Origin: Pinibacter soli
GTDB lineage: Bacteria; Bacteroidota; Bacteroidia; Chitinophagales; Chitinophagaceae
Reading direction: 5' to 3'
Length of the DNA stretch: 64,000 nucleotides
Assembly (NCBI RefSeq): GCF_029961145.1
Contig: NZ_JASBRG010000003.1
Coordinates: 372,001 to 436,000 of the forward strand
Shown here: in pieces, positions 1 to 64,000 of the stretch
How the letters are laid out: every line of letters begins with the position of its first letter
Numbering within the stretch: position 1 is the stretch's first letter
The notes under the pieces: generated by a model
What the model was told of the DNA's origin: nothing
Database searches by the model: none
What the model saw: only the letters and a program-made list of their open reading frames with translations
Program-made: the position numbers and the translations under genes

Positions 1-302
1 TGCTGGAACCTGTTTATAATGTTGAAATATTATGCACAGACGAGCAAACAGGCAACGTAATTGGCGACTTGCAAACAAGGCGTGCGATGGTGGAAGGCAT
101 TGATGCTGCGGGACATTTCCAGAAGGTATCCGCAAAAGTTCCGCTGGCAGAAATGGATGGCTATTCGTCTGCGTTGCGTTCACTTACACAAGGACGAGCA
201 AAGTTCTCTATGATATTTTACGATTATGTTCCCGTGCCGTTTGAAGTGCAACGTGCATTGGCGGATGCTTATAATAAGCAGGAGAAGGCAGCAATGTCGT
301 AG
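1..302 (+). CDS. Elongation factor G-like protein, C-terminal part
   Basis: This is the last 100 codons of a GTPase translation factor; the open frame runs in from the left edge (first full codon at base 3) and stops at 300-302. The segment matches the end of EF-G domain IV and domain V: the VIGDL turn, then the VPLAEM and LRSLTQGRA motifs. In EF-G these domains reach into the ribosomal decoding site and drive translocation. The tail after the last beta strand (YVPVPFEVQRALADAY) differs from the usual end of canonical bacterial EF-G, so it may be a second EF-G paralogue of the kind Bacteroidota carry. The GTPase domain lies outside the window, so activity cannot be judged. Confidence 0.85.
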   Translation, partial: LEPVYNVEILCTDEQTGNVIGDLQTRRAMVEGIDAAGHFQKVSAKVPLAEMDGYSSALRSLTQGRAKFSMIFYDYVPVPFEVQRALADAYNKQEKAAMS

Positions 303-330
303 ATTATCAGCTTTTTTATGCGCATATTAT

Positions 331-415
331 GTACGGTGTACGAGGTACGATGTACGAAAGTCATTCGAGTGTTTCACTCTAACTATTTCGTACATCGTAC
401 CACGTACACCGTACA
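331..415. repeat. GTAC-word inverted repeat
   Basis: The left arm (331-359) is a run of GTACGGTGTACG-type words and the right arm (387-415) is its reverse complement with one mismatch in 29, around a 27-nt loop. Related copies lie at 1250-1328, 9746-9773 and 43409-43499. It sits between the EF-G-like gene and the methyltransferase. Confidence 0.85.
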
Positions 416-467
416 TCTTTATGCTAAAGCGGTAAAATCTTTATCTTTACAAACAACTCTCAAAGCC

Positions 468-1226
468 ATGTCCAAAAGCACGGAAAGATTCAGCAACAGG
501 GTAGAAGACTATGTACGCTACAGACCGAATTATCCGGAACAAGTAGTAGAATTTCTCGAAGACGAATATGGATTGACAACTGATAAGAAAATAGCTGACA
601 TTGGCGCGGGTACAGGCATTTCAAGCGAGTTGTTTTTAAAGCAAGGTTACCACGTAACAGCCATTGAGCCCAACAAAGAAATGCGTGAAAAATCAGTTGA
701 ATTGTTGCAACCATTCAAAAACTTTACGGCAATAAACGGTACTGCTGAAGATACCACGCTTAAAGAAAGAAGCATTGATGTAATCATCTCCGGGCAGGCG
801 TTTCATTGGTTTGATGTAGTGAAAGCAAAAGCAGAATTTCAACGCATATTAAAACCAAAGGGACTTGTGGCGTTGATATGGAACGAACGGTTGACACTTT
901 CTCCGTTTGAAAAAGAATACGACGAACTGATCATCAAACATGCCCAGGATTATGTGAAAGTGGATCATCGCAACATCAGCAAAACTGATATCGACAAATT
1001 TTTCGCACCCGCGACATGTGAGCTGAAAGTCTTTTATAACTTCCAAATATTTGATTTCGAAGGATTAAAGGGGCGTTTGCTTTCGTCCTCCTACGTGCCA
1101 TCTGTAAATGATAATGGATATACAGAAATGATCGCCGATCTTAAAGTGCTGTTTGATCATTATAAAGAAAACAACCTGATCAAAATCGACTACGATACCA
1201 AATTATTTGTTGGCCTTTTTAGCTAA
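468..1226 (+). CDS. Class I SAM-dependent methyltransferase
   Basis: A 252-residue cytoplasmic protein with the Rossmann-type methyltransferase fold of the Methyltransf_11 kind. Motif I is DIGAGTGISS near residues 46-55, followed by the acidic end of beta 2 (TAIEPNKEM), and a later ISGQAFHWF segment fits motif IV. The ATG at 468 was chosen because the frame upstream runs back through the inverted repeat at 331-415, which is not coding. The family resembles bacterial ubiquinone/menaquinone-type and small-molecule methyltransferases, but HWF-type members are also found among uncharacterised enzymes, so the substrate is unknown. No operon partner is evident; a gap with a second repeat follows. 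Confidence 0.85.
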   Translation: MSKSTERFSNRVEDYVRYRPNYPEQVVEFLEDEYGLTTDKKIADIGAGTGISSELFLKQGYHVTAIEPNKEMREKSVELLQPFKNFTAINGTAEDTTLKERSIDVIISGQAFHWFDVVKAKAEFQRILKPKGLVALIWNERLTLSPFEKEYDELIIKHAQDYVKVDHRNISKTDIDKFFAPATCELKVFYNFQIFDFEGLKGRLLSSSYVPSVNDNGYTEMIADLKVLFDHYKENNLIKIDYDTKLFVGLFS

Positions 1227-1580
1227 AACTTCGACTATGCATTTATGATGTACGATGTACGGCGTACGAAAGGCAATATGGTGTTATATCATAAAGAAAT
1301 TCGTACACTGTACCCCGTACATCGTACACAGCTCACCGTGTGGTTCTGTAACCAAGTCTTTCGGTTTTTAAAAAATATTTTCGCAACTGCTTTGAATCGG
1401 TAAAATCTATAGTTATTTTTACTTACCTCTTTAAAATATATCGCTTGCTTTATCCTGTCTGTGCGGCGATCTGCATTTCTTCATTCTGAGTAATTCCACA
1501 AAAGTGTTACGAGACAAGACTTCCAATAATCCTTACGTATTCTGTAAAGACTGCCATTATCTAATTTAAAAAAGTAAAAA
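1227..1580. other. Intergenic gap with GTAC-word inverted repeat
   Basis: This 354-base gap holds a second GTAC-word inverted repeat at 1250-1328 (arms about 1250-1270 and 1300-1327). The rest (1329-1580) is AT-rich with no convincing reading frame, terminator or consensus promoter; it presumably contains the promoter of the gene starting at 1581. Confidence 0.7.
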
Positions 1581-2015
1581 ATGAAACTCCTTTTTGCTGT
1601 GCTAATGCTATGCGCATTGCTCACCACTAAACTATCTGCACAAATGTCCCCGGCAAAAGAACCTGATCCGGTAATCGTTACAAGATTTCAGATTACCCTT
1701 CCGGATGATGCGCGCCGGTCCGAGTTTGATTCGCTGATGGCAATGTATGTGGACAAGGGTATCAGACCAAATGCAATGATAAAGAACTATCGCATGTTGC
1801 GCCATTGGTGGGGAAGTAATAACATGGAAGTGGTAATGATCTATGAAGTGGACGGCTGGAACAGCATTAACAAAGCAATGGAAGAAGCTGATAAATTAAT
1901 TGATGCTGCGATAACCGACAAAGCAGCAAGAGAAAAATACTGGACCCGTTTTGGTAAGTACCTGAATAAACACAGTGATGAGATAATGGCGGATATTGGA
2001 AAACCGAAGATGTAG
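1581..2015 (+). CDS. Small secreted protein of unknown function
   Basis: A 144-residue protein with a clear Sec signal peptide (residues 1-20, hydrophobic core LLFAVLMLCALLT, cleavage after LSA). The mature part has a VIVTRFQITLP strand, a helix, a VVMIYEVDGW strand and a charged C-terminal helix. This alternation and the W/Y-rich centre recall small dimeric alpha-beta-barrel proteins (NIPSNAP/ABM type), but that is only an impression of pattern. No catalytic motif is visible. It stands alone between two intergenic gaps; a short TTGAAAATTGAAAAT repeat arm follows its stop at 2018-2040. Confidence 0.75.
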   Translation: MKLLFAVLMLCALLTTKLSAQMSPAKEPDPVIVTRFQITLPDDARRSEFDSLMAMYVDKGIRPNAMIKNYRMLRHWWGSNNMEVVMIYEVDGWNSINKAMEEADKLIDAAITDKAAREKYWTRFGKYLNKHSDEIMADIGKPKM

Positions 2016-2110
2016 GGGAATTGAAAATTGAAAATTTTTGGTTTTGGATTAATGAGGTGCGGTGTGCGAAATGATTTGCTATGCAAATGGATTTCGGCAT
2101 CGCATTTTTG

Positions 2111-2752
2111 CTAATAAAGCATTTGTTCGAAATCTACTTTTTGCACGTTGCTTTCAATGTACGTATGTTGGGATTTTTCAAAGTTTTTGTCGTGATAAGT
2201 GAATGTATCTATTTTTATTGTTGGAGGCAAATCATATGACAAGCTAAAAACATAATCAGGCGGGAAGATGTAATAGTCATAGCTAAGTTGTATTGCTGTT
2301 GCTTCCTTAGGCAAGGAGGGGAACCAAGTTGCTTTAATTAGTTCATTGTATTCTTGAATCGTCAAATTATCTGCCTTATATCCTGACACCATCTTTGAGG
2401 ATAGTCTTACTTTTTTTGCAGCGCTGTCTCTTACCTGTCCGTTGAGAAACCTGTTAGTTCTTATTTTAGAAAAGTAATGCACGTAAAAGTAGGACGATAG
2501 TAAAATAGTTACGATCGCCGCGATCTTTAAGCGTTTGGAAACCGGTTGAATATTTTTTCTCCGGAAGTAAACCACAAGAAGTCGAAGCAGGACACAAGCT
2601 AATAAGCTGAAGCCCGACAATTTCAGGAATTCAACCGGCCTGGCCCAGCCGGTGATAAGTTCTATATCGTCTGTCCACCACAGAAGGAGCAGGTTTAGGA
2701 TCAGGAAGTTAATGAGAATGATTAGCAGGTATTTGAGGGATTTTTTAAGCAT
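2111..2752 (-). CDS. Membrane protein of unknown function
   Basis: A 213-residue protein with three hydrophobic segments near the N-terminus: about residues 6-25 (LLIILINFLILNLLLLWW), 40-60 and 75-92. A soluble C-terminal part of about 115 residues follows, with no recognisable motif, and probably faces the periplasm. The ATG at 2752 was preferred over an upstream in-frame start at 2800 because the lysine-rich MLKKSLKY leads directly into the first membrane segment. I do not recognise a family. The gene converges with the secreted protein at 1581 and shares no operon with gcvP, from which a long palindrome and gcvP's terminator separate it. Confidence 0.7.
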   Translation of the reverse strand: MLKKSLKYLLIILINFLILNLLLLWWTDDIELITGWARPVEFLKLSGFSLLACVLLRLLVVYFRRKNIQPVSKRLKIAAIVTILLSSYFYVHYFSKIRTNRFLNGQVRDSAAKKVRLSSKMVSGYKADNLTIQEYNELIKATWFPSLPKEATAIQLSYDYYIFPPDYVFSLSYDLPPTIKIDTFTYHDKNFEKSQHTYIESNVQKVDFEQMLY

Positions 2753-2833
2753 AGTTGATTTTGGTTGAGGATGGTTTCTTATAGATGAAATATTCTTCAA
2801 TTTCCATAAGACAGTGCCTGAAGCTAGCTACAA

Positions 2834-2988
2834 TCGTTGGCGCGGATATGCAGCATGGCTTGTGCGAATGCGTATCCGTGCCAACGATTTCGTGTGCGTG
2901 CAATAGCTGGTCTGGTGTGCCGACAGCGTGGTAATGCCGGCACAGACACGCCCTGCTGCGATAGCCGTGCTGCATGTCCGCGCCAACA
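2834..2988. repeat. GC-rich long palindromic element
   Basis: The outer arms are at about 2836-2860 and 2962-2986: 25 bases that are reverse complements apart from two mismatches (core GTTGGCGCGGA.ATGCAGCA). The inner 100 bases are also partly self-complementary (for example GTATCCGTGCC against GGCACAGACAC). The whole 155 bases could fold as one long hairpin. It is clearly richer in G and C than its surroundings and has no reading frame that looks real, so it resembles a non-autonomous mobile element or a large structured RNA. Confidence 0.7.
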
Positions 2989-3005
2989 GCGAGAAGGTGT
3001 AACAC

Positions 3006-3034
3006 AAAAAAAATGGCAGCCTTTTCGGGCTGCC
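3006..3034 (-). terminator. Intrinsic terminator of gcvP
   Basis: On the minus strand GGCAGCC, a five-base loop and GGCTGCC are followed by a run of T after the stem, about 30 bases beyond the gcvP stop codon. Confidence 0.85.
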
Positions 3035-3061
3035 ACTCTATAGTCGAAAGTTAATAAGCGA

Positions 3062-5968
3062 TTATACTTGCTCTTCCATGTAGCTTTCGATTGGCTCGCA
3101 GGTACAGATCAGGTTTCTGTCGCCGAACGTGTTGTTTACACGGGCTACAGAAGGCCAGAATTTGTTTTCCTTCACATATGGAAGCGGGAACGCTGCCGCT
3201 TCGCGGCTGTATGGTTTTGACCACTCAGAGCTGATCACTGCAAATTGAGTATGCGGTGCATTTTTCAACGCATTTTCTTTTTTATCTGCAGTACCTTCTT
3301 CGATTGCTTTGATCTCTTCGCGGATGGCGATCAACGCATCGCAGAAGCGGTCAAGCTCAGCTTTGTCTTCACTTTCTGTTGGCTCGATCATGATCGTGCC
3401 CGGAACAGGGAAGCTCATGGTAGGCGCGTGGAAACCAAAGTCGATAAGGCGTTTCGCGATATCTTCTGCTTCTATTTCTGCAGATTTTTTGAATGGACGA
3501 AGGTCTACGATGAACTCGTGCGCACACTGACCGTTGTGGTTTGTGTAAAGAATGTCGTAGTGTTTTTCCAATCTTGCACGCATGTAGTTTGCGTTTAGGA
3601 TAGCGAATTCTGTAGCTGCCTTCAGACCATTTGCGCCCAGCATGCGGATGTATGCATAGCTGATCAACAGGATAGAAGCAGAGCCAAATGGTGCTGCAGA
3701 AACAGCATGTTTTTCGGTGCCGTTCCATTCGCCCACTGTGTTCTGGGTATCTTCAACGTGACCAGGCAAGAATTTAGCAAGGTGTTTTTTCACGCAGATT
3801 GGTCCCATTCCAGGGCCACCACCACCGTGAGGAATTGCAAATGTTTTGTGCAGGTTCAGGTGGCAAACGTCAGCGCCGATAAGACCCGGAGCGGTTAAAC
3901 CAACCTGTGCATTCATATTTGCACCATCCATATACACTTGTCCACCGTGTTGGTGAACGATATCAGTAATTTCTTTTACGGTCTCTTCATAAACACCGTA
4001 AGTGCTCGGGTAAGTGATCATGATACCGGAAAGGTTAGCTGCGTGTTGCTCCGCTTTCGCTTTCAGATCCGCTACATCAATGTATCCGTTTTCCAAAGCT
4101 TTTACTACAACCACTTTCATGCCCGCCATTACCGCACTTGCAGGGTTTGTACCGTGTGCAGAAATAGGGATCAGCATAACGTCACGGTGTCCTTCGCCGC
4201 GGCTTTCATGGTATTCGCGAATGGTTAGCAAACCAGCGTATTCACCTTGCGCACCACTGTTTGGTTGCAGGCTGCACGCATCGAATGCGGTGATTTCGCA
4301 CAGATAAGCAGAAAGCTCATCCACGATTTGCTGGTAACCTTTTGTTTGATCTGCCGGCGCAAATGGGTGCATTTTTGCCCAATGGCTCCAGCTTAAAGGA
4401 ATCATTTCGCTGGCAGCGTTCAATTTCATTGTACAGCTACCAAGGCTGATCATGCTGGTGTTCAAAGAAAGATCTTTGTTTTCAAGCATTTTTATATAAC
4501 GCATCATTTGTGTTTCGCTGTGGTGAGCGTTGAACACAGGATGTGTAAGGAATTCAGAAGTTCTTGTAAGGGCACTTGGAATAGCGCTCAATACATCTTC
4601 GTGATTGATGCTAAAGGCCGCAACATCGTTGTCATTTTCTCTGTCAAGCACCAATAAGATGTCCAGCAAATCATTTGGCGTAGTTGTTTCATCCAAAGAA
4701 ATACCAAAGTGGCTATTGTCGATGAAACGGAAATTGATTTGTCTTTCAGCTGCTTTTGCGATCAGGCTTTTTGCTTCTGAAGTTCTTACGGTAATGGTAT
4801 CGAAGAAATATTCGCTAACCAGTTCGTAACCTTCTTCCTGCAGTTCGTTTGCCAATGTTTGAGTTAACAAAGCAACGCGTTGTGCGATGTTTTTCAAACC
4901 GTCTGGTCCATGATAAACTGCGTACATTGCTGCCATGTTAGCTAACAGCGCTTGTGCAGTACAAATGTTAGAAGTTGCTTTTTCACGTTTGATGTGTTGT
5001 TCGCGTGTTTGCAATGCCATACGCAAAGCTCTGTTGCCCTGTGCATCGATACTTACACCGATGATACGGCCTGGAATGCTGCGTTTGAACTCATCTTTAA
5101 CTGCAAAGAAAGCAGCGTGAGGACCCCCAAAGCCAAGAGGAACGCCAAAGCGCTGCGCCACACCGCAAGCCGCATCAGCACCCAACTCACCCGGAGGTGT
5201 TAATAATGTAAGCGCTAAAAGATCCGTCGTCATCACCACATATGCGCCCACCTTGTGTGCATTGTCGACAAATAAACGGTAATCTTCTACAGAACCTTTG
5301 TCATTTGGATATTGAACAAGTGCTCCGAAATATGTTTCGTCAAACTGTGCTTGTTTGTAATCGCCAAAAACCACTTCAATGCCAACAGGAACAGCTCTTG
5401 TGATGATCACATCCTTTGTTTGCGGGAATGTATCGTTATCCACAAAGAATTTGGGACGGGAAATGTGATCGTGGTCCTTGTTCAGTGCGTTAAAGAACAT
5501 GGTCATTGCTTCTGCTGCTGCAGTTGCTTCATCAAGCAAAGAGGCGTTGGCAATTGGAAGAGCAGTCAGGTCGCTTACCATTGTCTGGAAGTTCAAAAGA
5601 CTTTCCAAACGACCCTGTGCGATTTCTGCCTGGTACGGAGTGTACTGTGTGTACCAACCTGGGTTTTCGAAGATATTTCTCAAAATAACCGAAGGGGTAA
5701 TGTTGTCATAATAACCCTGACCTATATAATTTTTGAAAGTTTTGTTTTTAAGGGAAACCTCCTTAATGTGCTGCAAGTACTCATATTCACTCATCGCGTT
5801 AGGAAGGTTCAGTTCATGTTGCATGCGTATAGCTGCGGGAACAGTTTTTCCTACCAGGTCTTCAAGACTATTTTCGCCGATTGTACGTAGCATGTGAGTA
5901 GAATCTGCTTCTGTTGGCCCAATGTGCCTGCCTTTAAATTCACCGGATTGCGCTTCAAATAAATTCAT
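3062..5968 (-). CDS. gcvP: Glycine dehydrogenase (decarboxylating), P protein
   Basis: A 968-residue single-chain P protein of the glycine cleavage system. It decarboxylates glycine with pyridoxal phosphate and hands the aminomethyl group to the lipoyl arm of H protein in the cytoplasm. Length and order match the fused P1-P2 form. The PLP lysine is Lys708 in LHKTF, followed by the glycine-rich [10 protein letters not shown] loop. The N-terminus has the RHIGP motif, and DNITPSVI-type P1 motifs follow. The ATG at 5968 was chosen over an upstream frame start at 6034 because a good promoter lies between them. GcvT and GcvH are not in this window. The gene is monocistronic here, with its own promoter and terminator. 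Confidence 0.97.
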
Positions 5969-6004
5969 AAATATTAGTGTGGTTGTACTATTTGAAAAGA
6001 TGCG

Positions 6005-6034
6005 CAAAGTTAGGACGAAACCAATATAATTCAA
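6005..6034 (-). promoter_or_regulatory. Promoter of gcvP
   Basis: On the minus strand a TTG at 6034-6032 is followed after 19 bases by TAACTTTG (6012-6005), matching the Bacteroidota TTTG / TAnnTTTG consensus. Transcription would begin near 5998, about 30 bases before the ATG at 5968. Confidence 0.75.
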
Positions 6035-6160
6035 CGGGTTCTTGACAAACTAGCGATAACTGTGGATAAGCCCAAAGACGTTGTAAAAAGTTTAATAAAA
6101 CATTAAAAACATTGGAAAAAGTCTGAGCGGGGGAGGCTGTTTTTAGATGCCGTTTAAGGC

Positions 6161-6196
6161 GGAATTAGGAGTTAGGAATTAGAAATTAGGAATTAA
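6161..6196. repeat. GGAATTAG-word repeat arm
   Basis: Near-tandem copies of GGAATTAG / GAAATTAG. The same word family recurs at 9651-9687, 30417-30453, 32219-32404, 55604-55672 and 58446-58470. No inverted partner is visible close by. Confidence 0.7.
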
Positions 6197-6270
6197 CGGT
6201 ACAGCTGGTTGGTCGGCGGCCCCGTAGAGACGCATTGAATGCGTCTGGGAACCCGGATTTCTTCCTGCCC

Positions 6271-6312
6271 AAAAAAATACGGATCAGGAAAAACTGCCTC
6301 CTAATCCGTATC
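6271..6312 (-). terminator. Terminator of the glutamine cyclotransferase gene
   Basis: On the minus strand ATACGGATTAGG pairs with CCTGATCCGTAT (one mismatch), followed by seven T. It lies about 60 bases after the stop codon at 6374. Confidence 0.75.
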
Positions 6313-6373
6313 TTCTATTTATTTTGAACAAAATCCGTGAAAATTAGTCTAATCAGCGTCGTCAGTGTGCTCA

Positions 6374-7213
6374 CTACTCGAATTTTACCTCAAACAGCTT
6401 TGGCCACAATTTGCCGGTAATATAGGTTTTCTTGCTAGCGGAATCATACGCAATGCCATTCAAAACTGCATCGCCTTTTGTTTCAGCATCAAATCCTTCC
6501 GTGTACCTCTCGATGACACCAGTAAAATCAGCTTTGGCTGCTACCTGCCCGTTAGACGGGTTGATCTTGTAGATGTAATTGGTTTCCCATCTGTTAGCAA
6601 ATATGAAACCGTTGATGTATTCCAGCTCGTTGATATCGGAAACGCCACCGTTATTATCCGTTACACTCACAATTTTTGCTGTATTGAAAGTATTTGCGTC
6701 AAGGAAGTACAGGTTGCTGGAGCCATCGGAAACGATCAGGTTAGTGCCGTCGTTCGTAATGCCCCAGCCTTCTGTTTTCAAAGGAAACTCACCCAGTTTT
6801 TTCAATGTTTTTGCATCGTAGATAAAGCCTTTGTGACCTTTCCATGTGAGTTGGTAAACTTTATCCTTCAAAATGGTAATGCCTTCGCCAAAGTAGATCG
6901 TGTCTAGCGGCACTTTTTGAATGTTTTTGCCGGTTTCTATGTCTACGGTTCCTACCCATGATTTGTAAATAGAATATTCGGGTGAGCCGCCGGTGCCTTC
7001 ATACATTTTACCATTATACACTACCAATCCTTGCGTAAAGGAAAGTGTGTCGTGCGGGTAGTCTTTAACGATAGTATATTTCAAAGCCGGAGGTTCGGCA
7101 ATGGTTGGTGTATTGCCAGCGTTGTCATTGGCCGGAGTATCGGAAGAACCGCCGTTGCAGGCCGTCAGATACATAGCCACCAACGCGGTTAAAGGCAAAA
7201 AAAATCTTTTCAT
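6374..7213 (-). CDS. Glutamine cyclotransferase, lipoprotein
   Basis: A 279-residue lipoprotein: MKRFFLPLTALVAMYLTAC gives a signal peptide with Cys19 as the lipid-bearing residue, then a glycine/serine/asparagine-rich linker. The rest matches the glutamine cyclotransferase beta-propeller family (plant and bacterial type), with SFTQGL, YEGTGG, GEGIT, EGWGIT and INELEYI motifs. The enzyme turns N-terminal glutamine into pyroglutamate on peptides or proteins, here presumably in the periplasm. The longer frame to 7336 was rejected because it has no signal peptide and runs through an inverted repeat. No functional partner is adjacent. Confidence 0.9.
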   Translation of the reverse strand: MKRFFLPLTALVAMYLTACNGGSSDTPANDNAGNTPTIAEPPALKYTIVKDYPHDTLSFTQGLVVYNGKMYEGTGGSPEYSIYKSWVGTVDIETGKNIQKVPLDTIYFGEGITILKDKVYQLTWKGHKGFIYDAKTLKKLGEFPLKTEGWGITNDGTNLIVSDGSSNLYFLDANTFNTAKIVSVTDNNGGVSDINELEYINGFIFANRWETNYIYKINPSNGQVAAKADFTGVIERYTEGFDAETKGDAVLNGIAYDSASKKTYITGKLWPKLFEVKFE

Positions 7214-7231
7214 GGTTATATAAGTTCGGGG

Positions 7232-7239
7232 CAAACGTA
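7232..7239 (-). promoter_or_regulatory. -7 element of the glutamine cyclotransferase gene
   Basis: The minus strand reads TACGTTTG, a full match to TAnnTTTG, 19 bases upstream of the ATG. No good TTTG lies at the expected upstream distance, so this is a half-supported promoter. Confidence 0.5.
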
Positions 7240-7280
7240 AGGGAAAATCATGAAATGTGGACGTTAAAAATAGAGGGCAA

Positions 7281-7382
7281 ATAACTGAATAACTGAATAA
7301 CTGAAGTTGAACGACCACTTGCATTCTTAATCTCAATTATTCAATGATTCAACCCTTCAGTTATTCAGTCTATTCAGTTATT
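7281..7382. repeat. GAATAACT-word inverted repeat
   Basis: The left arm (7281-7305) repeats ATAACTGA, and the right arm (7336-7381) holds the inverted words TTATTCAG. A second member of the family is at 52684-52782. Confidence 0.8.
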
Positions 7383-7733
7383 GGTTTAAAACCAACGTAT
7401 AAATATCAAAAAAGTATTATTCCCCAGTACATTAAGTAGTTACTTTTGAAATAGCCTTATTACCTGATGATTGCTTTGCTAATTGCCGGATATTGCTTCA
7501 ATATCGCTTCGGTCAAATGTACCTGAGCCACATTTTTTTCTTTGGTACACGCCAATTAAGGCATTTTCAAAACAAACATCTGATAATAGAGTATCAATTT
7601 TTTTTAACAAAAATGCTGTTTGATGTCGAATGCTGCATTGATTTTGAAAACCTTTTTTTCAATAATCATAGTATTCTCAAACAAATAGTAATAATTTAAA
7701 CTCGGTTTTATAAGTAGTAATTAAAAATGAGAC
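7383..7733. other. AT-rich intergenic stretch without a convincing gene
   Basis: About 350 bases upstream of a strong hairpin. It contains TACTTTTG at 7441-7448, which fits the -7 promoter consensus but lacks a good partner at -33. The longest frame (68 codons, 7493-7699) is phenylalanine- and isoleucine-rich, as expected for random AT-rich DNA. It might be the leader of the glycosidase gene at 7910 or a separate untranslated transcript ending at 7781. Confidence 0.45.
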
Positions 7734-7781
7734 GCCTGCGGACCGCTGTATTTCTATGCAGCGGTGTCAGCAGGCCTTTTT
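7734..7781 (+). terminator. Long hairpin followed by T-run, no gene upstream on this strand
   Basis: GCCTGC and ACCGCTG pair with CAGCGGT and GCAGGC around a short loop, followed by five T. The nearest protein gene upstream is on the other strand, so the hairpin either ends an unseen RNA or lies in the leader of the glycosidase gene that starts at 7910. Confidence 0.6.
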
Positions 7782-7784
7782 GTT

Positions 7785-7874
7785 GCCACTGAGGCACAGA
7801 AGAACAGAGAATCATTTTCGTTTTTGATAAAACATGATGCCTTTTATTTCTGCGTTTCTCTGTGTCTCTGTGGC
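7785..7874. repeat. CACAGAG-word inverted repeat
   Basis: The arm GCCACTGAGGCACAGAAG at 7785 onward is mirrored by TCTCTGTGTCTCTGTGGC ending at 7874. Family members lie at 15655-15772, 20632-20815 and 37063-37132. Confidence 0.75.
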
Positions 7875-7909
7875 TATACCCTCATTTTTTAAAATAAAGT
7901 AAGCTAGCC

Positions 7910-9652
7910 ATGATGAAAACATTTCCCGGACGTTTCGCTTTGTGCGCCTCGATCTTATTCTTATCCTGTAAAAAAGACAGCAGCAGTGGTGGAAATCCGC
8001 CCCCAACGCCCCCCACAGACACTGTTGTTACAGAAGTGATCAATCCGCAGATTGACCCTTCTCTGGCCTCAACAATTGGTATTTTTATGAACGACTGGAA
8101 AGCGAAAACATTTACCGCGCCAACGTATAAAGACACGACTATTGTTACATCGAATCCATCGACAGTCACTGTTGATTTTGCAAATGTGATCACGAAAATT
8201 TCCCCTTCCATTTTTGGAAACAACGCCAATAGCTGGATGACAGGGATCGTGTCGCAACCGGCTTTAATGACGCATCTTTCTAACTTAAAAACAAACATTG
8301 TACGCTTTCCCGGAGGCAGCATCAGCGATATTTATTTCTGGAATGCGCCGATAAATAAGTTTCCGGCAGACGCACCCGCCACACTCGTAGATGCAAGCGG
8401 CAAGAGCGCTGCGTCTGGCTACTGGACAGGACAAAACCAGGATGACTGGACAATAAGCGTTGATAAATATTACCAGCTTTTACAGCAAACTGGTAGCCAG
8501 GGGATCATTACGGTGAACTACGGTTATGCGCGATATGGAACAAGCAACAATCCCGTTGCAGCAGCTGCGCACATGGCAGCAGATTGGGTTCGCTACGATA
8601 ATGGCCGCACAAAATATTGGGAAATAGGTAACGAAAGCTACGGCGATTGGGAAGCGGGTTATCGTATTGATCAAACCACTAACAAAGATGGGCAACCATT
8701 GCTGAATACAGGTTATTTATATGGCCAGCATTTTAAAGTGTTTGCAGATTCCATGCGCAAAGCGGCGCAGGAAATAGGCAAGACCATTTACATTGGTGCG
8801 GTTGTGATGGAGGCTGCGCCTGCGTCGTACATGGGTGATACGCAGAAGAACTGGAACAGCGGTGTAATGGGTAATACAGGAACGGCTGCAGATTATTACA
8901 TTGTACACAATTACTTTACGCCTTACAATACAAATTCCACAGCTAAGGCAATCATGGATAGTGCGTCTTCTGTGACAAGCAACATGATGAATTACATTAC
9001 ATCCAATATGACGTCAAATGGCGTTGCGACAAAGCCGGTTGCTTTGACAGAATGGAATATTTTTTCGCAAGGTTCGCAACAAGCGGTGTCAAATATTAAC
9101 GGTCTTCATGCTTTGATTTTGCTAAACGAGGCGATTAAAAACAAATATGCAATGACCAGTCGCTGGGACCTCGCCAATGGTTGGAGCAATGGTGATGATC
9201 ACGGGTTATTTAATATAGGAGACGAACCCGGGGCAAACAAATGGGATCCGCGTCCGTCGTTTTACTACATGTATTATTTTCAAAAACTCCTCGGCGACAG
9301 AATGATCAGCGCTGGAAATTCAAACAGCAACATATTAACGTATGCATCCTCTTTTACGTCGGGACAAATGAGTGTAACGATAGTGAATAAGTCAACCAGT
9401 GTGCAAGAAATTCAGATTACAACAAAGAACTTCAAGAAAGGCGATCGCTACTACTGGTACAGTCTTGAAGGCGGATCTGATAACGGAGAGTTTTCAAGAA
9501 AAGTATATGTGAACGGCAACGGATCTTCAGGTGTTTCCGGCGGCCCTGCAAACTATAATACATTGCAATCATATTCATCCACAACGGCCAACGGCATTAA
9601 AGTGAAAGTGCCGGCAAGAGGAGCGGTGGTAATGGTGGTGGAGGCGAAATAG
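7910..9652 (+). CDS. Clan GH-A glycoside hydrolase lipoprotein (GH51-like)
   Basis: A 580-residue lipoprotein. Cys20 follows ILFLS, and a Ser/Gly/Pro-rich linker tethers the enzyme to the membrane. The catalytic barrel shows VRFPGGSISD, then WEIGNES with Glu242 as probable acid/base, then ALTEWN with Glu381 as probable nucleophile; the N-E pair before the acid/base marks clan GH-A. The last 120 residues look like a beta-sandwich (SMSVTIVNKS-type strands). The layout is closest to GH51 alpha-L-arabinofuranosidases and related endoglucanases, but I cannot fix the family from motifs alone. Two adjacent ATG codons at 7910 and 7913 are equally possible starts. It heads the glycan block 7910-15536. 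Confidence 0.8.
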   Translation: MMKTFPGRFALCASILFLSCKKDSSSGGNPPPTPPTDTVVTEVINPQIDPSLASTIGIFMNDWKAKTFTAPTYKDTTIVTSNPSTVTVDFANVITKISPSIFGNNANSWMTGIVSQPALMTHLSNLKTNIVRFPGGSISDIYFWNAPINKFPADAPATLVDASGKSAASGYWTGQNQDDWTISVDKYYQLLQQTGSQGIITVNYGYARYGTSNNPVAAAAHMAADWVRYDNGRTKYWEIGNESYGDWEAGYRIDQTTNKDGQPLLNTGYLYGQHFKVFADSMRKAAQEIGKTIYIGAVVMEAAPASYMGDTQKNWNSGVMGNTGTAADYYIVHNYFTPYNTNSTAKAIMDSASSVTSNMMNYITSNMTSNGVATKPVALTEWNIFSQGSQQAVSNINGLHALILLNEAIKNKYAMTSRWDLANGWSNGDDHGLFNIGDEPGANKWDPRPSFYYMYYFQKLLGDRMISAGNSNSNILTYASSFTSGQMSVTIVNKSTSVQEIQITTKNFKKGDRYYWYSLEGGSDNGEFSRKVYVNGNGSSGVSGGPANYNTLQSYSSTTANGIKVKVPARGAVVMVVEAK

Positions 9653-9776
9653 GAATTAGAATTTAGGAATTAGGAGTTAGAAATTAGAGCGTCATTTTCG
9701 ATTTACGATATACAAAAGTCTTTATGGGTTTATATTCCAACGAATTTCGTACACCGTACATCGTACTTCGTACACA
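9651..9776. repeat. GGAATTAG arm plus GTAC-word arm
   Basis: After the glycosidase stop comes a GGAATTAG-word arm (9651-9687). It is followed by TTCGTACACCGTACATCGTA words (9746-9773) whose left partner (9695-9718) is badly decayed. Two repeat families are thus joined in one gap. Confidence 0.65.
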
Positions 9777-9808
9777 AATTCCTATCTTCCATTCTCAAAA
9801 AAACACCA

Positions 9809-10801
9809 ATGAGCTACGTTCCATCAGCATCGAGATATGATTCAATGAAGTATAACCGTTGTGGTAATAGCGGTTTGTTATTACCGGCTATTTCACTTGG
9901 CCTGTGGCACAATTTCGGAAGCGTGGATGTGTTTGATAATGGCAGAAATATTGTGCACCGTGCATTTGACAGAGGCATTACACATTTTGACCTGGCAAAT
10001 AACTACGGACCAGAACCGGGTTCAGCGGAAGAGAATTTTGGCAAAATCCTGAAAAAAGATTTCCCTGGCTATCTGCGTGATGAATTGATCATTTCTTCAA
10101 AAGCAGGTTACCTCATGTGGCCCGGCCCTTATGGCAACTGGGGCTCAAGAAAATATTTGATATCAAGTCTTGATCAAAGTTTGCAACGAATGGGACTTGA
10201 ATATGTTGATATATTTTACTCTCACCGTCCCGATCCTGAAACGCCCATTGAGGAAACAATGATGGCGCTTGATTCGGTTGTAAGACAAGGAAAAGCATTG
10301 TATGTTGGTTTGTCAAATTACAATGCAGAACAGGCAGACAAAGCTATTCAGATTTTGAAAAGTTTGGGAACACCTTGCCTGATACATCAGCCGAAATACT
10401 CAATGTTTGAAAGATGGGTAGAGGGCGGTTTGCTCGATGTGCTGGAAAAACATGGTGTGGGTTGTATTCCTTTCTCGCCGCTTGCACAAGGTATGCTCAC
10501 AGACAAATACCTGAAAGGCATTCCCGAAGGATCACGTGCAGCAAAAGAGCATGGCTTCTTACAGGAAAAAGATATTACACCGGAACGCTTGCAGAAAATA
10601 CAAAAGCTGAATGAACTTGCTAAAACAAGAAATCAATCGCTCGCGCAAATGGCACTTTCGTGGCTGCTAAAAGATAAACGCATTACAACGGTGCTGATCG
10701 GTGCAAGTTCTGTTGCGCAGCTGGATAACAATATCGATTCACTGAATAATATCGACTATAGTGAAAGCGAGTTGAAAGCGATTGAGGATATTTTGACATA
10801 A
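9809..10801 (+). CDS. Aldo/keto reductase, YghZ-like
   Basis: A 330-residue NADPH-dependent aldo/keto reductase with the complete catalytic tetrad: Asp61 and Tyr66 (FDLANNYG), Lys98 (SSKAGY) and His139 (YSHR). The VGLSNY strand and the C-terminal VLIGASS cofactor motif are present. The long loop YLMWPGPYGNWGSRK is typical of the YghZ/Gpr subgroup that reduces L-glyceraldehyde-3-phosphate and methylglyoxal-like aldehydes. It is cytoplasmic, without a signal peptide. It lies between two secreted glycosidases, which suggests joint expression for handling sugar aldehydes, but repeats at both ends argue against one transcript. Confidence 0.92.
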   Translation: MSYVPSASRYDSMKYNRCGNSGLLLPAISLGLWHNFGSVDVFDNGRNIVHRAFDRGITHFDLANNYGPEPGSAEENFGKILKKDFPGYLRDELIISSKAGYLMWPGPYGNWGSRKYLISSLDQSLQRMGLEYVDIFYSHRPDPETPIEETMMALDSVVRQGKALYVGLSNYNAEQADKAIQILKSLGTPCLIHQPKYSMFERWVEGGLLDVLEKHGVGCIPFSPLAQGMLTDKYLKGIPEGSRAAKEHGFLQEKDITPERLQKIQKLNELAKTRNQSLAQMALSWLLKDKRITTVLIGASSVAQLDNNIDSLNNIDYSESELKAIEDILT

Positions 10802-10810
10802 AGAAGAAAG

Positions 10811-10888
10811 CAGATTTTCATGATTGTAATGATTGTCATGATTTTTTGTTCAGATCATAAAAAATCATGATAATCATGAAAATCAGCG
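10811..10888. repeat. TCATGATT-word inverted repeat
   Basis: CAGATTTTCATGATT and further TCATGATT words pair with AAAATCATGATAATCATGAA in inverted order. A second copy is at 43930-44008. Confidence 0.75.
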
Positions 10889-10910
10889 TTCTGGTTTTAA
10901 ATACTTCACC

Positions 10911-12638
10911 ATGAAACATGCGCTCATAGTTTTCTTTTTAATGATGTCAGTCATTGCAAAGTCGCAGGTGCGGATGAATCAACTTGGTTTCTATCCCAAT
11001 GCACCAAAGGTGGCCATTGTTGTAACAAAAGATTCTGCAGACGCAGGTTTTACTATTGTTTCTGCAAGCAACAACAAGGTAGTGTACAACGGTAAATTGT
11101 CCGCCTTGCAACATTCTTCCAACTCATCTTTGCAAACACGAACTGCGGACTTCAGCAAATTTAAAACACCGGGAAAATATTTTGTCGCGGTAAAAGGCGT
11201 CGAGAATTCATATCCGTTTACTATTTCGAAAAATGTGAATTATGTTGCCGCGGTTGCATCATTAAAAGGCTACTATTATCAGCGTGTTTCCATGCCGCTT
11301 TATGAAAAGTATGCAGGTAAATGGGCGAGACCTGCAGGCCATCCGGATACGGCAGTGTTGATACATGCTTCGGCAGCCACAACAGAACGACCCGAAGGAA
11401 CCGTGATCTCTTGCCCGGGTGGCTGGTATGATGCGGGAGATTACAACAAATACATTGTAAACTCGGGTATCACAATGGGGACGCTGCTTTCAGCCTATGA
11501 GGATTTTTCAGGTTACTTTGATACTTTGAAGACAAACATTCCGGAAGAAGGCAACGGTGTTCCGGATATTTTGAACGAAGTCATTTACAACCTGCGCTGG
11601 ATGCTTACCATGCAGGATCCCAACGATGGCGGTGTTTATAATAAGTGTACCAACGCAGCTTTTGATGGAATGGTAATGCCGGGTGTTACGAAGCTACCGC
11701 GATATGTGCTGCAGAAAGGAACGGCGGCCACACTGGATTTTGCAGCGGTGACCGCACAGGCTGCCAGGATATTTAAAAAATTTTCAGCACAGTTACCGGG
11801 TCTTGCAGATAGCTGCGAGAAAGCCGCCCTTGCTGCATGGCAGTGGGCGCTAAAAAACCCGAATGTTCGCTACGATCAAAATGCCATCAACAAACAATTT
11901 TCTCCTAAAATAACCACCGGCGGTTACGGGGATGGCCGATTTGTTGATGAGGGGTGCTGGGCCGCGGCGGAATTGTTTGCCACCACAAAAGACGGACAAT
12001 ACCTTTATGAGTTGAGGAAATATATCAATGACCCGATGACGCTTCCCAATTGGGGAAATGTTTCCGGACTTGGTATTTATACATTGTTGAGAAATAGCAA
12101 GGCGTTGGATCTTAGTTCTTCGGAAACCGAAATGCTGAAGAGAAAAGTCTTGAGCTTCGCAAATGCCTATGTAGAGGCTATCCCATCAAATGCTTTTAAA
12201 ACTGTGATGGGAAAAAGTAAAGCCGATTTTAACTGGGGTAGTAATTCAAACGCGGCCAACCAGGGAATAGCGTTGATCAATGCATATCTATTAAGTAAGG
12301 ATAAGAAGTACCTCGATGCGGCGCTGACCAATCTTGATTATATACTCGGCAGAAATGCGACCGGTTATTGTTTCCTGACGGGTGTTGGAACGAAGTCGAC
12401 AATGAATCCGCATCATCGCCCATCGGTGGCGGATGGGATTGTGGAACCTGTACCGGGTTTGCTGGCCGGTGGCCCAAATCCGGGCAGGCAAGACGGATGC
12501 AAATATGAATTCCTGGAACCCGAAACCTGCTACCTGGATGAAAGCTGTTCATACGCGAGTAACGAGATCGCGATCAACTGGAATGCTCCGATGGTGTACC
12601 TCTCCAATGCGATAGAGGCGCTGCAGGACAAGCTGTGA
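10911..12638 (+). CDS. GH9 endoglucanase with N-terminal Ig-like domain
   Basis: A 575-residue secreted enzyme: signal peptide at residues 1-18 (cleavage near VIAKS), an N-terminal CelD_N-type immunoglobulin-like domain to about residue 100 (VRMNQLGFYPNAPKVA), then the GH9 alpha6/alpha6 barrel. Catalytic residues are visible: Asp174 and Asp177 in GWYDAGDYNKY (base), the MNPHHRPS motif, and Glu552 in YASNEIAINWN (acid). GH9 enzymes are inverting beta-1,4-glucanases that cut cellulose or mixed-linkage glucan. No cellulose-binding module, dockerin or C-terminal sorting domain is present. Its oligosaccharide products suit the GH3 enzyme downstream. Confidence 0.95.
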   Translation: MKHALIVFFLMMSVIAKSQVRMNQLGFYPNAPKVAIVVTKDSADAGFTIVSASNNKVVYNGKLSALQHSSNSSLQTRTADFSKFKTPGKYFVAVKGVENSYPFTISKNVNYVAAVASLKGYYYQRVSMPLYEKYAGKWARPAGHPDTAVLIHASAATTERPEGTVISCPGGWYDAGDYNKYIVNSGITMGTLLSAYEDFSGYFDTLKTNIPEEGNGVPDILNEVIYNLRWMLTMQDPNDGGVYNKCTNAAFDGMVMPGVTKLPRYVLQKGTAATLDFAAVTAQAARIFKKFSAQLPGLADSCEKAALAAWQWALKNPNVRYDQNAINKQFSPKITTGGYGDGRFVDEGCWAAAELFATTKDGQYLYELRKYINDPMTLPNWGNVSGLGIYTLLRNSKALDLSSSETEMLKRKVLSFANAYVEAIPSNAFKTVMGKSKADFNWGSNSNAANQGIALINAYLLSKDKKYLDAALTNLDYILGRNATGYCFLTGVGTKSTMNPHHRPSVADGIVEPVPGLLAGGPNPGRQDGCKYEFLEPETCYLDESCSYASNEIAINWNAPMVYLSNAIEALQDKL

Positions 12639-12796
12639 GAGGTTGCACACAGATGACACGGATTAGACTGATTAACACGGATTTTCGTTTCACGGGGCGA
12701 ACGCAACGGAGCGGCGACGCGGAGGGTTGTTTTATCTACATGGGTTATTTAATCTGTTTAATCATAGCAAGAGTTCGAAATTACTACGGGTGTTCG

Positions 12797-12829
12797 AGAC
12801 CTGACAGGTTTCAAAAAACTGTCAGGTCT
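12797..12829. terminator. Hairpin, possible GH9 terminator
   Basis: An 11-base perfect stem (AGACCTGACAG / CTGTCAGGTCT) around an 11-base AT-rich loop, about 160 bases after the GH9 stop. There is no T-run after the stem, so it may instead be one of the dispersed palindromes common in this phylum. Confidence 0.5.
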
Positions 12830-13286
12830 GGCACCCCGAAAGTGCTTTTATATTGCCACTCTTTATTCTACTGCTGAGGTTCCGATTTTACTTCGTATCG
12901 GAACCCCGATGAGGAATCGAATCGGGACGACGCAACGAGTTCAACCAACGAACAAATGCCCGTCTCCAAAAAATATTTACACCTACTTGCGAATCGGTTT
13001 TCATAAGCTTGCCAGCCCTATTAATTCTTAATTATTAATTATTAATTCGCCTCTCGGCGTACTAAAGTAGTAGGAGAAAATATCCTTTCAACGTCCCAAA
13101 TCCTGTTCTTTGCAGGCGAAATACAGGCTGCTACTGTGCGGAGTTAACAAATAGTCACCTAACGATTAACAAGTGGCTACCATTTTCTTGAGGTTGGGAG
13201 AGTAGATTGCACCCAATAATTGCTCTATTATAATTGATTGCCGATATGAAAGAAAAACGAGCTAAAATAATATTTACCTTATAACG

Positions 13287-13320
13287 AATCTTCCAGCGTA
13301 TGGCGCAGGAAGATTTTTTT
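13287..13320 (+). promoter_or_regulatory. Terminator-like hairpin in front of the GH3 gene
   Basis: AATCTTCC, a 13-base loop and GGAAGATT are followed directly by T, giving a textbook intrinsic terminator shape only about 24 bases before the GH3 start. It could stop read-through from upstream or act as an attenuator in the GH3 leader. Confidence 0.6.
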
Positions 13321-13343
13321 ATGGATAACCCTGATCAGCAAAC

Positions 13344-15536
13344 ATGAAATATCTCAATATGACAAAGAGAAGAATTACACTGGCAGTGCTTTCGGTTTTG
13401 GCAATGAGCGCTCCTGCGGTTGCACAAACGTCGGCACCGGCTACTACGGTTGCTCAAAACGATGAGGCGAAAATCGAGGCCCTCATCAAACAAATGACGC
13501 TGGAAGAAAAAGTGACCATGATCCACGCAAGCTCCTCATTTACATCTGGCGGAGTAAAGCGCCTGGGTATTCCGGAACTTATGACCTCTGATGGTCCGCA
13601 TGGTGTACGCCCCGAACATGGTCGTGACTGGACACTTGACAAAGACGTAAATGATTCCTGCACTTATTTGCCGACAGGCGTGGCGCTTGCATCAACATGG
13701 AACCCCAAGCTGGGTTATGCTTTCGGTAGTGTGTTGGGAAGTGAGGCGAATGCAAGAGGCAAAGATGTAATTCTTGGCCCTGGAATCAATATCATGAGAA
13801 CGCCGTTGAACGGCCGCAATTTTGAATATCAAAGTGAGGATCCGTACCTGATTTCACAAATGGTGGTGGGTTATATTAAAGGTGTGCAGGACCAGGGTGT
13901 TTCGGCTTGTGTGAAACATTTTATTGCCAACAACCAGGAAACAAACCGCAACACTGTTGACATCAACATGAGCGAAAGAGCGCTGCGTGAAATTTATCTG
14001 CCGGGCTTTAAAGCGGCGGTTACCGTTGGTAAAGTGAATACGCTAATGGGATCGTACAATCTTTTCCGCGGACAATACTGTACGGAGAATGATTACCTCA
14101 TCAACAAAATATTGAAAGGCGAGTGGAAATTTGACGGGCTTGTAATGAGCGATTGGGGCGCGGTACACGTAGCATCAGAAGCATTGCTAAACGGTTGTGA
14201 CCTTGAAATGGGAACTGATCTGAAAATGTTGCCGAATCCTGATTATAATAAATTCTACATGGCGGATTCTGCACTGCTGCTAGTAAAAAACGGCAAAGTT
14301 CCTGAGTCTATAATTGATGAAAAAGTGCGTCGCATCCTGCGCATCATGTATCGCACACATATGTTTGATCAACGCCAACCGGGATCATATGCAACAAAAG
14401 AACACGCTGCTACTGCATTGAAAATCGCTGAGGAAAGTATCGTGTTGCTCAAAAACGAAAAGAACTTGTTGCCACTTTCTGCATCTGTAAAAAATGTTGC
14501 AGTGATCGGCATGAACGCAAACCGCAAGAATTCAATGGGTGGTGGTAGCTCACAAGTCAAGGCTTTGTATGAGATCACACCGCTTGCAGGTTTGAGAACA
14601 TTGATGGGAGATAAAGTGAACTTCACATATAGCCAGGGATATAAAATTGAAAGAAAAGCTGATGCTGATGATCAGCTGATCGCAGAAGCAGTTGCTGCAG
14701 CTAAGAAAAGCGATGTTGCAATTGTATTTGGCGGATGGACGCACGGTTACAGCGATTATTCAAAATGGAGCGACAATGCTTTTGATGCGGAAGGTTTTGA
14801 TAAGAAAGACATGAAAATGCCTTTTGGCCAGGACAAGTTGATACAGGAAGTTTTGAAAGCAAATCCAAATACAATCGTGGTGTTGATTGGTGGTGGTCCA
14901 ATTGATATGACGAAATGGATCGGTCAAACAAAAGCTGTTGTACAGGCATGGTACGGTGGCATGGAAGGTGGTACCGCTATTGCAGAAATGTTGTACGGAA
15001 AAATTAACCCGTCCGGAAAACTGCCTGTTACTTTCCCGAAAGTATTAGAAGATGTGCCTGCTCATAAACTGGGTGATTATGGCAACAATCTTCATGAAGA
15101 ATACAAAGATGGTATTTATGTTGGATACCGCTACTACGATACCTACAAAGTGCAGCCACAATTTGCATTTGGTCATGGTTTGTCGTACACAACTTTTAGC
15201 TATAGCAATTTGACTGTGACAAAAAACAGCGATAACACTGTGTCTGTAAATGTGACGGTGAAAAATACCGGAAGCAAAGAGGGTGGTGATGTTGCGCAAG
15301 TGTATGTTCACCAGGACAAATGTTCTGTTGACAGACCAGAGAAGGAGTTGAAAGGTTTTGAAAAAGTTTTCCTGAAAGCAGGAGAATCAAAAGTGGTGAA
15401 ACTTACATTGAATAAAGATGCGTTCCAATACTTTGATGAAAAGAAAAACGACTGGACATTAGAGCCGGGCAAGTTTACCATTTTGGTTGGTAACGCATCT
15501 GATAATATTAAAGTGAAAGGATCTGCGGTGTTGTAG
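13344..15536 (+). CDS. GH3 beta-glucosidase, secreted
   Basis: A 730-residue GH3 enzyme with a signal peptide (cleavage after APAVA), the N-terminal barrel with KHFIANNQETNR (transition-state residues) and GLVMSDWGAVH. Asp270 in that motif is the nucleophile. A GH3 C-terminal domain follows (VLLKNEKNLLPL onward), and a fibronectin type III-like domain occupies about the last 90 residues. It resembles periplasmic BglX-type exo-beta-glucosidases that release glucose from short beta-glucans. The start at 13344 gives five residues before a second possible start, ATG 13359, which also leaves a good signal peptide. It completes the glucan block with GH9. Confidence 0.95.
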   Translation: MKYLNMTKRRITLAVLSVLAMSAPAVAQTSAPATTVAQNDEAKIEALIKQMTLEEKVTMIHASSSFTSGGVKRLGIPELMTSDGPHGVRPEHGRDWTLDKDVNDSCTYLPTGVALASTWNPKLGYAFGSVLGSEANARGKDVILGPGINIMRTPLNGRNFEYQSEDPYLISQMVVGYIKGVQDQGVSACVKHFIANNQETNRNTVDINMSERALREIYLPGFKAAVTVGKVNTLMGSYNLFRGQYCTENDYLINKILKGEWKFDGLVMSDWGAVHVASEALLNGCDLEMGTDLKMLPNPDYNKFYMADSALLLVKNGKVPESIIDEKVRRILRIMYRTHMFDQRQPGSYATKEHAATALKIAEESIVLLKNEKNLLPLSASVKNVAVIGMNANRKNSMGGGSSQVKALYEITPLAGLRTLMGDKVNFTYSQGYKIERKADADDQLIAEAVAAAKKSDVAIVFGGWTHGYSDYSKWSDNAFDAEGFDKKDMKMPFGQDKLIQEVLKANPNTIVVLIGGGPIDMTKWIGQTKAVVQAWYGGMEGGTAIAEMLYGKINPSGKLPVTFPKVLEDVPAHKLGDYGNNLHEEYKDGIYVGYRYYDTYKVQPQFAFGHGLSYTTFSYSNLTVTKNSDNTVSVNVTVKNTGSKEGGDVAQVYVHQDKCSVDRPEKELKGFEKVFLKAGESKVVKLTLNKDAFQYFDEKKNDWTLEPGKFTILVGNASDNIKVKGSAVL

Positions 15537-15617
15537 AATGGTGTGGGCTAGGCTTTATTAAGAAGATCTGCAATCGTATCTTATTAAACTTGGTGAGTTG
15601 ACCAATCGTTTAAGTTA

Positions 15618-15653
15618 GCTGCCGGCGAATTAATTTTTGTCGGCAGTTTTTTT
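15618..15653 (+). terminator. Intrinsic terminator of the GH3 gene
   Basis: CTGCCG pairs with CGGCAG, then seven or eight T, about 80 bases past the stop codon. Confidence 0.8.
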
Positions 15654-15654
15654 A

Positions 15655-15772
15655 ACCACAGAGGAAAGGAGATTAATACAAGGCCCTTTTCTCTTTTTTC
15701 GGTTGAATAGTCTCTTATCCCGAAGACACTACTCCTTTACTCTGTGAAAAAAAACTCCTTTCCTCTGTGGTT
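15655..15772. repeat. CACAGAGGAAAGGAG inverted repeat
   Basis: Arms 15655-15671 and 15755-15772 are inverted copies (ACCACAGAGGAAAGGAG). It lies between the convergent GH3 and AraC genes. Confidence 0.8.
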
Positions 15773-15819
15773 AAAAACTTTTAGTGTGGCTTGAGAGTTT
15801 GCAAAATTCAAACATTTCC

Positions 15820-16722
15820 CTACGCCCTGAAATTAACCGGAGACAATGTTGTTTGTTTGCGGAAGAAGTTAGAAAAATGCGCCACTTCCTCAAAGCCAAG
15901 GCTGTAGGCTATTTCAGAGATGTTCCAGTCTGTTTGCTTCAAAAGGATCTTTGCTTCCTGCACCAATCTGCTGCTGATGATGTCGGTTGTTGTTTTGCCA
16001 ATATTTTCTTTCAACACTTTGTTCAAATGGTTTACGTGCACACCCAGGCGGTCGGCATAATCTTTTGCTGTGCGCAGTGCCAACTTCTGTTGTGGTGATT
16101 CTATCGGGAATTGTCTTTCCAATAATTCGATGAACAATGATGAAACTCGTTCCGATGCAGTGTGCGTAGGATATAATGCTGTAGCGGGTTGCAGCTTTTG
16201 TCCGTAGTGAATCAATTCCAGCACATAGTTTCGCAGCAGATCATACTTGTAAGCATAATCCGATGACAACTCTTGGTACATCTTTTTAAAAATGGCGGTG
16301 ATATCTTCTGCTTCCTCATCTGAAACCTGGAAAATAGGATAACCACCCGGTTGGAAAATGGGCAAGCTATCGAGCACAACGCCGCTTTTGTTTTTGATTA
16401 AAAATTCGGGTGTGAAAATGCAAAAATAGCCTCCCTGATTTTCATCAAGGGGAACATAGTTATAAGGAATTCTCGGTGTGGCAAATAGCAACGCGTTTCT
16501 TTCAATCTCGATTACTTTGTCTGCATATTCAGCCTTGTTGCGACCGCGTATCATGCTGATTTTATAATAAGCACGGCGGTTGTAAGGCATGGTTTTCGGC
16601 TTCTTTTTCAGCTGCGCATTTAGCTCATCTATTTTGAAGACATTGAAGTGACCGATCTCTTTATTAATGTCCTCTGGAATAAGCGCTTTGGTGTCTTTGT
16701 AAAACTCTTCGAGGGAAATCAT
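15820..16722 (-). CDS. AraC-family transcriptional regulator
   Basis: A 300-residue regulator. The N-terminal 190 residues form a cupin-like effector domain (PYNYVPLDENQGGYFCIF, then FQPGGYPIFQV), and the C-terminal 100 residues carry the AraC double helix-turn-helix: LGVHVNHLNKVLKENIG, and the signature NISEIAYSLGFEEVAHFSNF. This class answers to small aromatic or redox signals in many Bacteroidota. Its likely targets are the two small enzymes upstream: the SRPBCC gene on the same strand and the divergent NmrA gene. This is inferred from position only. Confidence 0.92.
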   Translation of the reverse strand: MISLEEFYKDTKALIPEDINKEIGHFNVFKIDELNAQLKKKPKTMPYNRRAYYKISMIRGRNKAEYADKVIEIERNALLFATPRIPYNYVPLDENQGGYFCIFTPEFLIKNKSGVVLDSLPIFQPGGYPIFQVSDEEAEDITAIFKKMYQELSSDYAYKYDLLRNYVLELIHYGQKLQPATALYPTHTASERVSSLFIELLERQFPIESPQQKLALRTAKDYADRLGVHVNHLNKVLKENIGKTTTDIISSRLVQEAKILLKQTDWNISEIAYSLGFEEVAHFSNFFRKQTTLSPVNFRA

Positions 16723-16731
16723 GTGCTGTGC

Positions 16732-16842
16732 AATTAATAATTAATAATTAAAAATTAATAGGTGCCACACCTTAGTTTTTAACTGCTAGTACGTCCAACA
16801 AAAGTAATAACTGGTACCTTATTAATTATTAATTATTAATTG
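16732..16842. repeat. AATTAATAATT inverted repeat
   Basis: Arms at 16732-16760 and 16819-16842 are inverted copies of TTAATAATTAATAATT-type words, with GGTGCCACACC in the loop. The right arm reaches into the last codons of the SRPBCC gene. A sister copy with the same loop word is at 17292-17412. Confidence 0.75.
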
Positions 16843-17267
16843 TTTTCAAGATACTTCGGTAGCGCTTCGCTCGTAAAATATGTCCAGCCGCCCACAAAGC
16901 TTTCTCTTGTAAAGTCTTTAAGATTAGTAGGAAAGGTTTCCAGGCCTACGTGTGTAAGTTTTAATCTGGTTTTGTCGCCTTCGCCAAATAATTCAAAACT
17001 GACTAATGAATCGCCACCCTGATCTCTGTAGGTCCATGAATAAGCGATCTTCTTGTTTGTGATGGCTTCCGTTACTTTACAAAGGTGTACGTATTCTGTA
17101 CCATCGCTGCCTTTTCCTGAAAATTGAAATTCAAAACCAACTTCGGGTTTAAAATCCGATACATCGAAATACCATTTACGCATTTCATTTTTGTCGGTTA
17201 ATGCTTTCCATATTTTTTCAACACTGGCATCGTATGTTTTTTCTATAATGATGGGCGATGGTTGCAT
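16836..17267 (-). CDS. SRPBCC (AHSA1-like) domain protein
   Basis: A 143-residue protein made of one START/SRPBCC domain of the activator of Hsp90 ATPase homologue 1-like kind: IIIEKTYDASVEKIWKALTD at the start, a KIAYSWTYRDQGGDS strand pair, and a C-terminal helix GGWTYFTSEALPKYL. These domains form a hydrophobic pocket for a small lipid or aromatic ligand. Bacterial members are often encoded near small regulators. No enzyme residues are evident. It is followed by the AraC gene on the same strand, with a repeat between. Confidence 0.88.
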   Translation of the reverse strand: MQPSPIIIEKTYDASVEKIWKALTDKNEMRKWYFDVSDFKPEVGFEFQFSGKGSDGTEYVHLCKVTEAITNKKIAYSWTYRDQGGDSLVSFELFGEGDKTRLKLTHVGLETFPTNLKDFTRESFVGGWTYFTSEALPKYLENN

Positions 17268-17291
17268 TGTTTCTTGTTTAGATACCTAAGG

Positions 17292-17412
17292 TAATTAATA
17301 ATTAATAATTAAGAATTAATAGGTGCCACACCCGAACGTGTTTGAAGAAGGCAATATGCTCAAAAAAGGTAGTGAATGTTGCTCTATTAATTGTTAATTA
17401 TTAATTATTAAT
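17292..17412. repeat. AATTAATAATT inverted repeat, second copy
   Basis: Left arm 17292-17321, right arm 17385-17412. The loop begins AGGTGCCACACC, as in the copy at 16732, so the two copies flank the SRPBCC gene. Confidence 0.75.
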
Positions 17413-17506
17413 AACAGCCTATCCGTCTGTTTGCACAATTCATACACACTCTCATTTTCAAGCGCTCTTCCGCTCTCTACATTTGCTCTCTCAAACAACA
17501 ACACAT

Positions 17507-18433
17507 ATGAATCAGAAAAAAATAATTTTGGTAACTGGGGCTACGGGTGCACAAGGCAATGGTGTAGCGAGTGCATTGTTACGCGATGGAAAATTTCAGG
17601 TAAGGTGTCTTACGAGAAATGCAAATTCTCCAAAAGCAAGAGAACTTGCTGCAATGGGAGCGGAAGTAGTAGAAGGCGATCTAAATGATATAAATAGCCT
17701 GAGAGCCGCCGTTGACGGATGTTATGGCGTTTTCGGCGTGACCAATTTCTGGGAGCATTTTGAAAAAGAATACCAGCAGGGTAAAAACCTTATCAATGTG
17801 GTAAGAGAGAAAGTGGTACAACATTTTGTGTTCAGCAGCTTACCTGATTATAAAGCATTGAGCAACGGAAAGTTTGCAGTGCCACATTGCGACATGAAAG
17901 CCGAGTTGGAACGTTATGCGAAATATCTACAGATCCCCACAACCTTCATGCACATTGCATTTTATTATGAAAACTTCGTTACATTTTTTCCTCCGCAGGC
18001 CGCCGAAGACGGTAACTATTATTTTGGTTTTCCGCAGGGTGAAACTAAGCTCGCCATGGCTTCTGCTGAAGACATGGGGCCAATTGTGAAAGCAGTTTTC
18101 GATAATCCGCAGTTGTATAAAAATCGCACTGTTGGCGTAGTGGGCGAGGACAGTGCTTGCGGTGAATATGCAGCAACGATGTCGAAAGTGTTGGGAATAA
18201 ATATTCGTTACAATTACATTGAGCGTGATACCTATGCTTCATTTGGATTTCCGGGAGCGGAAGAGCTGGCCAATATGTTTGAGGTACAGCGCTTACATAT
18301 TCCAAGCCGCCAGCATCATTTGGACGAGTGTTTGGTTATGCATCCCGGAATGCAGTCGTTTGAAAGCTGGCTTGAAAAAAATAAGCATCTCTTTTTTGCG
18401 CAGCAAAAAGAAGCAGAATATTCAATCTATTAG
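17507..18433 (+). CDS. NmrA-like NAD(P)-binding protein
   Basis: A 308-residue protein of the NmrA / atypical short-chain dehydrogenase family. The N-terminal Rossmann motif is VTGATGAQGNG, then a basic patch CLTRNANSPKA that selects NADP. The active-site tyrosine-lysine pair of classical SDRs is not evident, as usual for NmrA proteins that sense or bind cofactor. Later motifs FVFSSLPD and FYYENF are typical. The ATG at 17507 (MNQKKIIL) is preferred to a frame start at 17483. It diverges from the SRPBCC/AraC pair and may share its regulation. Confidence 0.9.
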   Translation: MNQKKIILVTGATGAQGNGVASALLRDGKFQVRCLTRNANSPKARELAAMGAEVVEGDLNDINSLRAAVDGCYGVFGVTNFWEHFEKEYQQGKNLINVVREKVVQHFVFSSLPDYKALSNGKFAVPHCDMKAELERYAKYLQIPTTFMHIAFYYENFVTFFPPQAAEDGNYYFGFPQGETKLAMASAEDMGPIVKAVFDNPQLYKNRTVGVVGEDSACGEYAATMSKVLGINIRYNYIERDTYASFGFPGAEELANMFEVQRLHIPSRQHHLDECLVMHPGMQSFESWLEKNKHLFFAQQKEAEYSIY

Positions 18434-18451
18434 AACAGGCAATCAATATAG

Positions 18452-18490
18452 CAAATGGCTGTCCATTAATTTGGATGGCCATTTTGTTTT
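18452..18490 (+). terminator. Terminator of the NmrA-like gene
   Basis: AAATGGC..TCCA pairs with TGG..GCCATTT across a small loop and is followed by TTTTGTTTT, about 20 bases after the stop. Confidence 0.7.
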
Positions 18491-18651
18491 GAAGCATTAT
18501 TGTAAAAAGCTTGCAAACCAGTCATTTCATAATTATTTTCAACCTTTAATTTTTACGATTCATTAAAAGTAAAACCCAGTCTATTCGGTTCCTTATGCGA
18601 TAGCAAGATTAATTGAGTAATTTGTATAGGACCGTAACGAAAACCCACAAA

Positions 18652-19686
18652 ATGAAATTCCTGGCGTATTCCAAGAAAGAATGGCTGATCATGTTTATCA
18701 TAATGCCGCCGATCGCAATTGTGATAAATTACTTTTTGTTTGGCGGCAAGTACTTTACAGATCCGAAGATATTTCTGCTGGGCACATTTCCTACGCTCGC
18801 TGTCCTTATGCTGGTGTACATTTTTTGCGGAATGGTTGCCGGCTTAATGCTGAACAGGTTTCCATTGTACAGCCAAACGTTTAAACGCATAGGGCTTAGT
18901 TTGATCTGCTACATTTTGATAATGATTGCTGCAATGACTATCATTTTCTGGGGGTACGATTATGTTCATTTCCTAGATTATCAGCTAGATATCCACAAGT
19001 ACGTCTGGGCGGTAGTATTTGGTGTCGCCTCTAACTTACTGGCAACAAGTTTTAATGAGGGGGCTGCTTTTTATGAGCGTTGGAGGGCAATGGTAGATGA
19101 GGCGGAGAATTTAAAGAAAGAGAATTTGCAAAGCCAATTAGAGGGATTGAAAGAACAGGTGAACCCGCATTTTTTGTTTAATAGTCTAAATTCCCTTTCC
19201 TCGCTGATAGCAGATGAACCAGAGCAGGCGGAAAAGTTTCTTGATGAAATGAGCAAAGTGTACCGGTATATGCTCCGTAATAATGAAGATGGCCTTACCT
19301 CTCTGGAAGCAGAAATGGAGTTTATACGCTCTTACTTCCACATGTTGAAAACCCGGTATGGCGATGCGTTGGAAATGGAGGCGGTGATTGAACCTCGATT
19401 CATGCACTATCAGTTGCCGCCGCTTACACTGCAAATGCTAATAGAGAACGCGGTGAAACACAACATGATTTTGAAAGACAGCCCTTTGCGCATTCTTATC
19501 ATGACGTCGAACAGTGGCAAGCTGGTGGTAAGTAACAATTTGCAACGTAAAACGAGAAACGTGATGTCGAACAAAGTGGGCCTGGGAAACATTGCCAAAA
19601 AGTATCAGCTCATGAAAAAAGAAGAAGTGGCCGTGCACGATGATGGGAAAGAGTTTGCAGTAACGGTTCCGTTGATCCATCCGTAA
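18652..19686 (+). CDS. LytS-type sensor histidine kinase
   Basis: A 344-residue membrane kinase. Four hydrophobic segments (about residues 10-30, 43-65, 80-105 and 118-135) form an N-terminal membrane sensor without a large outer loop. A coiled region then leads into the His_kinase domain QVNPHFLFNSLNSLSSLI, with His173 as phospho-acceptor. The ATP-binding domain ends the protein (MLIENAVKHN N-box, then a GLGNI G-box). ATG 18652 was chosen over a TTG at 18613. It pairs with the LytTR regulator 140 bases downstream. Confidence 0.92.
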   Translation: MKFLAYSKKEWLIMFIIMPPIAIVINYFLFGGKYFTDPKIFLLGTFPTLAVLMLVYIFCGMVAGLMLNRFPLYSQTFKRIGLSLICYILIMIAAMTIIFWGYDYVHFLDYQLDIHKYVWAVVFGVASNLLATSFNEGAAFYERWRAMVDEAENLKKENLQSQLEGLKEQVNPHFLFNSLNSLSSLIADEPEQAEKFLDEMSKVYRYMLRNNEDGLTSLEAEMEFIRSYFHMLKTRYGDALEMEAVIEPRFMHYQLPPLTLQMLIENAVKHNMILKDSPLRILIMTSNSGKLVVSNNLQRKTRNVMSNKVGLGNIAKKYQLMKKEEVAVHDDGKEFAVTVPLIHP

Positions 19687-19826
19687 GGGTAACACAATTC
19701 ATGCAGCAAAAACAACAATTCATACATCCGGATCAACAAATGACGACCGGTCGCTGTTACAACAGCTTTAATCATAGTAACTTAGAATAAGGTTGTCTTG
19801 ATGGCGACCAACATAAACCTGATAAC

Positions 19827-20606
19827 ATGAAAGTGCTAATTATAGAAGACGAGGACCTTGCAGTAAAAAAACTTCAGAAAACCCTGGCAAGTGTAGATGA
19901 TTCTGCAGAAGTGGTGGGTGTTACAGATAGCATCAATGCGTCGGTAAAGTGGCTGCAAAGTAATCCCACACCTGATTTGATTCTGATGGACATTGAACTT
20001 GCCGATGGGCAGAGTTTTGAAATTTTCGAAAGAACGGAAGTTAAGAGCACTGTTATCTTCACTACTTCGTATGATGAATTTGCACTCAAGGCTTTTAAAG
20101 TAAACAGCGTTGATTACTTACTGAAGCCCATCCAGAAAGAAGACCTGCAATCAGCGCTGGACAAGTTTAGCAAGATGAAAGCCCTGTATAACAATGCCGG
20201 CAGCATGACGGTATTGAATGTAGAAAACCTTGTGAAGGAGCTTCAACAGAAATTGCAACCTAAAGAATATCGCAAGCGCTTCCTCGTAAAGCTCGGACAG
20301 AAATTGATAAGTATTGAAACAGACGATATCGCATACTTCTACAGCGATGGTCGATTGAACTTCTTTAAAACTAAGGATAACAAAAGATTCGTGGTCGATT
20401 ATACCATGGATGAACTGGAAGAAATGCTCGATCCCGAAAAATATTTCCGCATCAGCAGATCCTTCTTTGTATCCATCGAAAGCATTGAAAAGATTGATGA
20501 TTATTTTGGCAATCGCCTCATTCTTCAACTGACTCCGGTAGTAGACAAAGAAAGCCTTGTAAGCAGAGAAAAAGTAACGGAATTCAAGAAATGGATGGGA
20601 AAATAG
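19827..20606 (+). CDS. LytTR-family response regulator
   Basis: A 259-residue regulator: receiver domain at residues 1-120 with the acidic pair Glu7/Asp8, the phosphorylated Asp55 (LILMDIEL) and the Lys of YLLKPIQKED. A LytTR DNA-binding domain follows at about residues 150-255 (KRFLVKLGQKLISIETDDIAYFYS is its usual opening). Such pairs bind imperfect direct repeats upstream of target promoters. It is the cognate partner of the LytS-type kinase, since the genes are adjacent and in order. Its targets are not obvious here. Confidence 0.95.
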   Translation: MKVLIIEDEDLAVKKLQKTLASVDDSAEVVGVTDSINASVKWLQSNPTPDLILMDIELADGQSFEIFERTEVKSTVIFTTSYDEFALKAFKVNSVDYLLKPIQKEDLQSALDKFSKMKALYNNAGSMTVLNVENLVKELQQKLQPKEYRKRFLVKLGQKLISIETDDIAYFYSDGRLNFFKTKDNKRFVVDYTMDELEEMLDPEKYFRISRSFFVSIESIEKIDDYFGNRLILQLTPVVDKESLVSREKVTEFKKWMGK

Positions 20607-20607
20607 A

Positions 20608-20632
20608 AAGCGCCGTTGGCGCTTATTTTTTA
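20608..20632 (+). terminator. Terminator of the LytTR gene
   Basis: AAGCGCC / GGCGCTT with a short loop, then ATTTTTT, directly after the stop codon. Confidence 0.8.
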
Positions 20633-20815
20633 CCACAGAGGAAAGGAGTTTTTTTCACAGAGGAAAGGATGGTTATTAAATGAATTGTAGCTTTCGGCAA
20701 CGTCCAGAAATAATAAAGTTCAACTCTTTTCCCACTTTGTTTTGCAGCAATCTATTTGTTCCGCAACTAACTTCTCCTTTCCTCTGTGAAAAAAATCTCC
20801 TTGACTCTGTGGTTA
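20632..20815. repeat. CACAGAGGAAAGGAG inverted repeat, nested
   Basis: Two nested left words (20632-20649 and 20657-20670) pair with two right words near 20776-20790 and 20795-20815. It separates the convergent LytTR and propeller-sensor genes. Confidence 0.75.
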
Positions 20816-20887
20816 GAAAAATTCTTAGTGAAACTTAGTGTATTCTAAGTGCCTTAGTGGTGAAACTCAAGCGCCGCAAGGCGCTCC

Positions 20888-23800
20888 TCAGAATCTCTTC
20901 TGCACTCTGATCACTGTCCCCGTATTAATCTCTGACTGCATAGTAAACGATGCATCGATCGTGTTAGAGCGGCGACGCATTTCATTGATTCCTCTGCCGA
21001 GTTTGACAGCTTCGGTTTCAAAGCCAATACCGTCGTCCTGCACAGTAATTAACAGCACTTGTTTTTTATAAGAAATATTTACGAAAATGTGTTTCGCTCT
21101 TGAATGCTTGCAGGCGTTCCAGACTGCCTCCTTAAAAATAGAAAGCAGTTCGTAGCGGTTCTCCATATCCGGCTGCAATTTGTAGATCGCTTTATCAATT
21201 TCGAAAACAATATCAACGGGATACAAAGACTCCATCTCCGCCGTGAAATTTTTCATGCGGTTGATTGTTTGTTCCATTGAATCATTGTTTGGATCTACAC
21301 TCCACACCACATCATACATCGAATCGATCATGCGATTGCTGGTGTCGCTGATTTGCGCAATGTATTCTTTTGTGCGATCGATGTCAGTTGATACTTTGTT
21401 CTTCGCCAGTTCACTAATAATGTTGATACTGCTTAAAGAACTGCTCAAATCATCTGTCAGGCTTGTTGCAATACGTGATCGGATACTCTCAGTGGCTCGT
21501 ATTTTTTGCATGCGAAATTTATCCAGCCAATATAAAATAGTTATTACCACAAAAGCCATGAAACTCAGGAACCACCAGGTTTTCCAGAAAGGCGCCTTGA
21601 TTTTTATGGTAAGCTCTGTCGTGTGTTTGGAAGGAATGCCATCACCGTTTACACAATAAGCTTTGAAAGTATAATTGCCCGGAGGTAAATAACTGTACAC
21701 TGCCTGGTGCGTTCTTCCCGTAAGCTGCCAGTTTTTATCAAGCCCTTCCAGCTTATAAAAGACGCCGTAAATATTGAGGTAAGTAAGTGTGGAGAATTCA
21801 ATTGTAACAGAGTTTTCATCGCTATTCAGTTCAATAACCGGACGTTTAAAAAGCGAATCAAGATCCATCGGCTTGTTCATCACAGAAAAGCCTGTAATAG
21901 AAATGTCTGGTGCTGCGGCGTAACCATTTCTTGCGATGGCACCGGGGTCAAACACCATCATGTCGTGTGCCGTGCCAATGGCTATGCGCCCATCTCTCAG
22001 CAAACAAGCAGAGCCCATGTTGAAGGCGCTTGTATAAACGCCATCGGAGGGAGAGTAAGTAGTAACAACCTGTTTTTGAAAATTGATACTGCACAACATG
22101 CTTTGCGTGGTTAGCCATAAATAACCCGCTTTATCTTTTACAATATTGATAATGGATTTGCTGGGAAGATCGTTTTCAATATTATAATGTTGAACGCTGT
22201 TTGCTTTGATGTTGAAAATATTAAGTCCGTCTCCTGCAAAAATATACAGGCTGTCATTGTATTGCAGGATATCCGTAATGTTAGAAGACGTCAGCGTTTT
22301 ATTCGCTTTGCCGGATGAAGTATAGTTGTCCTCAATATCACCAGCACTGTTTATTTTGTAAACACCACTGGTAGCGGTTCCTGCCCACACTGTCCCTGCA
22401 CTGTCGGCGAATAGTCGCTGGACCATACTATTTAGCCTGTGCTTCAATATGAATTTTTTTGAAGCTTTGTTCCATTGCACAAGCGCCCCGTTTTGTGTGC
22501 CCAGCCAAACGTTACCATTTTTATCTTCCACCATTTGCCGCACGGCGCTTCCTTCAAAAGTAGAAGCCGGAACCATTTCTTCTCGGCTGTTAGCGACATG
22601 ACGAATGAGCAAAGACCCGTCAGAATTGCTTTCCCAAACATCTCCACTGCTTTGCTGAAATATGCACCACGCCTGCAATGCACGCGGAGATGGAAGCAAC
22701 GATGAGTGTCTTGGTTTGAAATTGCTGTCGTAAGAAAAAGCACCGTCGCCGAGTGTAGCGGCGATAATGGAGCCATCTCTCAATTGTGTAATAGAAGAAA
22801 CGCCTGCGGTATATTTTTTGTCGTTGCCCGGTTTGCGATTGCTAACTGCGTGAAACAGTTGTGCCATCGTGTTGAAACGGTACAATCCTTTGTTGGTACA
22901 AGTCCACACATTGTTTTCCTTGTCTTCAGAAATATTTCTCACCACATCATAGCGTATGCTGTATTCACCTGGCAGGTCGCTGGGAATGTTTTCAAATTTT
23001 TTAGCCACAGTCTCGAATTTTGCGAAAACATTTGTTCCACCGATCCATATGGATCCGTCGCTCAATTCATTTAATGTTTGAATTTCGTAGACCGCATTTT
23101 TTACAATATCAGTAATGGATCTGTTCCATGAATGAACAATATGTGAAGACCCATCGAAACTGAAAAGTTGTTTGTTTTCGGCAATGAGCCAACTTCTTTG
23201 TTTTCTGTCAACAAGAATGTGTGTAATGTTATGGACATCTTTCAAACCAATGATGGCCGCGTCTTTGCCAGGATTGTTCAAAGCGTAAGAGAGTATATGT
23301 TTTTCGCTATTGTATTTTACTAAGCCTGAATCGCAGCCGATCCAATAGTTATTGTCAATCTTATCTTGCGTGATGCATAAGGGCTTCCAGTGTGGCGGCA
23401 ACTGGACAAAATTATTATGGTCTGCAAATTCATTCTTGCTTTCACTGTAAGCGAATAAACCACTGCCTGTTAAAATGAAAATGACATTTCCCTGTTTGTC
23501 AATGAAAATACTGCCCGGCGTCTTCTTCACCACAAAATCAGGAAGACGTATGGCCACTTCGTGAAATTTAAGATCGGTCACATTGATATAACCAATTTTG
23601 TTTTCGGCACACAAAACCCACAACCTGTTTTTGTTGTCGAGCCGCATACACAGGATCTTGTCATTAGGGAGAGAAAATGGATTGTTGTCCGCATGCCTGA
23701 AATACACGAAACGCTTGCCATCGTACCGTTGTATGCCGTTGAGTGTTCCGATCCAGACAAACCCAAGGGTGTCCTGCTGTACATGTGTTACCTCGTCTGA

Positions 23801-23908
23801 GATGAGACCATTCATAATACCAATGTGGGAAAATATGTATTGCTCGGGCTCCTGCGCGGAGGCAATCAATTGGAAGCTGGTAAGTAAAAGTAATAGAAAA
23901 GTGCGCAC
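20888..23908 (-). CDS. Two-component propeller sensor with degenerate kinase core
   Basis: About 1006 residues. A signal peptide (MRTFLLLLLTSFQLIASAQ) is followed by about fourteen propeller-type repeats (SDEVTHVQQDTLGFVWIGT and similar), a Y_Y_Y domain (YKLEGLDKNWQL), one membrane span (WWFLSFMAFVVITILYW), and a cytoplasmic dimerisation plus HATPase module. The H-box of related kinases reads RIA.DLHDD, but here it is RIATSLTDDL: Thr818 stands where the phospho-acceptor histidine should be. The ATP-binding N-box (EAVWNACKHS) and G-box (DDGIGF) are intact. There is no ATG near the start; GTG 23908 fits the signal peptide best and TTG 23950 is an alternative. No response regulator adjoins it in the same direction. 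Confidence 0.88.
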   Translation of the reverse strand: MRTFLLLLLTSFQLIASAQEPEQYIFSHIGIMNGLISDEVTHVQQDTLGFVWIGTLNGIQRYDGKRFVYFRHADNNPFSLPNDKILCMRLDNKNRLWVLCAENKIGYINVTDLKFHEVAIRLPDFVVKKTPGSIFIDKQGNVIFILTGSGLFAYSESKNEFADHNNFVQLPPHWKPLCITQDKIDNNYWIGCDSGLVKYNSEKHILSYALNNPGKDAAIIGLKDVHNITHILVDRKQRSWLIAENKQLFSFDGSSHIVHSWNRSITDIVKNAVYEIQTLNELSDGSIWIGGTNVFAKFETVAKKFENIPSDLPGEYSIRYDVVRNISEDKENNVWTCTNKGLYRFNTMAQLFHAVSNRKPGNDKKYTAGVSSITQLRDGSIIAATLGDGAFSYDSNFKPRHSSLLPSPRALQAWCIFQQSSGDVWESNSDGSLLIRHVANSREEMVPASTFEGSAVRQMVEDKNGNVWLGTQNGALVQWNKASKKFILKHRLNSMVQRLFADSAGTVWAGTATSGVYKINSAGDIEDNYTSSGKANKTLTSSNITDILQYNDSLYIFAGDGLNIFNIKANSVQHYNIENDLPSKSIINIVKDKAGYLWLTTQSMLCSINFQKQVVTTYSPSDGVYTSAFNMGSACLLRDGRIAIGTAHDMMVFDPGAIARNGYAAAPDISITGFSVMNKPMDLDSLFKRPVIELNSDENSVTIEFSTLTYLNIYGVFYKLEGLDKNWQLTGRTHQAVYSYLPPGNYTFKAYCVNGDGIPSKHTTELTIKIKAPFWKTWWFLSFMAFVVITILYWLDKFRMQKIRATESIRSRIATSLTDDLSSSLSSINIISELAKNKVSTDIDRTKEYIAQISDTSNRMIDSMYDVVWSVDPNNDSMEQTINRMKNFTAEMESLYPVDIVFEIDKAIYKLQPDMENRYELLSIFKEAVWNACKHSRAKHIFVNISYKKQVLLITVQDDGIGFETEAVKLGRGINEMRRRSNTIDASFTMQSEINTGTVIRVQKRF

Positions 23909-24147
23909 GTCTTTGGGTGATGGGTTGCTTTGCTCAAATATAATATGCAATGGTTGAAAATACTAGTGTTCCCTTGTATGTATTGTAGATTTTCAGTAAT
24001 GAATTGAAGGTGTCTTTCACACCAACAATTCAGTCAGCAAAAAATGCAGTTCATGTCTTTACCGCTTCAAAGCGGAAAGAATCTGTTGTTGTTTTGCAAC
24101 AGATTTAAACAATAACACAAACCCCTAAGGGATAACCAAAATTTACG

Positions 24148-24744
24148 ATGAAAAAAATTACATTGGCAATTACATTCATTGCCGTAGCGGTGGCAGGAGC
24201 AATAGTGGCGTGTAATAGCAGTACAGCAAAAACAGTAAGCGATGATAATGGGCCGGCTTTTCATTACACAAAGGAGCAGGCAGAGCACGGAAAATATCTT
24301 GTGATGGCAATGGGTTGCAGCGATTGCCACACGCCGTTAAAAATGGGACCGATGGGACCGGAGCCAGATACTTCAAGGTTTTTAAGCGGTCACCCGATGC
24401 AAGTGCCGGTGCCTCATGTAGATGCCAACGCATTGAAAGACTGGGTAATGTTTAATCACACAAATACCGCAATCGCAGGACCGTGGGGTGTTTCATTCAC
24501 CGGCAATCTCACATCCGATCCAACAGGAATTGGTTACTGGAGTTTTAATCAATTCAAAACAGCCTTGACCAAGGGCAAGTTTAAAGGACTGGATAGTAAT
24601 CGTTCCATTTTGCCACCAATGCCATGGCAAAATTATGTGCACCTAAAAGACGAAGACCTGAGAGATATTTTCGCTTTTCTTAAATCTACTAAGCCCGTGC
24701 ACAATGTGGTGCCATCGCATATTCCACCAACTAATTTTCAATAG
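24148..24744 (+). CDS. Monohaem cytochrome c, lipoprotein
   Basis: A 198-residue envelope cytochrome: the signal peptide ends in AIVAC with lipid-bearing Cys22. One haem site, Cys57-Ser-Asp-Cys60-His61, follows. The methionine of ILPPMPWQNY is the likely distal ligand, as in class I cytochromes c, and the helix DEDLRDIFAFLKS closes the fold. It would carry electrons on the periplasmic side of a membrane. No oxidase or dehydrogenase gene is adjacent, so the partner is unknown. It diverges from the propeller sensor at 23908. Confidence 0.9.
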   Translation: MKKITLAITFIAVAVAGAIVACNSSTAKTVSDDNGPAFHYTKEQAEHGKYLVMAMGCSDCHTPLKMGPMGPEPDTSRFLSGHPMQVPVPHVDANALKDWVMFNHTNTAIAGPWGVSFTGNLTSDPTGIGYWSFNQFKTALTKGKFKGLDSNRSILPPMPWQNYVHLKDEDLRDIFAFLKSTKPVHNVVPSHIPPTNFQ

Positions 24745-24749
24745 AGGCT

Positions 24750-24831
24750 AAACGTTGAACGCTTAACGCCTAACGCTGCATCCTGCGTTAGGCGTTAAGC
24801 GTTAAGCATTGGACGTTAGGCGTTAGGCATT
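24750..24831. repeat. CGTTAGGC-word inverted repeat
   Basis: AACGCTTAACGCCTAACGC is mirrored by GCGTTAGGCGTTAAGCGTTA, then further GTTAGGC words. Relatives are at 40812-40860 and 41423-41482. Confidence 0.8.
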
Positions 24832-24837
24832 AAACCC

Positions 24838-24845
24838 TATTTTTG
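24838..24845 (+). promoter_or_regulatory. -7 element of the 24864 gene
   Basis: TATTTTTG matches TAnnTTTG and lies 18 bases before the ATG, which would give a very short leader. It touches the end of the preceding repeat. Confidence 0.5.
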
Positions 24846-24863
24846 CCGCAATAATTTCTATGT

Positions 24864-25991
24864 ATGCGGAAAGTATACGGCTTATTTTATAACATCCTAC
24901 CCATAAAAAATGTACAGACAGATGATGAACTCTATCTGTTAAACGATGCAGAAGTAGCGTTGATCAAGAAGCGTGAACGAACCGCCATCATTGCGGCTGC
25001 GTTTTTCGGAGCGATGGGCGTTGTATTATTGGTAATTCCGCAGCATTTGTTTCCGCAATTTTTTCCGGCTACAAATATTACATTGTTCGGCAAAACATTT
25101 GCACTCCCACTAGTCTTTTGGATATACAGCATCGTGCTTGTGTATATCGAATTGCTTTTACTTACGCTACTAAATATTTGGGTAGCCCACGAAATTGCCG
25201 TTGCTACTGGTTTTTTAAACTATTCAAATAAAAGCGCAGAACATAAGCGCAACCTGATGCTTGACATTGGGCTTGAGAAAAAAAACAAGCAAGTGCTTCA
25301 ATATGGTATCGATCCTTTGCAGAAAGCAAACCGTCAGGTGATCCTTGTATGGAACCTCATGTTCATGCTGAAAGCAACGCTCTCCAACTTTGTGTTTAAA
25401 TTATTCATTCAGCGTGTGTTTGGCCGATATATAATACAGATGGTGAAGGACATGGCCGGCATTCCCATTTTCGCATTCTGGAACGCGTACGGAACGCACG
25501 TCATTTTGAACAAAGCGAAGATCATTATCATGGGGCAAAATTTTATTGAAGGCATTTCACAATCGATCTATAAAGTGCAGCCCGAAACGCATGAGTTTAA
25601 AACGATTTTGTACGATACGTTGCAATTCATCGCTATCAGCAAACGCGATTTTCACGAAAATCATTTTTTGCTTGCAAAGAACCTTTTTGCTTTGTACAAC
25701 ATAACAGCAAAAGATGCGCATCTTTTAACAGACGATTATCTTGATCGTGTGAAATCATTGGAAGCAAAGGAGAAGAATATTGTCCTGCTTTTGATCATCA
25801 CGGGTTTTTTACTTGATGGAAAAATTTCCTTCCGTGAAAAACAGACCATTCGCGAAATGAACAGGCTCGGTGTGTTTGTGGAAACGGAAAGGAATATTTC
25901 GAAATGGGCACACGACTTTTTGTATGGGAAGGGGTTGGATGAATTATTGACAAAATATTTGGGAGAGGAGTATAAGGCGAATGTTGCATAG
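24864..25991 (+). CDS. Membrane protein, possibly LBF_2804 family
   Basis: A 375-residue protein with two clear membrane segments (about residues 40-62 and 80-108) near the N-terminus and a further hydrophobic stretch near 160-185. A C-terminal soluble helical part (LLLIITGFLLDGKISFREKQ) faintly recalls TerB-like helical domains. Length and pattern fit the uncharacterised LBF_2804-type membrane proteins of Bacteroidota and spirochaetes, but I make this link from memory of the pattern only. No catalytic motif is seen. It stands alone, with its own promoter element and a repeat after it. Confidence 0.75.
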   Translation: MRKVYGLFYNILPIKNVQTDDELYLLNDAEVALIKKRERTAIIAAAFFGAMGVVLLVIPQHLFPQFFPATNITLFGKTFALPLVFWIYSIVLVYIELLLLTLLNIWVAHEIAVATGFLNYSNKSAEHKRNLMLDIGLEKKNKQVLQYGIDPLQKANRQVILVWNLMFMLKATLSNFVFKLFIQRVFGRYIIQMVKDMAGIPIFAFWNAYGTHVILNKAKIIIMGQNFIEGISQSIYKVQPETHEFKTILYDTLQFIAISKRDFHENHFLLAKNLFALYNITAKDAHLLTDDYLDRVKSLEAKEKNIVLLLIITGFLLDGKISFREKQTIREMNRLGVFVETERNISKWAHDFLYGKGLDELLTKYLGEEYKANVA

Positions 25992-26010
25992 GTTGTGACA
26001 GAGGGAAATC

Positions 26011-26100
26011 AGTTGATAGTTGTTCGTTGATAGTTGTTGGGCTTTAATGACGAATATTCAAAACTGAAGCCTAACAACCAACAACTAAACTAACAACTCT
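26011..26100. repeat. GTTGATAGTTGTT-word inverted repeat
   Basis: AGTTGATAGTTGTTCGTTGA words are mirrored by CAACAACCAACAACTAAAC words, so the arms fold on each other across the gap between convergent genes. Confidence 0.75.
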
Positions 26101-26325
26101 CTACAAAAATTTGTACACTCTTTTCTTATACGCCTCCAAATCTTCCAGCGAAGTAAACTCTTCAAATTTATCCTTGCTGCCGTCACGGTTTTCGCGAACG
26201 AGAATCATCGCACAACCGCCCACAATAGCGGATTTTGCACGCTGAAAAATAATATCCAGTGCTACTGTATCTTTTGTCATTTGAAGATCCTCGATCTTAT
26301 TAACTGAAATCACATAATCTTCCAT
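26101..26325 (-). CDS. Small conserved-looking protein of unknown function
   Basis: A 74-residue cytoplasmic protein with mixed charge (VNKIEDLQMTKDTVALDIIF, then GGCAMILVRENRDGSKDKFE). It has no signal peptide or membrane span. The predicted alpha-beta order and the length are consistent with a real gene: it has a clean ATG, its frame does not overlap any other gene, and repeats and non-coding DNA border it. I do not recognise the family. Confidence 0.6.
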   Translation of the reverse strand: MEDYVISVNKIEDLQMTKDTVALDIIFQRAKSAIVGGCAMILVRENRDGSKDKFEEFTSLEDLEAYKKRVYKFL

Positions 26326-26387
26326 ATATATAGTCGTAGTTTGTTGATGGGGTAAAGTGGCAAATGTAATGTATCATCAATTATTTA

Positions 26388-26416
26388 CAGACAAGGCATT
26401 GCCCTGTCTCTATCAA
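26388..26416. repeat. ACAGACAAGGCATTGCC palindrome, decayed copy
   Basis: Reads TACAGACAAGGCATTGCC followed by CTGTCTC. The perfect form is at 27009-27037, so the two copies flank the DinB gene. Confidence 0.6.
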
Positions 26417-26501
26417 TAAATCTTTTTTGATGTACTGCAAACTTACTGACATAGGGTTGGCACAACCACTAATTTACTTTGTATTCATAAAACAACACAT
26501 T

Positions 26502-26999
26502 ATGACACGAGTAGACATTTTCCTGAAAGAGTTTGATGAGGAAGCAGCTATCACACGCAAAATGCTTTCAAGAGTTCCCGATGATAAATACGATTGGAAA
26601 CCTCATCGAAAAAGTATGTCAGTTCGTGAACTTGCGACACATATCGCCGAGTTACCGGGTTGGGTAAAACTTGGCTTCACCACAGAAGGGTTGGACTTTG
26701 CTGCGAATCCTTACCAACAGGAGGCAATCGGCAACACGAAAGAGTTGTTGGAATATTTCGAAAAAACGTTTGCAGATAGCCGTCAGTACCTGGCAGACGC
26801 GGACGATGAAATTCTGGATATACCATGGGTTTTGAGAAATGGCGAGCAGATCTATGATGAAGGAACAAAAGGGGGAACGGTTAGGGCGTCGCTGAGCCAG
26901 ACGATTCACCACCGTGCACAATTGGGCGTGTTCCTGCGTTTGCTGAACGTGCCAATTCCCGGAAGCTATGGGCCTAGTGCAGATGAATTGGGACTGTAA
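26502..26999 (+). CDS. DinB-family protein
   Basis: A 165-residue four-helix DinB/DUF664-type protein. Histidines at the expected metal positions appear in RELATHIAELPGWV and in the late QTIHHRAQLGVFLR motif. Family members bind a divalent metal; several are thiol transferases (bacillithiol or mycothiol dependent) and others have no known substrate. ATG 26502 (MTRVDIFLKEF) was preferred to the frame start at 26427. The gene is bordered by two copies of one palindrome and ends at a strong terminator. Confidence 0.9.
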   Translation: MTRVDIFLKEFDEEAAITRKMLSRVPDDKYDWKPHRKSMSVRELATHIAELPGWVKLGFTTEGLDFAANPYQQEAIGNTKELLEYFEKTFADSRQYLADADDEILDIPWVLRNGEQIYDEGTKGGTVRASLSQTIHHRAQLGVFLRLLNVPIPGSYGPSADELGL

Positions 27000-27008
27000 T
27001 GATATTCG

Positions 27009-27037
27009 GTACAGACAAGGCATTGCCTTGTCTGTAC
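27009..27037. repeat. Perfect ACAGACAAGGCA palindrome
   Basis: GTACAGACAAGGCA, one base, TGCCTTGTCTGTAC: 14-base arms without mismatch. Confidence 0.75.
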
Positions 27038-27056
27038 GGGCACAATCATCATGCTA

Positions 27057-27090
27057 TTACCGCATTGATTATCAATGCGGTAATTTTTTT
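27057..27090 (+). terminator. Terminator of the DinB gene
   Basis: TTACCGCATTGAT pairs perfectly with ATCAATGCGGTAA, followed by seven T. The stem starts 57 bases after the stop codon. Confidence 0.9.
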
Positions 27091-27122
27091 CACAAAATAT
27101 TTAATGTTTAAACGGTGATTTA

Positions 27123-27155
27123 TTTGGAAATATCAATGTTGTAACTGTATCTTTG
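27123..27155 (+). promoter_or_regulatory. Promoter of the TetR gene
   Basis: TTTG at 27123-27126, 21 bases, then TATCTTTG at 27148-27155: a close match to the Bacteroidota consensus. The TetR start is 54 bases further on. A TetR operator would be expected here, but I could not see a clear palindrome. Confidence 0.75.
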
Positions 27156-27208
27156 CTAACGCTGTTAGGAATAATAGCAGACGCTGATAGAAAATAAGGA
27201 GTAACAAA

Positions 27209-27811
27209 ATGGGAGTAGCTGAAAGAAAAATAAGACACAAAGAGCAAGTGAGGGGAGCGATCCTGCAATCTGCCTGGAAAATTGCCACCGAAGAGGGCTG
27301 GCAAACACTTTCCATACGCAAGATAGCAGACGCGATCGAGTACAGCGTGCCCGTAATCTACAGTCACTTTGAAAACAAGGAAGCAATCCTGCTCGAATTC
27401 ACCAAAGAGGGCTTTACCCTGTTGACACAGGAATTATTGAAAGTAAAGGAAAGCGAACAAGAGCACGGATGTCAGTTGGTGAAAATGGCCAAAGCTTACT
27501 GGAACTTCGCGTTTGTAAACAAAGAGTATTACCAGTTAATGTTTGGTCTTGGAATGCCGGCCTGTGAAATGGTAAACACCGTACCCGAAATGAAAACCTT
27601 TACAGAGGTAATGATCTCAAGTATCTCGGCTGCAATTGCACAGAGCAAGAACCCTGATGCTGAGGTATTTATGAAATATCACGCGTACTGGTCAATTCTT
27701 CATGGCCTCGTAGCCATCCAGATGATTGAAAAAAACGCGTATCCCGATGAGTTTAAACAGAAAGTTTTACAAGACGCAATCGAAGGATTCGTCAGAGGAA
27801 TAGGCGGTTAA
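27209..27811 (+). CDS. TetR-family transcriptional regulator
   Basis: A 200-residue repressor: an N-terminal helix-turn-helix at about residues 12-58 (GWQTLSIRKIADAIEYSVPV, then IYSHFENKEAIL) and a helical ligand-binding C-terminal domain (MAKAYWNFAFVNKEYYQLMF) of the TetR_C_33-like type. It acts in the cytoplasm and probably controls its own promoter and the YceI genes just downstream, since all four genes to 30084 run in one direction. There are gaps of about 100-200 bases with repeats, so one transcript is not certain. Confidence 0.9.
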   Translation: MGVAERKIRHKEQVRGAILQSAWKIATEEGWQTLSIRKIADAIEYSVPVIYSHFENKEAILLEFTKEGFTLLTQELLKVKESEQEHGCQLVKMAKAYWNFAFVNKEYYQLMFGLGMPACEMVNTVPEMKTFTEVMISSISAAIAQSKNPDAEVFMKYHAYWSILHGLVAIQMIEKNAYPDEFKQKVLQDAIEGFVRGIGG

Positions 27812-27908
27812 AAGTTCTTTTTTTATCTAATATCTAACACTGTTATATTTTATATCAATGTTAATTTAATGTAAATAAATTTTTAAAAAACAATAAAAAA
27901 CATCACAT

Positions 27909-28448
27909 ATGTCAACTAAAAAATGGGTTATCGACCCCCTGCATTCAGAAGTACATTTTAAAGTAAAACACCTTGTAATTTCTACCGTAACAGGTGCTTT
28001 TAACAAATTTGAAGGCGATGCAGTTACCAACGGAGACGGTTTCGAAAATGCTGAAATCAACTTCAACATCGACGTAAACAGCATCCACACAAACCAGGAA
28101 GCAAGAGATGGTCACCTGAAATCTGCTGATTTCTTTGATACAGCTAACTATCCTGCGATCACTTTCAAATCAACTTCTTTCACAAAGGTTAAAGATGACG
28201 TGTATCGTCTTGCTGGTGAGCTTACAATGAAAGGTGTAACCAAACCAGTGGAAGTTGAAGCTGAGTTCGGTGGTGCTGAGAAAGACGCTTATGGCAACAT
28301 GAAATATGGTTTCGAAGTAACAGGTAAGATCAACCGTAAAGAATTTGGTTTGACTTACAACGCACTTACAGAAACAGGCGGCCTTGCTCTTGGTGAAGAC
28401 ATCAAACTGGTAGCGAATATCCAGTTGTCTGAAGCACAAGCAAACTAA
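27909..28448 (+). CDS. YceI-family protein without signal peptide
   Basis: A 179-residue lipocalin-like YceI protein: WVIDPLHSEVHFKVKHLVIS opens the barrel, then ADFFDTANYPAITFKS and GVTKPVEVEAEF, all family motifs. YceI barrels bind long isoprenoid chains or similar amphiphiles. No signal peptide is present, so this copy should stay in the cytoplasm, whereas the next gene encodes an exported copy. ATG 27909 starts directly at MSTKKWVID. Transfer-type base use is not apparent. Confidence 0.93.
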   Translation: MSTKKWVIDPLHSEVHFKVKHLVISTVTGAFNKFEGDAVTNGDGFENAEINFNIDVNSIHTNQEARDGHLKSADFFDTANYPAITFKSTSFTKVKDDVYRLAGELTMKGVTKPVEVEAEFGGAEKDAYGNMKYGFEVTGKINRKEFGLTYNALTETGGLALGEDIKLVANIQLSEAQAN

Positions 28449-28449
28449 G

Positions 28450-28566
28450 AAAAAGTAAAAGTCAAAAGTAAAAATTCAAAAAATGTTTGGTTGTTCGTCA
28501 GCTCGCTATTCATCGAGCTGACTGCAATACGAGCTTTTGACTTTTGAATTTTTACTTTTGACTTCA
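28450..28566. repeat. AAAAGTCAAAAGTAAAAATTC inverted repeat
   Basis: Left words at 28450-28480 (AAAAGTCAAAAGTAAAAATT), right words at 28531-28566 (TTTGAATTTTTACTTTTGAC). The repeat lies between the two YceI genes. Confidence 0.8.
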
Positions 28567-28609
28567 CTCTTCCCAAAGTCTAACTAATAAATATTATACA
28601 AAACTCGTC

Positions 28610-29182
28610 ATGAAAAAGATTTCATTATTTTTTCTTTTTGTAGCTGCATCATTTGCAGGTTTCTCTCAAAACGTATGGAAAGCTGATAAAGCGCACACGC
28701 AAATTAAATTCGACATTACGCACCTTGGCGTTTCTACCGTTTCTGGTGCTTACACAGATTTTGATGTAAACATTACTTCTGCTAAAGCAGACTTCAGCGA
28801 TGCCGTATTTAATCTGAGCATCAAAGCTGAGTCAATCAACACTGGTATTCAACAAAGAGACACGCACCTGAAATCTGCTGATTTCTTTGATGTGGCAACA
28901 TATCCAACCATTACTTTTAAAAGCACTGGCATTAAAAAAGTAAGTGAAGGAAAATATAAATTAACCGGTAATCTTACTATTCATGGTGTTACAAAACCAG
29001 TAACAATGGATCTTTGGTACCGTGGTACAATTTCTCACCCTATGACTAAAAAACCAGATGCTGGTTTCAAACTGACAGGTACTTTGAAGCGTTCTGATTT
29101 CGAAGTTGGCGGCAAGTTTCCTGCGGCAATGTTGAGTGAAGAAGTGACGATTACTGCGGACGGCGAGTTCGCGCAAGACTAA
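28610..29182 (+). CDS. YceI-family protein, exported
   Basis: A 190-residue YceI protein with a signal peptide (MKKISLFFLFVAASFAGFSQ, cleaved before NVWKADK). The mature part has WKADKAHTQIKFDITHLGVS, LKSADFFDVATYPTITFKS and HGVTKPVTMDLWYRG, so the whole lipocalin-like barrel is there. It would act in the periplasm. Sequence motifs are shared with the preceding cytoplasmic copy, so the pair probably came from duplication followed by loss or gain of export. Confidence 0.93.
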   Translation: MKKISLFFLFVAASFAGFSQNVWKADKAHTQIKFDITHLGVSTVSGAYTDFDVNITSAKADFSDAVFNLSIKAESINTGIQQRDTHLKSADFFDVATYPTITFKSTGIKKVSEGKYKLTGNLTIHGVTKPVTMDLWYRGTISHPMTKKPDAGFKLTGTLKRSDFEVGGKFPAAMLSEEVTITADGEFAQD

Positions 29183-29183
29183 T

Positions 29184-29361
29184 GAAGTTGAAAATTGAAA
29201 ATGGAGAGTTGAGAGTTGGTTGCAAATCGCAGGCGCTAAAGATTGGAAATAATTAACGATTTTGGACATTCGGCCTTCGAAAGAAATGTAACATATGAGT
29301 ACATGCATCCTGTAATCTGCGACAAAGAATAACTCTCAACTCTCCATTCTCAACTCTCAAC
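29184..29361. repeat. GAGAGTTGAGAGTTGG inverted repeat
   Basis: The left arm, TTGAAAATTGAAAATGGAG followed by GAGTTGAGAGTTGG, pairs with CAACTCTCCATTCTCAACTC words at 29331-29361, about 110 bases away. Confidence 0.7.
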
Positions 29362-29376
29362 TATAAAAAAATAATT

Positions 29377-30084
29377 ATGAAAATAGATATCTGGTCAGAT
29401 GTACGATGTCCTTTTTGCTACATAGGTAAACGCAAGTTTGAAAATGCCCTGGAGAAATTTGCACATAAGGATAAGGTGGAAATAGAATGGCACAGCTTCG
29501 AGCTGGATCCAACGGTGGTAACGGACACTGATAAAAATGTGTACGATTATCTTGCAGAGATCAAAGGGCAGAGTCGTGAGTGGTCAGTAAAAATGCACGA
29601 GCATGTTACGAAGTCTGCAGCGGAGGTTGGCTTGCATTACGATTTTGATAAAGCCATAATTGCCAATTCATTTGATGCACACAGGCTTATCCAGTTTGCC
29701 AAAACAAAAGGACTAGGTGATGAGTCGGAAGAAGTTCTATTCAAAGCCTATTTCACCGAAGGGAAAAATATTGCCGATCATGCCGTGCTGATTGCACTGG
29801 GTGAATCGATCGGTCTGGATAAACAGGAAACTGCTGAAGTGCTTGCAGGCACAGCATTTACCAAAGAAGTAAAAGCTGACGGACAAGTAGCGCAAAGAAT
29901 AGGTGTCAATGGCGTTCCATTCTTTGTGATCGAAAATAAATACGGCATTTCAGGTGCGCAACCATCTGAATTGTTTCTCGAAGCGTTGGAAACAAGCTGG
30001 AAAGAAACACAGCCTGCAATAGAAATTATATCTAATAACAATAGCGAAGGAACTGTGTGCAGCGCCGATGGTGAGTGCATATAG
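29377..30084 (+). CDS. DsbA-family oxidoreductase (FrnE-like)
   Basis: A 235-residue thioredoxin-fold protein with the helical insertion of the DsbA/FrnE class. The redox motif is Cys11-Pro-Phe-Cys14 (DVRCPFCYIGKRKF), and the cis-proline loop NGVPFFVIENKYGISGAQ follows. There is no signal peptide, so it acts in the cytoplasm, like FrnE and the 2-hydroxychromene-2-carboxylate isomerase relatives. Two extra cysteines near the C-terminus (GTVCSADGEC) could form a second thiol pair, as in FrnE-type proteins. It closes the TetR/YceI group. Confidence 0.92.
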   Translation: MKIDIWSDVRCPFCYIGKRKFENALEKFAHKDKVEIEWHSFELDPTVVTDTDKNVYDYLAEIKGQSREWSVKMHEHVTKSAAEVGLHYDFDKAIIANSFDAHRLIQFAKTKGLGDESEEVLFKAYFTEGKNIADHAVLIALGESIGLDKQETAEVLAGTAFTKEVKADGQVAQRIGVNGVPFFVIENKYGISGAQPSELFLEALETSWKETQPAIEIISNNNSEGTVCSADGECI

Positions 30085-30112
30085 GGTTTATTTTTTACGG
30101 TTTTAGAAATGG

Positions 30113-30145
30113 AAAACAGAAGTAGTCGTGCTTCTGTTTTTTTGT
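30113..30145 (+). terminator. Terminator of the DsbA-like gene
   Basis: AAAACAGAAG and CTTCTGTTTT pair perfectly around an eight-base loop, followed by more T. Confidence 0.85.
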
Positions 30146-30213
30146 TTTTAGAAGCCTTGGATTAGTAATTTAAGGTCGCATAGTCAGGCTGTTCGACAAA
30201 TTGAAAGAATGTT

Positions 30214-30309
30214 GCTTGTCATCCCGACGAAGGAGGGATCTGGGTTTAGCGCTTGCGAACACTCTCCGAAGGTATGCACGCAGATCCCTCCTTCGTCGGG
30301 ATGACAAGC
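30214..30309. repeat. TCATCCCGACGAAGG inverted repeat
   Basis: Two 29-base arms (30214-30242 and 30281-30309) are exact reverse complements around a 38-base loop. The arm words (TTGTCATCCCGACGAAGG) recall dispersed repeats of Chitinophagaceae genomes. No gene is visible in 30146-30464. Confidence 0.85.
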
Positions 30310-30416
30310 GTATTTGTGTATGGGTTGCGGCAATCGCTGGCTTGGAAAAATGCTTACTTAAACGGCACTGAATACGGAACAAGGATTGCTGCAGATAACA
30401 ACGGAAACTACAGCCA

Positions 30417-30453
30417 TGAAGAATTCCTAATTTCTAACTCCTAATTCCTAATT
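30417..30453. repeat. AATTCCTAATT-word repeat arm
   Basis: Inverted-orientation member of the GGAATTAG family, directly before the ABC exporter gene. Its opposite arm is not nearby. Confidence 0.7.
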
Positions 30454-30464
30454 AACTTAGCTCC

Positions 30465-32219
30465 ATGTCTCACCCATACATATCGCTCTTAACCACCGGA
30501 TGGAAGTATGCCAGAGAGCAACGAAAGAAATACATTCTCGTGTATTTTATGTTCATCTGTGCCAATCTTATTTTTTCCTTGAATCCGTTATTGTTGGGGT
30601 GGTTTGTGGGCAAATTGCAAAATGATGCACATAACGTGTTGCGTTATACGGCCATGTTTGTTGCGGGATATTTTTTATTAAAGCTTTTCGAATGGTGCTT
30701 TCATGGGCCCGCCCGTGTAATGGAACGGACGCTGGCCTTTTACCTGAGCAGAAATTTTTTGATGGAACGCTATCACCAGGTACTGCACCTTCCGGTAAAA
30801 TGGCACCAGGACCACCACAGCGGTTCCACGATCAACAGAATCCGCAAAGCCTATGAAGCGCTGCGTGATTTTTTTGACAGAGGGTTTATTTATTTATATG
30901 CCATTACCAAGTTTGTTTTCTCTGTTACCGCGATCATTTATTTCTCGCCCATATTCGGTTGCATCGCAGTGTTGATGGGATGTTTGGTGGTGTGGACAAT
31001 CACGCGGTTTGACAAGCCATTCATCAAAACCTTGTCAGAGGTTAATGAAAGAGAGCATGTTGTGTCTGCAACTTTGTTTGATAGCCTGTCAAACATCATG
31101 ACGGTAATTGCTCTGCGTTTGGAGAAAAGTATGGAGTCTGGTTTGTTGCAAAAAGTAAGCAGAATATTGCCTCCATTTCGCAAGAATGCAACCGTAAACG
31201 AATGGAAATGGTTCGCTTCAGAAATGTTGATAACATTGATCTATTGCATTGTTGCAGGAGGTTATGTGTATCAGCATTATGAACCGGGCAAAGTCTTCAA
31301 TGTAGCGGGTTTGGTGATGCTGCTCGGCTATATTAACCAGTTCACAAGTGTGTTTCAAACGATCGCTTTTCAATACACTGAAATTGTACAATTCGATACG
31401 GCCATTAGGACGGCTTCAAACATCAACACTTCTTATGCAGAACTGCAACGTGCGGAGGAGCCCGGAGAATTGCCTGCGGACTGGCGATGTGTCGAAATAA
31501 AGAACCTGGATTTCTCTCATCGTTTTGTTTACGATAACGATTATGTGCCGCAGAGTTTGCACAACCTTCATTTGAATATAGAACGTGGTAAAAAGATTGC
31601 CTTGATAGGAGAGAGTGGTAGCGGAAAAAGCACGCTGCTGGCGCTTTTGCGGGGTTTGTATTTGCCAAGGTCGGTTGAGTTGAATGTTGATAAGAAGCCT
31701 TTTTCAATGGAATCATTAAATGAATCTATCACGTTATTTCCTCAAGAACCTGAAATTTTTGAAAACACCATTTCCTACAACATCACACTCGGCTTACCAT
31801 TTTCACAAGAAGAAGTGATAGAAGCCTGTAAAAGCGCTCACTTTTTAGAGGTGGTAAATAATTTGCCGGAAGGCTTGTCTTCTGATATTAGGGAAAAGGG
31901 CGTTAACTTATCTGGCGGACAAAAGCAAAGACTTGCTTTGGCACGAGGCTTTCTCGCCGCAAAAGAAAGCGGTATTGTTTTGCTCGACGAGCCCACAAGT
32001 AGTGTAGATCCCAAAACAGAAGCGATGATCTACAGCAATATGTTCAAAGCATTTCCTGATAAAGCAATCATTTCCTCAATGCATAGATTGCATTTGCTTC
32101 ATCAGTTTGACTACATCTACATTCTTCATCAAGGTCGCGTGCAGGATGAAGGAACGTTTGAGCATTTGATGCAGAACAGCGTGGCGTTTCAGGAATTGTG
32201 GAGGCACCAGAAGAACTGA
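30465..32219 (+). CDS. ABC exporter, fused membrane and ATPase domains
   Basis: A 584-residue half-transporter. Six membrane helices fill the first 330 residues (ILVYFMFICANLIFSLNPLL, then AMFVAGYFLLKLFEW and so on). The ATPase has Walker A GESGSGKST (residues 382-390), signature NLSGGQKQRL, Walker B GIVLLDEPTSSVD and an H-loop in ISSMHRLHLL. The membrane part is of the type I exporter (ABCB-like) class that moves lipids, peptides or drugs out as a dimer. All catalytic motifs are intact, so it can work as a homodimer. Substrate unknown; it is not linked to the exporter pair at 37-40.7 kb. Confidence 0.95.
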   Translation: MSHPYISLLTTGWKYAREQRKKYILVYFMFICANLIFSLNPLLLGWFVGKLQNDAHNVLRYTAMFVAGYFLLKLFEWCFHGPARVMERTLAFYLSRNFLMERYHQVLHLPVKWHQDHHSGSTINRIRKAYEALRDFFDRGFIYLYAITKFVFSVTAIIYFSPIFGCIAVLMGCLVVWTITRFDKPFIKTLSEVNEREHVVSATLFDSLSNIMTVIALRLEKSMESGLLQKVSRILPPFRKNATVNEWKWFASEMLITLIYCIVAGGYVYQHYEPGKVFNVAGLVMLLGYINQFTSVFQTIAFQYTEIVQFDTAIRTASNINTSYAELQRAEEPGELPADWRCVEIKNLDFSHRFVYDNDYVPQSLHNLHLNIERGKKIALIGESGSGKSTLLALLRGLYLPRSVELNVDKKPFSMESLNESITLFPQEPEIFENTISYNITLGLPFSQEEVIEACKSAHFLEVVNNLPEGLSSDIREKGVNLSGGQKQRLALARGFLAAKESGIVLLDEPTSSVDPKTEAMIYSNMFKAFPDKAIISSMHRLHLLHQFDYIYILHQGRVQDEGTFEHLMQNSVAFQELWRHQKN

Positions 32220-32404
32220 ATTAGGAATTAGGAATTAGGAATTAGGAATTAGGAATTAGGAATTAAGAATTAAGAATTAAGAATTAAGAATTAAGAATGC
32301 CTTATTGGCAATCACACTTTTTTTTCTCGAACATAAAGATGTTGGAGTAAACGATGCGCTGCAGCATACAAAGAATTCTTAATTCCTAATTCTTAATTCT
32401 TAAT
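32219..32404. repeat. GGAATTAG tandem run with inverted right arm
   Basis: About 80 bases of near-perfect tandem AATTAGG words (32220-32266) shift to AATTAAG words (32267-32298). The inverted right arm lies at 32373-32404, reaching the stop of the decarboxylase gene. The spacer is 74 bases. It is the longest tandem run in the window. Confidence 0.9.
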
Positions 32405-33548
32405 TGACAGAAATCGGCGCAACTCTGCTACCGTAAAACTTCAACATATCTGCTAAGAATAAATCAATCTGTTCTTTTGTAACGCCCGGCATACAAATGA
32501 TATGCGCCATGTTGCCCTGAGTGGCTATCTGCCATTTGGCAATTAATTCATCGGCTGGTTTGTCAATTACAACGGTGAGCGAGTTAGGATTCATCCAGGC
32601 TTTCCAGCCCATCAAGTTTAGTTTTCTTCTTGTATATTTTGCCAGTTCCATGCCGTGCTCCGCTCTTTGTAAGAAACCTTCTTTGCCCCATTTTTTTATG
32701 GCATACCAAAGGAACATTGGCGTGTGGCCGTTGCGTGATCCTGTAATGGTAGTATCAAGCGTGCCGATATAAGGAATGAGCTGGCCAATGCGCTCTTTGT
32801 AGTTTTTCTTTACAATAACCACTCCGCATGGTATCGGAGAACCAATGAATTTGTGACCGCTTATTGAAATACTGTCAGCTCCATCTTGAAAATCAAAGGG
32901 ATGATGTGGTTCTACCAAAGCGGTGTAAGTGCCTGCCAGTGCCGCATCGGCGTGTACGTAGTGTTGGCGGATGGCCAATTTTTTCAGGATGTTTTTTATT
33001 GTCGCTACGTTATCTTTTGCTTCAGTCATCGTAGTGCCGATGTTTGCAAACACAATGGCTGGTCTGTGCCGGTGTTGCGACATAACTTCTTCAAGATCTT
33101 CGTAATCCATCTCATCATTTTCCTGGCATCTGATAGTAATGCTGTCGAGTTTTAAAAGGTGCAGATTTTTTTGAACGCTGTAATGGGTTGCTTCAGAAAA
33201 ATAAACCATTGCATCAGGGTACAATTCACGGGCAAGATAAAGTGCATACAGGTTTCCTTCTGTTCCACCGTTTGTTACATAACCCCAATAATTATTTGCT
33301 GGAGCGCGAAAAATGTCAGCAAAAAAATCTACCACTTCATTCTCTTCCTCTCTTGTATTGATCACAGACGTTGATTCCACTTTAGGATCTCCGATGTTGT
33401 TAAGGCCATAAGCTATCAGGGGAAGAATTTCGCTGTAGTCAAAATCGCGGGCAAGAGGATAGCCGAGCATAGTTTCATTGGCACGGATTATTTTGCTCAG
33501 CTTGTCTTCAAATCTTCTGCGGTCATTTTTGCTTAAACCTTGTGACAT
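32400..33548 (-). CDS. hdc: Histidine decarboxylase, PLP dependent
   Basis: A 382-residue group II decarboxylase of the bacterial PLP histidine decarboxylase type. Visible are YVTNGGTEGNLY, HYSVQKN (the histidine stacks on the cofactor) and Lys233 in SGHKFIGSP as Schiff-base lysine, the position it has in Morganella-type enzymes as I recall. The reaction would make histamine and carbon dioxide from histidine. Related serine and other amino-acid decarboxylases share these motifs, so the substrate is not certain. There is no antiporter beside it; an Lrp-type regulator diverges from it. Confidence 0.85.
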   Translation of the reverse strand: MSQGLSKNDRRRFEDKLSKIIRANETMLGYPLARDFDYSEILPLIAYGLNNIGDPKVESTSVINTREEENEVVDFFADIFRAPANNYWGYVTNGGTEGNLYALYLARELYPDAMVYFSEATHYSVQKNLHLLKLDSITIRCQENDEMDYEDLEEVMSQHRHRPAIVFANIGTTMTEAKDNVATIKNILKKLAIRQHYVHADAALAGTYTALVEPHHPFDFQDGADSISISGHKFIGSPIPCGVVIVKKNYKERIGQLIPYIGTLDTTITGSRNGHTPMFLWYAIKKWGKEGFLQRAEHGMELAKYTRRKLNLMGWKAWMNPNSLTVVIDKPADELIAKWQIATQGNMAHIICMPGVTKEQIDLFLADMLKFYGSRVAPISVN

Positions 33549-33685
33549 GGGGGTACTTTTTCTTGATGCAAAAGTATAACTCGCTTTAGGCGTTCCTATG
33601 ATTTTCGTCAGGCTCAGGAATATTATTCTGTTTTAGAGTAACTTGCAGATAAAATTACTGTTAATAAGTAAAAATACAGTGAAAT

Positions 33686-34147
33686 ATGGTTGCGCTTGAT
33701 TTGATTGATATTAAGATTTTAAACATGCTTCAGAGAGATGCGGCGCTCAGTGCGAAAGCCATCGCCGACAAAATAGGCTTGTCAGTTTCGCCAACGTACG
33801 ATCGTATTAACAAGCTTAAAGCAAATGGCATTATCGAGAAAAACGTTATTCTCTTAAACCGGGAAAAGATAGGGCTTGGAGTTATTGCCTATTGCCACTT
33901 GTCGTTGAAAAGTCATTCTACACAAACTTCATCAGCTTTTGAAGAGCAGATCACTGTTTTTGAAGAGATCATGGAAATTGTGAAACTGTCGGGCAACTAC
34001 GATTACATGCTGAAGATTGTTACAAAGGATTTGTCCACCTATCACGATTTTATAGAAAGCAAGCTGGCAAAGCTTTCCAACATTGCGAATTTGCAAACAT
34101 CGTTTGTGATGAAGGAGTTGAAGCGGGAAACGGCATATAAACTTTAA
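33686..34147 (+). CDS. Lrp/AsnC-family regulator
   Basis: A 153-residue protein with the N-terminal winged helix (VALDLIDIKILNMLQRDAAL, and LSVSPTYDRINKLKANGII) and a C-terminal RAM ligand domain (IVKLSGNYDYMLKIVTKD). Lrp-type proteins bind amino acids and form octamers around DNA. The shared 137-base intergenic region with the histidine decarboxylase suggests it senses an amino acid and controls that gene. This is inference from the divergent layout. Confidence 0.92.
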   Translation: MVALDLIDIKILNMLQRDAALSAKAIADKIGLSVSPTYDRINKLKANGIIEKNVILLNREKIGLGVIAYCHLSLKSHSTQTSSAFEEQITVFEEIMEIVKLSGNYDYMLKIVTKDLSTYHDFIESKLAKLSNIANLQTSFVMKELKRETAYKL

Positions 34148-34283
34148 TTAATTGAAAATTGAAAGTTGAAAGTTGAAAATGTTTTTTGTGTAGCATTTCG
34201 TAAATGAAAAAAGCAGCACAAACGTGCTGCTTAGATATTAAAAGAAAACTCTCGGTTAAACTCATTTTCAATTTTCAATTAAA
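34146..34283. repeat. TTGAAAATTGAAAG inverted repeat
   Basis: Left arm 34146-34180 and right arm 34264-34283 are inverted TTGAAAATTG words. A hairpin terminator is in the loop. Family members are at 45163-45192, 45491-45526, 57349-57425 and 60257-60360. Confidence 0.8.
34211..34232 (-). terminator. Terminator of the M13 peptidase gene
   Basis: AAGCAGCAC, four bases, GTGCTGCTT on the plus strand. On the minus strand the stem is followed by six T. Confidence 0.8.
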
Positions 34284-34288
34284 TAAAA

Positions 34289-36319
34289 CTACCAGATATT
34301 AATTCTCTTGTCTTCCGGTACAAACATTTTTTCTCCTGGTTGTAGATTGAATGTAGTATAGAACGGAGTAAAGTTCATCAACGGGCCATTAACGCGATAC
34401 ATTGATGGAGAATGTGGATCAATGTTCACATACATTCTTTCGCTTTCCGGTTTCAGTTTGAATCTCCAGCATTGTGCAAACGAAACAAAGAATCTTTCGT
34501 CAGGCCTAAGGCCATCGATTCTTACTGTGTCTTTCCCCTGTTTGGTCAATTTGAAGGCATCGTACGCAATCGCGATACCGCCAATATCCGCCATGTTTTC
34601 GCCGGTTGTCAATTTACCCTGAAGATGAATAGTATCCTGTATGGTGAAACTATCGTACAGTGTATTTACAAGATCAGCTTTTGCTTTGAACTTCGGAGCA
34701 TCAACTTTTTTCCACCAGTTGCGCATGTTACCGTCTTTGTCGTACTGAGCGCCCTGGTCATCGAAACCGTGCGTCATTTCATGTCCGATGACCATGCCTA
34801 TGCCTCCGTAATTAATAGCATCATCTGCTTGAGGGTCAAAGAAAGGAAACTGCAAAATACCCGCAGGGAAAACAATCTCGTTAAAAGTAGGATTGTAGTA
34901 CGCGTTAACTGTTGGCGGCGTCATTGCCCATTCCGTTCTGTCAACTGGTTTACCCACTTTGTTCAATTGATATTGATATTCGTTTTTACCACAGGAAACA
35001 AGATTCTCAAAGTATTTAGATTTGTCAATGTTTACTTTGCTGTAATCTCTCCATTTGTCAGGATAGCCGATTTTTTTCAGGAAGGCGTGTAGTTTTTCTT
35101 TTGCAACAGCTTTGGTACTGTCGCTCATCCAATCAAGTTTGTTGATGCGGTTTTCAAATGCAATTTGCAGGTTATTCACCAGTTCAAGCATCCGTTTTTT
35201 ATCGGCCTCTGTAAAATATTTTTTCACGTACAATTCACCCAAAGCTTCCCCAAGGTTTCCATCGAGGTTCCTGACCATTCTTTCCCAGCGGGGCTTCATT
35301 GCTTGCTGACCGGTCAGCGCTTTTACATACGCAAATCTTGCATTTACAAATGCGCTGCTCAATGCGGGAGCTGCGTTTTCTATTACGTGAAATTGGAAAT
35401 ATGCTTTCCATGTATCGATTGGCGCAGATGTTAGTAACTGATCAACGGTTTTAAAGAAAGCAGGTTGTTGCACATTTACAGAATCTGTTTTCACTCCCAT
35501 GTCCGCCAGTGTTGTTTCCCATGCAAATGCATGCTCCATTTTATTAAGGTCCTTTACGGCAAATTTGTTGTAGTTGCTTTGCGGATCGCGAAGTTCTATA
35601 GCAGTGCGGTGGCTTGCTGCTAATTTCTTTTCAAGATCATATACTGCATTCATCTTCTTGTTTGCAGTTAGTGAATCGTCGCCGGTTAGTTCAAATGCTT
35701 TGCTTACAAAAGCTTTATATGCATTTACAACGTTCTGCGTTGCAGCATCTGTTTTGAAGTAATAGTCTCTCTCAGGCAGGCCCAGGCCACCTTGGCCGTA
35801 AACTGCGATATTCATCGAGCTATTCTTGTCATCGGCACCAAAGCCCTGGTTAAACAGGAAATTATTGTTCAGCGTGTGTTGCTCAGCAACAAACTTCATA
35901 ATGTCTTTTGGGCCCGTGAGTGAGAAAACCTGTTGCAGGGTTGGCTTTACAGGGTCGTAGCCGCGGCCTTCAATCGTTGTAGAATCCATTCCTGACAAGT
36001 AGAAGTCACCCACTTTTTGTTCTATCGATCCGTCTTTTTGTTTGCCGTCAGCAACGCTGGCAACAATCTCTTTTAATCGGTCCTTTTTTCTGTTCTCAAC
36101 GTCAAGAAAACCTCCAACACCCGTTTCGGTGCCGGGGATCGTTGCGGTATCCTGCCATTTACCGTTTATAAATCTGTAAAAGTTATCGCCCGGTTTAGTC
36201 GCGGAATCCATGTACTGAAAATTGATCAGACTTTTGGCTACCGGTTTATCGGGTGTTTGGCATGCAGTCAATGCACTTATTGTGATCAAAGAACCGACCA
36301 CGAAGTTGCTTCGTTTCAT
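34289..36319 (-). CDS. M13-family metallopeptidase, lipoprotein
   Basis: A 676-residue neprilysin-like zinc peptidase. The signal peptide ends in ALTAC with lipid-bearing Cys20. The zinc site is His513-Glu-Met-Thr-His517, with Glu514 as catalytic base, and the third ligand is Glu574 in ENMADIGG. The substrate motif NAYYNPTFNEIVFPAG is present, and the C-terminus ends in the usual short basic stretch. It would cleave small peptides on the periplasmic side. Length matches bacterial PepO-type family members. It is a single-gene unit with its own terminator. Confidence 0.96.
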   Translation of the reverse strand: MKRSNFVVGSLITISALTACQTPDKPVAKSLINFQYMDSATKPGDNFYRFINGKWQDTATIPGTETGVGGFLDVENRKKDRLKEIVASVADGKQKDGSIEQKVGDFYLSGMDSTTIEGRGYDPVKPTLQQVFSLTGPKDIMKFVAEQHTLNNNFLFNQGFGADDKNSSMNIAVYGQGGLGLPERDYYFKTDAATQNVVNAYKAFVSKAFELTGDDSLTANKKMNAVYDLEKKLAASHRTAIELRDPQSNYNKFAVKDLNKMEHAFAWETTLADMGVKTDSVNVQQPAFFKTVDQLLTSAPIDTWKAYFQFHVIENAAPALSSAFVNARFAYVKALTGQQAMKPRWERMVRNLDGNLGEALGELYVKKYFTEADKKRMLELVNNLQIAFENRINKLDWMSDSTKAVAKEKLHAFLKKIGYPDKWRDYSKVNIDKSKYFENLVSCGKNEYQYQLNKVGKPVDRTEWAMTPPTVNAYYNPTFNEIVFPAGILQFPFFDPQADDAINYGGIGMVIGHEMTHGFDDQGAQYDKDGNMRNWWKKVDAPKFKAKADLVNTLYDSFTIQDTIHLQGKLTTGENMADIGGIAIAYDAFKLTKQGKDTVRIDGLRPDERFFVSFAQCWRFKLKPESERMYVNIDPHSPSMYRVNGPLMNFTPFYTTFNLQPGEKMFVPEDKRINIW

Positions 36320-36392
36320 GTTGGCTTTAGTTTAAGGGTTCAAAATAGAAAAACCTTTTTTAGAAATAAAGCCGTTTGTGGAAATAAGTGAC

Positions 36393-36546
36393 GAATTTGA
36401 AAATTTGAAAATGTGGTAATTTGAAAATGCGTTAGGTCGATCATTCTGCATTGTAAAATTTCAGGTCTTTAAAGCTGACAATAAATGAAGTACTCATGAT
36501 GTACAGAAGGAATTTTCAAATTACTACATTTTCACATTTTCAAATT
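36393..36546. repeat. AAATTTGAAAATG inverted repeat
   Basis: Left arm 36393-36428 (GAATTTGAAAATTTGAAAAT), right arm 36511-36546 (TTTTCAAATTACTACATTTT). A lone arm of the same family is at 56086-56128. Confidence 0.75.
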
Positions 36547-36578
36547 AAAAAAGGCTGCCTGTTAAGACAGCCCGTTTT
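36547..36578 (-). terminator. Terminator of the Hsp20 gene
   Basis: On the minus strand GGGCTG..CAGCC is followed by a T-run, starting about 20 bases after the stop at 36596. The stem is also T-tailed on the plus strand, so it may work both ways. Confidence 0.7.
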
Positions 36579-36595
36579 TTGATTCATCGACTACT

Positions 36596-36988
36596 CTAGT
36601 TGACCGTTATATTGTGCTTTGATTCCTCTTTTCCGGGAATAATCGGCAGGCTTACTTCCAGTACGCCATCTACGTACTTCGCCGAGATGTTGCCTGCATC
36701 AATTGTTTCATCGAGTTGGAACGTTCTTACAAAACCTCCGCGGCTGTATTCACGTCGGATCCATTCGGGCCTTGGAAATCCTTCCGGCGGCGTGTAAGAA
36801 ATGGTAAGTTCATTACCCTTTACATCCAGTTTGAAATGCTCTTTGATGCGGCCGGGTGCAAACACGAGCATTTCAAAGCTGTTGGCTGTTCTGTAAATGT
36901 TTACAGCAGCCCTTTCCATCGAACGGTTGAACAGTCTTTCCCTGCCCCCGTAGTTGCCTTTTGCGGCGCATGACTGATTGTAGTACAT
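36596..36988 (-). CDS. Hsp20/alpha-crystallin small heat-shock protein
   Basis: A 130-residue chaperone. The alpha-crystallin domain is residues 25-118: VNIYRTANSFEMLVFAPGRI, then ELTISYT, FVRTFQLDETIDAGNISAKY and GVLEVSLPI. The C-terminal tail ends in a charged stretch without the usual IXI motif. The N-terminal arm is unusually short and carries NQSCAAKGNYGG. Such proteins hold unfolded client proteins in large oligomers. No heat-shock operator can be seen in the upstream bases. Confidence 0.9.
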   Translation of the reverse strand: MYYNQSCAAKGNYGGRERLFNRSMERAAVNIYRTANSFEMLVFAPGRIKEHFKLDVKGNELTISYTPPEGFPRPEWIRREYSRGGFVRTFQLDETIDAGNISAKYVDGVLEVSLPIIPGKEESKHNITVN

Positions 36989-37062
36989 GTTGTCAATTTT
37001 GAAATGAAAAAATAAATACCTGATTAGGTAGACGAATGAGCAGGGAAAATATTTTAGGGGAT

Positions 37063-37132
37063 TTTTGCCACAGAGGCACAGAAGAACAGAGGAGAAAATA
37101 AATCTCTGTTCTTCTGTGCCTCTGTGGCAAAA
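37063..37132. repeat. Perfect CACAGAGGCACAG inverted repeat
   Basis: Two 29-base arms (37063-37091 and 37104-37132, TTTTGCCACAGAGG opening) are exact reverse complements around a 12-base loop. This is the tightest inverted repeat in the window. Confidence 0.9.
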
Positions 37133-37151
37133 AAAAGCGCCGCAAGGCGCT
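37129..37151 (-). terminator. Terminator of the exporter pair
   Basis: Directly after the stop of the second exporter gene, minus strand: AGCGCC, four-base loop, GGCGCT and eight T. Confidence 0.85.
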
Positions 37152-38918
37152 CTAGCTTTCTCTTTTATTATGCATCAGCATTTCCATCGCATCATCAAGT
37201 GAGCCTGCGCGGATCACCTGGCCGCTGTTGACAAAGTATATTTCATCTGCATTGGCGATGGTGTTAAGTCTGTGCGCAATAATTACACGGGTGGTAGAAG
37301 AGGGAAGTCTTTGCAAAATATCTTCCAGTAATTGTTCGGTTATAGTGTCGATATTGGCGGTTGCCTCATCAAGAATTAGAATTTCAGGATTGCGTAAAAC
37401 CGCACGGATAAATGCTATCAACTGCTTCTGGCCAAGACTTAAACTGTCGCTACCTGTTTTAAGCGGAGTATCCAAACCTTTTTCGAAGCGATTAAGCAAT
37501 TGTTCCAAACCCGCCTGTTTCAATTCCTCTATCAATGCTTCGTTAGAGTACGAAGCATATTTTTCATTGCCGTATAAAATGTTGTCTTTGATTGTTCCAG
37601 TGAATAAAAACGGCTCTTGTAAAATGAAACCGATCTTCTTTGTTCGTTCAGTTGCTTCGTATGAGCGAATGTCTTTCCCATTTAAGTAAATAGTGCCACT
37701 TGTTGCATCATACAATCTTGCGATCAAAGAAGCCGTAGTTGTTTTACCGCCTCCGGTTGGTCCTACCAATGCATATGTTTTACCTTTTTCCAGTTTGAAA
37801 TTGATGTTGTGAATTACTTCTTTACCATCAGGATAGGCGAAATGCACGTCTTTAAATTCCAGCAAAGAATCGCTTTTGTTTGTGGCGCTATCCGGAATGG
37901 GTTCAAGATTGTTTTGTAAGGCCAGTATTTGTGAAATTCTATCCCAGCCCGCCATTGCCACCTGGAAGTTTGCCCACAGTGCAGCAAGCTGTCTTAGCGG
38001 GTTATAAAAATTGGTAACATACGCGAGGAAGCTAATCAGTAAACCAACTGTAAATGCACCCGATGCGATCATGTAAATGCCCAATGACAAAACAATCAGT
38101 TGCCCAAGATTTGAAGTGAAACTAAACACAGGCATAAACAGGTTGTTTGCAAGACCCGCGCTAACGGCCGTAGTATATTGTTGTTTGTTTGCTTCGTTAA
38201 ATCGCTGCCTGAAATAATCGCGTCGGTTAAAAGCAATGATCACTTTGAAATTGTTAAGGCTCTCCTGGATCTCAGAACTCATGTTGCCAAGACTTTTCAT
38301 GTTGATGGCATTCCTGCTTTTCACCCATGGAGAAATGGTGCGTGTAAAAATGAAAAGTAATAGCGCAGGACAAAGCGCCGCTGCGCCCAGTTTAAAATTG
38401 ATCGACAACAGGAAAATGCCTGCACCCGTCATGATGAACAAACTGCCTACAAACTGCATGAGTGATTGAGAAAAAAACTGGTTGAGTTTGTCTGTATCGT
38501 TGTTTACCCTTGATATAAGGTCGCCTGCTTTGTTCTGATTAAAAAATGCAACAGGAAGCTCCTGTAGTTTATTAAAGACCGCATTGCGCAATTGAAACAG
38601 CATGCGCTGGCCAAAACCACCCATCAATTTGCTTTGCAAATAACTTGTTCCAAATGCAAATAGATAAATCGACAGCAACACGCCTGAAAAAACAAGCACG
38701 CCGTGGAATTGCTTTGTTTGAACATATTTATCAATCGTGTGGCCAATGATCAATGGGCCAACCAGGTTGAGCGATGAATTTATAATAATGGCAAAGAAAG
38801 CCATGATCAATGTTTTTCTTTCATTTGACATCATCGCAAGCAATTTCTTCAATGCTGTATAAGTAGCATTTTTTTGCTTTGGTGTTGTCGTGGATGTATT
38901 AAGAAGATTGTAGTTCAT
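37152..38918 (-). CDS. ABC exporter subunit, canonical ATPase site
   Basis: A 588-residue half-transporter with six membrane helices (about residues 35-310) and one ATPase domain: Walker A GPTGGGKTT, signature SLSLGQKQL, Walker B ILILDEATAN with the catalytic glutamate present, and H-loop IAHRLNTI. The upstream gene ends 56 bases before it and codes for a similar subunit with a changed Walker B, so the two probably form a heterodimeric multidrug or lipid exporter of the BmrCD/TM287-288 kind. Its signature has LSLGQ in place of the usual LSGGQ, a mild change that is often seen in the partner chain. Confidence 0.94.
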   Translation of the reverse strand: MNYNLLNTSTTTPKQKNATYTALKKLLAMMSNERKTLIMAFFAIIINSSLNLVGPLIIGHTIDKYVQTKQFHGVLVFSGVLLSIYLFAFGTSYLQSKLMGGFGQRMLFQLRNAVFNKLQELPVAFFNQNKAGDLISRVNNDTDKLNQFFSQSLMQFVGSLFIMTGAGIFLLSINFKLGAAALCPALLLFIFTRTISPWVKSRNAINMKSLGNMSSEIQESLNNFKVIIAFNRRDYFRQRFNEANKQQYTTAVSAGLANNLFMPVFSFTSNLGQLIVLSLGIYMIASGAFTVGLLISFLAYVTNFYNPLRQLAALWANFQVAMAGWDRISQILALQNNLEPIPDSATNKSDSLLEFKDVHFAYPDGKEVIHNINFKLEKGKTYALVGPTGGGKTTTASLIARLYDATSGTIYLNGKDIRSYEATERTKKIGFILQEPFLFTGTIKDNILYGNEKYASYSNEALIEELKQAGLEQLLNRFEKGLDTPLKTGSDSLSLGQKQLIAFIRAVLRNPEILILDEATANIDTITEQLLEDILQRLPSSTTRVIIAHRLNTIANADEIYFVNSGQVIRAGSLDDAMEMLMHNKRES

Positions 38919-38974
38919 TCGAGTTGTGAGTTCTGAGTTATGAGTTATGAGTCAGGATCGCTGAGATTCACCTT
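38919..38974. repeat. GAGTTATGAGT-word arm between exporter genes
   Basis: Words GAGTTCTGAGTTATGAGTTA fill the 56 bases between the two exporter genes. No inverted partner is near. Confidence 0.5.
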
Positions 38975-40735
38975 TCACGATTCGCGATTTGCTAATGCAG
39001 GTTCTTCGTACACATTAGTGCTTTTCTGCGATTCATAAATCTGTACATATTCCGGGCTGCTGTGCATCAGTTCGTCATGTACACCAGACGCGATGACTTC
39101 TCCTTCCATTAGTAAAATGATCTGGTCGTAATCCTTTACCGCATCTATTTTTTGTGTCACGGAAACGAGTGTAAGGCCAGGATAGTTTTTGCGCAGGTTG
39201 TTCAAAATTCTTTTCTCCGTATTTGAATCTACACGTGCAGTGAAGTCATCCAGCAATAAAATAGTAGGATTGATCGCAAGCGCACGGGCAAGCATAATAC
39301 GTTGTTTTTGTCCGCCCGATAAACTCGTTCCTCTTTCTGAAACAACCGCATCAAGCTGGCCGGGTAATGAGTCGATGAAGTTTTTCAACTCAGCTGTTTC
39401 AATCGCTTTTGCCAAAGCTTCATCAGTAACGGTATTACTGAAAGCAATATTTTCCCTGATGCTCATGTTGAAAATGATGCTGTCTTGAAAAACAAATCCA
39501 ACCTGGCTATAAAATTTTTCTTTGTTGTAATCATCAACCGGAATGTTATCGAAAGTAACTTGTCCTTCATTTGGTTTGATCAATGCCGTAAGCAGATACA
39601 GTAATTGTGTTTTGCCGGCAGCTGTTGGACCAATGACCGCTGTTCTGCTGACTGATTGTATATCCAGCGAAATATCTTTCAATGCTGGTTTTTCGCCATA
39701 AGCGAGGGTTATATTTTTCAATGTGATTTTTCCGGTTAAAGGATTTGCTACAGTACCTGTATCTTCTGTGTCAGGAGAGTTGAGCGTTTCGGCAATGCGG
39801 CCATACGATGCGGAAGCCTGTGCAATTACGTTGCTCATGAAACCGATCACAAGGATGGGGAAAATCAGCAGGGAAAGATAGCCGTTGAATGCAGCGAAAT
39901 TACCAATTGTCATAGAGCCGTTAATTACAAAGTGGCCCCCTAATACAAGAATGGTAAGCATTGCAAGGTTGGCAACAAAAGTGATAACCGGAATCAATCC
40001 GGCAAACATGCGGAGGATGCTCATTCCAAGGTCGCGGGCCTCGCCATTGGCTTCAATGAATTTTTCATATTCAGGTTGCTGTGAGTTTAAAACCCTGATT
40101 AGTGCGGCTCCCAAAATACTTTCATTGATTACTTTGTTGAGTTTATCAATTACCTGCCTGCTTTTCATGAAGATGGGACGCACTTTTTTCAATACAAAAA
40201 AGAAAGCGCCACCAATAATTGGAATGATCATAAGCACAGCCAACGCCAGTTTCCAGTTGATCATTATTAATAAGACGCTTGCTCCCACAATGATGACAAT
40301 AGAAGACGCAATGGAAACGATGGCCTGCGACACAAACATTTTGATGGAGTCAATGTCCGAGGTCAGGTTGGTGAGCAGTTTGGCAGGATTGGTTTCCTGT
40401 ATGTACACGTGGCTCTGTCTCGATATGCGGTCAGAAAGTTTTTCACGCATGTCCCTTGCCACTTTTTCGGATGTGTAGGTCTGGACGATTGTTTGCAGGT
40501 AGTTGAAAAAGAAGATCAGCAATGTGGCTACGCCAAACATGAAGATCAGGTTTTTCATCACAAGCGCATTGTGGGTATAGTCGTCTATCCCCCTGGAAAT
40601 CAGCCTGGGTATGATAAGGTTAATGCCATTACTTAACAGGGCAAGAAAAATCAAAAGGAAGATCATGCGCCTGTATGGCGTCAGGATTTTGAAAATATTT
40701 GGTTTCGCAGGTGTTTTTTCAGATTCTTTTTTCAT
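38975..40735 (-). CDS. ABC exporter subunit, degenerate ATPase site
   Basis: A 586-residue half-transporter. Six membrane helices precede an ATPase domain: Walker A GPTAAGKTQ, signature TSLSGGQKQR, and Walker B ILLLDDFTARVD, where Asp497 sits in place of the catalytic glutamate next to Asp496. The H-loop is VTQKIDAV, so the usual histidine is replaced by glutamine. Both changes are marks of the non-catalytic chain in heterodimeric exporters. ATG 40735 (MKKESEKTP) was preferred over the frame start at 40786. It is the first gene of a two-gene unit with the canonical subunit at 37152. Confidence 0.94.
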   Translation of the reverse strand: MKKESEKTPAKPNIFKILTPYRRMIFLLIFLALLSNGINLIIPRLISRGIDDYTHNALVMKNLIFMFGVATLLIFFFNYLQTIVQTYTSEKVARDMREKLSDRISRQSHVYIQETNPAKLLTNLTSDIDSIKMFVSQAIVSIASSIVIIVGASVLLIMINWKLALAVLMIIPIIGGAFFFVLKKVRPIFMKSRQVIDKLNKVINESILGAALIRVLNSQQPEYEKFIEANGEARDLGMSILRMFAGLIPVITFVANLAMLTILVLGGHFVINGSMTIGNFAAFNGYLSLLIFPILVIGFMSNVIAQASASYGRIAETLNSPDTEDTGTVANPLTGKITLKNITLAYGEKPALKDISLDIQSVSRTAVIGPTAAGKTQLLYLLTALIKPNEGQVTFDNIPVDDYNKEKFYSQVGFVFQDSIIFNMSIRENIAFSNTVTDEALAKAIETAELKNFIDSLPGQLDAVVSERGTSLSGGQKQRIMLARALAINPTILLLDDFTARVDSNTEKRILNNLRKNYPGLTLVSVTQKIDAVKDYDQIILLMEGEVIASGVHDELMHSSPEYVQIYESQKSTNVYEEPALANRES

Positions 40736-40811
40736 AGCTGTTGGGCTCAATAAAGTCAGTTGGTATTGTAATGCTAAGCAAAACAATGAGTTAGAAAATG
40801 TGAAAGACGCT

Positions 40812-40860
40812 CAATGCAAAACGCCAGGCGACCGCGTTAGGCATTAGGCGTTCGGCGTTT
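40812..40860. repeat. CGTTAGGC-word arm
   Basis: Words GCGTTAGGCATTAGGCG match the family at 24750-24831. It lies just upstream of the exporter pair. Confidence 0.65.
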
Positions 40861-40862
40861 CA

Positions 40863-41130
40863 TTATGCTTCTCGCAAGGTAGACGGTTGAGTCAGGGAAA
40901 TATTTTACAAGTATAGAGCTTTTTCAAAGAATGGGTGACGGGAAATGTACAGAGGGTAAATGGGGAGCATAGGCCACAATAATGTCGTTTTTGACAGTTT
41001 TTTGCAGAAAAATCAAGAAAAATTCAAGGTAAAAAAAGCGTTGGGCATTATTTAAAAAATCGATGAAATGCTTTGTGGTAGAGGGTGTTAACATTTTTTT
41101 TTGTGTTTTGCCATAATGAAAACAATCATT
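40863..41130. other. Intergenic stretch upstream of the exporter operon
   Basis: About 270 bases without a convincing gene. A 113-codon frame on the minus strand (40924-41265) covers it, but it also crosses the small RNA candidate and has no recognisable protein features. The exporter operon's promoter should be in this stretch; no consensus copy was found. Confidence 0.4.
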
Positions 41131-41137
41131 AATTGTC

Positions 41138-41168
41138 TTGCACACGCTTAATTGGCACCGTACTTTTG
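41138..41168 (+). promoter_or_regulatory. Promoter of the small RNA candidate
   Basis: TTG at 41138-41140, 20 bases, then TACTTTTG at 41161-41168: full agreement with the Bacteroidota consensus. No protein gene follows on this strand for more than 1000 bases. Confidence 0.7.
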
Positions 41169-41174
41169 ATATAT

Positions 41175-41315
41175 CAAAGCGATGATGATAGAGACGATAG
41201 GATAGAGGGTCACGAAAAACAACAAAATCGCTTTCACAAACAAGATATTTAGAACTCTTTTTCATATGGCAAGCAATCGTTAGAGGCCATCTGTTTCTAC
41301 AGTGTGGCTTTTTTT
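41175..41315 (+). ncRNA. Candidate small RNA, about 140 nt
   Basis: The transcript would start near 41175 at a good promoter and end at an intrinsic terminator (41286-41315). Its first bases (AAAGCGAT, 41176-41183) pair perfectly with ATCGCTTT (41227-41234), enclosing a 43-nt loop, so the 5' part is structured. The terminator hairpin has two short stems (GCCA/TGGC and CTGT/ACAG) and seven T. Only tiny frames exist inside it (the longest from an ATG is seven codons). It does not resemble 6S, SRP, tmRNA or RNase P RNA. It is transcribed opposite to the adjacent genes. Function unknown. Confidence 0.5.
41286..41315 (+). terminator. Intrinsic terminator of the small RNA candidate
   Basis: GCCA, one bulge, CTGT, four-base loop, ACAG, two bases, TGGC and seven T. 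Confidence 0.75.
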
Positions 41316-41397
41316 GTGCCCATAACTTTCCAAAACTTGAATGAAAATATTCTGATCCCTCTTTTGTAGATAATCTGAAACCTCATTGAATATAAAA

Positions 41398-41422
41398 CCC
41401 GGCTTTTGGCCGGGATTTTTTT
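41398..41422. terminator. Bidirectional CCCGGC hairpin
   Basis: CCCGGC, five-base loop, GCCGGG, then ATTTTTTT on the plus strand. On the minus strand it follows the gene at 41487 with a weaker T-run. It probably ends that gene and may be a back-up stop for the plus-strand RNA. Confidence 0.75.
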
Positions 41423-41482
41423 GCTTAATGCTTAACGCCCAACGCAGGGTTTTCCACGTTGAGCGTTAAGCGTTCAGCATTT
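41423..41482. repeat. CTTAACGCCCAACGC inverted repeat
   Basis: GCTTAACGCCCAACGC is mirrored by ACGTTGAGCGTTAAGCG. It belongs to the CGTTAGGC family. Confidence 0.7.
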
Positions 41483-41486
41483 ATCA

Positions 41487-41804
41487 TCAATTGCCCTTCT
41501 GAGCGTCATGTTTCTGATTATAAATCGCTTTGCTGGTTTTGTTTTCCTCGCGGTTCAATTTTGCTTTTTCCTTCTGTGTAACAACTCCATCTGCCTTTGC
41601 TTCTTTTTTATCTGACTGGATTTTCGCTTCACGTTTTTCAAGTCTAGCTGTTTCTTTAGCGTTAAGCTGACCTGAATCGATTCCTCTTGCAATTCTTTCC
41701 TGCTGATTATGCTGGCGTTTGTTTATTTCAGGTGTTTTCGTTTGGGCAAATGTGGCGCTTGTAATTGCGATTGCTGCGGCGAGTGTAACTGCTTTAATTT
41801 TCAT
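41487..41804 (-). CDS. Small secreted, highly charged protein
   Basis: A 105-residue protein: signal peptide (MKIKAVTLAAAIAITSATFAQ), then a mature part that is almost entirely lysine, glutamate, glutamine, asparagine and alanine, likely long helices (KETARLEKREAKIQSDKKEA, and VVTQKEKAKLNREEN). The alternating charged pattern suggests a coiled coil. No domain or cysteine is visible. ATG 41804 starts the signal peptide; the upstream in-frame start 41840 is less likely. It diverges from the DUF4142-type lipoprotein at 42176. Confidence 0.75.
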   Translation of the reverse strand: MKIKAVTLAAAIAITSATFAQTKTPEINKRQHNQQERIARGIDSGQLNAKETARLEKREAKIQSDKKEAKADGVVTQKEKAKLNREENKTSKAIYNQKHDAQKGN

Positions 41805-42175
41805 TGTGTACGGTTTTAAAAATTGTAAATGTGTTTGCATATGAGACGATAAATTTTTTGCCGGGTTTAAATCCGTTAAAAAATATTTCGCTCACGCGGC
41901 GACTAACGTAATCGCCGCCCCGAATGTTGCTTCGGATTTTTTAATGAATGGTTAATGGCAGTTTATAGCTTTATAAAGGTCATTGGCTAAAGCCAACGAT
42001 AATGGATTTGGCACTGGTTATGGAAAGCCAAGAAAGGGAACCTCATAAAAAGCATTCCTCGAAACTCAGGTGTGATGTGGGATATAAGGTGAATTGTTGC
42101 CTTTTTTGCACTTAATAATCCGGGTTGTAAGGGAATGATTCTTTTATCAGATACCGAAGCCAAAAGAGCGTTGTT
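41805..42175. other. Divergent intergenic region with GC hairpin
   Basis: Between the divergent genes lies a hairpin GCGGCGA / TCGCCGC (41896-41918) and a small palindrome TTGGCTAAAGCCAA (about 41982-41995). No T-run follows either. I see no other gene here; promoters for both neighbours should be inside. Confidence 0.5.
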
Positions 42176-42808
42176 ATGAAAATCTTATATCTATGCATTG
42201 TGGGGTGTGGACTTTTCGTCGCATGCGGAAATCACAACCCGAGCGGTGACGTTACCAAAACGCAAAAAGAAAAACAGAAACTGATCGGCGATACTTCTGA
42301 TCTTTCGAAAGAAGGAAGCGAATCAACCACTAGCGGAGTTACGGGTACTCAACCTAACAACAATAATGACTCAGGCAAAGGAAACAGCAACAATAGCGCA
42401 GCTTTTTATAAGGCAGCCATTGAAGGAAATTTAGCAGAAATAAAAATGGCAAAACTCGCACTAATCAAAAGTCCCAATGCTGATATAAAACAAGTTGCCA
42501 ATCATCTCATAAAGGATCATAGCAGTTTTTTGATGCAGCTTAAAGTAATTGCGGATAGTGCTGCAAAATCGGATACGACTATCTCAACAGATGCCTCTAC
42601 ATCTATCAGGGATCTTTCTTCAGCGTCGGGAAATGTTTTTGACAACAAATGGCTGGATGCGATGATAGCCGGTCACGACAAGACAATCGGCTTATATGAG
42701 TCTGCTTTGCCAACGGCTAGTGATAAAATGAAAAATTTTCTGGAAGCAACACTTCCTCTCGTAAAGGATCATAAAAAGATGTTGCTAAACATTAAACAAA
42801 AAAGCTAG
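42176..42808 (+). CDS. DUF4142-domain lipoprotein
   Basis: A 210-residue lipoprotein. The signal peptide ends in LFVACG with lipid-bearing Cys17, followed by a low-complexity linker rich in Asn, Ser, Gly and Asp. The DUF4142 ferritin-like helical domain fills residues 75-205: AAFYKAAIEGNLAEIKMAKL, VANHLIKDHSSFLMQLK, and DAMIAGHDKTIGLYE. Spaced His and Glu residues (KDHSS, AGHDK, KDHKK) hint at a metal site. Family members are often stress-induced in Bacteroidota and Proteobacteria. The next gene starts three bases after the stop, so the two form an operon. Confidence 0.9.
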   Translation: MKILYLCIVGCGLFVACGNHNPSGDVTKTQKEKQKLIGDTSDLSKEGSESTTSGVTGTQPNNNNDSGKGNSNNSAAFYKAAIEGNLAEIKMAKLALIKSPNADIKQVANHLIKDHSSFLMQLKVIADSAAKSDTTISTDASTSIRDLSSASGNVFDNKWLDAMIAGHDKTIGLYESALPTASDKMKNFLEATLPLVKDHKKMLLNIKQKS

Positions 42809-42811
42809 GAT

Positions 42812-43405
42812 ATGACAGACGAAAAAGACATTCCTAAACAAACGAAAGGCTCGTCAAAGGACATTAAAGAAGTGGCACATTGCAAAACGCCTGATGAAGC
42901 AATGCGGCTCTTTAACCAGGGAAGGTACAAGTTGTTGAATGTAAACAACTGGAACGAGTGGTGCGACAATGACGGCGCAGATTTTTGCCTGATGGATGAA
43001 ACAGGCAAAAATCTTGAAGGGATTGCTGACGTAGGCGATTTTATTCGCATCGATATCCCTGGACCTGGCTCTAATGAAGGCAAAGGTTATGATTGGGTGA
43101 AAATAGTTAACATTGAAAACAAGGATGGTTTATTTACAATGACCGTAAAACCGGCGAGCGATCCGAATGTAGCAACGACTGATACCACACATTTCTTTGA
43201 CAAGGATGCTTCGAGTACGTTTGAAATCAGTCTTAACGATAAAGATGTGTTGGCCGCCGTTCACGGAAGAAATGAAAAGCCAAACACAGAGGTCCATAAC
43301 TTCTTTGATAAAATAAGAAATTTCGTTGTGGGCAAAACAGCCATTGCGGGATTTGCCAATCTTCAATGGCACAAGTTGGTGAAAGGAGTGTTGGATACGG
43401 ACTAG
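42812..43405 (+). CDS. Hypothetical protein, translationally close to DUF4142 gene
   Basis: A 197-residue protein without signal peptide or membrane span. There is a conserved-looking core around YKLLNVNNWNEWCDNDGADF and IRIDIPGPGSNEGKGYDWVK, which reads like a beta-rich domain, then an acidic C-terminal helix pair (FFDKIRNFVVGKTAIAGFAN). Only three bases separate it from the preceding stop, so it is probably translated with the DUF4142 lipoprotein. I do not recognise its family or function. Confidence 0.75.
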   Translation: MTDEKDIPKQTKGSSKDIKEVAHCKTPDEAMRLFNQGRYKLLNVNNWNEWCDNDGADFCLMDETGKNLEGIADVGDFIRIDIPGPGSNEGKGYDWVKIVNIENKDGLFTMTVKPASDPNVATTDTTHFFDKDASSTFEISLNDKDVLAAVHGRNEKPNTEVHNFFDKIRNFVVGKTAIAGFANLQWHKLVKGVLDTD

Positions 43406-43408
43406 GGA

Positions 43409-43499
43409 TGTACAAAGTACGGTGTACGATGTATGAAAGTTATTCGGATGCGGCACTTTGATGTATGTCGTACACAGTACTTCGTTCATCGTACACACT
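43409..43499. repeat. GTAC-word inverted repeat
   Basis: TGTACAAAGTACGGTGTACG words at 43409-43439 are mirrored by TGTCGTACACAGTACTTCG words at about 43466-43499. Same family as 331-415. Confidence 0.75.
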
Positions 43500-43559
43500 G
43501 GACATCATACCTCTTCCAATCTGCAAACTCGCTGATTTTCATTTTTCTAATAACGAAAA

Positions 43560-43590
43560 TTTGGTTTTTTCAAAAAAGCGCCTAGTTTTG
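43560..43590 (+). promoter_or_regulatory. Promoter of the small Thr/Lys lipoprotein gene
   Basis: TTTG at 43560-43563, 19 bases, TAGTTTTG at 43583-43590: an exact consensus promoter, with the ATG 34 bases downstream of the -7 element. Confidence 0.85.
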
Positions 43591-43623
43591 CCCCCGGTTT
43601 TAACAATCCTTAAAAAAATAACA

Positions 43624-43833
43624 ATGAAAAAAATTTTCGCTATCCTTGCTATCGCAGGTGCTATGACCGCTTGTAACAACGCTGCTGAGAAAACTGAATC
43701 TAAAGGTGACTCAACTACCACAACTACAACTGAAACTACAGTTAAAGCTGATACTTCAGTTAAAGCTTCTGGCGACACTACAGTTAAAGCTGACACTACT
43801 GTGAAAAAAGTTGATTCTACTGTAAAAAAATAA
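43624..43833 (+). CDS. Small threonine/lysine-repeat lipoprotein
   Basis: A 69-residue protein. MKKIFAILAIAGAMTAC is a lipoprotein signal with Cys17 as anchor. The mature part has almost no hydrophobic residues and repeats the unit TTVKADT / TSVKASGD / TTVKKVDS. It looks like an extended, flexible surface or periplasmic tether. A strong promoter and a terminator surround it, so it is probably well expressed. ATG 43624 was chosen; the longer frame from 43465 crosses the promoter. No known family. Confidence 0.8.
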   Translation: MKKIFAILAIAGAMTACNNAAEKTESKGDSTTTTTTETTVKADTSVKASGDTTVKADTTVKKVDSTVKK

Positions 43834-43857
43834 GCGTCAACTTATAAGATATAAAAG

Positions 43858-43883
43858 TCCTCCGCATAGCGGGGGATTTTTTA
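43858..43883 (+). terminator. Terminator of the small lipoprotein gene
   Basis: TCCTCCGC / GCGGGGGA with a three-base loop and a T-run, 25 bases after the stop. Confidence 0.8.
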
Positions 43884-43929
43884 TTTACGAAAAAACGAAC
43901 GCCCGCCTGAATGAGTAGTTGGGCAGGCA

Positions 43930-44008
43930 GATCATCAAGATTTTCATGATTTATTATGATGTTTTTTTATTTAGATCATGACAAATCCTGACAATCATGA
44001 AAATCTGC
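43930..44008. repeat. TCATGATT-word inverted repeat, second copy
   Basis: AGATTTTCATGATT is mirrored by AATCATGAAAATCTGCG. Same family as 10811-10888. Confidence 0.75.
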
Positions 44009-44032
44009 GTTCCCTCTCTCTGGAGAAATTCT

Positions 44033-44040
44033 TAATTTTG
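44033..44040 (+). promoter_or_regulatory. -7 element of trhO
   Basis: TAATTTTG followed by CCGC, about 88 bases before the start at 44128. No clear -33 partner. Confidence 0.45.
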
Positions 44041-44127
44041 CCGCGAAAATGAAATTTGGTTCACCCTGCAAGTGTCCAATCATTTATTAAAAGATTATCC
44101 CGGAAGGCGGGATTCAAATTTCGAATT

Positions 44128-45162
44128 ATGGCAGTATTACACAATCGCGTCTCACAAAAAGAGCTGAAGGAACAGCTATTGAAAGAAACGGAATCCCGTA
44201 CTACAATTTCCTTTTATAATTATTTCCATATTGGTGACCCGAAAGCATTTCGCGATGAAATGTACAAGGCCCTGCACACCCTGAGGGTTTTTGGTCGCAT
44301 TTACGTGGCGCACGAAGGCATCAATGCCCAAATAAGTGTGCCGACGGCAAATCTCGATGCATTTACAAGTTATCTGAATTCAATCGAACCGCTTAAGGAC
44401 TTGCGTTTGAACCTCGCGGTGGATGATCACGGTAAATCATTTTGGGTACTAAAGATCAAAGTGCGCGACAAGATCGTTGCTGATGGTATCAAAGACACCT
44501 CTTTTGATATGAGAAACAAGGGGAAATATGTGAATGCCGAACAGTTCAACGAACTAACGAAGGATCCCGAGACGATAGTGATCGACATGCGCAATCACTA
44601 CGAATACGAAGTGGGGCATTTCGAAAATGCCATCGAGATTCCCAGCGATACATTTCGTGAGCAACTGCCGATGGCGGTTGACATGATGAAGGAGAACAAG
44701 GACAAAAACATTATTATGTATTGTACCGGCGGTATCCGTTGTGAGAAAGCAAGTGCGTATATGCTACACAGTGGTTTCAAAAATGTTTTTCACCTGGAAG
44801 GTGGCATTATCAACTATGCCAATAAGATAAAGGAAGAGGGGCTCGATAATAAGTTCCGCGGTAAGAACTTTGTGTTTGACGACAGGCTGGGAGAAAGGAT
44901 TGGCGATGAAATTATTGCCAAATGTCACCAGTGCGGCAAACCTTGCGACACACACGTGAACTGCGCCAATGACGGCTGTCACCTGCTTTTCATTCAATGC
45001 GAAGAATGCGCTGCGAAATACGATAAATGCTGCAGCAAAGAATGCCAGGACTTTATTCACCTGCCAGTAGAAGAACAAAAAGAACTCCGTAAAGGCGTTG
45101 ATAAAGGAAGAAACATTTTTAATAAGTCGAGGGCTAGGTTGAGACCGAAACTGGGGGAATAA
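44128..45162 (+). CDS. trhO: tRNA uridine-34 hydroxylase, rhodanese-type
   Basis: A 344-residue TrhO (YceA) protein. It has an N-terminal acylphosphatase-like domain ([17 protein letters not shown]) and a rhodanese domain with Cys199 in [16 protein letters not shown] cysteine-rich C-terminal tail ([32 protein letters not shown]) probably binds metal. The enzyme hydroxylates uridine 34 of certain tRNAs with oxygen in the prephenate-independent route. ATG 44128 (MAVLHNRVS) was chosen over a frame start at 44056. The cysteine tail is complete. Confidence 0.93.
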
Positions 45163-45526
45163 ATTGAAAGTTGAAAATTGAAAGTTGAAAACGTGTAGGG
45201 TCGAATCGCATTCGCCCCTGTAACACCCAACGCGTGCAAGAGAAAAACGCAAGGCCCACGCATTTTTTATAGTCAAACCATATAAATAAAAGAGGTTGTA
45301 TCAAAAGTAAAAATGAGCCCTGAGAATCGCTTAAACGGCTACAACGCTCCATCAGGTACCCTAATAAAAAGAGGCTGACTCATACTTTTACACTGCCCCC
45401 ATAAAGTGTCTAACTTTTTGGGGGCAGTGTATTTTATTTGAGACAGCCTCTTTTTGTTATCGATTTTGGAAAGTCGATTGATTTTGGTTTCCCACTTTCA
45501 ACTTTCAATTTTCAATTTTCAATTAA
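45163..45526. repeat. TTGAAAATTGAAAG arms flanking a MITE-like element
   Basis: Left arm 45163-45192 and right arm 45491-45526 are inverted TTGAAAGTTGAAAATTG words about 300 bases apart. The MITE-like element at 45288-45456 lies between them. This 360-base gap has no gene. Confidence 0.7.
45288..45456. repeat. MITE-like element, copy 1
   Basis: The opening AAGAGGTTGTATCAAAAGTA and the next 45 bases match copy 2 (61986-62102) with one mismatch. The inner arm AAAAAGAGGCTGACTCA and further bases to CACTGCCCCC (45366-45400) is mirrored by GGGGGCAGTGT through GAGACAGCCTCTTTTT (45419-45456). The ends resemble the GAGGCTG-type termini of Bacteroidota insertion sequences. There is no transposase frame. 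Confidence 0.7.
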
Positions 45527-46713
45527 TGAAGTTTCGCCAACGCTTCCTTAATTCTCGCATACGCCTTCTCGATACTCGGTAAGCTGTTTGCGAAAGAAAG
45601 GCGGATACAATCTGGTTCTCCGAATGCACTACCGGTAACAGTTGTAACGTGTGCCTTGTTTAAAAGGTACATGCAAAGCTCATCTGCATTGTTGATGGTT
45701 TCTTCGCCGTCGGTTTTGCCAAAATATGTTTTCACAACAGGGAACACATAGAAAGCGCCATCTGGTATTACACATTTAACACCGGGCAATTCTTTCAGCA
45801 GTTCCAATACGCGTTGTTTCCTTTTTTCAAACTCTTTACCCATCTCAACAGTTGGTTTCAAATCTGCTGTCAAAGCAATGATGCCACCACGTTGAGTTAC
45901 AGCATTGATACCGCTGGTAAACTGACCTTGTAGTTTTTCGCAACCTTTTACCAGGTCCGCGTTACCGGCGAGGTAACCGAGACGGTAACCGGTCATTGCA
46001 TAACCTTTACTCAAACCGTGAATGATTGCCACGCGATCCTTCAATTCAGGGAACTGTGCAATGCTTTCATGATTGCCAACATAGTTGGTGTATTCATAGA
46101 TCTCATCGCTCATGATAGCGACGTTCGGGTGCTTTTTGAAAACTTCTGCCAAAGCAGTCAATTCTTCTTTGCTGTAAACAGAACCTGTTGGGTTGTTTGG
46201 CGAAGAAAACATGAAAAGCTTTGTTTTTGGAGTGATCGCTGCTTCCAGTTCTGCCGGAGTGATTTTGTAGCGATTTTCAAAACTTGTTCTTACCAGCACT
46301 ACTTTACCCTGGCAAAGTTTAACGATCTCGGAGTAGGTAACCCAATAAGGAGTAGGGATGATCACCTCATCATCCTTATCGATCAGCGCCATGATAAGGT
46401 TTGCGATGCTGTGTTTTGCACCATTGGAAACGATGATGTTCTCTGGTTTGTAATCCAGGTTGTTATCGCGTTTCAGTTTTGTGCAGATCGCCTGTTTCAA
46501 ATCAGGATAACCTGCAACCGGCGTATAGTGAGAGAAATTTTCATCGATCGCTTTATGCAAAGCTTCCTTTATATGCTCAGGTGTGTCAAAATCCGGTTCA
46601 CCTACGCTAAGGTCAATAACATCAATGCCCTGAGCCCTAAGTTCTCTGCCCAGTTTGGCCATTTTTAGTGTTTCCGGCTCATTAAAGCGAGCAAGTCTTG
46701 AAGATAATTGCAT
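45523..46713 (-). CDS. Pyridoxal-phosphate aminotransferase, aspartate type
   Basis: A 396-residue class I/II aminotransferase of the AspB subgroup (Ib aspartate aminotransferases). It has LSVGEPDFDTPEHI at the N-terminus, SNGAKHSI for cofactor phosphate, SSPNNPTGSVY, SDEIYEY, and Lys236 in LSKGYAMTGYRLGY as Schiff-base lysine. The C-terminal arginine of CIRLSFANS binds the substrate carboxylate. It probably moves amino groups between aspartate and 2-oxoglutarate, although prephenate use is possible in this subgroup. It has its own promoter element at 46739-46746. Confidence 0.95.
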   Translation of the reverse strand: MQLSSRLARFNEPETLKMAKLGRELRAQGIDVIDLSVGEPDFDTPEHIKEALHKAIDENFSHYTPVAGYPDLKQAICTKLKRDNNLDYKPENIIVSNGAKHSIANLIMALIDKDDEVIIPTPYWVTYSEIVKLCQGKVVLVRTSFENRYKITPAELEAAITPKTKLFMFSSPNNPTGSVYSKEELTALAEVFKKHPNVAIMSDEIYEYTNYVGNHESIAQFPELKDRVAIIHGLSKGYAMTGYRLGYLAGNADLVKGCEKLQGQFTSGINAVTQRGGIIALTADLKPTVEMGKEFEKRKQRVLELLKELPGVKCVIPDGAFYVFPVVKTYFGKTDGEETINNADELCMYLLNKAHVTTVTGSAFGEPDCIRLSFANSLPSIEKAYARIKEALAKLH

Positions 46714-46738
46714 AATGGATATAAATATTTTTGGTGAG

Positions 46739-46746
46739 CAAAATTA
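46739..46746 (-). promoter_or_regulatory. -7 element of the aminotransferase gene
   Basis: The minus strand reads TAATTTTG, 25 bases before the ATG. A T-rich word stands about 20 bases further upstream. Confidence 0.5.
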
Positions 46747-46805
46747 AAGGAATCGCTGTTTTAATAAAAAATAAAACAAGGTTTAACTGAGAAAATTAGA
46801 TAATA

Positions 46806-46952
46806 TTTAGCGGGAATCGTCAATCGCGAATGGTGAATCGTCAATCGTAAATCGTGAATGACGTTTTATTGTTCGGTTTCTACACTCTGATCGCGTTTTG
46901 AGTTCATGCCGACCGACCAAAGAGCCTGCATTCACGATTCTCCATTCACATC
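46806..46952. repeat. AATCGTCAATCGCGAATGG inverted repeat
   Basis: Left words at 46814-46861 (AATCGTCAATCGCGAATGG) and right words ATTCACGATTCTCCATTCAC at about 46930-46949. Words of the same kind follow the exporter gene at about 38965-38992. Confidence 0.6.
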
Positions 46953-47744
46953 CTAGTAATTCTTAATCACTTTTATCGTGGGTTTGTATAAAGCAGGATC
47001 GGTAAAATTTTTGTAATAGTAGGAACCAATCGCGAAAAATGAGTATTGGGAACTTACTTTGATGGCGATGGTTTGACTACTGTCAATAAGTTCTGTTTTA
47101 TTGTGATAGATGTGCACGTGATAAGCTGTATCGGCATATACGTTGGTATTGAAACCGCTGTAGTCGATATCGTCAATTCCCTGATAGACCCTGGATAGTT
47201 GGTTCGGTTTATTCGACGTGTTTGTGAGCCATTTTGTCAAGTTCACTGTATCCAGCCTGTTTCCTATCAACATATGACGGATCAGGTACACAGTAAGAGA
47301 ATCCTTGTTTGTTCCCGGCACAAAATTGAAAAAGCGAACTTTAGCTGCTGTATCGACCGGTGCAAAAAAGTCCTGAACCACATAAGCCGTTGCCCGATCT
47401 ATCGAGTCAAACAGAAAAAAGCTGAATGCAGAGGCGGTACCAAAAACGAAATTGCTTTTACTTCCCAATAAATTGGTGTCCTGGTTTGCCGGGCTTAATT
47501 TAATGTTGCTAAAACCTGGAATGAACAGGGTATAAGGATTAGTTTGCGACCCGGAAAAATTTCCAAAACTTACCGGCTGGGCAGTAATAAGCTGGCCGCT
47601 CACGCTGGCATTGATAGGAAATCCGTTCAGAATAAAATTGCCCACTGTTAATTTAGCTTTCGAGCCCTCAGAAACCTGGTCGGTTTCCTTATTGCATGAA
47701 CATATTACAATGGCCACCAAAAGAATAGATAATAGCGACTTCAT
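46953..47744 (-). CDS. DUF4397-like lipoprotein
   Basis: A 263-residue lipoprotein: MKSLLSILLVAIVICSC gives a lipid-bearing Cys17. The mature part has two repeats of an all-beta pattern (LTVGNFILNGFPINASVSGQ, and VRFFNFVPGTNKDSLTVYLI) as in DUF4397 and related immunoglobulin-like outer-membrane lipoproteins of Bacteroidota. No catalytic residues are visible. The sequence is divergent, so the family link is tentative. It may anchor a binding or structural function at the outer membrane. Confidence 0.75.
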   Translation of the reverse strand: MKSLLSILLVAIVICSCNKETDQVSEGSKAKLTVGNFILNGFPINASVSGQLITAQPVSFGNFSGSQTNPYTLFIPGFSNIKLSPANQDTNLLGSKSNFVFGTASAFSFFLFDSIDRATAYVVQDFFAPVDTAAKVRFFNFVPGTNKDSLTVYLIRHMLIGNRLDTVNLTKWLTNTSNKPNQLSRVYQGIDDIDYSGFNTNVYADTAYHVHIYHNKTELIDSSQTIAIKVSSQYSFFAIGSYYYKNFTDPALYKPTIKVIKNY

Positions 47745-47761
47745 AGCTGCAAGTTATGGGA

Positions 47762-48007
47762 ATTTCACGCGAAAAATTTCACGCAAAGGCGCAAAGAAAA
47801 CACAAAGGGCGCAAAGATTTCTCGCGGCAAGCGCAACAAAGCGGCGACGTAGCGCATTTCATGTAAAGCGCAAAAGGTCTCCGAAATTTTTACGCGACAC
47901 TAATTATACCAGTACTCTTAGATAAAAATTCGCTTCATCGTTGCCCCGCCGCGTGAAACGAATCCCTTTTGCGCCCTTTGTTTTCCCTTTGCGCCATTGC
48001 GTGAAAC
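47762..48007. repeat. CGCAAAGGCGCAAAG inverted repeat
   Basis: Left words GCAAAGGCGCAAAGAAAAC at 47779-47818 are mirrored by GTTTTCCCTTTGCGCCATTG at 47983-48007 and by GCGCCCTTTG. The loop is about 140 bases. Confidence 0.8.
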
Positions 48008-48013
48008 ACACCG

Positions 48014-49342
48014 CTACTTGTCGTATGTTATTTTGAACGTTGACAAATCCGGTGTGTGTTTTCTTTTACGTTGCAGTTCGTAGTTGTAAAAGACTTCGCC
48101 GAGATGCTTTAGATAAGGGTAGCCAACAGAATCGTAATCGTAATGATCATCGTTCATTACACCATCGCTGTTGCAATATATCGTGGCGCTTAGCATGAAT
48201 TCAATCTTGTTCTCAAAGTCTGCGATGTAGGCAATGTCAGTAAGAAATCCATACGCATCGCCTTCCTTATTAAATATGCGGATTTGTTTTGGCAGGCTTC
48301 CTTTTCCGCTACCATATTTTAAAAGCTTTACGTAGGCATCATAAAATTCTGTTGTGTCATATTGCGGGAAGATCGTCTCGCCCGGAAATTGCGACATGTA
48401 TTTTTTAACAAGAGAATAATCATCTTCCGTCAGGTTGAAACGTTGGTTTGGCGCAACTTCCTCCGGAAAGAGAACGCTCTTTAAAATATTGGTAAGGTCT
48501 TGCAGGCTCACTTTGTTTTTGCGGGAAAAATTCATCGGTTGATTGATCAACTCTCCATTTTTATAGTAAGCATTGGCAACGGAGTCATGCCTGTCCGGGT
48601 AAGCAAAATTGCTTCTTTGCAGCGGCTGCGAATACAAAATATTATTGGCAGTATCTAAAAACATGATAGGATTCGTATTTCTGTGCTGCTCCTCGTTCAT
48701 GGAAACCTCGAGGCGGTGAACAATGGCTGCGCTATTGTAGCCCATCGCATGCAGGTGGTCGTTTATGTATTCCTGTCCAAGAAATTCGTATAAGCGATTA
48801 TAGGCGTCATTGTCACTTACCAGGAAAATCTTTCGAATGTAGTTAGCAATTGTTGGTCGGCCGTCGGGGGAATTCGGATCGTTATAAACCGGTGTTTCAC
48901 CTTTGAAGCCTGTTTCGGTGATAAAGCTGGTATTTTTATCCACACCTTTAATATTTAGCTCGTGGATTTTCTGGAGCGCCAGAAGGGCAACGGGCATTTT
49001 TACCGTCGATGCCGGGTAGAAGTAATTGTCTGCATTTACATTAAAATAATGAGCGGTAAAGGAGGGCTTGTTATTTTTGTTTCTATCAATGGCGGTATAA
49101 ATAATCTGGAGCTTCAGATCTTTCTTTCTGGGAAGAATGGTGTCAAAATATTGTGGATAAGCTTTTAATATATTTTCTATTAACTTATCTGAAGAATTTG
49201 GGAAAATTGTTTGAGCCTCATCAGCCAAACTGCTATCGGCAACGGGCTCTTTTACTTCAACAGATTGTGCTTTTTTGGCATGACCGCAGGCGCAGCAAAA
49301 AGCCAGCACGGCCATCAGATAAATTTTAAGAATCAGGTTCAT
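48014..49342 (-). CDS. Class A beta-lactamase-like serine hydrolase, lipoprotein
   Basis: A 442-residue lipoprotein with cysteines at the end of the hydrophobic core (AFCCACG; Cys16, Cys17 or Cys19 could carry lipid). The catalytic core matches beta-lactamase class A: Ser112-Thr-Val-Lys115 (PASTVKMP) and Ser176-Asp-Asn178 (VSDNDAYN). The third motif is weak: NKEGDAYGFLTD stands where KTG is expected. The protein is much longer than classic class A enzymes (about 290), with an insert after the SDN motif. It may be a true beta-lactamase or a D,D-peptidase/esterase relative; resistance cannot be claimed. Confidence 0.85.
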   Translation of the reverse strand: MNLILKIYLMAVLAFCCACGHAKKAQSVEVKEPVADSSLADEAQTIFPNSSDKLIENILKAYPQYFDTILPRKKDLKLQIIYTAIDRNKNNKPSFTAHYFNVNADNYFYPASTVKMPVALLALQKIHELNIKGVDKNTSFITETGFKGETPVYNDPNSPDGRPTIANYIRKIFLVSDNDAYNRLYEFLGQEYINDHLHAMGYNSAAIVHRLEVSMNEEQHRNTNPIMFLDTANNILYSQPLQRSNFAYPDRHDSVANAYYKNGELINQPMNFSRKNKVSLQDLTNILKSVLFPEEVAPNQRFNLTEDDYSLVKKYMSQFPGETIFPQYDTTEFYDAYVKLLKYGSGKGSLPKQIRIFNKEGDAYGFLTDIAYIADFENKIEFMLSATIYCNSDGVMNDDHYDYDSVGYPYLKHLGEVFYNYELQRKRKHTPDLSTFKITYDK

Positions 49343-49455
49343 TTTGTTGTTCTTTTAAAAAAAGAATGGTCCTCTTTCAAAAATACCTATTCCCGGGCAT
49401 TACGCCGGTATAATAAGAATATTGGTTGTATATGTCAAAATTTCATTGTAAATCC

Positions 49456-49463
49456 TATATTTG
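49456..49463 (+). promoter_or_regulatory. -7 element of secDF
   Basis: TATATTTG matches TAnnTTTG, 40 bases upstream of the ATG. A good -33 word was not found. Confidence 0.5.
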
Positions 49464-49503
49464 CCACTCTTTAAAAAATTCGTAAACGTAACAAAGAATC
49501 TCA

Positions 49504-52500
49504 ATGAGAAGTTTGGTAAGCATTTTTGCTGCTTTTTTGATTTTAATATCCCTTTACCAGCTTTCCTTTACGTGGTTTGTGAACAGTCACGAAAAAGCCA
49601 TGGAAGAAAAGGCATCCCGTTATGTAAAAACCAATTACCAAACGGCTGACGCAAAATATCCTGGAAATAAAGAGGCGCAAGCTCTTTACGAGGATTCACT
49701 GGATGATATTAAGAAAGAACGATTGCAACATTTGTTAGACAGTACCCGTGATCAAAAAATTACCTGGTGGGGTCAAAGCTATCAGAAAGCAAAAGAAAGT
49801 GAATTGCTTTTTGGTCTTGACTTACAAGGTGGCATCAACGTAACAATGGATGTCGCTTTGGATGGCCTTATCAAAGGTTTAAGCAACAATCCGGGTGATC
49901 CTGCATTGAAAAAAGCCATTGGAGAAGCCGTACACCAGAAATCTACTAGTGCTACCGACTTCATTACTCTTTTTGCACAGGTGTACAAAGAGCAAAATCC
50001 GGGTCAACCCCTTGCTCCTTTGTTCTCCAACAGTACTCGTAACAAATTAAAAGCAAATGCATCTGACGATGCAACGATCAGCTATATACGCGATCAGGCA
50101 AGTGCTGCTATGAAGCAGACTTTCCAGGTATTAAGCAAACGTATCGACAAATTTGGTGTGGCTCAGCCTAACATCAACCTTGACGAGAATAAAGGTATCA
50201 TTACTGTAGAGCTTGCTGGTGCAACTGATCCTGACAGGGTTAGAAAATACCTGCAAAGCACTGCGAATCTTCAGTTCTGGGAAGTTTACAAACTGAGCGA
50301 GATCGCAAATTCAGTTGTTGCTGCAGATGAGGCACTGGCTACTTCGCTAAAAGGTGGCAAAGCTGCTGACACTACTGCTGCAAAAGCTGATTCAAGCGTT
50401 GCTGCTCACGATACAACTAAGTCTTTGTCTGAACAATTGAAAGGTGGTGCTGCGAACAACGCTGCTGCGGCAAAAACGCCTGAACAGTTAAGAGCAGAGC
50501 ATCCTTTGTTTGCTTCAGTTCAGTTCTTGTTCCCTCAAAAACAAGGCGACAAAATTGACATGGCTCCATATGTAGCGATGGTGAGTGTTAAGGATACTTC
50601 AAAAGCTAATGAATATTTCAACAGCCCTGCAGTAAAAAACAGCCTGCCTGCTGATTTGAAATTCCTTTATGGTATGCAGGAGAAAAATAAAGAGAGCGGT
50701 AAAGTTTCTGAATATGTACCTGTATATGCAATCAAAACTGTTCCTGGTACAGCCAAAGCTAAATTGGAAGGTGAAGTGATCACTGATGCCAATCAGGATT
50801 ACAATCCAATGAGCGCAGGCCAGGTTACTGTTAGCATGGACATGAATAAACAAGGTGAGAAAGTATGGGCGAAAATGACCGGCGACAACGTTGGCCGTTC
50901 TATTGCTATCGTACTGGATGACATCGTTTATTCCGCTCCAAATGTAAACGAACCGATCACAGGCGGCCGTTCTTCTATTTCTGGAAACTTCACTGCTGCT
51001 GAAGGTCAGGATTTGGCAAACATTCTTAAGAGTGGTAAGCTGGATGCTCCTGCTAAAATCGTACAAGAACAAGTTGTAGGACCTACTTTGGGTAAAGAAG
51101 CCATCAAAGGTGGTACTATGGCTTTCGCTATATCATTTATAGTAATCTTCGCGTTGATGCTGATTTACTACAACACTGCAGGTTGGGTGGCTAACATCGC
51201 CCTTATCCTGAACTTGTTGTTCACGATTGGTGTATTGAGCGCTTTGGGTGCTACGTTGACTGCTCCTGGTATTGCCGGTCTGGTATTGACCATCGGTATG
51301 GCCGTGGATACAAACGTAATCATCTTTGAGCGTATCAAGGAAGAGCTTACAAAAGGTAAAAACTATCACCAGGCTGTAAAAGATGGTTACCGCCGTTCAC
51401 TACCTCCGGTATTGGATGCGCACGTTACCACTTTGCTGACTGCATTAATATTGTTCTACTTTGGTTTGGGTCCGGTAAAAGGTTTCGCGACTACACAGAT
51501 CCTTGGTATCCTGTTATCGTTGTTCTGTGGTATCCTTGTATCACGTTTGATCACTGATTTCTATACTCAGAAACAACGTCACTTCAACTACTTTACAAAT
51601 GTTTCCCGCAAAGTATTCAAGCACGCGGCTTACAAATTTGTTGAGTACAGAAAAGTTGCTTACGGTATCTCTATTGTAGTATTGATTCTTGGTGTTAGTG
51701 CTGTCTTCAATGGCTTCAACGAAGGTGTTGAGTTCAGCGGTGGTCGTAGCTACATCGTGAAATTTGACAAACCAGTTCACGCTGATGATGTAAGAAATGC
51801 ATTGGATAAAGAATTCGGTAAGTTCCCGTTGATCAAAACTTATGGTGACAACAGCCATTTGGACATCACAACAGACTACCTGATTCATCAAGAAGGTTTG
51901 AGCACAGACACACTTGTACAAACTAAATTGTACGAAGGTTTGAAACCATTCCTTGGAAACAATGTTTCTCACGATGATTTCGTAAAGAAAAACCTGCAAG
52001 GTTCTAAAAAAGTAAGTCCTACGATCTCTGATGACTTAAAGAGCGGTGCTAAATGGGCAACTTTTTGGTCATTGCTGATCATTGCACTCTATATCTTCTT
52101 ACGTTTCCGCGACTGGAGATTCTCTTTGGGTACAATCTTCTCTTTGTTGCACGACGTATTGGTAACATTGGCGGTGTTCTCATTCTTTAAAAACATTGTA
52201 CCGTTCCCATTGGAGATTGACCAGCACTTTATCGCTGCAATCCTTACGGTGATTGGTTTCTCAATGAACGATACGGTAATCGTATTTGACCGTGTGCGTG
52301 AAAATGCGAAGAACATGAGAGGCGCAACAAGAGGTCAGATCATCAATAAATCAATCAACGATACATTGAGCCGTACGATCATGACTTCCTTAACTGTATT
52401 CTTAACCATCCTGATCCTGTTCCTGGTAGGTGGTGAAGTAACAAAAGGATTTGCGTTCGCAATGTTGATCGGTGTTATCACAGGAACATATTCTTCTATC

Positions 52501-52617
52501 TTCGTTGCCGCTCCGATCCTTGTGGATTTCGGCAAAAACAAACCTTTAGGAGAAGCTGACTTGATTCACCACGAACCTAAGACTACTGCGCCTGCAGCGA
52601 CTACAGCAAAATCATAA
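49504..52617 (+). CDS. secDF: Protein translocase subunit SecDF, fused
   Basis: A 1037-residue fusion of SecD (residues 1 to about 690) and SecF (about 710-1020), which use proton motive force to pull proteins through SecYEG. SecD shows GLDLQGGINVTM, VAQPNI, AGATDPDRV, the extended P1 head domain and DTNVIIFERIKEEL; SecF shows NGFNEGVEFSGGRS and FSMNDTVIVFDRVREN. Twelve membrane spans are expected. An Ala/Asp/Lys/Thr low-complexity insert of about 40 residues (around 285-325, KAADTTAAKADSSVAAHD) lies within the P1 region and looks lineage-specific. Gene is monocistronic with terminator at 52647. Confidence 0.97.
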   Translation: MRSLVSIFAAFLILISLYQLSFTWFVNSHEKAMEEKASRYVKTNYQTADAKYPGNKEAQALYEDSLDDIKKERLQHLLDSTRDQKITWWGQSYQKAKESELLFGLDLQGGINVTMDVALDGLIKGLSNNPGDPALKKAIGEAVHQKSTSATDFITLFAQVYKEQNPGQPLAPLFSNSTRNKLKANASDDATISYIRDQASAAMKQTFQVLSKRIDKFGVAQPNINLDENKGIITVELAGATDPDRVRKYLQSTANLQFWEVYKLSEIANSVVAADEALATSLKGGKAADTTAAKADSSVAAHDTTKSLSEQLKGGAANNAAAAKTPEQLRAEHPLFASVQFLFPQKQGDKIDMAPYVAMVSVKDTSKANEYFNSPAVKNSLPADLKFLYGMQEKNKESGKVSEYVPVYAIKTVPGTAKAKLEGEVITDANQDYNPMSAGQVTVSMDMNKQGEKVWAKMTGDNVGRSIAIVLDDIVYSAPNVNEPITGGRSSISGNFTAAEGQDLANILKSGKLDAPAKIVQEQVVGPTLGKEAIKGGTMAFAISFIVIFALMLIYYNTAGWVANIALILNLLFTIGVLSALGATLTAPGIAGLVLTIGMAVDTNVIIFERIKEELTKGKNYHQAVKDGYRRSLPPVLDAHVTTLLTALILFYFGLGPVKGFATTQILGILLSLFCGILVSRLITDFYTQKQRHFNYFTNVSRKVFKHAAYKFVEYRKVAYGISIVVLILGVSAVFNGFNEGVEFSGGRSYIVKFDKPVHADDVRNALDKEFGKFPLIKTYGDNSHLDITTDYLIHQEGLSTDTLVQTKLYEGLKPFLGNNVSHDDFVKKNLQGSKKVSPTISDDLKSGAKWATFWSLLIIALYIFLRFRDWRFSLGTIFSLLHDVLVTLAVFSFFKNIVPFPLEIDQHFIAAILTVIGFSMNDTVIVFDRVRENAKNMRGATRGQIINKSINDTLSRTIMTSLTVFLTILILFLVGGEVTKGFAFAMLIGVITGTYSSIFVAAPILVDFGKNKPLGEADLIHHEPKTTAPAATTAKS

Positions 52618-52646
52618 TTATCTTTTAGAGAGATTATATAACAAAT

Positions 52647-52678
52647 CAGCCTCCGGTTTTCGGGGGCTGTTTTGTTTA
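52647..52678 (+). terminator. Terminator of secDF
   Basis: CAGCCTCCG / CGGGGGCTG with a small loop and TTTTGTTT, about 30 bases after the stop. Confidence 0.85.
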
Positions 52679-52683
52679 TAATA

Positions 52684-52782
52684 ATTGAATAACTGAATGA
52701 CTGAATAACTGAATGTTTGATATTTGTAATGCAAAATTGAAATTCGACCCTCAGTTATTCAGTTAATCAGTTATTCAGTTTA
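52684..52782. repeat. GAATAACT-word inverted repeat, second copy
   Basis: Left words ATTGAATAACTGAATGACTG at 52684-52714 are mirrored by CAGTTATTCAGTTAATCAG at 52750-52782. Same family as 7281-7382. Confidence 0.8.
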
Positions 52783-52810
52783 TTTTCGTGTCTCCATAAC
52801 AACTCACACC

Positions 52811-53830
52811 ATGATAGACTTTCGTTCGGATACTTTTACGAAGCCAACACCTGCAATGATAGATGCGATGATGAGTGCGCAAGTGGGCGACGATGTGTTT
52901 GGAGAAGATGTCACCGTAAACGAATTACAGGAATATGCGGCGACACTTTTTGGAAAGGAAGCTGCGCTGTATTGTCCGTCAGGAACAATGAGTAACCAGA
53001 TCGCCATCAAATGTCACACACAACCCGGCGACGAAGTAATTTGTGAGAAAAATGCACACGTTTATATTTACGAAGGCGGCGGAATAGCCTTTAATTCATC
53101 TTCACAAGCAAGGCCAATAGAAGGCAACAACGGAAGAATAACAGCTGAGCAGGTTGCAGAAGCAATCAATCCGGACGATGTGCATAAAGCAAGAACTTCA
53201 CTTGTTTGCCTTGAAAATACTTCCAATAGAGGTGGCGGCTCCTGCTATGACTTTGAAGAAATTAAAAAGGTCAGAAAAGTTTGTACCGATCATAACCTGC
53301 AACTACACCTTGATGGCGCAAGGCTTTTTAATGCGTTGGTCGCAAAAAAAGAAACCCCAGCACAATACGGAGAAGTATTTGACAGCATTTCCGTTTGTTT
53401 GAATAAAGGGTTGGGTTGCCCGATTGGCAGTATTCTTATAGGCTCCAAAACATTTATAAATAAAGCGAGACGCGTTAGAAAAGTACTGGGTGGAGGCATG
53501 AGGCAAGCAGGTTATATGGCAGCGACAGGTTTATATGCTTTGAAAAACAACGTCAGCAGGCTGGAGCTTGATCATACACATGCCAAACAAATTGCAAATG
53601 CACTCAGTAGCAAAAGTTTCGTTGGCAACATTATGCCGGTTGAAACGAATATCCTGATCTTCGAAATCAAGAAACCTTTTACCGCAAAGGCTTTTACCGA
53701 TGCGTTAAAACAACATCAGATCGCCTGCATTCCAATATCGGAAACGCATGTACGCATCGTTACACACCTCGACGTATCTGAAGCCATGGTACGCCAGACT
53801 TTAGATGTGATCAATACAATTACTCTATAA
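52811..53830 (+). CDS. Low-specificity L-threonine aldolase
   Basis: A 339-residue PLP enzyme of the threonine aldolase family: [14 protein letters not shown] at the N-terminus, [38 protein letters not shown] and Lys199 in CLNKGLGCP as Schiff-base lysine. It splits threonine or allo-threonine into glycine and acetaldehyde in the cytoplasm. The glycine could feed the glycine cleavage system in the same genome (gcvP is 47 kb away). Length and order match the family; no partner gene is adjacent. Confidence 0.93.
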
Positions 53831-53937
53831 ATTTGGTGCAGATATTGATAATAATCAGCAACAAAATGGATGATGTGGAGAGAGACTATGGGAAGACATT
53901 TCTAAATTTACAGGGACGTTTCTAACTCACAACTTAA

Positions 53938-55672
<1,735 letters not shown>

Positions 55673-55675
55673 CTG

Positions 55676-56035
55676 TTATTTGATCGGGCTAATCTCTTTT
55701 ATCTCCGCATACGCACTTAGCGACACCTTAAGGTCAAGTCTGTTTTCGGCGCCGCTTTTAACCAGAATGTCTTTTTGCTTTTTATTGTAATCGAGAAAGT
55801 TGACGATGGTCTCGTAATTGCCAGCTTTTATGTTTGGAAAAATGAATTTTCCGTTGGCTGCTGTCATGGTTTTAAACACATGGTTATTAGCTTTGTTTTT
55901 CAAAATTACCACTGCACCTTCCACCGGTTGCCCGGTTATTTTATCCTCCACGGTTCCATTGCACTGCGTATTAACTTTTGCGAAGCCAAACACCGCCAAT
56001 CCACTCAAAAATATCCCTGTTAATAAGGCTTTCAT
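55676..56035 (-). CDS. Carboxypeptidase-regulatory-like secreted protein
   Basis: A 119-residue protein: signal peptide (MKALLTGIFLSGLAVFGFA), then a beta-sandwich of the CarboxypepD_reg-like kind: CNGTVEDKITGQPVEGAVVI, AANGKFIFPNIKAGNYETIV, a layout shared with the N-terminal domains of SusC-type proteins. The C-terminal strand ends at LSAYAEIKEI. It lacks any TonB box or barrel, so it is not a transporter. ATG 56035 gives the best signal peptide; 56044 is an alternative. It is convergent with pgi and divergent from purK. Confidence 0.75.
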   Translation of the reverse strand: MKALLTGIFLSGLAVFGFAKVNTQCNGTVEDKITGQPVEGAVVILKNKANNHVFKTMTAANGKFIFPNIKAGNYETIVNFLDYNKKQKDILVKSGAENRLDLKVSLSAYAEIKEISPIK

Positions 56036-56205
56036 AACATGCATTTTTTTAGACGTTGCAAAAGTAATACCTATGGCTGTTAAGTGCTTGTGAATTTGAA
56101 AATTTGATAACATGAAAATTTGAAAATGAAGGAGTGCAGGTTGTATTGCATAGCCCTGTGGGCAACAATGTATTAACAAATTGTTAGGCATCGGCCGCAA
56201 CATAT

Positions 56206-56213
56206 TATATTTG
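56206..56213 (+). promoter_or_regulatory. -7 element of purK
   Basis: TATATTTG; a TTG at 56181-56183 lies 22 bases upstream. The leader would be only a few bases long before ATG 56226, so translation may be nearly leaderless. Confidence 0.6.
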
Positions 56214-56225
56214 CGCAAAATTACG

Positions 56226-57350
56226 ATGATGCAAAAAGTAGGAATACTAGGAGGCGGGCAGCTTGGCAGAATGCTGCTTCAACAGGCGGCAAACTATACG
56301 GTTGAAACATATGTGCTTGAGAATGATAAAGAATGCCCCGCCGCTCATTTGTGTCATCATTTTGTTTTAGGCGACATCCGCGATTTTGACGCTGTTTACA
56401 ATTTTGGTAAAAACCTCGATGCCATAACTATTGAAATAGAGAACGTAAACATCGATGCATTGGAGAAACTGGAAGCTGAAGGAGTAAGAGTTTATCCCAA
56501 ACCGGCAGCTCTTCGCATTATCAAGAATAAGATCTTACAAAAACAATTTTACGCTGACAACGAAATTCCAAGCCCAGCTTTTAAAGTGGTACAGAATAAA
56601 CTGGAACTGGGAAACGTACAGGATTGGTTACCAGCTGTACAAAAACTCGGCGAAGGTGGCTACGATGGAAAAGGCGTACAGGTGCTGAAAACAAGAAACG
56701 ATTTTGAACAGGGTTTTGATGCACCAAGCGTGGTAGAGAAAATGGTGGACATAGACAAGGAGATCGCCATGATCGTGGCTGTGAATGCGAAGGGCGAAAC
56801 AGCACTTTACCCACCAGTGGAAATGTTATTTGACCCGCAACTGAACCTGTTGGATTTTCAATTGGCTCCTGCTTATATTCCTGAAAAAATTTTATGGCGC
56901 GTAGAAGCCATTTCGCTGAAAGTAGCGAGAAGTCTTAATTCTCCGGGACTTTTTGCTGTTGAACTATTTGTTGATCGTTCGGGCAATGTATTTGTAAATG
57001 AAACTGCTCCGCGTGTACACAATAGCGGTCACCACACGATTGAGGCGCATTACAGCTCTCAATACGATATGCTTTGGCGCATTTTGTTGGGCTATCCATT
57101 AGGTAACACAGCTGCTATTCTTCCGTCGTCGCTGGTGAATTTGATTGGAGAAAAAGGACATAGCGGTACAGTGAAATACGAAGGCCTTGATGAAGTATTA
57201 AAAATGGACAACGTGTTTGTTCACTTGTACGGAAAAAAAGAAACCAAGCCTGGCCGCAAGATGGGCCACGTTACAGTTATCGCAAACGACAAACAAGAAT
57301 TGATTCATCGGGCAAACCTGGTGAAGAGAACGCTTAAGGTTATTAGTTAA
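56226..57350 (+). CDS. purK: 5-(Carboxyamino)imidazole ribonucleotide synthase
   Basis: A 374-residue ATP-grasp enzyme that joins bicarbonate to aminoimidazole ribonucleotide in purine synthesis. N-terminal VGILGGGQLGRMLLQQ and VLENDKECPAAH, ATP-grasp core (GEGGYDGKGVQVL and VEKMVDIDKEIAM) and NETAPRVHNSGHHTIEA are all visible. Two adjacent ATG codons (56226 and 56229) are both possible; the 56181 frame start lies before the promoter element. PurE, the next enzyme, is not in the window. Confidence 0.95.
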   Translation: MMQKVGILGGGQLGRMLLQQAANYTVETYVLENDKECPAAHLCHHFVLGDIRDFDAVYNFGKNLDAITIEIENVNIDALEKLEAEGVRVYPKPAALRIIKNKILQKQFYADNEIPSPAFKVVQNKLELGNVQDWLPAVQKLGEGGYDGKGVQVLKTRNDFEQGFDAPSVVEKMVDIDKEIAMIVAVNAKGETALYPPVEMLFDPQLNLLDFQLAPAYIPEKILWRVEAISLKVARSLNSPGLFAVELFVDRSGNVFVNETAPRVHNSGHHTIEAHYSSQYDMLWRILLGYPLGNTAAILPSSLVNLIGEKGHSGTVKYEGLDEVLKMDNVFVHLYGKKETKPGRKMGHVTVIANDKQELIHRANLVKRTLKVIS

Positions 57351-57425
57351 TTGAAAATTGAAAGTTGAAAATGCATCAGGTTGAATTACCGTCATTTTCA
57401 ACTTTCAACTTTCAATTTTCAATTA
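57349..57425. repeat. TTGAAAATTGAAAG inverted repeat after purK
   Basis: Left words 57349-57374 are mirrored by TTTTCAACTTTCAACTTTC words at 57399-57425, around a short loop. Confidence 0.8.
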
Positions 57426-57427
57426 AG

Positions 57428-58450
57428 TCAGAACTCAATGTATGCCAACGTCGTCACCTGGTGTGGCGCATTATTATTCGCATCGCTGACGATTAATGCG
57501 CCCTTGCGGAATAAAACCATGCCTTCCCAATTGTTTTTCACTCCAGGAAATGTAGCGACCTGTTTCCATTTTGTATCGCTGAGACTATCCAGTGAAACGA
57601 TCCTTGCATATTCGTGGTTCTTTTCCTTCAGATAGTCAGGATCTGTATTCAACTGCTCAGCGAGCTCGGGAATTGTTGTTTTAATATCATTGATCGTTGA
57701 GTCCGCATAGATTGCATGGTCGCCGTGGTAATAATAGTTAAGTGCGTAAATTTTGTCACCCATAAAAAGATCGGTAATACGGAACGGCAGCATCGGGATC
57801 TGCGTTCTAACAGACTCTGAAGCAAAGCCGGTATCAACGAGATAGGCATAATTGACGGTGTGAAAATTGGCCTCGTATGCAGTTAATAATTTATTTTCCG
57901 AAGGTATATAAGCGATAGACTCAAAACCGGCGTTTTCCCAATTAAACCAACGTTTAAGACGCATTACTTTACCGGTGTCGATCGTTAATTCGTTGGTCGT
58001 CGTGTCAAGATTTCCTTTGAGCATATAACAGTTGGTGAAGTTATCATGCGTTTCAATGTTCATGAAAACCGTACCATTCATAATTAAAATGGCTTCAAAA
58101 CCTTCATATCCTTCTTTTACCTCCTGTTGTAGTTTGTCCAGATTTTTTACCTTGATTTTTTGAAATTTCGTGAGCGGAATATTATTATCCAGAGTAAGAT
58201 TGATGCTGTCAATAAGGATGCTGTAAATAAAGAAATTGTCTTCCACAAGGCGCTCTTTCTTTTGCTGGTCACCATATTGGGGAAGCAGGTATACGCGATT
58301 GTTCCACAGCGCCATTCCGGAAAATTCTTCCGCAACCCCGCTGATTTCCTCAGGCAGTTGGATCTGCTGAAATTTTTTTTCCTGTGCAAAAACCTTATCA
58401 ATAAAGAACAATGTGCAACAAATAAAAAGGCAAAAACACTGCTTCTTCAT
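57428..58450 (-). CDS. Secreted protein, possibly phytase-type esterase-like
   Basis: A 340-residue protein with a signal peptide (MKKQCFCLFICCTLFFIDKVFAQ). The mature part has propeller-like strand patterns: EEFSGMALWNNRVYLLPQYG, GYEGFEAILIM, ENAGFESIAYIPSENKLLTA, NWEGMVLFRKGALIVSDANN. The E-G/F-E and W-E-G-M motifs recall the 'esterase-like activity of phytase' family, which folds as a beta-propeller. Active residues are not certain. It is exported, convergent with purK and separated from the SDR group by a repeat region. Confidence 0.7.
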   Translation of the reverse strand: MKKQCFCLFICCTLFFIDKVFAQEKKFQQIQLPEEISGVAEEFSGMALWNNRVYLLPQYGDQQKKERLVEDNFFIYSILIDSINLTLDNNIPLTKFQKIKVKNLDKLQQEVKEGYEGFEAILIMNGTVFMNIETHDNFTNCYMLKGNLDTTTNELTIDTGKVMRLKRWFNWENAGFESIAYIPSENKLLTAYEANFHTVNYAYLVDTGFASESVRTQIPMLPFRITDLFMGDKIYALNYYYHGDHAIYADSTINDIKTTIPELAEQLNTDPDYLKEKNHEYARIVSLDSLSDTKWKQVATFPGVKNNWEGMVLFRKGALIVSDANNNAPHQVTTLAYIEF

Positions 58451-58664
58451 AGTAGAATTAGGAATTAGAAATTAGGCTGTAGGAATTGGAAGTTCCTAAC
58501 AGGCTGTAAACCTACTAAAACATTCATTTGCAGCGTAATTAATAATTAATAATGAATAATTAATAGGGGTGGTAGTCATTACAAAAAGCGACTTGCTTCT
58601 AGCTCAGGTTTTGTTCAATGTTGAGTAACTGCTTCTTAATTCTTAATTATTAATTATTAATTCC
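58446..58664. repeat. GGAATTAG arm plus AATTATTAATT inverted repeat
   Basis: A GGAATTAG-word arm (58446-58470) is followed by an AATTAATAATT arm at 58537-58562 and its inverted partner at 58634-58664. The gap before the SDR gene has no other feature. Confidence 0.7.
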
Positions 58665-58707
58665 CCTTCGGGGAACGCTTTTTTCATAGCAATACCAAAC
58701 ACAGCGT

Positions 58708-59574
58708 ATGCCACAAACGATTCCCAAAAAGAAGGTGAGAAAGCCTCAAAAGGTGGGGAAAGCGCAGAAGGGAAAGGAAGAGAAAATGCAGCCCATGCCT
58801 GTATATGAAAAGGAAAAAATACCCTTTCGATTGCGCGATAAAGTCGCCATCATCACAGGAGGGGACAGCGGCATAGGAAGGGCCATTGCCATAGCGTTCG
58901 CAAAAGAAGGAGCAGATGTTGTGATCTGTTACGAAAAAGATGACGTGGACGCCAAAATAACAGCATCAGAGATTGAAAAAAACGGAAGAAAATACTTATT
59001 GATAGGTGGTGATGTGAGTAGGGAAAATCATTGCCAGAAGATTATCGACAGAACAATCAAAACCTTTGGTAAGATTGATGTGTTGATCAATAATGCTGCT
59101 GTGCAAACACCTCAGGATGAGTTAAAAAAGATTTCTGCGCAGCAACTAACGCGAACTTTTGAAGTGAATATTTTTTCACAATTTTACATGAGCAAAGCAG
59201 TTGAAAAATATTTAAAGAAAGGCTCTTCAATTATCAATACAACATCCGTAACCGCGTACAGAGGGAGCGGTCATTTGCTGGATTATTCGGCAACCAAAGG
59301 TGCCATACTTGCTTTCACCCGATCGCTTTCCAGCTATTTTTCCGAGAAAGGAATTCGTGTAAATGCAGTCTCGCCCGGACCAATCTGGACCCCTTTGATT
59401 CCAACCACTTTCGATGCTGAAGAAGTAGCGACATTTGGCTCAAATGTACCCATGAAGCGTGCGGGTCAGCCTGTTGAGGTTGCCTACGCCTATGTGTTTC
59501 TGGCAAGTGACGATGCCGCCTACATTACAGGACAGGTCATACATCCAAATGGCGGTGAAATAGTAAACGGATAA
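58708..59574 (+). CDS. Short-chain dehydrogenase/reductase, YghA-like
   Basis: A 288-residue SDR of the YghA/ general-stress kind. A lysine- and proline-rich N-terminal extension (PKKKVRKPQKVG) precedes the Rossmann fold: TGGDSGIGRA, the INNAAVQ motif, and the catalytic Tyr193 and Lys197 (DYSATKGAI). C-terminal GGEIVNG closes it. These enzymes act on small carbonyl compounds with NAD(P)H in the cytoplasm. It opens a group of three genes that run in one direction to 61919. The next gene begins 25 bases after its stop. Confidence 0.93.
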   Translation: MPQTIPKKKVRKPQKVGKAQKGKEEKMQPMPVYEKEKIPFRLRDKVAIITGGDSGIGRAIAIAFAKEGADVVICYEKDDVDAKITASEIEKNGRKYLLIGGDVSRENHCQKIIDRTIKTFGKIDVLINNAAVQTPQDELKKISAQQLTRTFEVNIFSQFYMSKAVEKYLKKGSSIINTTSVTAYRGSGHLLDYSATKGAILAFTRSLSSYFSEKGIRVNAVSPGPIWTPLIPTTFDAEEVATFGSNVPMKRAGQPVEVAYAYVFLASDDAAYITGQVIHPNGGEIVNG

Positions 59575-59599
59575 TTCTAAAATTTTAAAACATACATCT

Positions 59600-60256
59600 A
59601 TGCTACACACAATGAATCCAAACATTAACAAGAAAGAAAGGATAGCTTCTGTAGTAGTCGGCGCAATATTGTTGGGTGACGGATTGCTGAGAAAACGCAA
59701 AAAACTTATTCAGATGATTGCAGGATCAATCCTCCTTTATCGGGGAATGTCTGGCAATTCGCCGGTTTACAGAGCGCTTGACATTGACACCACTTATAAG
59801 AAGTCATTGAGTCCGTCAAATATTCGCGTCTCTGCGATCATCAACAGACCACGCACTGAAGTCTACAATTATTGGAGACATCTTGAAAACATGCCTTTAT
59901 TTATGAGCCATGTGAGTGGGGTAGAAGTATTGAATCCAATCAATTCACGTTGGTTCATTTCACTGCCAGGTAATATAGGAACGATACAATATGATACCGC
60001 GATCGTTCATGAAGAAGAAGGACGAATGATCGGCTGGAAGTCGCTGCCAGGGGCACCTATAGAGCATGTGGGAAAAGTTACGTTTGAAGATGCAGGAGCG
60101 GACTCAACAAAAATCGATATTCTGTTTAGCTACCAGGCGCCGGGCGGCAAAATAGGAAAAGGCATCGCGCAGTTGTTCACACCGGTATTCCAAAAACAAG
60201 TGCGTAAGGACCTCGAGAATTTTAAGTGGCACTTTGAGAAGGGACAATATGTTTAA
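59600..60256 (+). CDS. SRPBCC protein with short membrane anchor
   Basis: A 218-residue protein. The first 60 residues hold two short hydrophobic stretches (RIASVVVGAILLGDGLL, and LIQMIAGSILLYRGM) like DUF2892, with basic residues between them, so the chain should be membrane-anchored. Residues 75-215 form a SRPBCC domain of the polyketide-cyclase/COQ10-like kind: SAIINRPRTEVYNYWRHLEN, VSGVEVLNPINSRWF and FEDAGADSTKIDILFSY. The pocket would hold a hydrophobic ligand. It lies between the SDR and the FAD/Rieske enzyme and is probably expressed with them. Confidence 0.85.
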   Translation: MLHTMNPNINKKERIASVVVGAILLGDGLLRKRKKLIQMIAGSILLYRGMSGNSPVYRALDIDTTYKKSLSPSNIRVSAIINRPRTEVYNYWRHLENMPLFMSHVSGVEVLNPINSRWFISLPGNIGTIQYDTAIVHEEEGRMIGWKSLPGAPIEHVGKVTFEDAGADSTKIDILFSYQAPGGKIGKGIAQLFTPVFQKQVRKDLENFKWHFEKGQYV

Positions 60257-60360
60257 CAATTGAAAATTGAAAGTTGAAAATTGAAAATGGCCGGAGTTAA
60301 CAGCCTCTATCGATTAATATCAGCCTCAATTTTCAACTTTCAATTTTCAATTTTCAATTA
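60257..60360. repeat. TTGAAAATTGAAAG inverted repeat
   Basis: Left arm 60257-60285, right arm 60330-60360 (CAATTTTCAACTTTCAATT). It lies inside the SDR/SRPBCC/Rieske group. Confidence 0.8.
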
Positions 60361-60368
60361 AAAAAACT

Positions 60369-61919
60369 ATGCAAAGAGATGGAACAAGAGAAAGCCTATG
60401 GCAACATGATCAACCGGATTATTCGAATGATGATAAAAAAATAGAAGATAAAATTTATGATGTGCTGATCGTTGGCGGAGGAATTACTGGCGTTAGCACT
60501 GCGTATCTTTTGCAAAAGAATGGAATGTCCTGCATACTCGCAGAAGGAGCTACGCTTGGCTTTGGAACAACAGGTGGTACAACAGCTCACTTGAACACCA
60601 TCATGGATACTTCGTATCCTGAAATAGAAAAGAAGTTCAATAAACATGCTGCGCAAACAATTGCCGATAGCACAATGCTGGCGATTCATTTTATTGAAAC
60701 CACTACGAAAACGCTTCGTATTGATTGCAACTTTGAATACAAAAATGCTTACTTGCTGGCCAATAATGATGATCAGTCGAAAGAACTTGATAATATTGTT
60801 TCTGTTTCAAAAGATCTGGGAATTGACATAGATTATACAAATAAAATTCCTGCGCCCCTTTCATTCGACAATGCGGCAATAATCAAAAACCAGGCGCAGT
60901 TCAATCCAATCAAATATTTATTCGGTGTTGCAGACGACTTCAGAAATTTAGGAGGTGTGCTGTTGCAAAATTGCTTTGTATCTGATGTAAAGCAAGAGAC
61001 AGAAGATACATTATTGGCTACAACAACACGGGGTAAAATAAGGGCAAGAAAGATCGTTTACGCCACACATATCCCACCAGGGGTGAATCTTCTGCATTTG
61101 CGTTGCGCACCTTACAGGAGTTATGTTTTGGCGGTGGAATTGGAAAATGAACAATCTTATCCCGACGCACTGATCTATGACATGGAGGAGCCGTACAACT
61201 ATTATCGCACACAGGAAATAGAAGGGAAAAAGCATTTGATATTTGGAGGAAAAGATCATAAGACAGGACATGAAGAAAATCTAAAAGACAGGTTCAGACA
61301 ATTGGAGCAATACCTCAATCAATTTTTTTCCATTAAGTCAATCAAACATTTTTGGTCATCGCAATACTTTGAACCGGCGGATGGGCTTCCTTATATCGGC
61401 AACTTGCCTGGACATGACGGACGATATTTTGTGGCAACGGGTTTTGGTGGAAATGGCATGATCTACGGTACACTCGCTGCGATGATCATGTTTGAGTTGA
61501 TCGTGAGGAACAACTATAAATACCCTTTGGCAGAATTACTCGATCCTAACAGGTTAAAGCTTGTAGCAGGGTTTAGCAATTTTGTAAAAGAAGGAGCAGA
61601 TGTAGCTGCAAAATGGTTAGGCGGACATCTCACCAGTCATTCGATTGACAATCTTGCGAGCATTACGCCAGGTGAGGCGCAAGTAGTAAAATACAATCAT
61701 GAAGATGTGGCATTGTATAGGGATGGTGAAGGGAAATTGCACGCGGTCAATCCAACATGCACACATTTGCAATGCAAAGTAAAGTGGAACGATGCTGAGC
61801 TTTCCTGGGATTGTCCGTGTCATGGTGCACGCTACAGCACCGATGGAAAAGTATTAACAGGTCCGGCCAATAGAGATCTTGATTACATTATTGTGGATGA
61901 GCTTGTGGCTAAGGAGTGA
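60369..61919 (+). CDS. FAD-dependent oxidoreductase with Rieske domain
   Basis: A 516-residue two-domain enzyme. The N-terminal DAO-type FAD fold starts with DVLIVGGGITGVSTAY (Gly36-Gly38, Gly41) and has the late FGGNGM motif. The C-terminal 100 residues are a Rieske [2Fe-2S] domain: Cys464-Thr-His466 and Cys482-Pro-Cys-His485 supply the four ligands. Such glycine-oxidase-like proteins with a C-terminal Rieske are frequent in stress-related operons of Bacteroidota, but the substrate is unknown. Electrons could pass between flavin and cluster. It is the last gene of the group and is cytoplasmic. Confidence 0.93.
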   Translation: MQRDGTRESLWQHDQPDYSNDDKKIEDKIYDVLIVGGGITGVSTAYLLQKNGMSCILAEGATLGFGTTGGTTAHLNTIMDTSYPEIEKKFNKHAAQTIADSTMLAIHFIETTTKTLRIDCNFEYKNAYLLANNDDQSKELDNIVSVSKDLGIDIDYTNKIPAPLSFDNAAIIKNQAQFNPIKYLFGVADDFRNLGGVLLQNCFVSDVKQETEDTLLATTTRGKIRARKIVYATHIPPGVNLLHLRCAPYRSYVLAVELENEQSYPDALIYDMEEPYNYYRTQEIEGKKHLIFGGKDHKTGHEENLKDRFRQLEQYLNQFFSIKSIKHFWSSQYFEPADGLPYIGNLPGHDGRYFVATGFGGNGMIYGTLAAMIMFELIVRNNYKYPLAELLDPNRLKLVAGFSNFVKEGADVAAKWLGGHLTSHSIDNLASITPGEAQVVKYNHEDVALYRDGEGKLHAVNPTCTHLQCKVKWNDAELSWDCPCHGARYSTDGKVLTGPANRDLDYIIVDELVAKE

Positions 61920-61985
61920 AGGATCGTCGTTATAAATTAATAATTAATAGAGGTAACCGCAAATAGAAGTGAATTAGTGATCGAA

Positions 61986-62102
61986 AAAAAAGAGGTTGTA
62001 TCAAAAGTAAAAATGAGCACTGAGAATCGCTTAAACGGCTACAACGCTCCGTGGTGAGCCCGAATAAAAAGAGGCTGACTCATACTTTTGAACTGGCCTC
62101 TT
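61986..62102. repeat. MITE-like element, copy 2
   Basis: AAGAGGTTGTATCAAAAGTA at the left end and ACTTTTGAACTGGCCTCTT at the right end form a 20-base terminal inverted repeat (15 of 20 positions match). The interior matches copy 1 at 45288 with one mismatch over 63 bases, then diverges. AATTATTAATT repeat words border it on both sides (61934-61950 and 62099-62115). Confidence 0.75.
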
Positions 62103-62111
62103 AATTATTAA

Positions 62112-63881
62112 TTACAATGAAACAACCGCTCTTTTCCTAACCACCTTGATTTCCTTTTGCAGAGAGTCAATCTTCATTACATGTCTGTCTCTGAGTTGCT
62201 GTTGTTTATCTGCCTTGGCAACCAACATTTGTACAAGTGCTGTGGATTGCATGTCGATGATTTTTGCAACATTATCTTTTTCGTAATAATGCATGCAGGA
62301 AAGGGATTGCTCAAGATTTAGCAAAAGCTTTTCTTCATTGCAAATATTTGCCTGCCTGGCCATATCCAATGCGACAGAGGCCTTAACCAGGGCCAGTTTA
62401 AGCGCATGGTCCTCTGAGCTTAAAGCATTGATAGAGTCCTGGATATTGTAGTAACTAAAGCTTGATCCCGGAACGTATGGTGAATTCGTGCTGATATTTA
62501 TTTTCACGTTAGGCTGTGGTGCAGCCGGAATTACAAAATCCCGCTTTTCGATCGTTTGCACCGTTTCAACATGTATCGGTTCTGCATTTGGTGCGCTATA
62601 TGAAACCGCTACAAGCTGCGGAACGGGTGGTGGCGGCGGCGCAAGTTCATCTGCCTGTTTTGTTTCTAATGAATTGCTTCTTTTGATTTTAACTGCAACG
62701 AGAACATTTTGTACAGTTACCCTGATCTCTTGTTTATATGTATTCGCTGCCATTCTCGTTTGCTGAATATTGCCTTGCATTTCCGCCACAGGCTTATTGT
62801 TTCGCAGCAAGTAATTATAAGGTAAACCACTCGCTTCGGCACTACTGAATGATACTGTTTGCATAGTTGGCGTCAGCGGCGTAATAGTCTCCCTATTTGT
62901 TGGCTGCACAAACAATGCAGACGAAAAAAGCAAAAGAAGTAACGGAAAAACAAGTTGCTGTTTGTTGATCTTCGTATCAACGGGCACATTCATAATGCGT
63001 TTAACACGTGTCAACAAGTGCTTTTCATTTTTACCATTGGAAGATAAGCTGAGGGAAGGCAGCACGTTGGATCTGTTTTGCTCCAGGGTGAGCAACGCCT
63101 TCGCATATATTTCAGGCGAATATCTGAATTGAAGAACGAAGTCATCACAACTGTTTTCTCTTTCTGTTTCCAGTACTTTGATGAACAGTTTCGCAAAAGG
63201 ATTGAAGAACAGCATGATGTTTACTAAGCCTAAAAGCACATTTACAAAGTAATCGTTCCTTTGAATATGTGCCATTTCGTGTAACAGGATAGCTTCCAAT
63301 TGTTCCGTTGTCAGCTGATTGATTGCGGCTAGCGGAAGCAGTATAACAGGTTTAAAATAACCGATCAATAGCGGAGCATCTACATTTTTGGAAATCCATA
63401 CAGATACTTTTTTCTTAATGCTCATGCGCATTGAAAGTTCCTGGATGTATATTTTATAGAAGGGAGAGATTTTTACTAAATCCTTTTTGTTGAGCAGATA
63501 AGATGCTCTTATGAAAAATAAAAAGCGCAGCGAAAGAAAGAATACAACTCCGAGGTAAATAATAGAAATATACGGCAGAACTGCGTTGAAATAGTTCAGC
63601 GATTGCTGATATAGCGTGCTGTAATGCTCATGTGCGTAGCCGATAATGGAAAACGAAGCATCCGGCAGGAACCAATACCTAAAAATGAAATTGCCCACCA
63701 CGGTTAGTGTCCCAGCAGACAAAAGCGTCAACGCAATATTGTACTTAACGGCGGCACTGGCTTTTTTGAAGGAAAATGAAAAACCAATGTACACAAGCCA
63801 AAGTGCAGCAAATTGCCAGAGGCTGCTGAGCAGGCTCCATGCAAGCTGTTGTAAAAAAGCAGAATGGCTCAAGGGAGACAT
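62112..63881 (-). CDS. BlaR1/M56-family membrane peptidase
   Basis: A 589-residue M56 antirepressor-type protein. Membrane helices near residues 13-32, 43-62, 95-115 and about 300-320 surround the zinc peptidase site His201-Glu202-Met-Ala-His205. The cytoplasmic NSCDDFVLQF motif, typical of BlaR1, follows. After the last membrane span the periplasmic part has no penicillin-binding sensor: instead it is a proline-rich stretch (APPPPPVPQ) and a helical tail. It probably cleaves or inactivates the BlaI-type repressor encoded just upstream, on a signal that is not a beta-lactam. Confidence 0.9.
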   Translation of the reverse strand: MSPLSHSAFLQQLAWSLLSSLWQFAALWLVYIGFSFSFKKASAAVKYNIALTLLSAGTLTVVGNFIFRYWFLPDASFSIIGYAHEHYSTLYQQSLNYFNAVLPYISIIYLGVVFFLSLRFLFFIRASYLLNKKDLVKISPFYKIYIQELSMRMSIKKKVSVWISKNVDAPLLIGYFKPVILLPLAAINQLTTEQLEAILLHEMAHIQRNDYFVNVLLGLVNIMLFFNPFAKLFIKVLETERENSCDDFVLQFRYSPEIYAKALLTLEQNRSNVLPSLSLSSNGKNEKHLLTRVKRIMNVPVDTKINKQQLVFPLLLLLFSSALFVQPTNRETITPLTPTMQTVSFSSAEASGLPYNYLLRNNKPVAEMQGNIQQTRMAANTYKQEIRVTVQNVLVAVKIKRSNSLETKQADELAPPPPPVPQLVAVSYSAPNAEPIHVETVQTIEKRDFVIPAAPQPNVKINISTNSPYVPGSSFSYYNIQDSINALSSEDHALKLALVKASVALDMARQANICNEEKLLLNLEQSLSCMHYYEKDNVAKIIDMQSTALVQMLVAKADKQQQLRDRHVMKIDSLQKEIKVVRKRAVVSL

Positions 63882-63886
63882 ATGTT

Positions 63887-64000
63887 TTAGGCTTCTTTTT
63901 TAAGATCGTCCAGTAATTGTTGAATCTGATCAAGCTCTTCTTTGGATGCTTTATGACTGCCCAATGCCTGTATTACAAGCTGTGTGGAGGAGCCTCCAAA
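63887..64000 (-). CDS. BlaI/MecI/CopY-family repressor, C-terminal part
   Basis: The last 37 codons of a gene that enters from the right edge (stop codon 63889-63887). The visible part, FGGSSTQLVIQALGS then LDQIQQLLDDLKKEA, matches the C-terminal dimerisation helices of the BlaI repressor family. It ends five bases before the start of the M56 peptidase gene, the usual blaI-blaR1 order and spacing. The DNA-binding domain lies outside the window. Confidence 0.85.
   Translation of the reverse strand, partial: FGGSSTQLVIQALGSHKASKEELDQIQQLLDDLKKEA

Follow-up and report, generated by a model that had tools for sequence, protein, structure and literature searches.

The question raised by this locus is whether a stretch of plus strand carrying promoter, stem and terminator signals encodes a stand-alone small RNA and, if it does, what such an RNA might do. 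The window, i.e., the whole stretch of DNA analysed, comprises 64,000 nt of Pinibacter soli (NZ_JASBRG010000003.1, assembly GCF_029961145.1, positions 372,001–436,000 of the forward strand). An earlier note on this DNA had proposed a consensus promoter, a perfect 8-base stem at the predicted 5′ end and a T7-tailed hairpin, on a strand where no protein gene exists for over 1000 bases. On reading the sequence, all three elements are present where they had been placed (Table 1), and the plus strand contains no open reading frame of at least 60 amino acids between 40850 and 42175, the next convincing gene on that strand (DUF4142) starting at 42176.

Table 1. Features of the predicted small RNA gene, in window coordinates
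Feature	Position	Strand	Basis or remark
Dyad element TGTTTTGCCATAATGAAAACA, a presumed activator or regulator site preceding the promoter	41104–41124	+	Aligns with the family consensus TTTTGGCATGATAAAA; kept in congeners
−33 element TTG of a Bacteroidota-type promoter	41138–41140	+	Sequence reading; 20 bases to the −7 element
−7 element TACTTTTG	41161–41168	+	Identical in two congeners
Predicted small RNA, about 142 nt	41174–41315	+	Ends estimated from the promoter (5′) and the terminator (3′)
5′ arm of the 5′-end stem, AAAGCGAT	41176–41183	+	Six of eight pairs kept in congeners
Loop of the 5′ domain, purine-rich, without GCAATCG motif	41184–41226	+	Sequence reading
3′ arm of the 5′-end stem, ATCGCTTT	41227–41234	+	Sequence reading and congener alignment
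Conserved single-stranded element CUUUUUCAUAUGGCAAGCAAUCGUUAGAGG, proposed pairing region	41257–41286	+	Family comparison; complementary to two tandem transporter-leader sites
Terminator hairpin, loop UUCU, seven T at 41309–41315	41283–41315	+	Stem covaries over 150 distinct hairpins

Taken singly, the promoter, the stem and the terminator are each within chance expectation. The strict promoter pattern occurs four times in the 64-kb window, compared to a mean of 4.8 in 30 shuffles, and the predicted RNA is no more stable than its shuffled versions (z −0.01; 88 of the 200 shuffles are at least as stable). The perfect 8-base stem of the earlier note is present in the sequence, but is absent from the minimum-energy fold (−25.5, versus −22.7 for the best fold containing it). 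The arrangement stands above chance because of the comparison with relatives described below, not because of any single feature.

Three other features lie close to the predicted RNA. A second hairpin, CCCGGCTTTTGGCCGGG, at 41398–41421, has T runs on both sides and is kept in both congeners; it resembles a two-way terminator, which would serve the minus-strand gene at 41487–41807. Degenerate repeats, with units like AACGCCTAATGC, occupy the intergenic positions 40820–40870 and 41425–41485 and differ in length in the congeners. A minus-strand open reading frame that runs across the RNA (40924–41265) was set aside as a gene, its start codon being located in the antisense of the conserved element and the conservation appearing to follow the RNA.

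The 211-nt region is 89% and 88% identical in two congeners. In the three-way alignment, the sequence from the −7 box to the 5′ end and the start of the stem is identical, as is the 3′ module at 41249–41315, and the loop differs. Conservation of sequence and of stems in relatives had been named by the earlier note as a check on the small RNA, and the RNA passes it. The sequence is conserved in the two congeners and, for the 3′ module, far beyond them; as to the stems, the terminator hairpin covaries, and the 5′ stem keeps six of its eight pairs in the two congeners, the two outer/inner ones being lost with no compensatory change. With a covariance model built from 36 copies, the 3′ module is detected in 131 of 195 genomes of the Chitinophagaceae, a family of soil and water bacteria, and in 70 of 101 genera (64 genomes are without a match), with 1 to 10 copies per genome, and BLAST with positions 41236–41315 finds it in 132 of the 195. 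Nine of 296 genomes in a sample of the phylum match, eight of them of Chitinophagaceae; the match in the ninth genome (G390) is weak and without the core. A pattern scan of named genomes returned at least 116 stretches, and most of the 80 titles listed belong to Chitinophagaceae, others being labelled as Bacteroidetes, Sphingobacteriales, Flavobacterium or Pedobacter MAGs; since similarity to the element was what selected these loci, its invariance among them partly reflects that choice.

It is the 3′ half of the RNA (41257–41315), in which the unpaired element runs into the covarying terminator hairpin, that marks a multicopy RNA family. The earlier note was right about the RNA, but the finding is larger than it had supposed, as that note had missed the paralogues, the 3′ element rather than the 5′ stem as the conserved part, and the complementary target sites.

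The shared 3′ module comprises a U-rich stretch, the conserved element CAUAUGGCAAGCAAUCGUUAGAGG and the terminator hairpin. Over 150 distinct hairpins, stem positions 1–3 and 6–8 pair in 100, 99, 85, 96, 94 and 95% of cases, using several pair types, whereas 77, 85, 52, 79, 45 and 89% would be expected from the column composition; pairing is less frequent at positions 4 and 5 (46 and 62%), and the loop is itself selected, as the hairpins were found with a loop pattern. The 5′ domains of the family copies do not align in sequence. A perfect 5′-end stem of at least 7 bp is found in 41 of 89 non-redundant copies (17.4 in shuffles, the largest of 30 shuffles giving 25), and the word GCAATCG in the 5′ domain of 37 of the 89, compared to 0.75 in shuffles and none for the reversed word. 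The window copy has the stem and lacks the extra GCAATCG motif.

Upstream of the 5′ domain, the pattern TTG/A-N18-22-TANNTTTN is present in 99 of the 186 copies with enough upstream sequence for the promoter test (195 distinct copies in 205 loci), compared to 7.5% of 2468 control windows, and its strict form in 27 copies (14.5%), compared to 0.8% of the controls. When all 195 copies are sorted more crudely, 95 have a promoter, 4 follow the end of an open reading frame, 3 follow tRNA genes, 21 are too near a contig end, and the other 72 show neither a promoter nor a reading-frame end. In 71 of 86 non-redundant copies, the dyad consensus precedes the −33 TTG by 31–33 nt, and at least 11 of its 16 letters are matched in 67 of the 86, versus 5 of 83 control windows. 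The profile of this dyad matches its own reverse complement best in register, with a correlation of 0.47, all others being at most 0.29. Across 400 kb of the P. soli genome, the dyad-bearing promoter pattern has three occurrences, one of them at an RNA copy; the window has a single one, at the locus described here.

In the P. soli genome, the covariance model matches 8 times at E < 0.001, a number that rises to 11 when E up to 1 is allowed. By the 15-mer core, eight modules are counted, seven of them exact and one with one mismatch (L031–L037 and L039); a further model match, L038, is without the core. The window contains a single module match, at 41263. The promoter arrangement is seen by eye in five of the eight copies (L031–L035, with L032 being the window copy), while L036 has no good dyad that we could see and L037 follows a coding sequence. 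The syntenic copy, beside the gene for a TPR-like protein, is L035, and the window copy is a dispersed paralogue. In L039 (1444–1577, plus strand), the 3′ module lies directly after a tRNA-Cys gene, so that the element and the hairpin would form the end of the tRNA transcript. We note that modules L037 and L047 are preceded by reading frames rich in alternating Ala, Asp, Ser, Lys and Val codons, and that a similar frame, with KADTTVKK repeats, occupies 43516–43833 of the window with no module near it.

A gene for a protein of about 451 amino acids adjoins the RNA in 101 fetched loci (78 distinct, 77 of them with the core by the pattern used), every listed copy being divergent from it and the distance from the 3′ module to the start codon of the neighbour being mostly 190 to 300 nt. 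As the loci were fetched through the RNA, this count is silent on the gene where it occurs without the RNA. The same gene is found in 44 among the 116 named-genome matches listed. The dyad lies between the RNA and the neighbour gene in 92 of 100 loci, in 86 of them at 50–59 nt from the protein start (redundant loci included), a position suggestive of linked-gene regulation. The neighbour gives a full-length profile match (residues 6–450, E 1.2e-34) to NCBIfam NF058569, the family of BT2802/RusR, with scores for two neighbours of 120.2 and 103.8 bits against a cut-off of 550; at 120 bits versus 550, it is a distant relative of BT2802 and not a member by that model. BT2802/RusR, described in the relevant part of PMC12596196 as a ribose-utilisation regulator, is linked to a sugar locus, whereas the Chitinophagaceae neighbour is linked to the RNA gene instead. 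The predicted structure of the neighbour is a TPR superhelix (mean pLDDT 85.2) with TPR proteins as its best Foldseek matches, and the structure and fold search recognised TPR proteins only, with no DNA-binding domain among them. That this protein acts on the dyad is plausible, at slightly less than even odds.

A candidate for what the conserved element pairs with is located in the same genome. The exact 15-mer TAACGATTGCTTGCC occurs nine times there, seven times in the RNA modules and twice, at neighbouring sites, within the leader of a gene for a formate/nitrite transporter (Pfam Form_Nir_trans, E 4.6e-72). The leader carries two tandem complements of the core, 22 nt apart and 18–60 nt before the start codon, and such tandem sites are present in all three congeners, P. 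soli included, where the duplexes between the 30-nt element and the leader are predicted at −33.7, −33.3 and −31.7 kcal/mol. In P. soli, complementarity extends over 20 nt at one site and 19 nt at the other, and in G109 over 20 and 18 nt; in G009, a 19-nt match at one site is accompanied by a mismatch in the other. Among 13 transporter loci from the same and other genera, strong sites exist only in these three congeners; nine of the 13 leaders have no good site, with the gene start picked by a rough rule, and the leader of G055 has a weaker one (−20.8, in the top 3.3% of 929 start regions). With transporter sites in a single genus and a weak one in G055, this target does not explain why the element is conserved across the family. 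That complementary sites in tandem have a general role was rejected, the tandem pattern being found in 2 of the 195 family genomes, both of the same genus as P. soli. The perfect-target patterns ACGATTGCTTGCCATATH and DTAACGATTGCTTGCC occur in 18 and 25 of the 195 genomes; the loci inspected (for DTAACGATTGCTTGCC, the 30 fetched loci minus L388) hold only RNA modules, 5′-domain motifs, transporter leaders and one unassigned match (L245).

A network of targets was assessed with 263 ortholog triplets of the three congeners, all from one collinear 400-kb region that had been selected for containing the transporter and copies of the RNA; leaving out the transporter gives 262. Start-region duplexes of −18 kcal/mol or lower in all three species are predicted for 11 of the 262 triplets, compared to 4.5 in shuffles (4 of 300 shuffles reach 11), and of −20 or lower for 5, compared to 1.2 (2 of 300 reach it). 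The excess is weak at −17 (14 versus 9.0, reached by 25 of 300), and at −22 the count is 2 versus 0.29 (10 of 300). Other windows of the same genes give 0, 0, 0, 1, 3 and 3 at −20, versus 6 in the start region with the transporter included; the two windows with 3 matches are both coding, and the reversed element gave 1. Behind the transporter, the highest-ranked genes encode a TonB-dependent receptor, an ECF sigma factor and an alginate-lyase/heparinase-like protein; for 6 of 60 shuffled elements, the best pair is no weaker than that of the gene ranked second. The candidate targets other than the transporter are significant only as a set, not singly. Elsewhere in the P. soli genome, two-mismatch complements of the core lie 42 and 43 nt before start codons (L219:1501 and L222:1501), and the 379-aa and 183-aa frames behind them are further possible targets.

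The module is not confined to cellular genomes. In viral contigs, the 23-mer is found in 11 stretches and the 19-mer in 30, and the 11 whole viral records have one or two module copies each, with zero for the reversed-pattern control; a named tRNA gene is present in 5 of these 11 loci. In ten viral loci, the modules are near tRNA genes or directly after coding sequence, and no dyad better than 11/16 was seen in these ten. Contigs L196, L198, L202 and L205 have the 3′ module beside tRNA genes, L198 twice, around tRNA-Phe, and some phage hairpins that follow the module are without a T run. Isolated phages gave only 24-nt matches at chance level, in Listeria phages. The phage, tRNA and 3′ UTR copies, above all the first two, give a cis or protein-binding role some likelihood.

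In agreement with the remark of the earlier note that the unit does not look like a known housekeeping RNA, no Rfam 15 family reaches its gathering score in the window, and in 14 loci of the RNA family nothing does except an SRP RNA beside one copy. The latter is a Bacteroidales small SRP RNA gene (RF04183, 89.5 bits; L391:1175–1282, minus strand) just downstream of the small RNA of that genome, with none in the other 13 loci. A sub-threshold match to SorX (22.6 bits, cut-off 46.6) at 41355–41422 lies outside the predicted RNA and was discarded. No report on such an RNA appears in the portions of text returned by our literature search, and the letters of the element match there only in an unrelated plant context. 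Judged by comparison among genomes, the small-RNA family is very likely real and uncatalogued, and the stand-alone RNA with its own promoter and terminator that had been proposed for the window gains support as a prediction from the same comparative evidence.

In sum, the whole is best explained, with reasonable likelihood, by the window encoding at 41174–41315 (plus strand) a member of a multicopy family of trans-acting, base-pairing small RNAs; action of the family by base pairing is in itself probable. The conserved element would pair with mRNA leaders and start regions, with the leader of the formate/nitrite transporter as the clearest candidate target and blocked translation as the likely outcome, and the several paralogues and repeated motifs would raise dose and valency. 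More tentatively, the TPR-like protein beside the commonest syntenic copy may act on the dyad and so govern the dispersed RNA genes together. A still wider scheme can be drawn, in which a TPR-like regulator and the dyad promoter define a family-wide regulon, the founder RNA lies back to back with the regulator, the motif-repeating dispersed copies are multivalent repressors of transport genes, and phage 3′ modules on their own transcripts mimic or titrate the host RNAs; this is speculative and, taken as a whole, unlikely.

The element could instead be mainly a protein-binding site, with the RNAs sequestering or recruiting a conserved RNA-binding protein like sponge RNAs and mRNA pairing being secondary. 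Conservation over 70 genera and phage contigs exceeds what a seed for variable mRNA targets would need, the motif is repeated within single RNAs, and RRM_1 matches number 4, 5 and 5 in the three congeners, none of which gives a match to Hfq. However, the transporter leader bears the complement of the motif and not the motif, which a single-strand RNA-binding protein would not explain, and start regions are enriched for complementarity; we consider a primarily protein-binding role rather unlikely. In another reading, the 3′ module acts in cis on the termination, processing or stability of RNA 3′ ends and happens to be common to small RNAs, some mRNAs, and tRNA and phage transcripts; this, too, leaves the complementary leader sites unexplained. 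Such a role would suit the copies after tRNA-Cys in P. soli, near tRNA genes in phage contigs and directly after open reading frames, as well as the hairpin that always follows in the inspected copies, including phage hairpins without a T run, but 1 to 10 copies per genome are not those of a general terminator, and further copies of the motif are located within 5′ domains, at a distance from the 3′ end, which leaves it improbable.

The multicopy occurrence, the tandem clusters in some genomes (four modules in L011) and the presence in phage contigs might also be expected of a repeated DNA element, either a protein operator or a mobile repeat. This is very improbable in view of the compensatory changes in the hairpin, the fixed order of promoter, 5′ domain, element and terminator, with the orientation always towards the terminator in the copies used, and the window copy, at which no inverted or direct repeat ends were found. 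A mere coincidence of promoter, stem and terminator, with which each feature would be compatible by itself, is refuted by the comparative data, the whole arrangement being both conserved and recurrent, and can practically be dismissed.

Bacteroidota are often without Hfq, and their post-transcriptional control is known from few systems. The base-pairing family proposed here offers a directly testable second system outside gut Bacteroides: its motif is fixed, its promoter can be recognised, a candidate regulator is linked to it, and one of its predicted targets is strong. Its phage copies raise the question whether phages exploit the RNA system. The closest known system in kind, going by its description in the parts of PMC11697453 concerned, is FopS/RbpB, to which the present family is analogous. 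The FopS RNAs of Bacteroides are multicopy (14, mostly intergenic, with one derived from a 3′ UTR), have a canonical Bacteroidota promoter, and pair near start codons, outer-membrane transport genes being among the targets; a phage copy is reported, and the system includes GibS and the RRM protein RbpB (PMC11697453). Like FopS in that account, the family here is paralogous and multicopy (8 core copies in P. soli versus 14), and has a Bacteroidota promoter, phage copies and RRM proteins in the genome. Start-proximal pairing with transport genes is, for this family, a prediction for the formate/nitrite transporter and the TonB-dependent receptor. Unlike FopS, which is given there as approximately 65–70 nt with a seed in the 5′ portion, the RNA here has a predicted length of 142 nt, carries its conserved element at the 3′ end and belongs to a different clade. 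LhrC and Qrr, named in the same source, are likewise paralogous RNAs with a common pairing region, and the resemblance is one in kind only.
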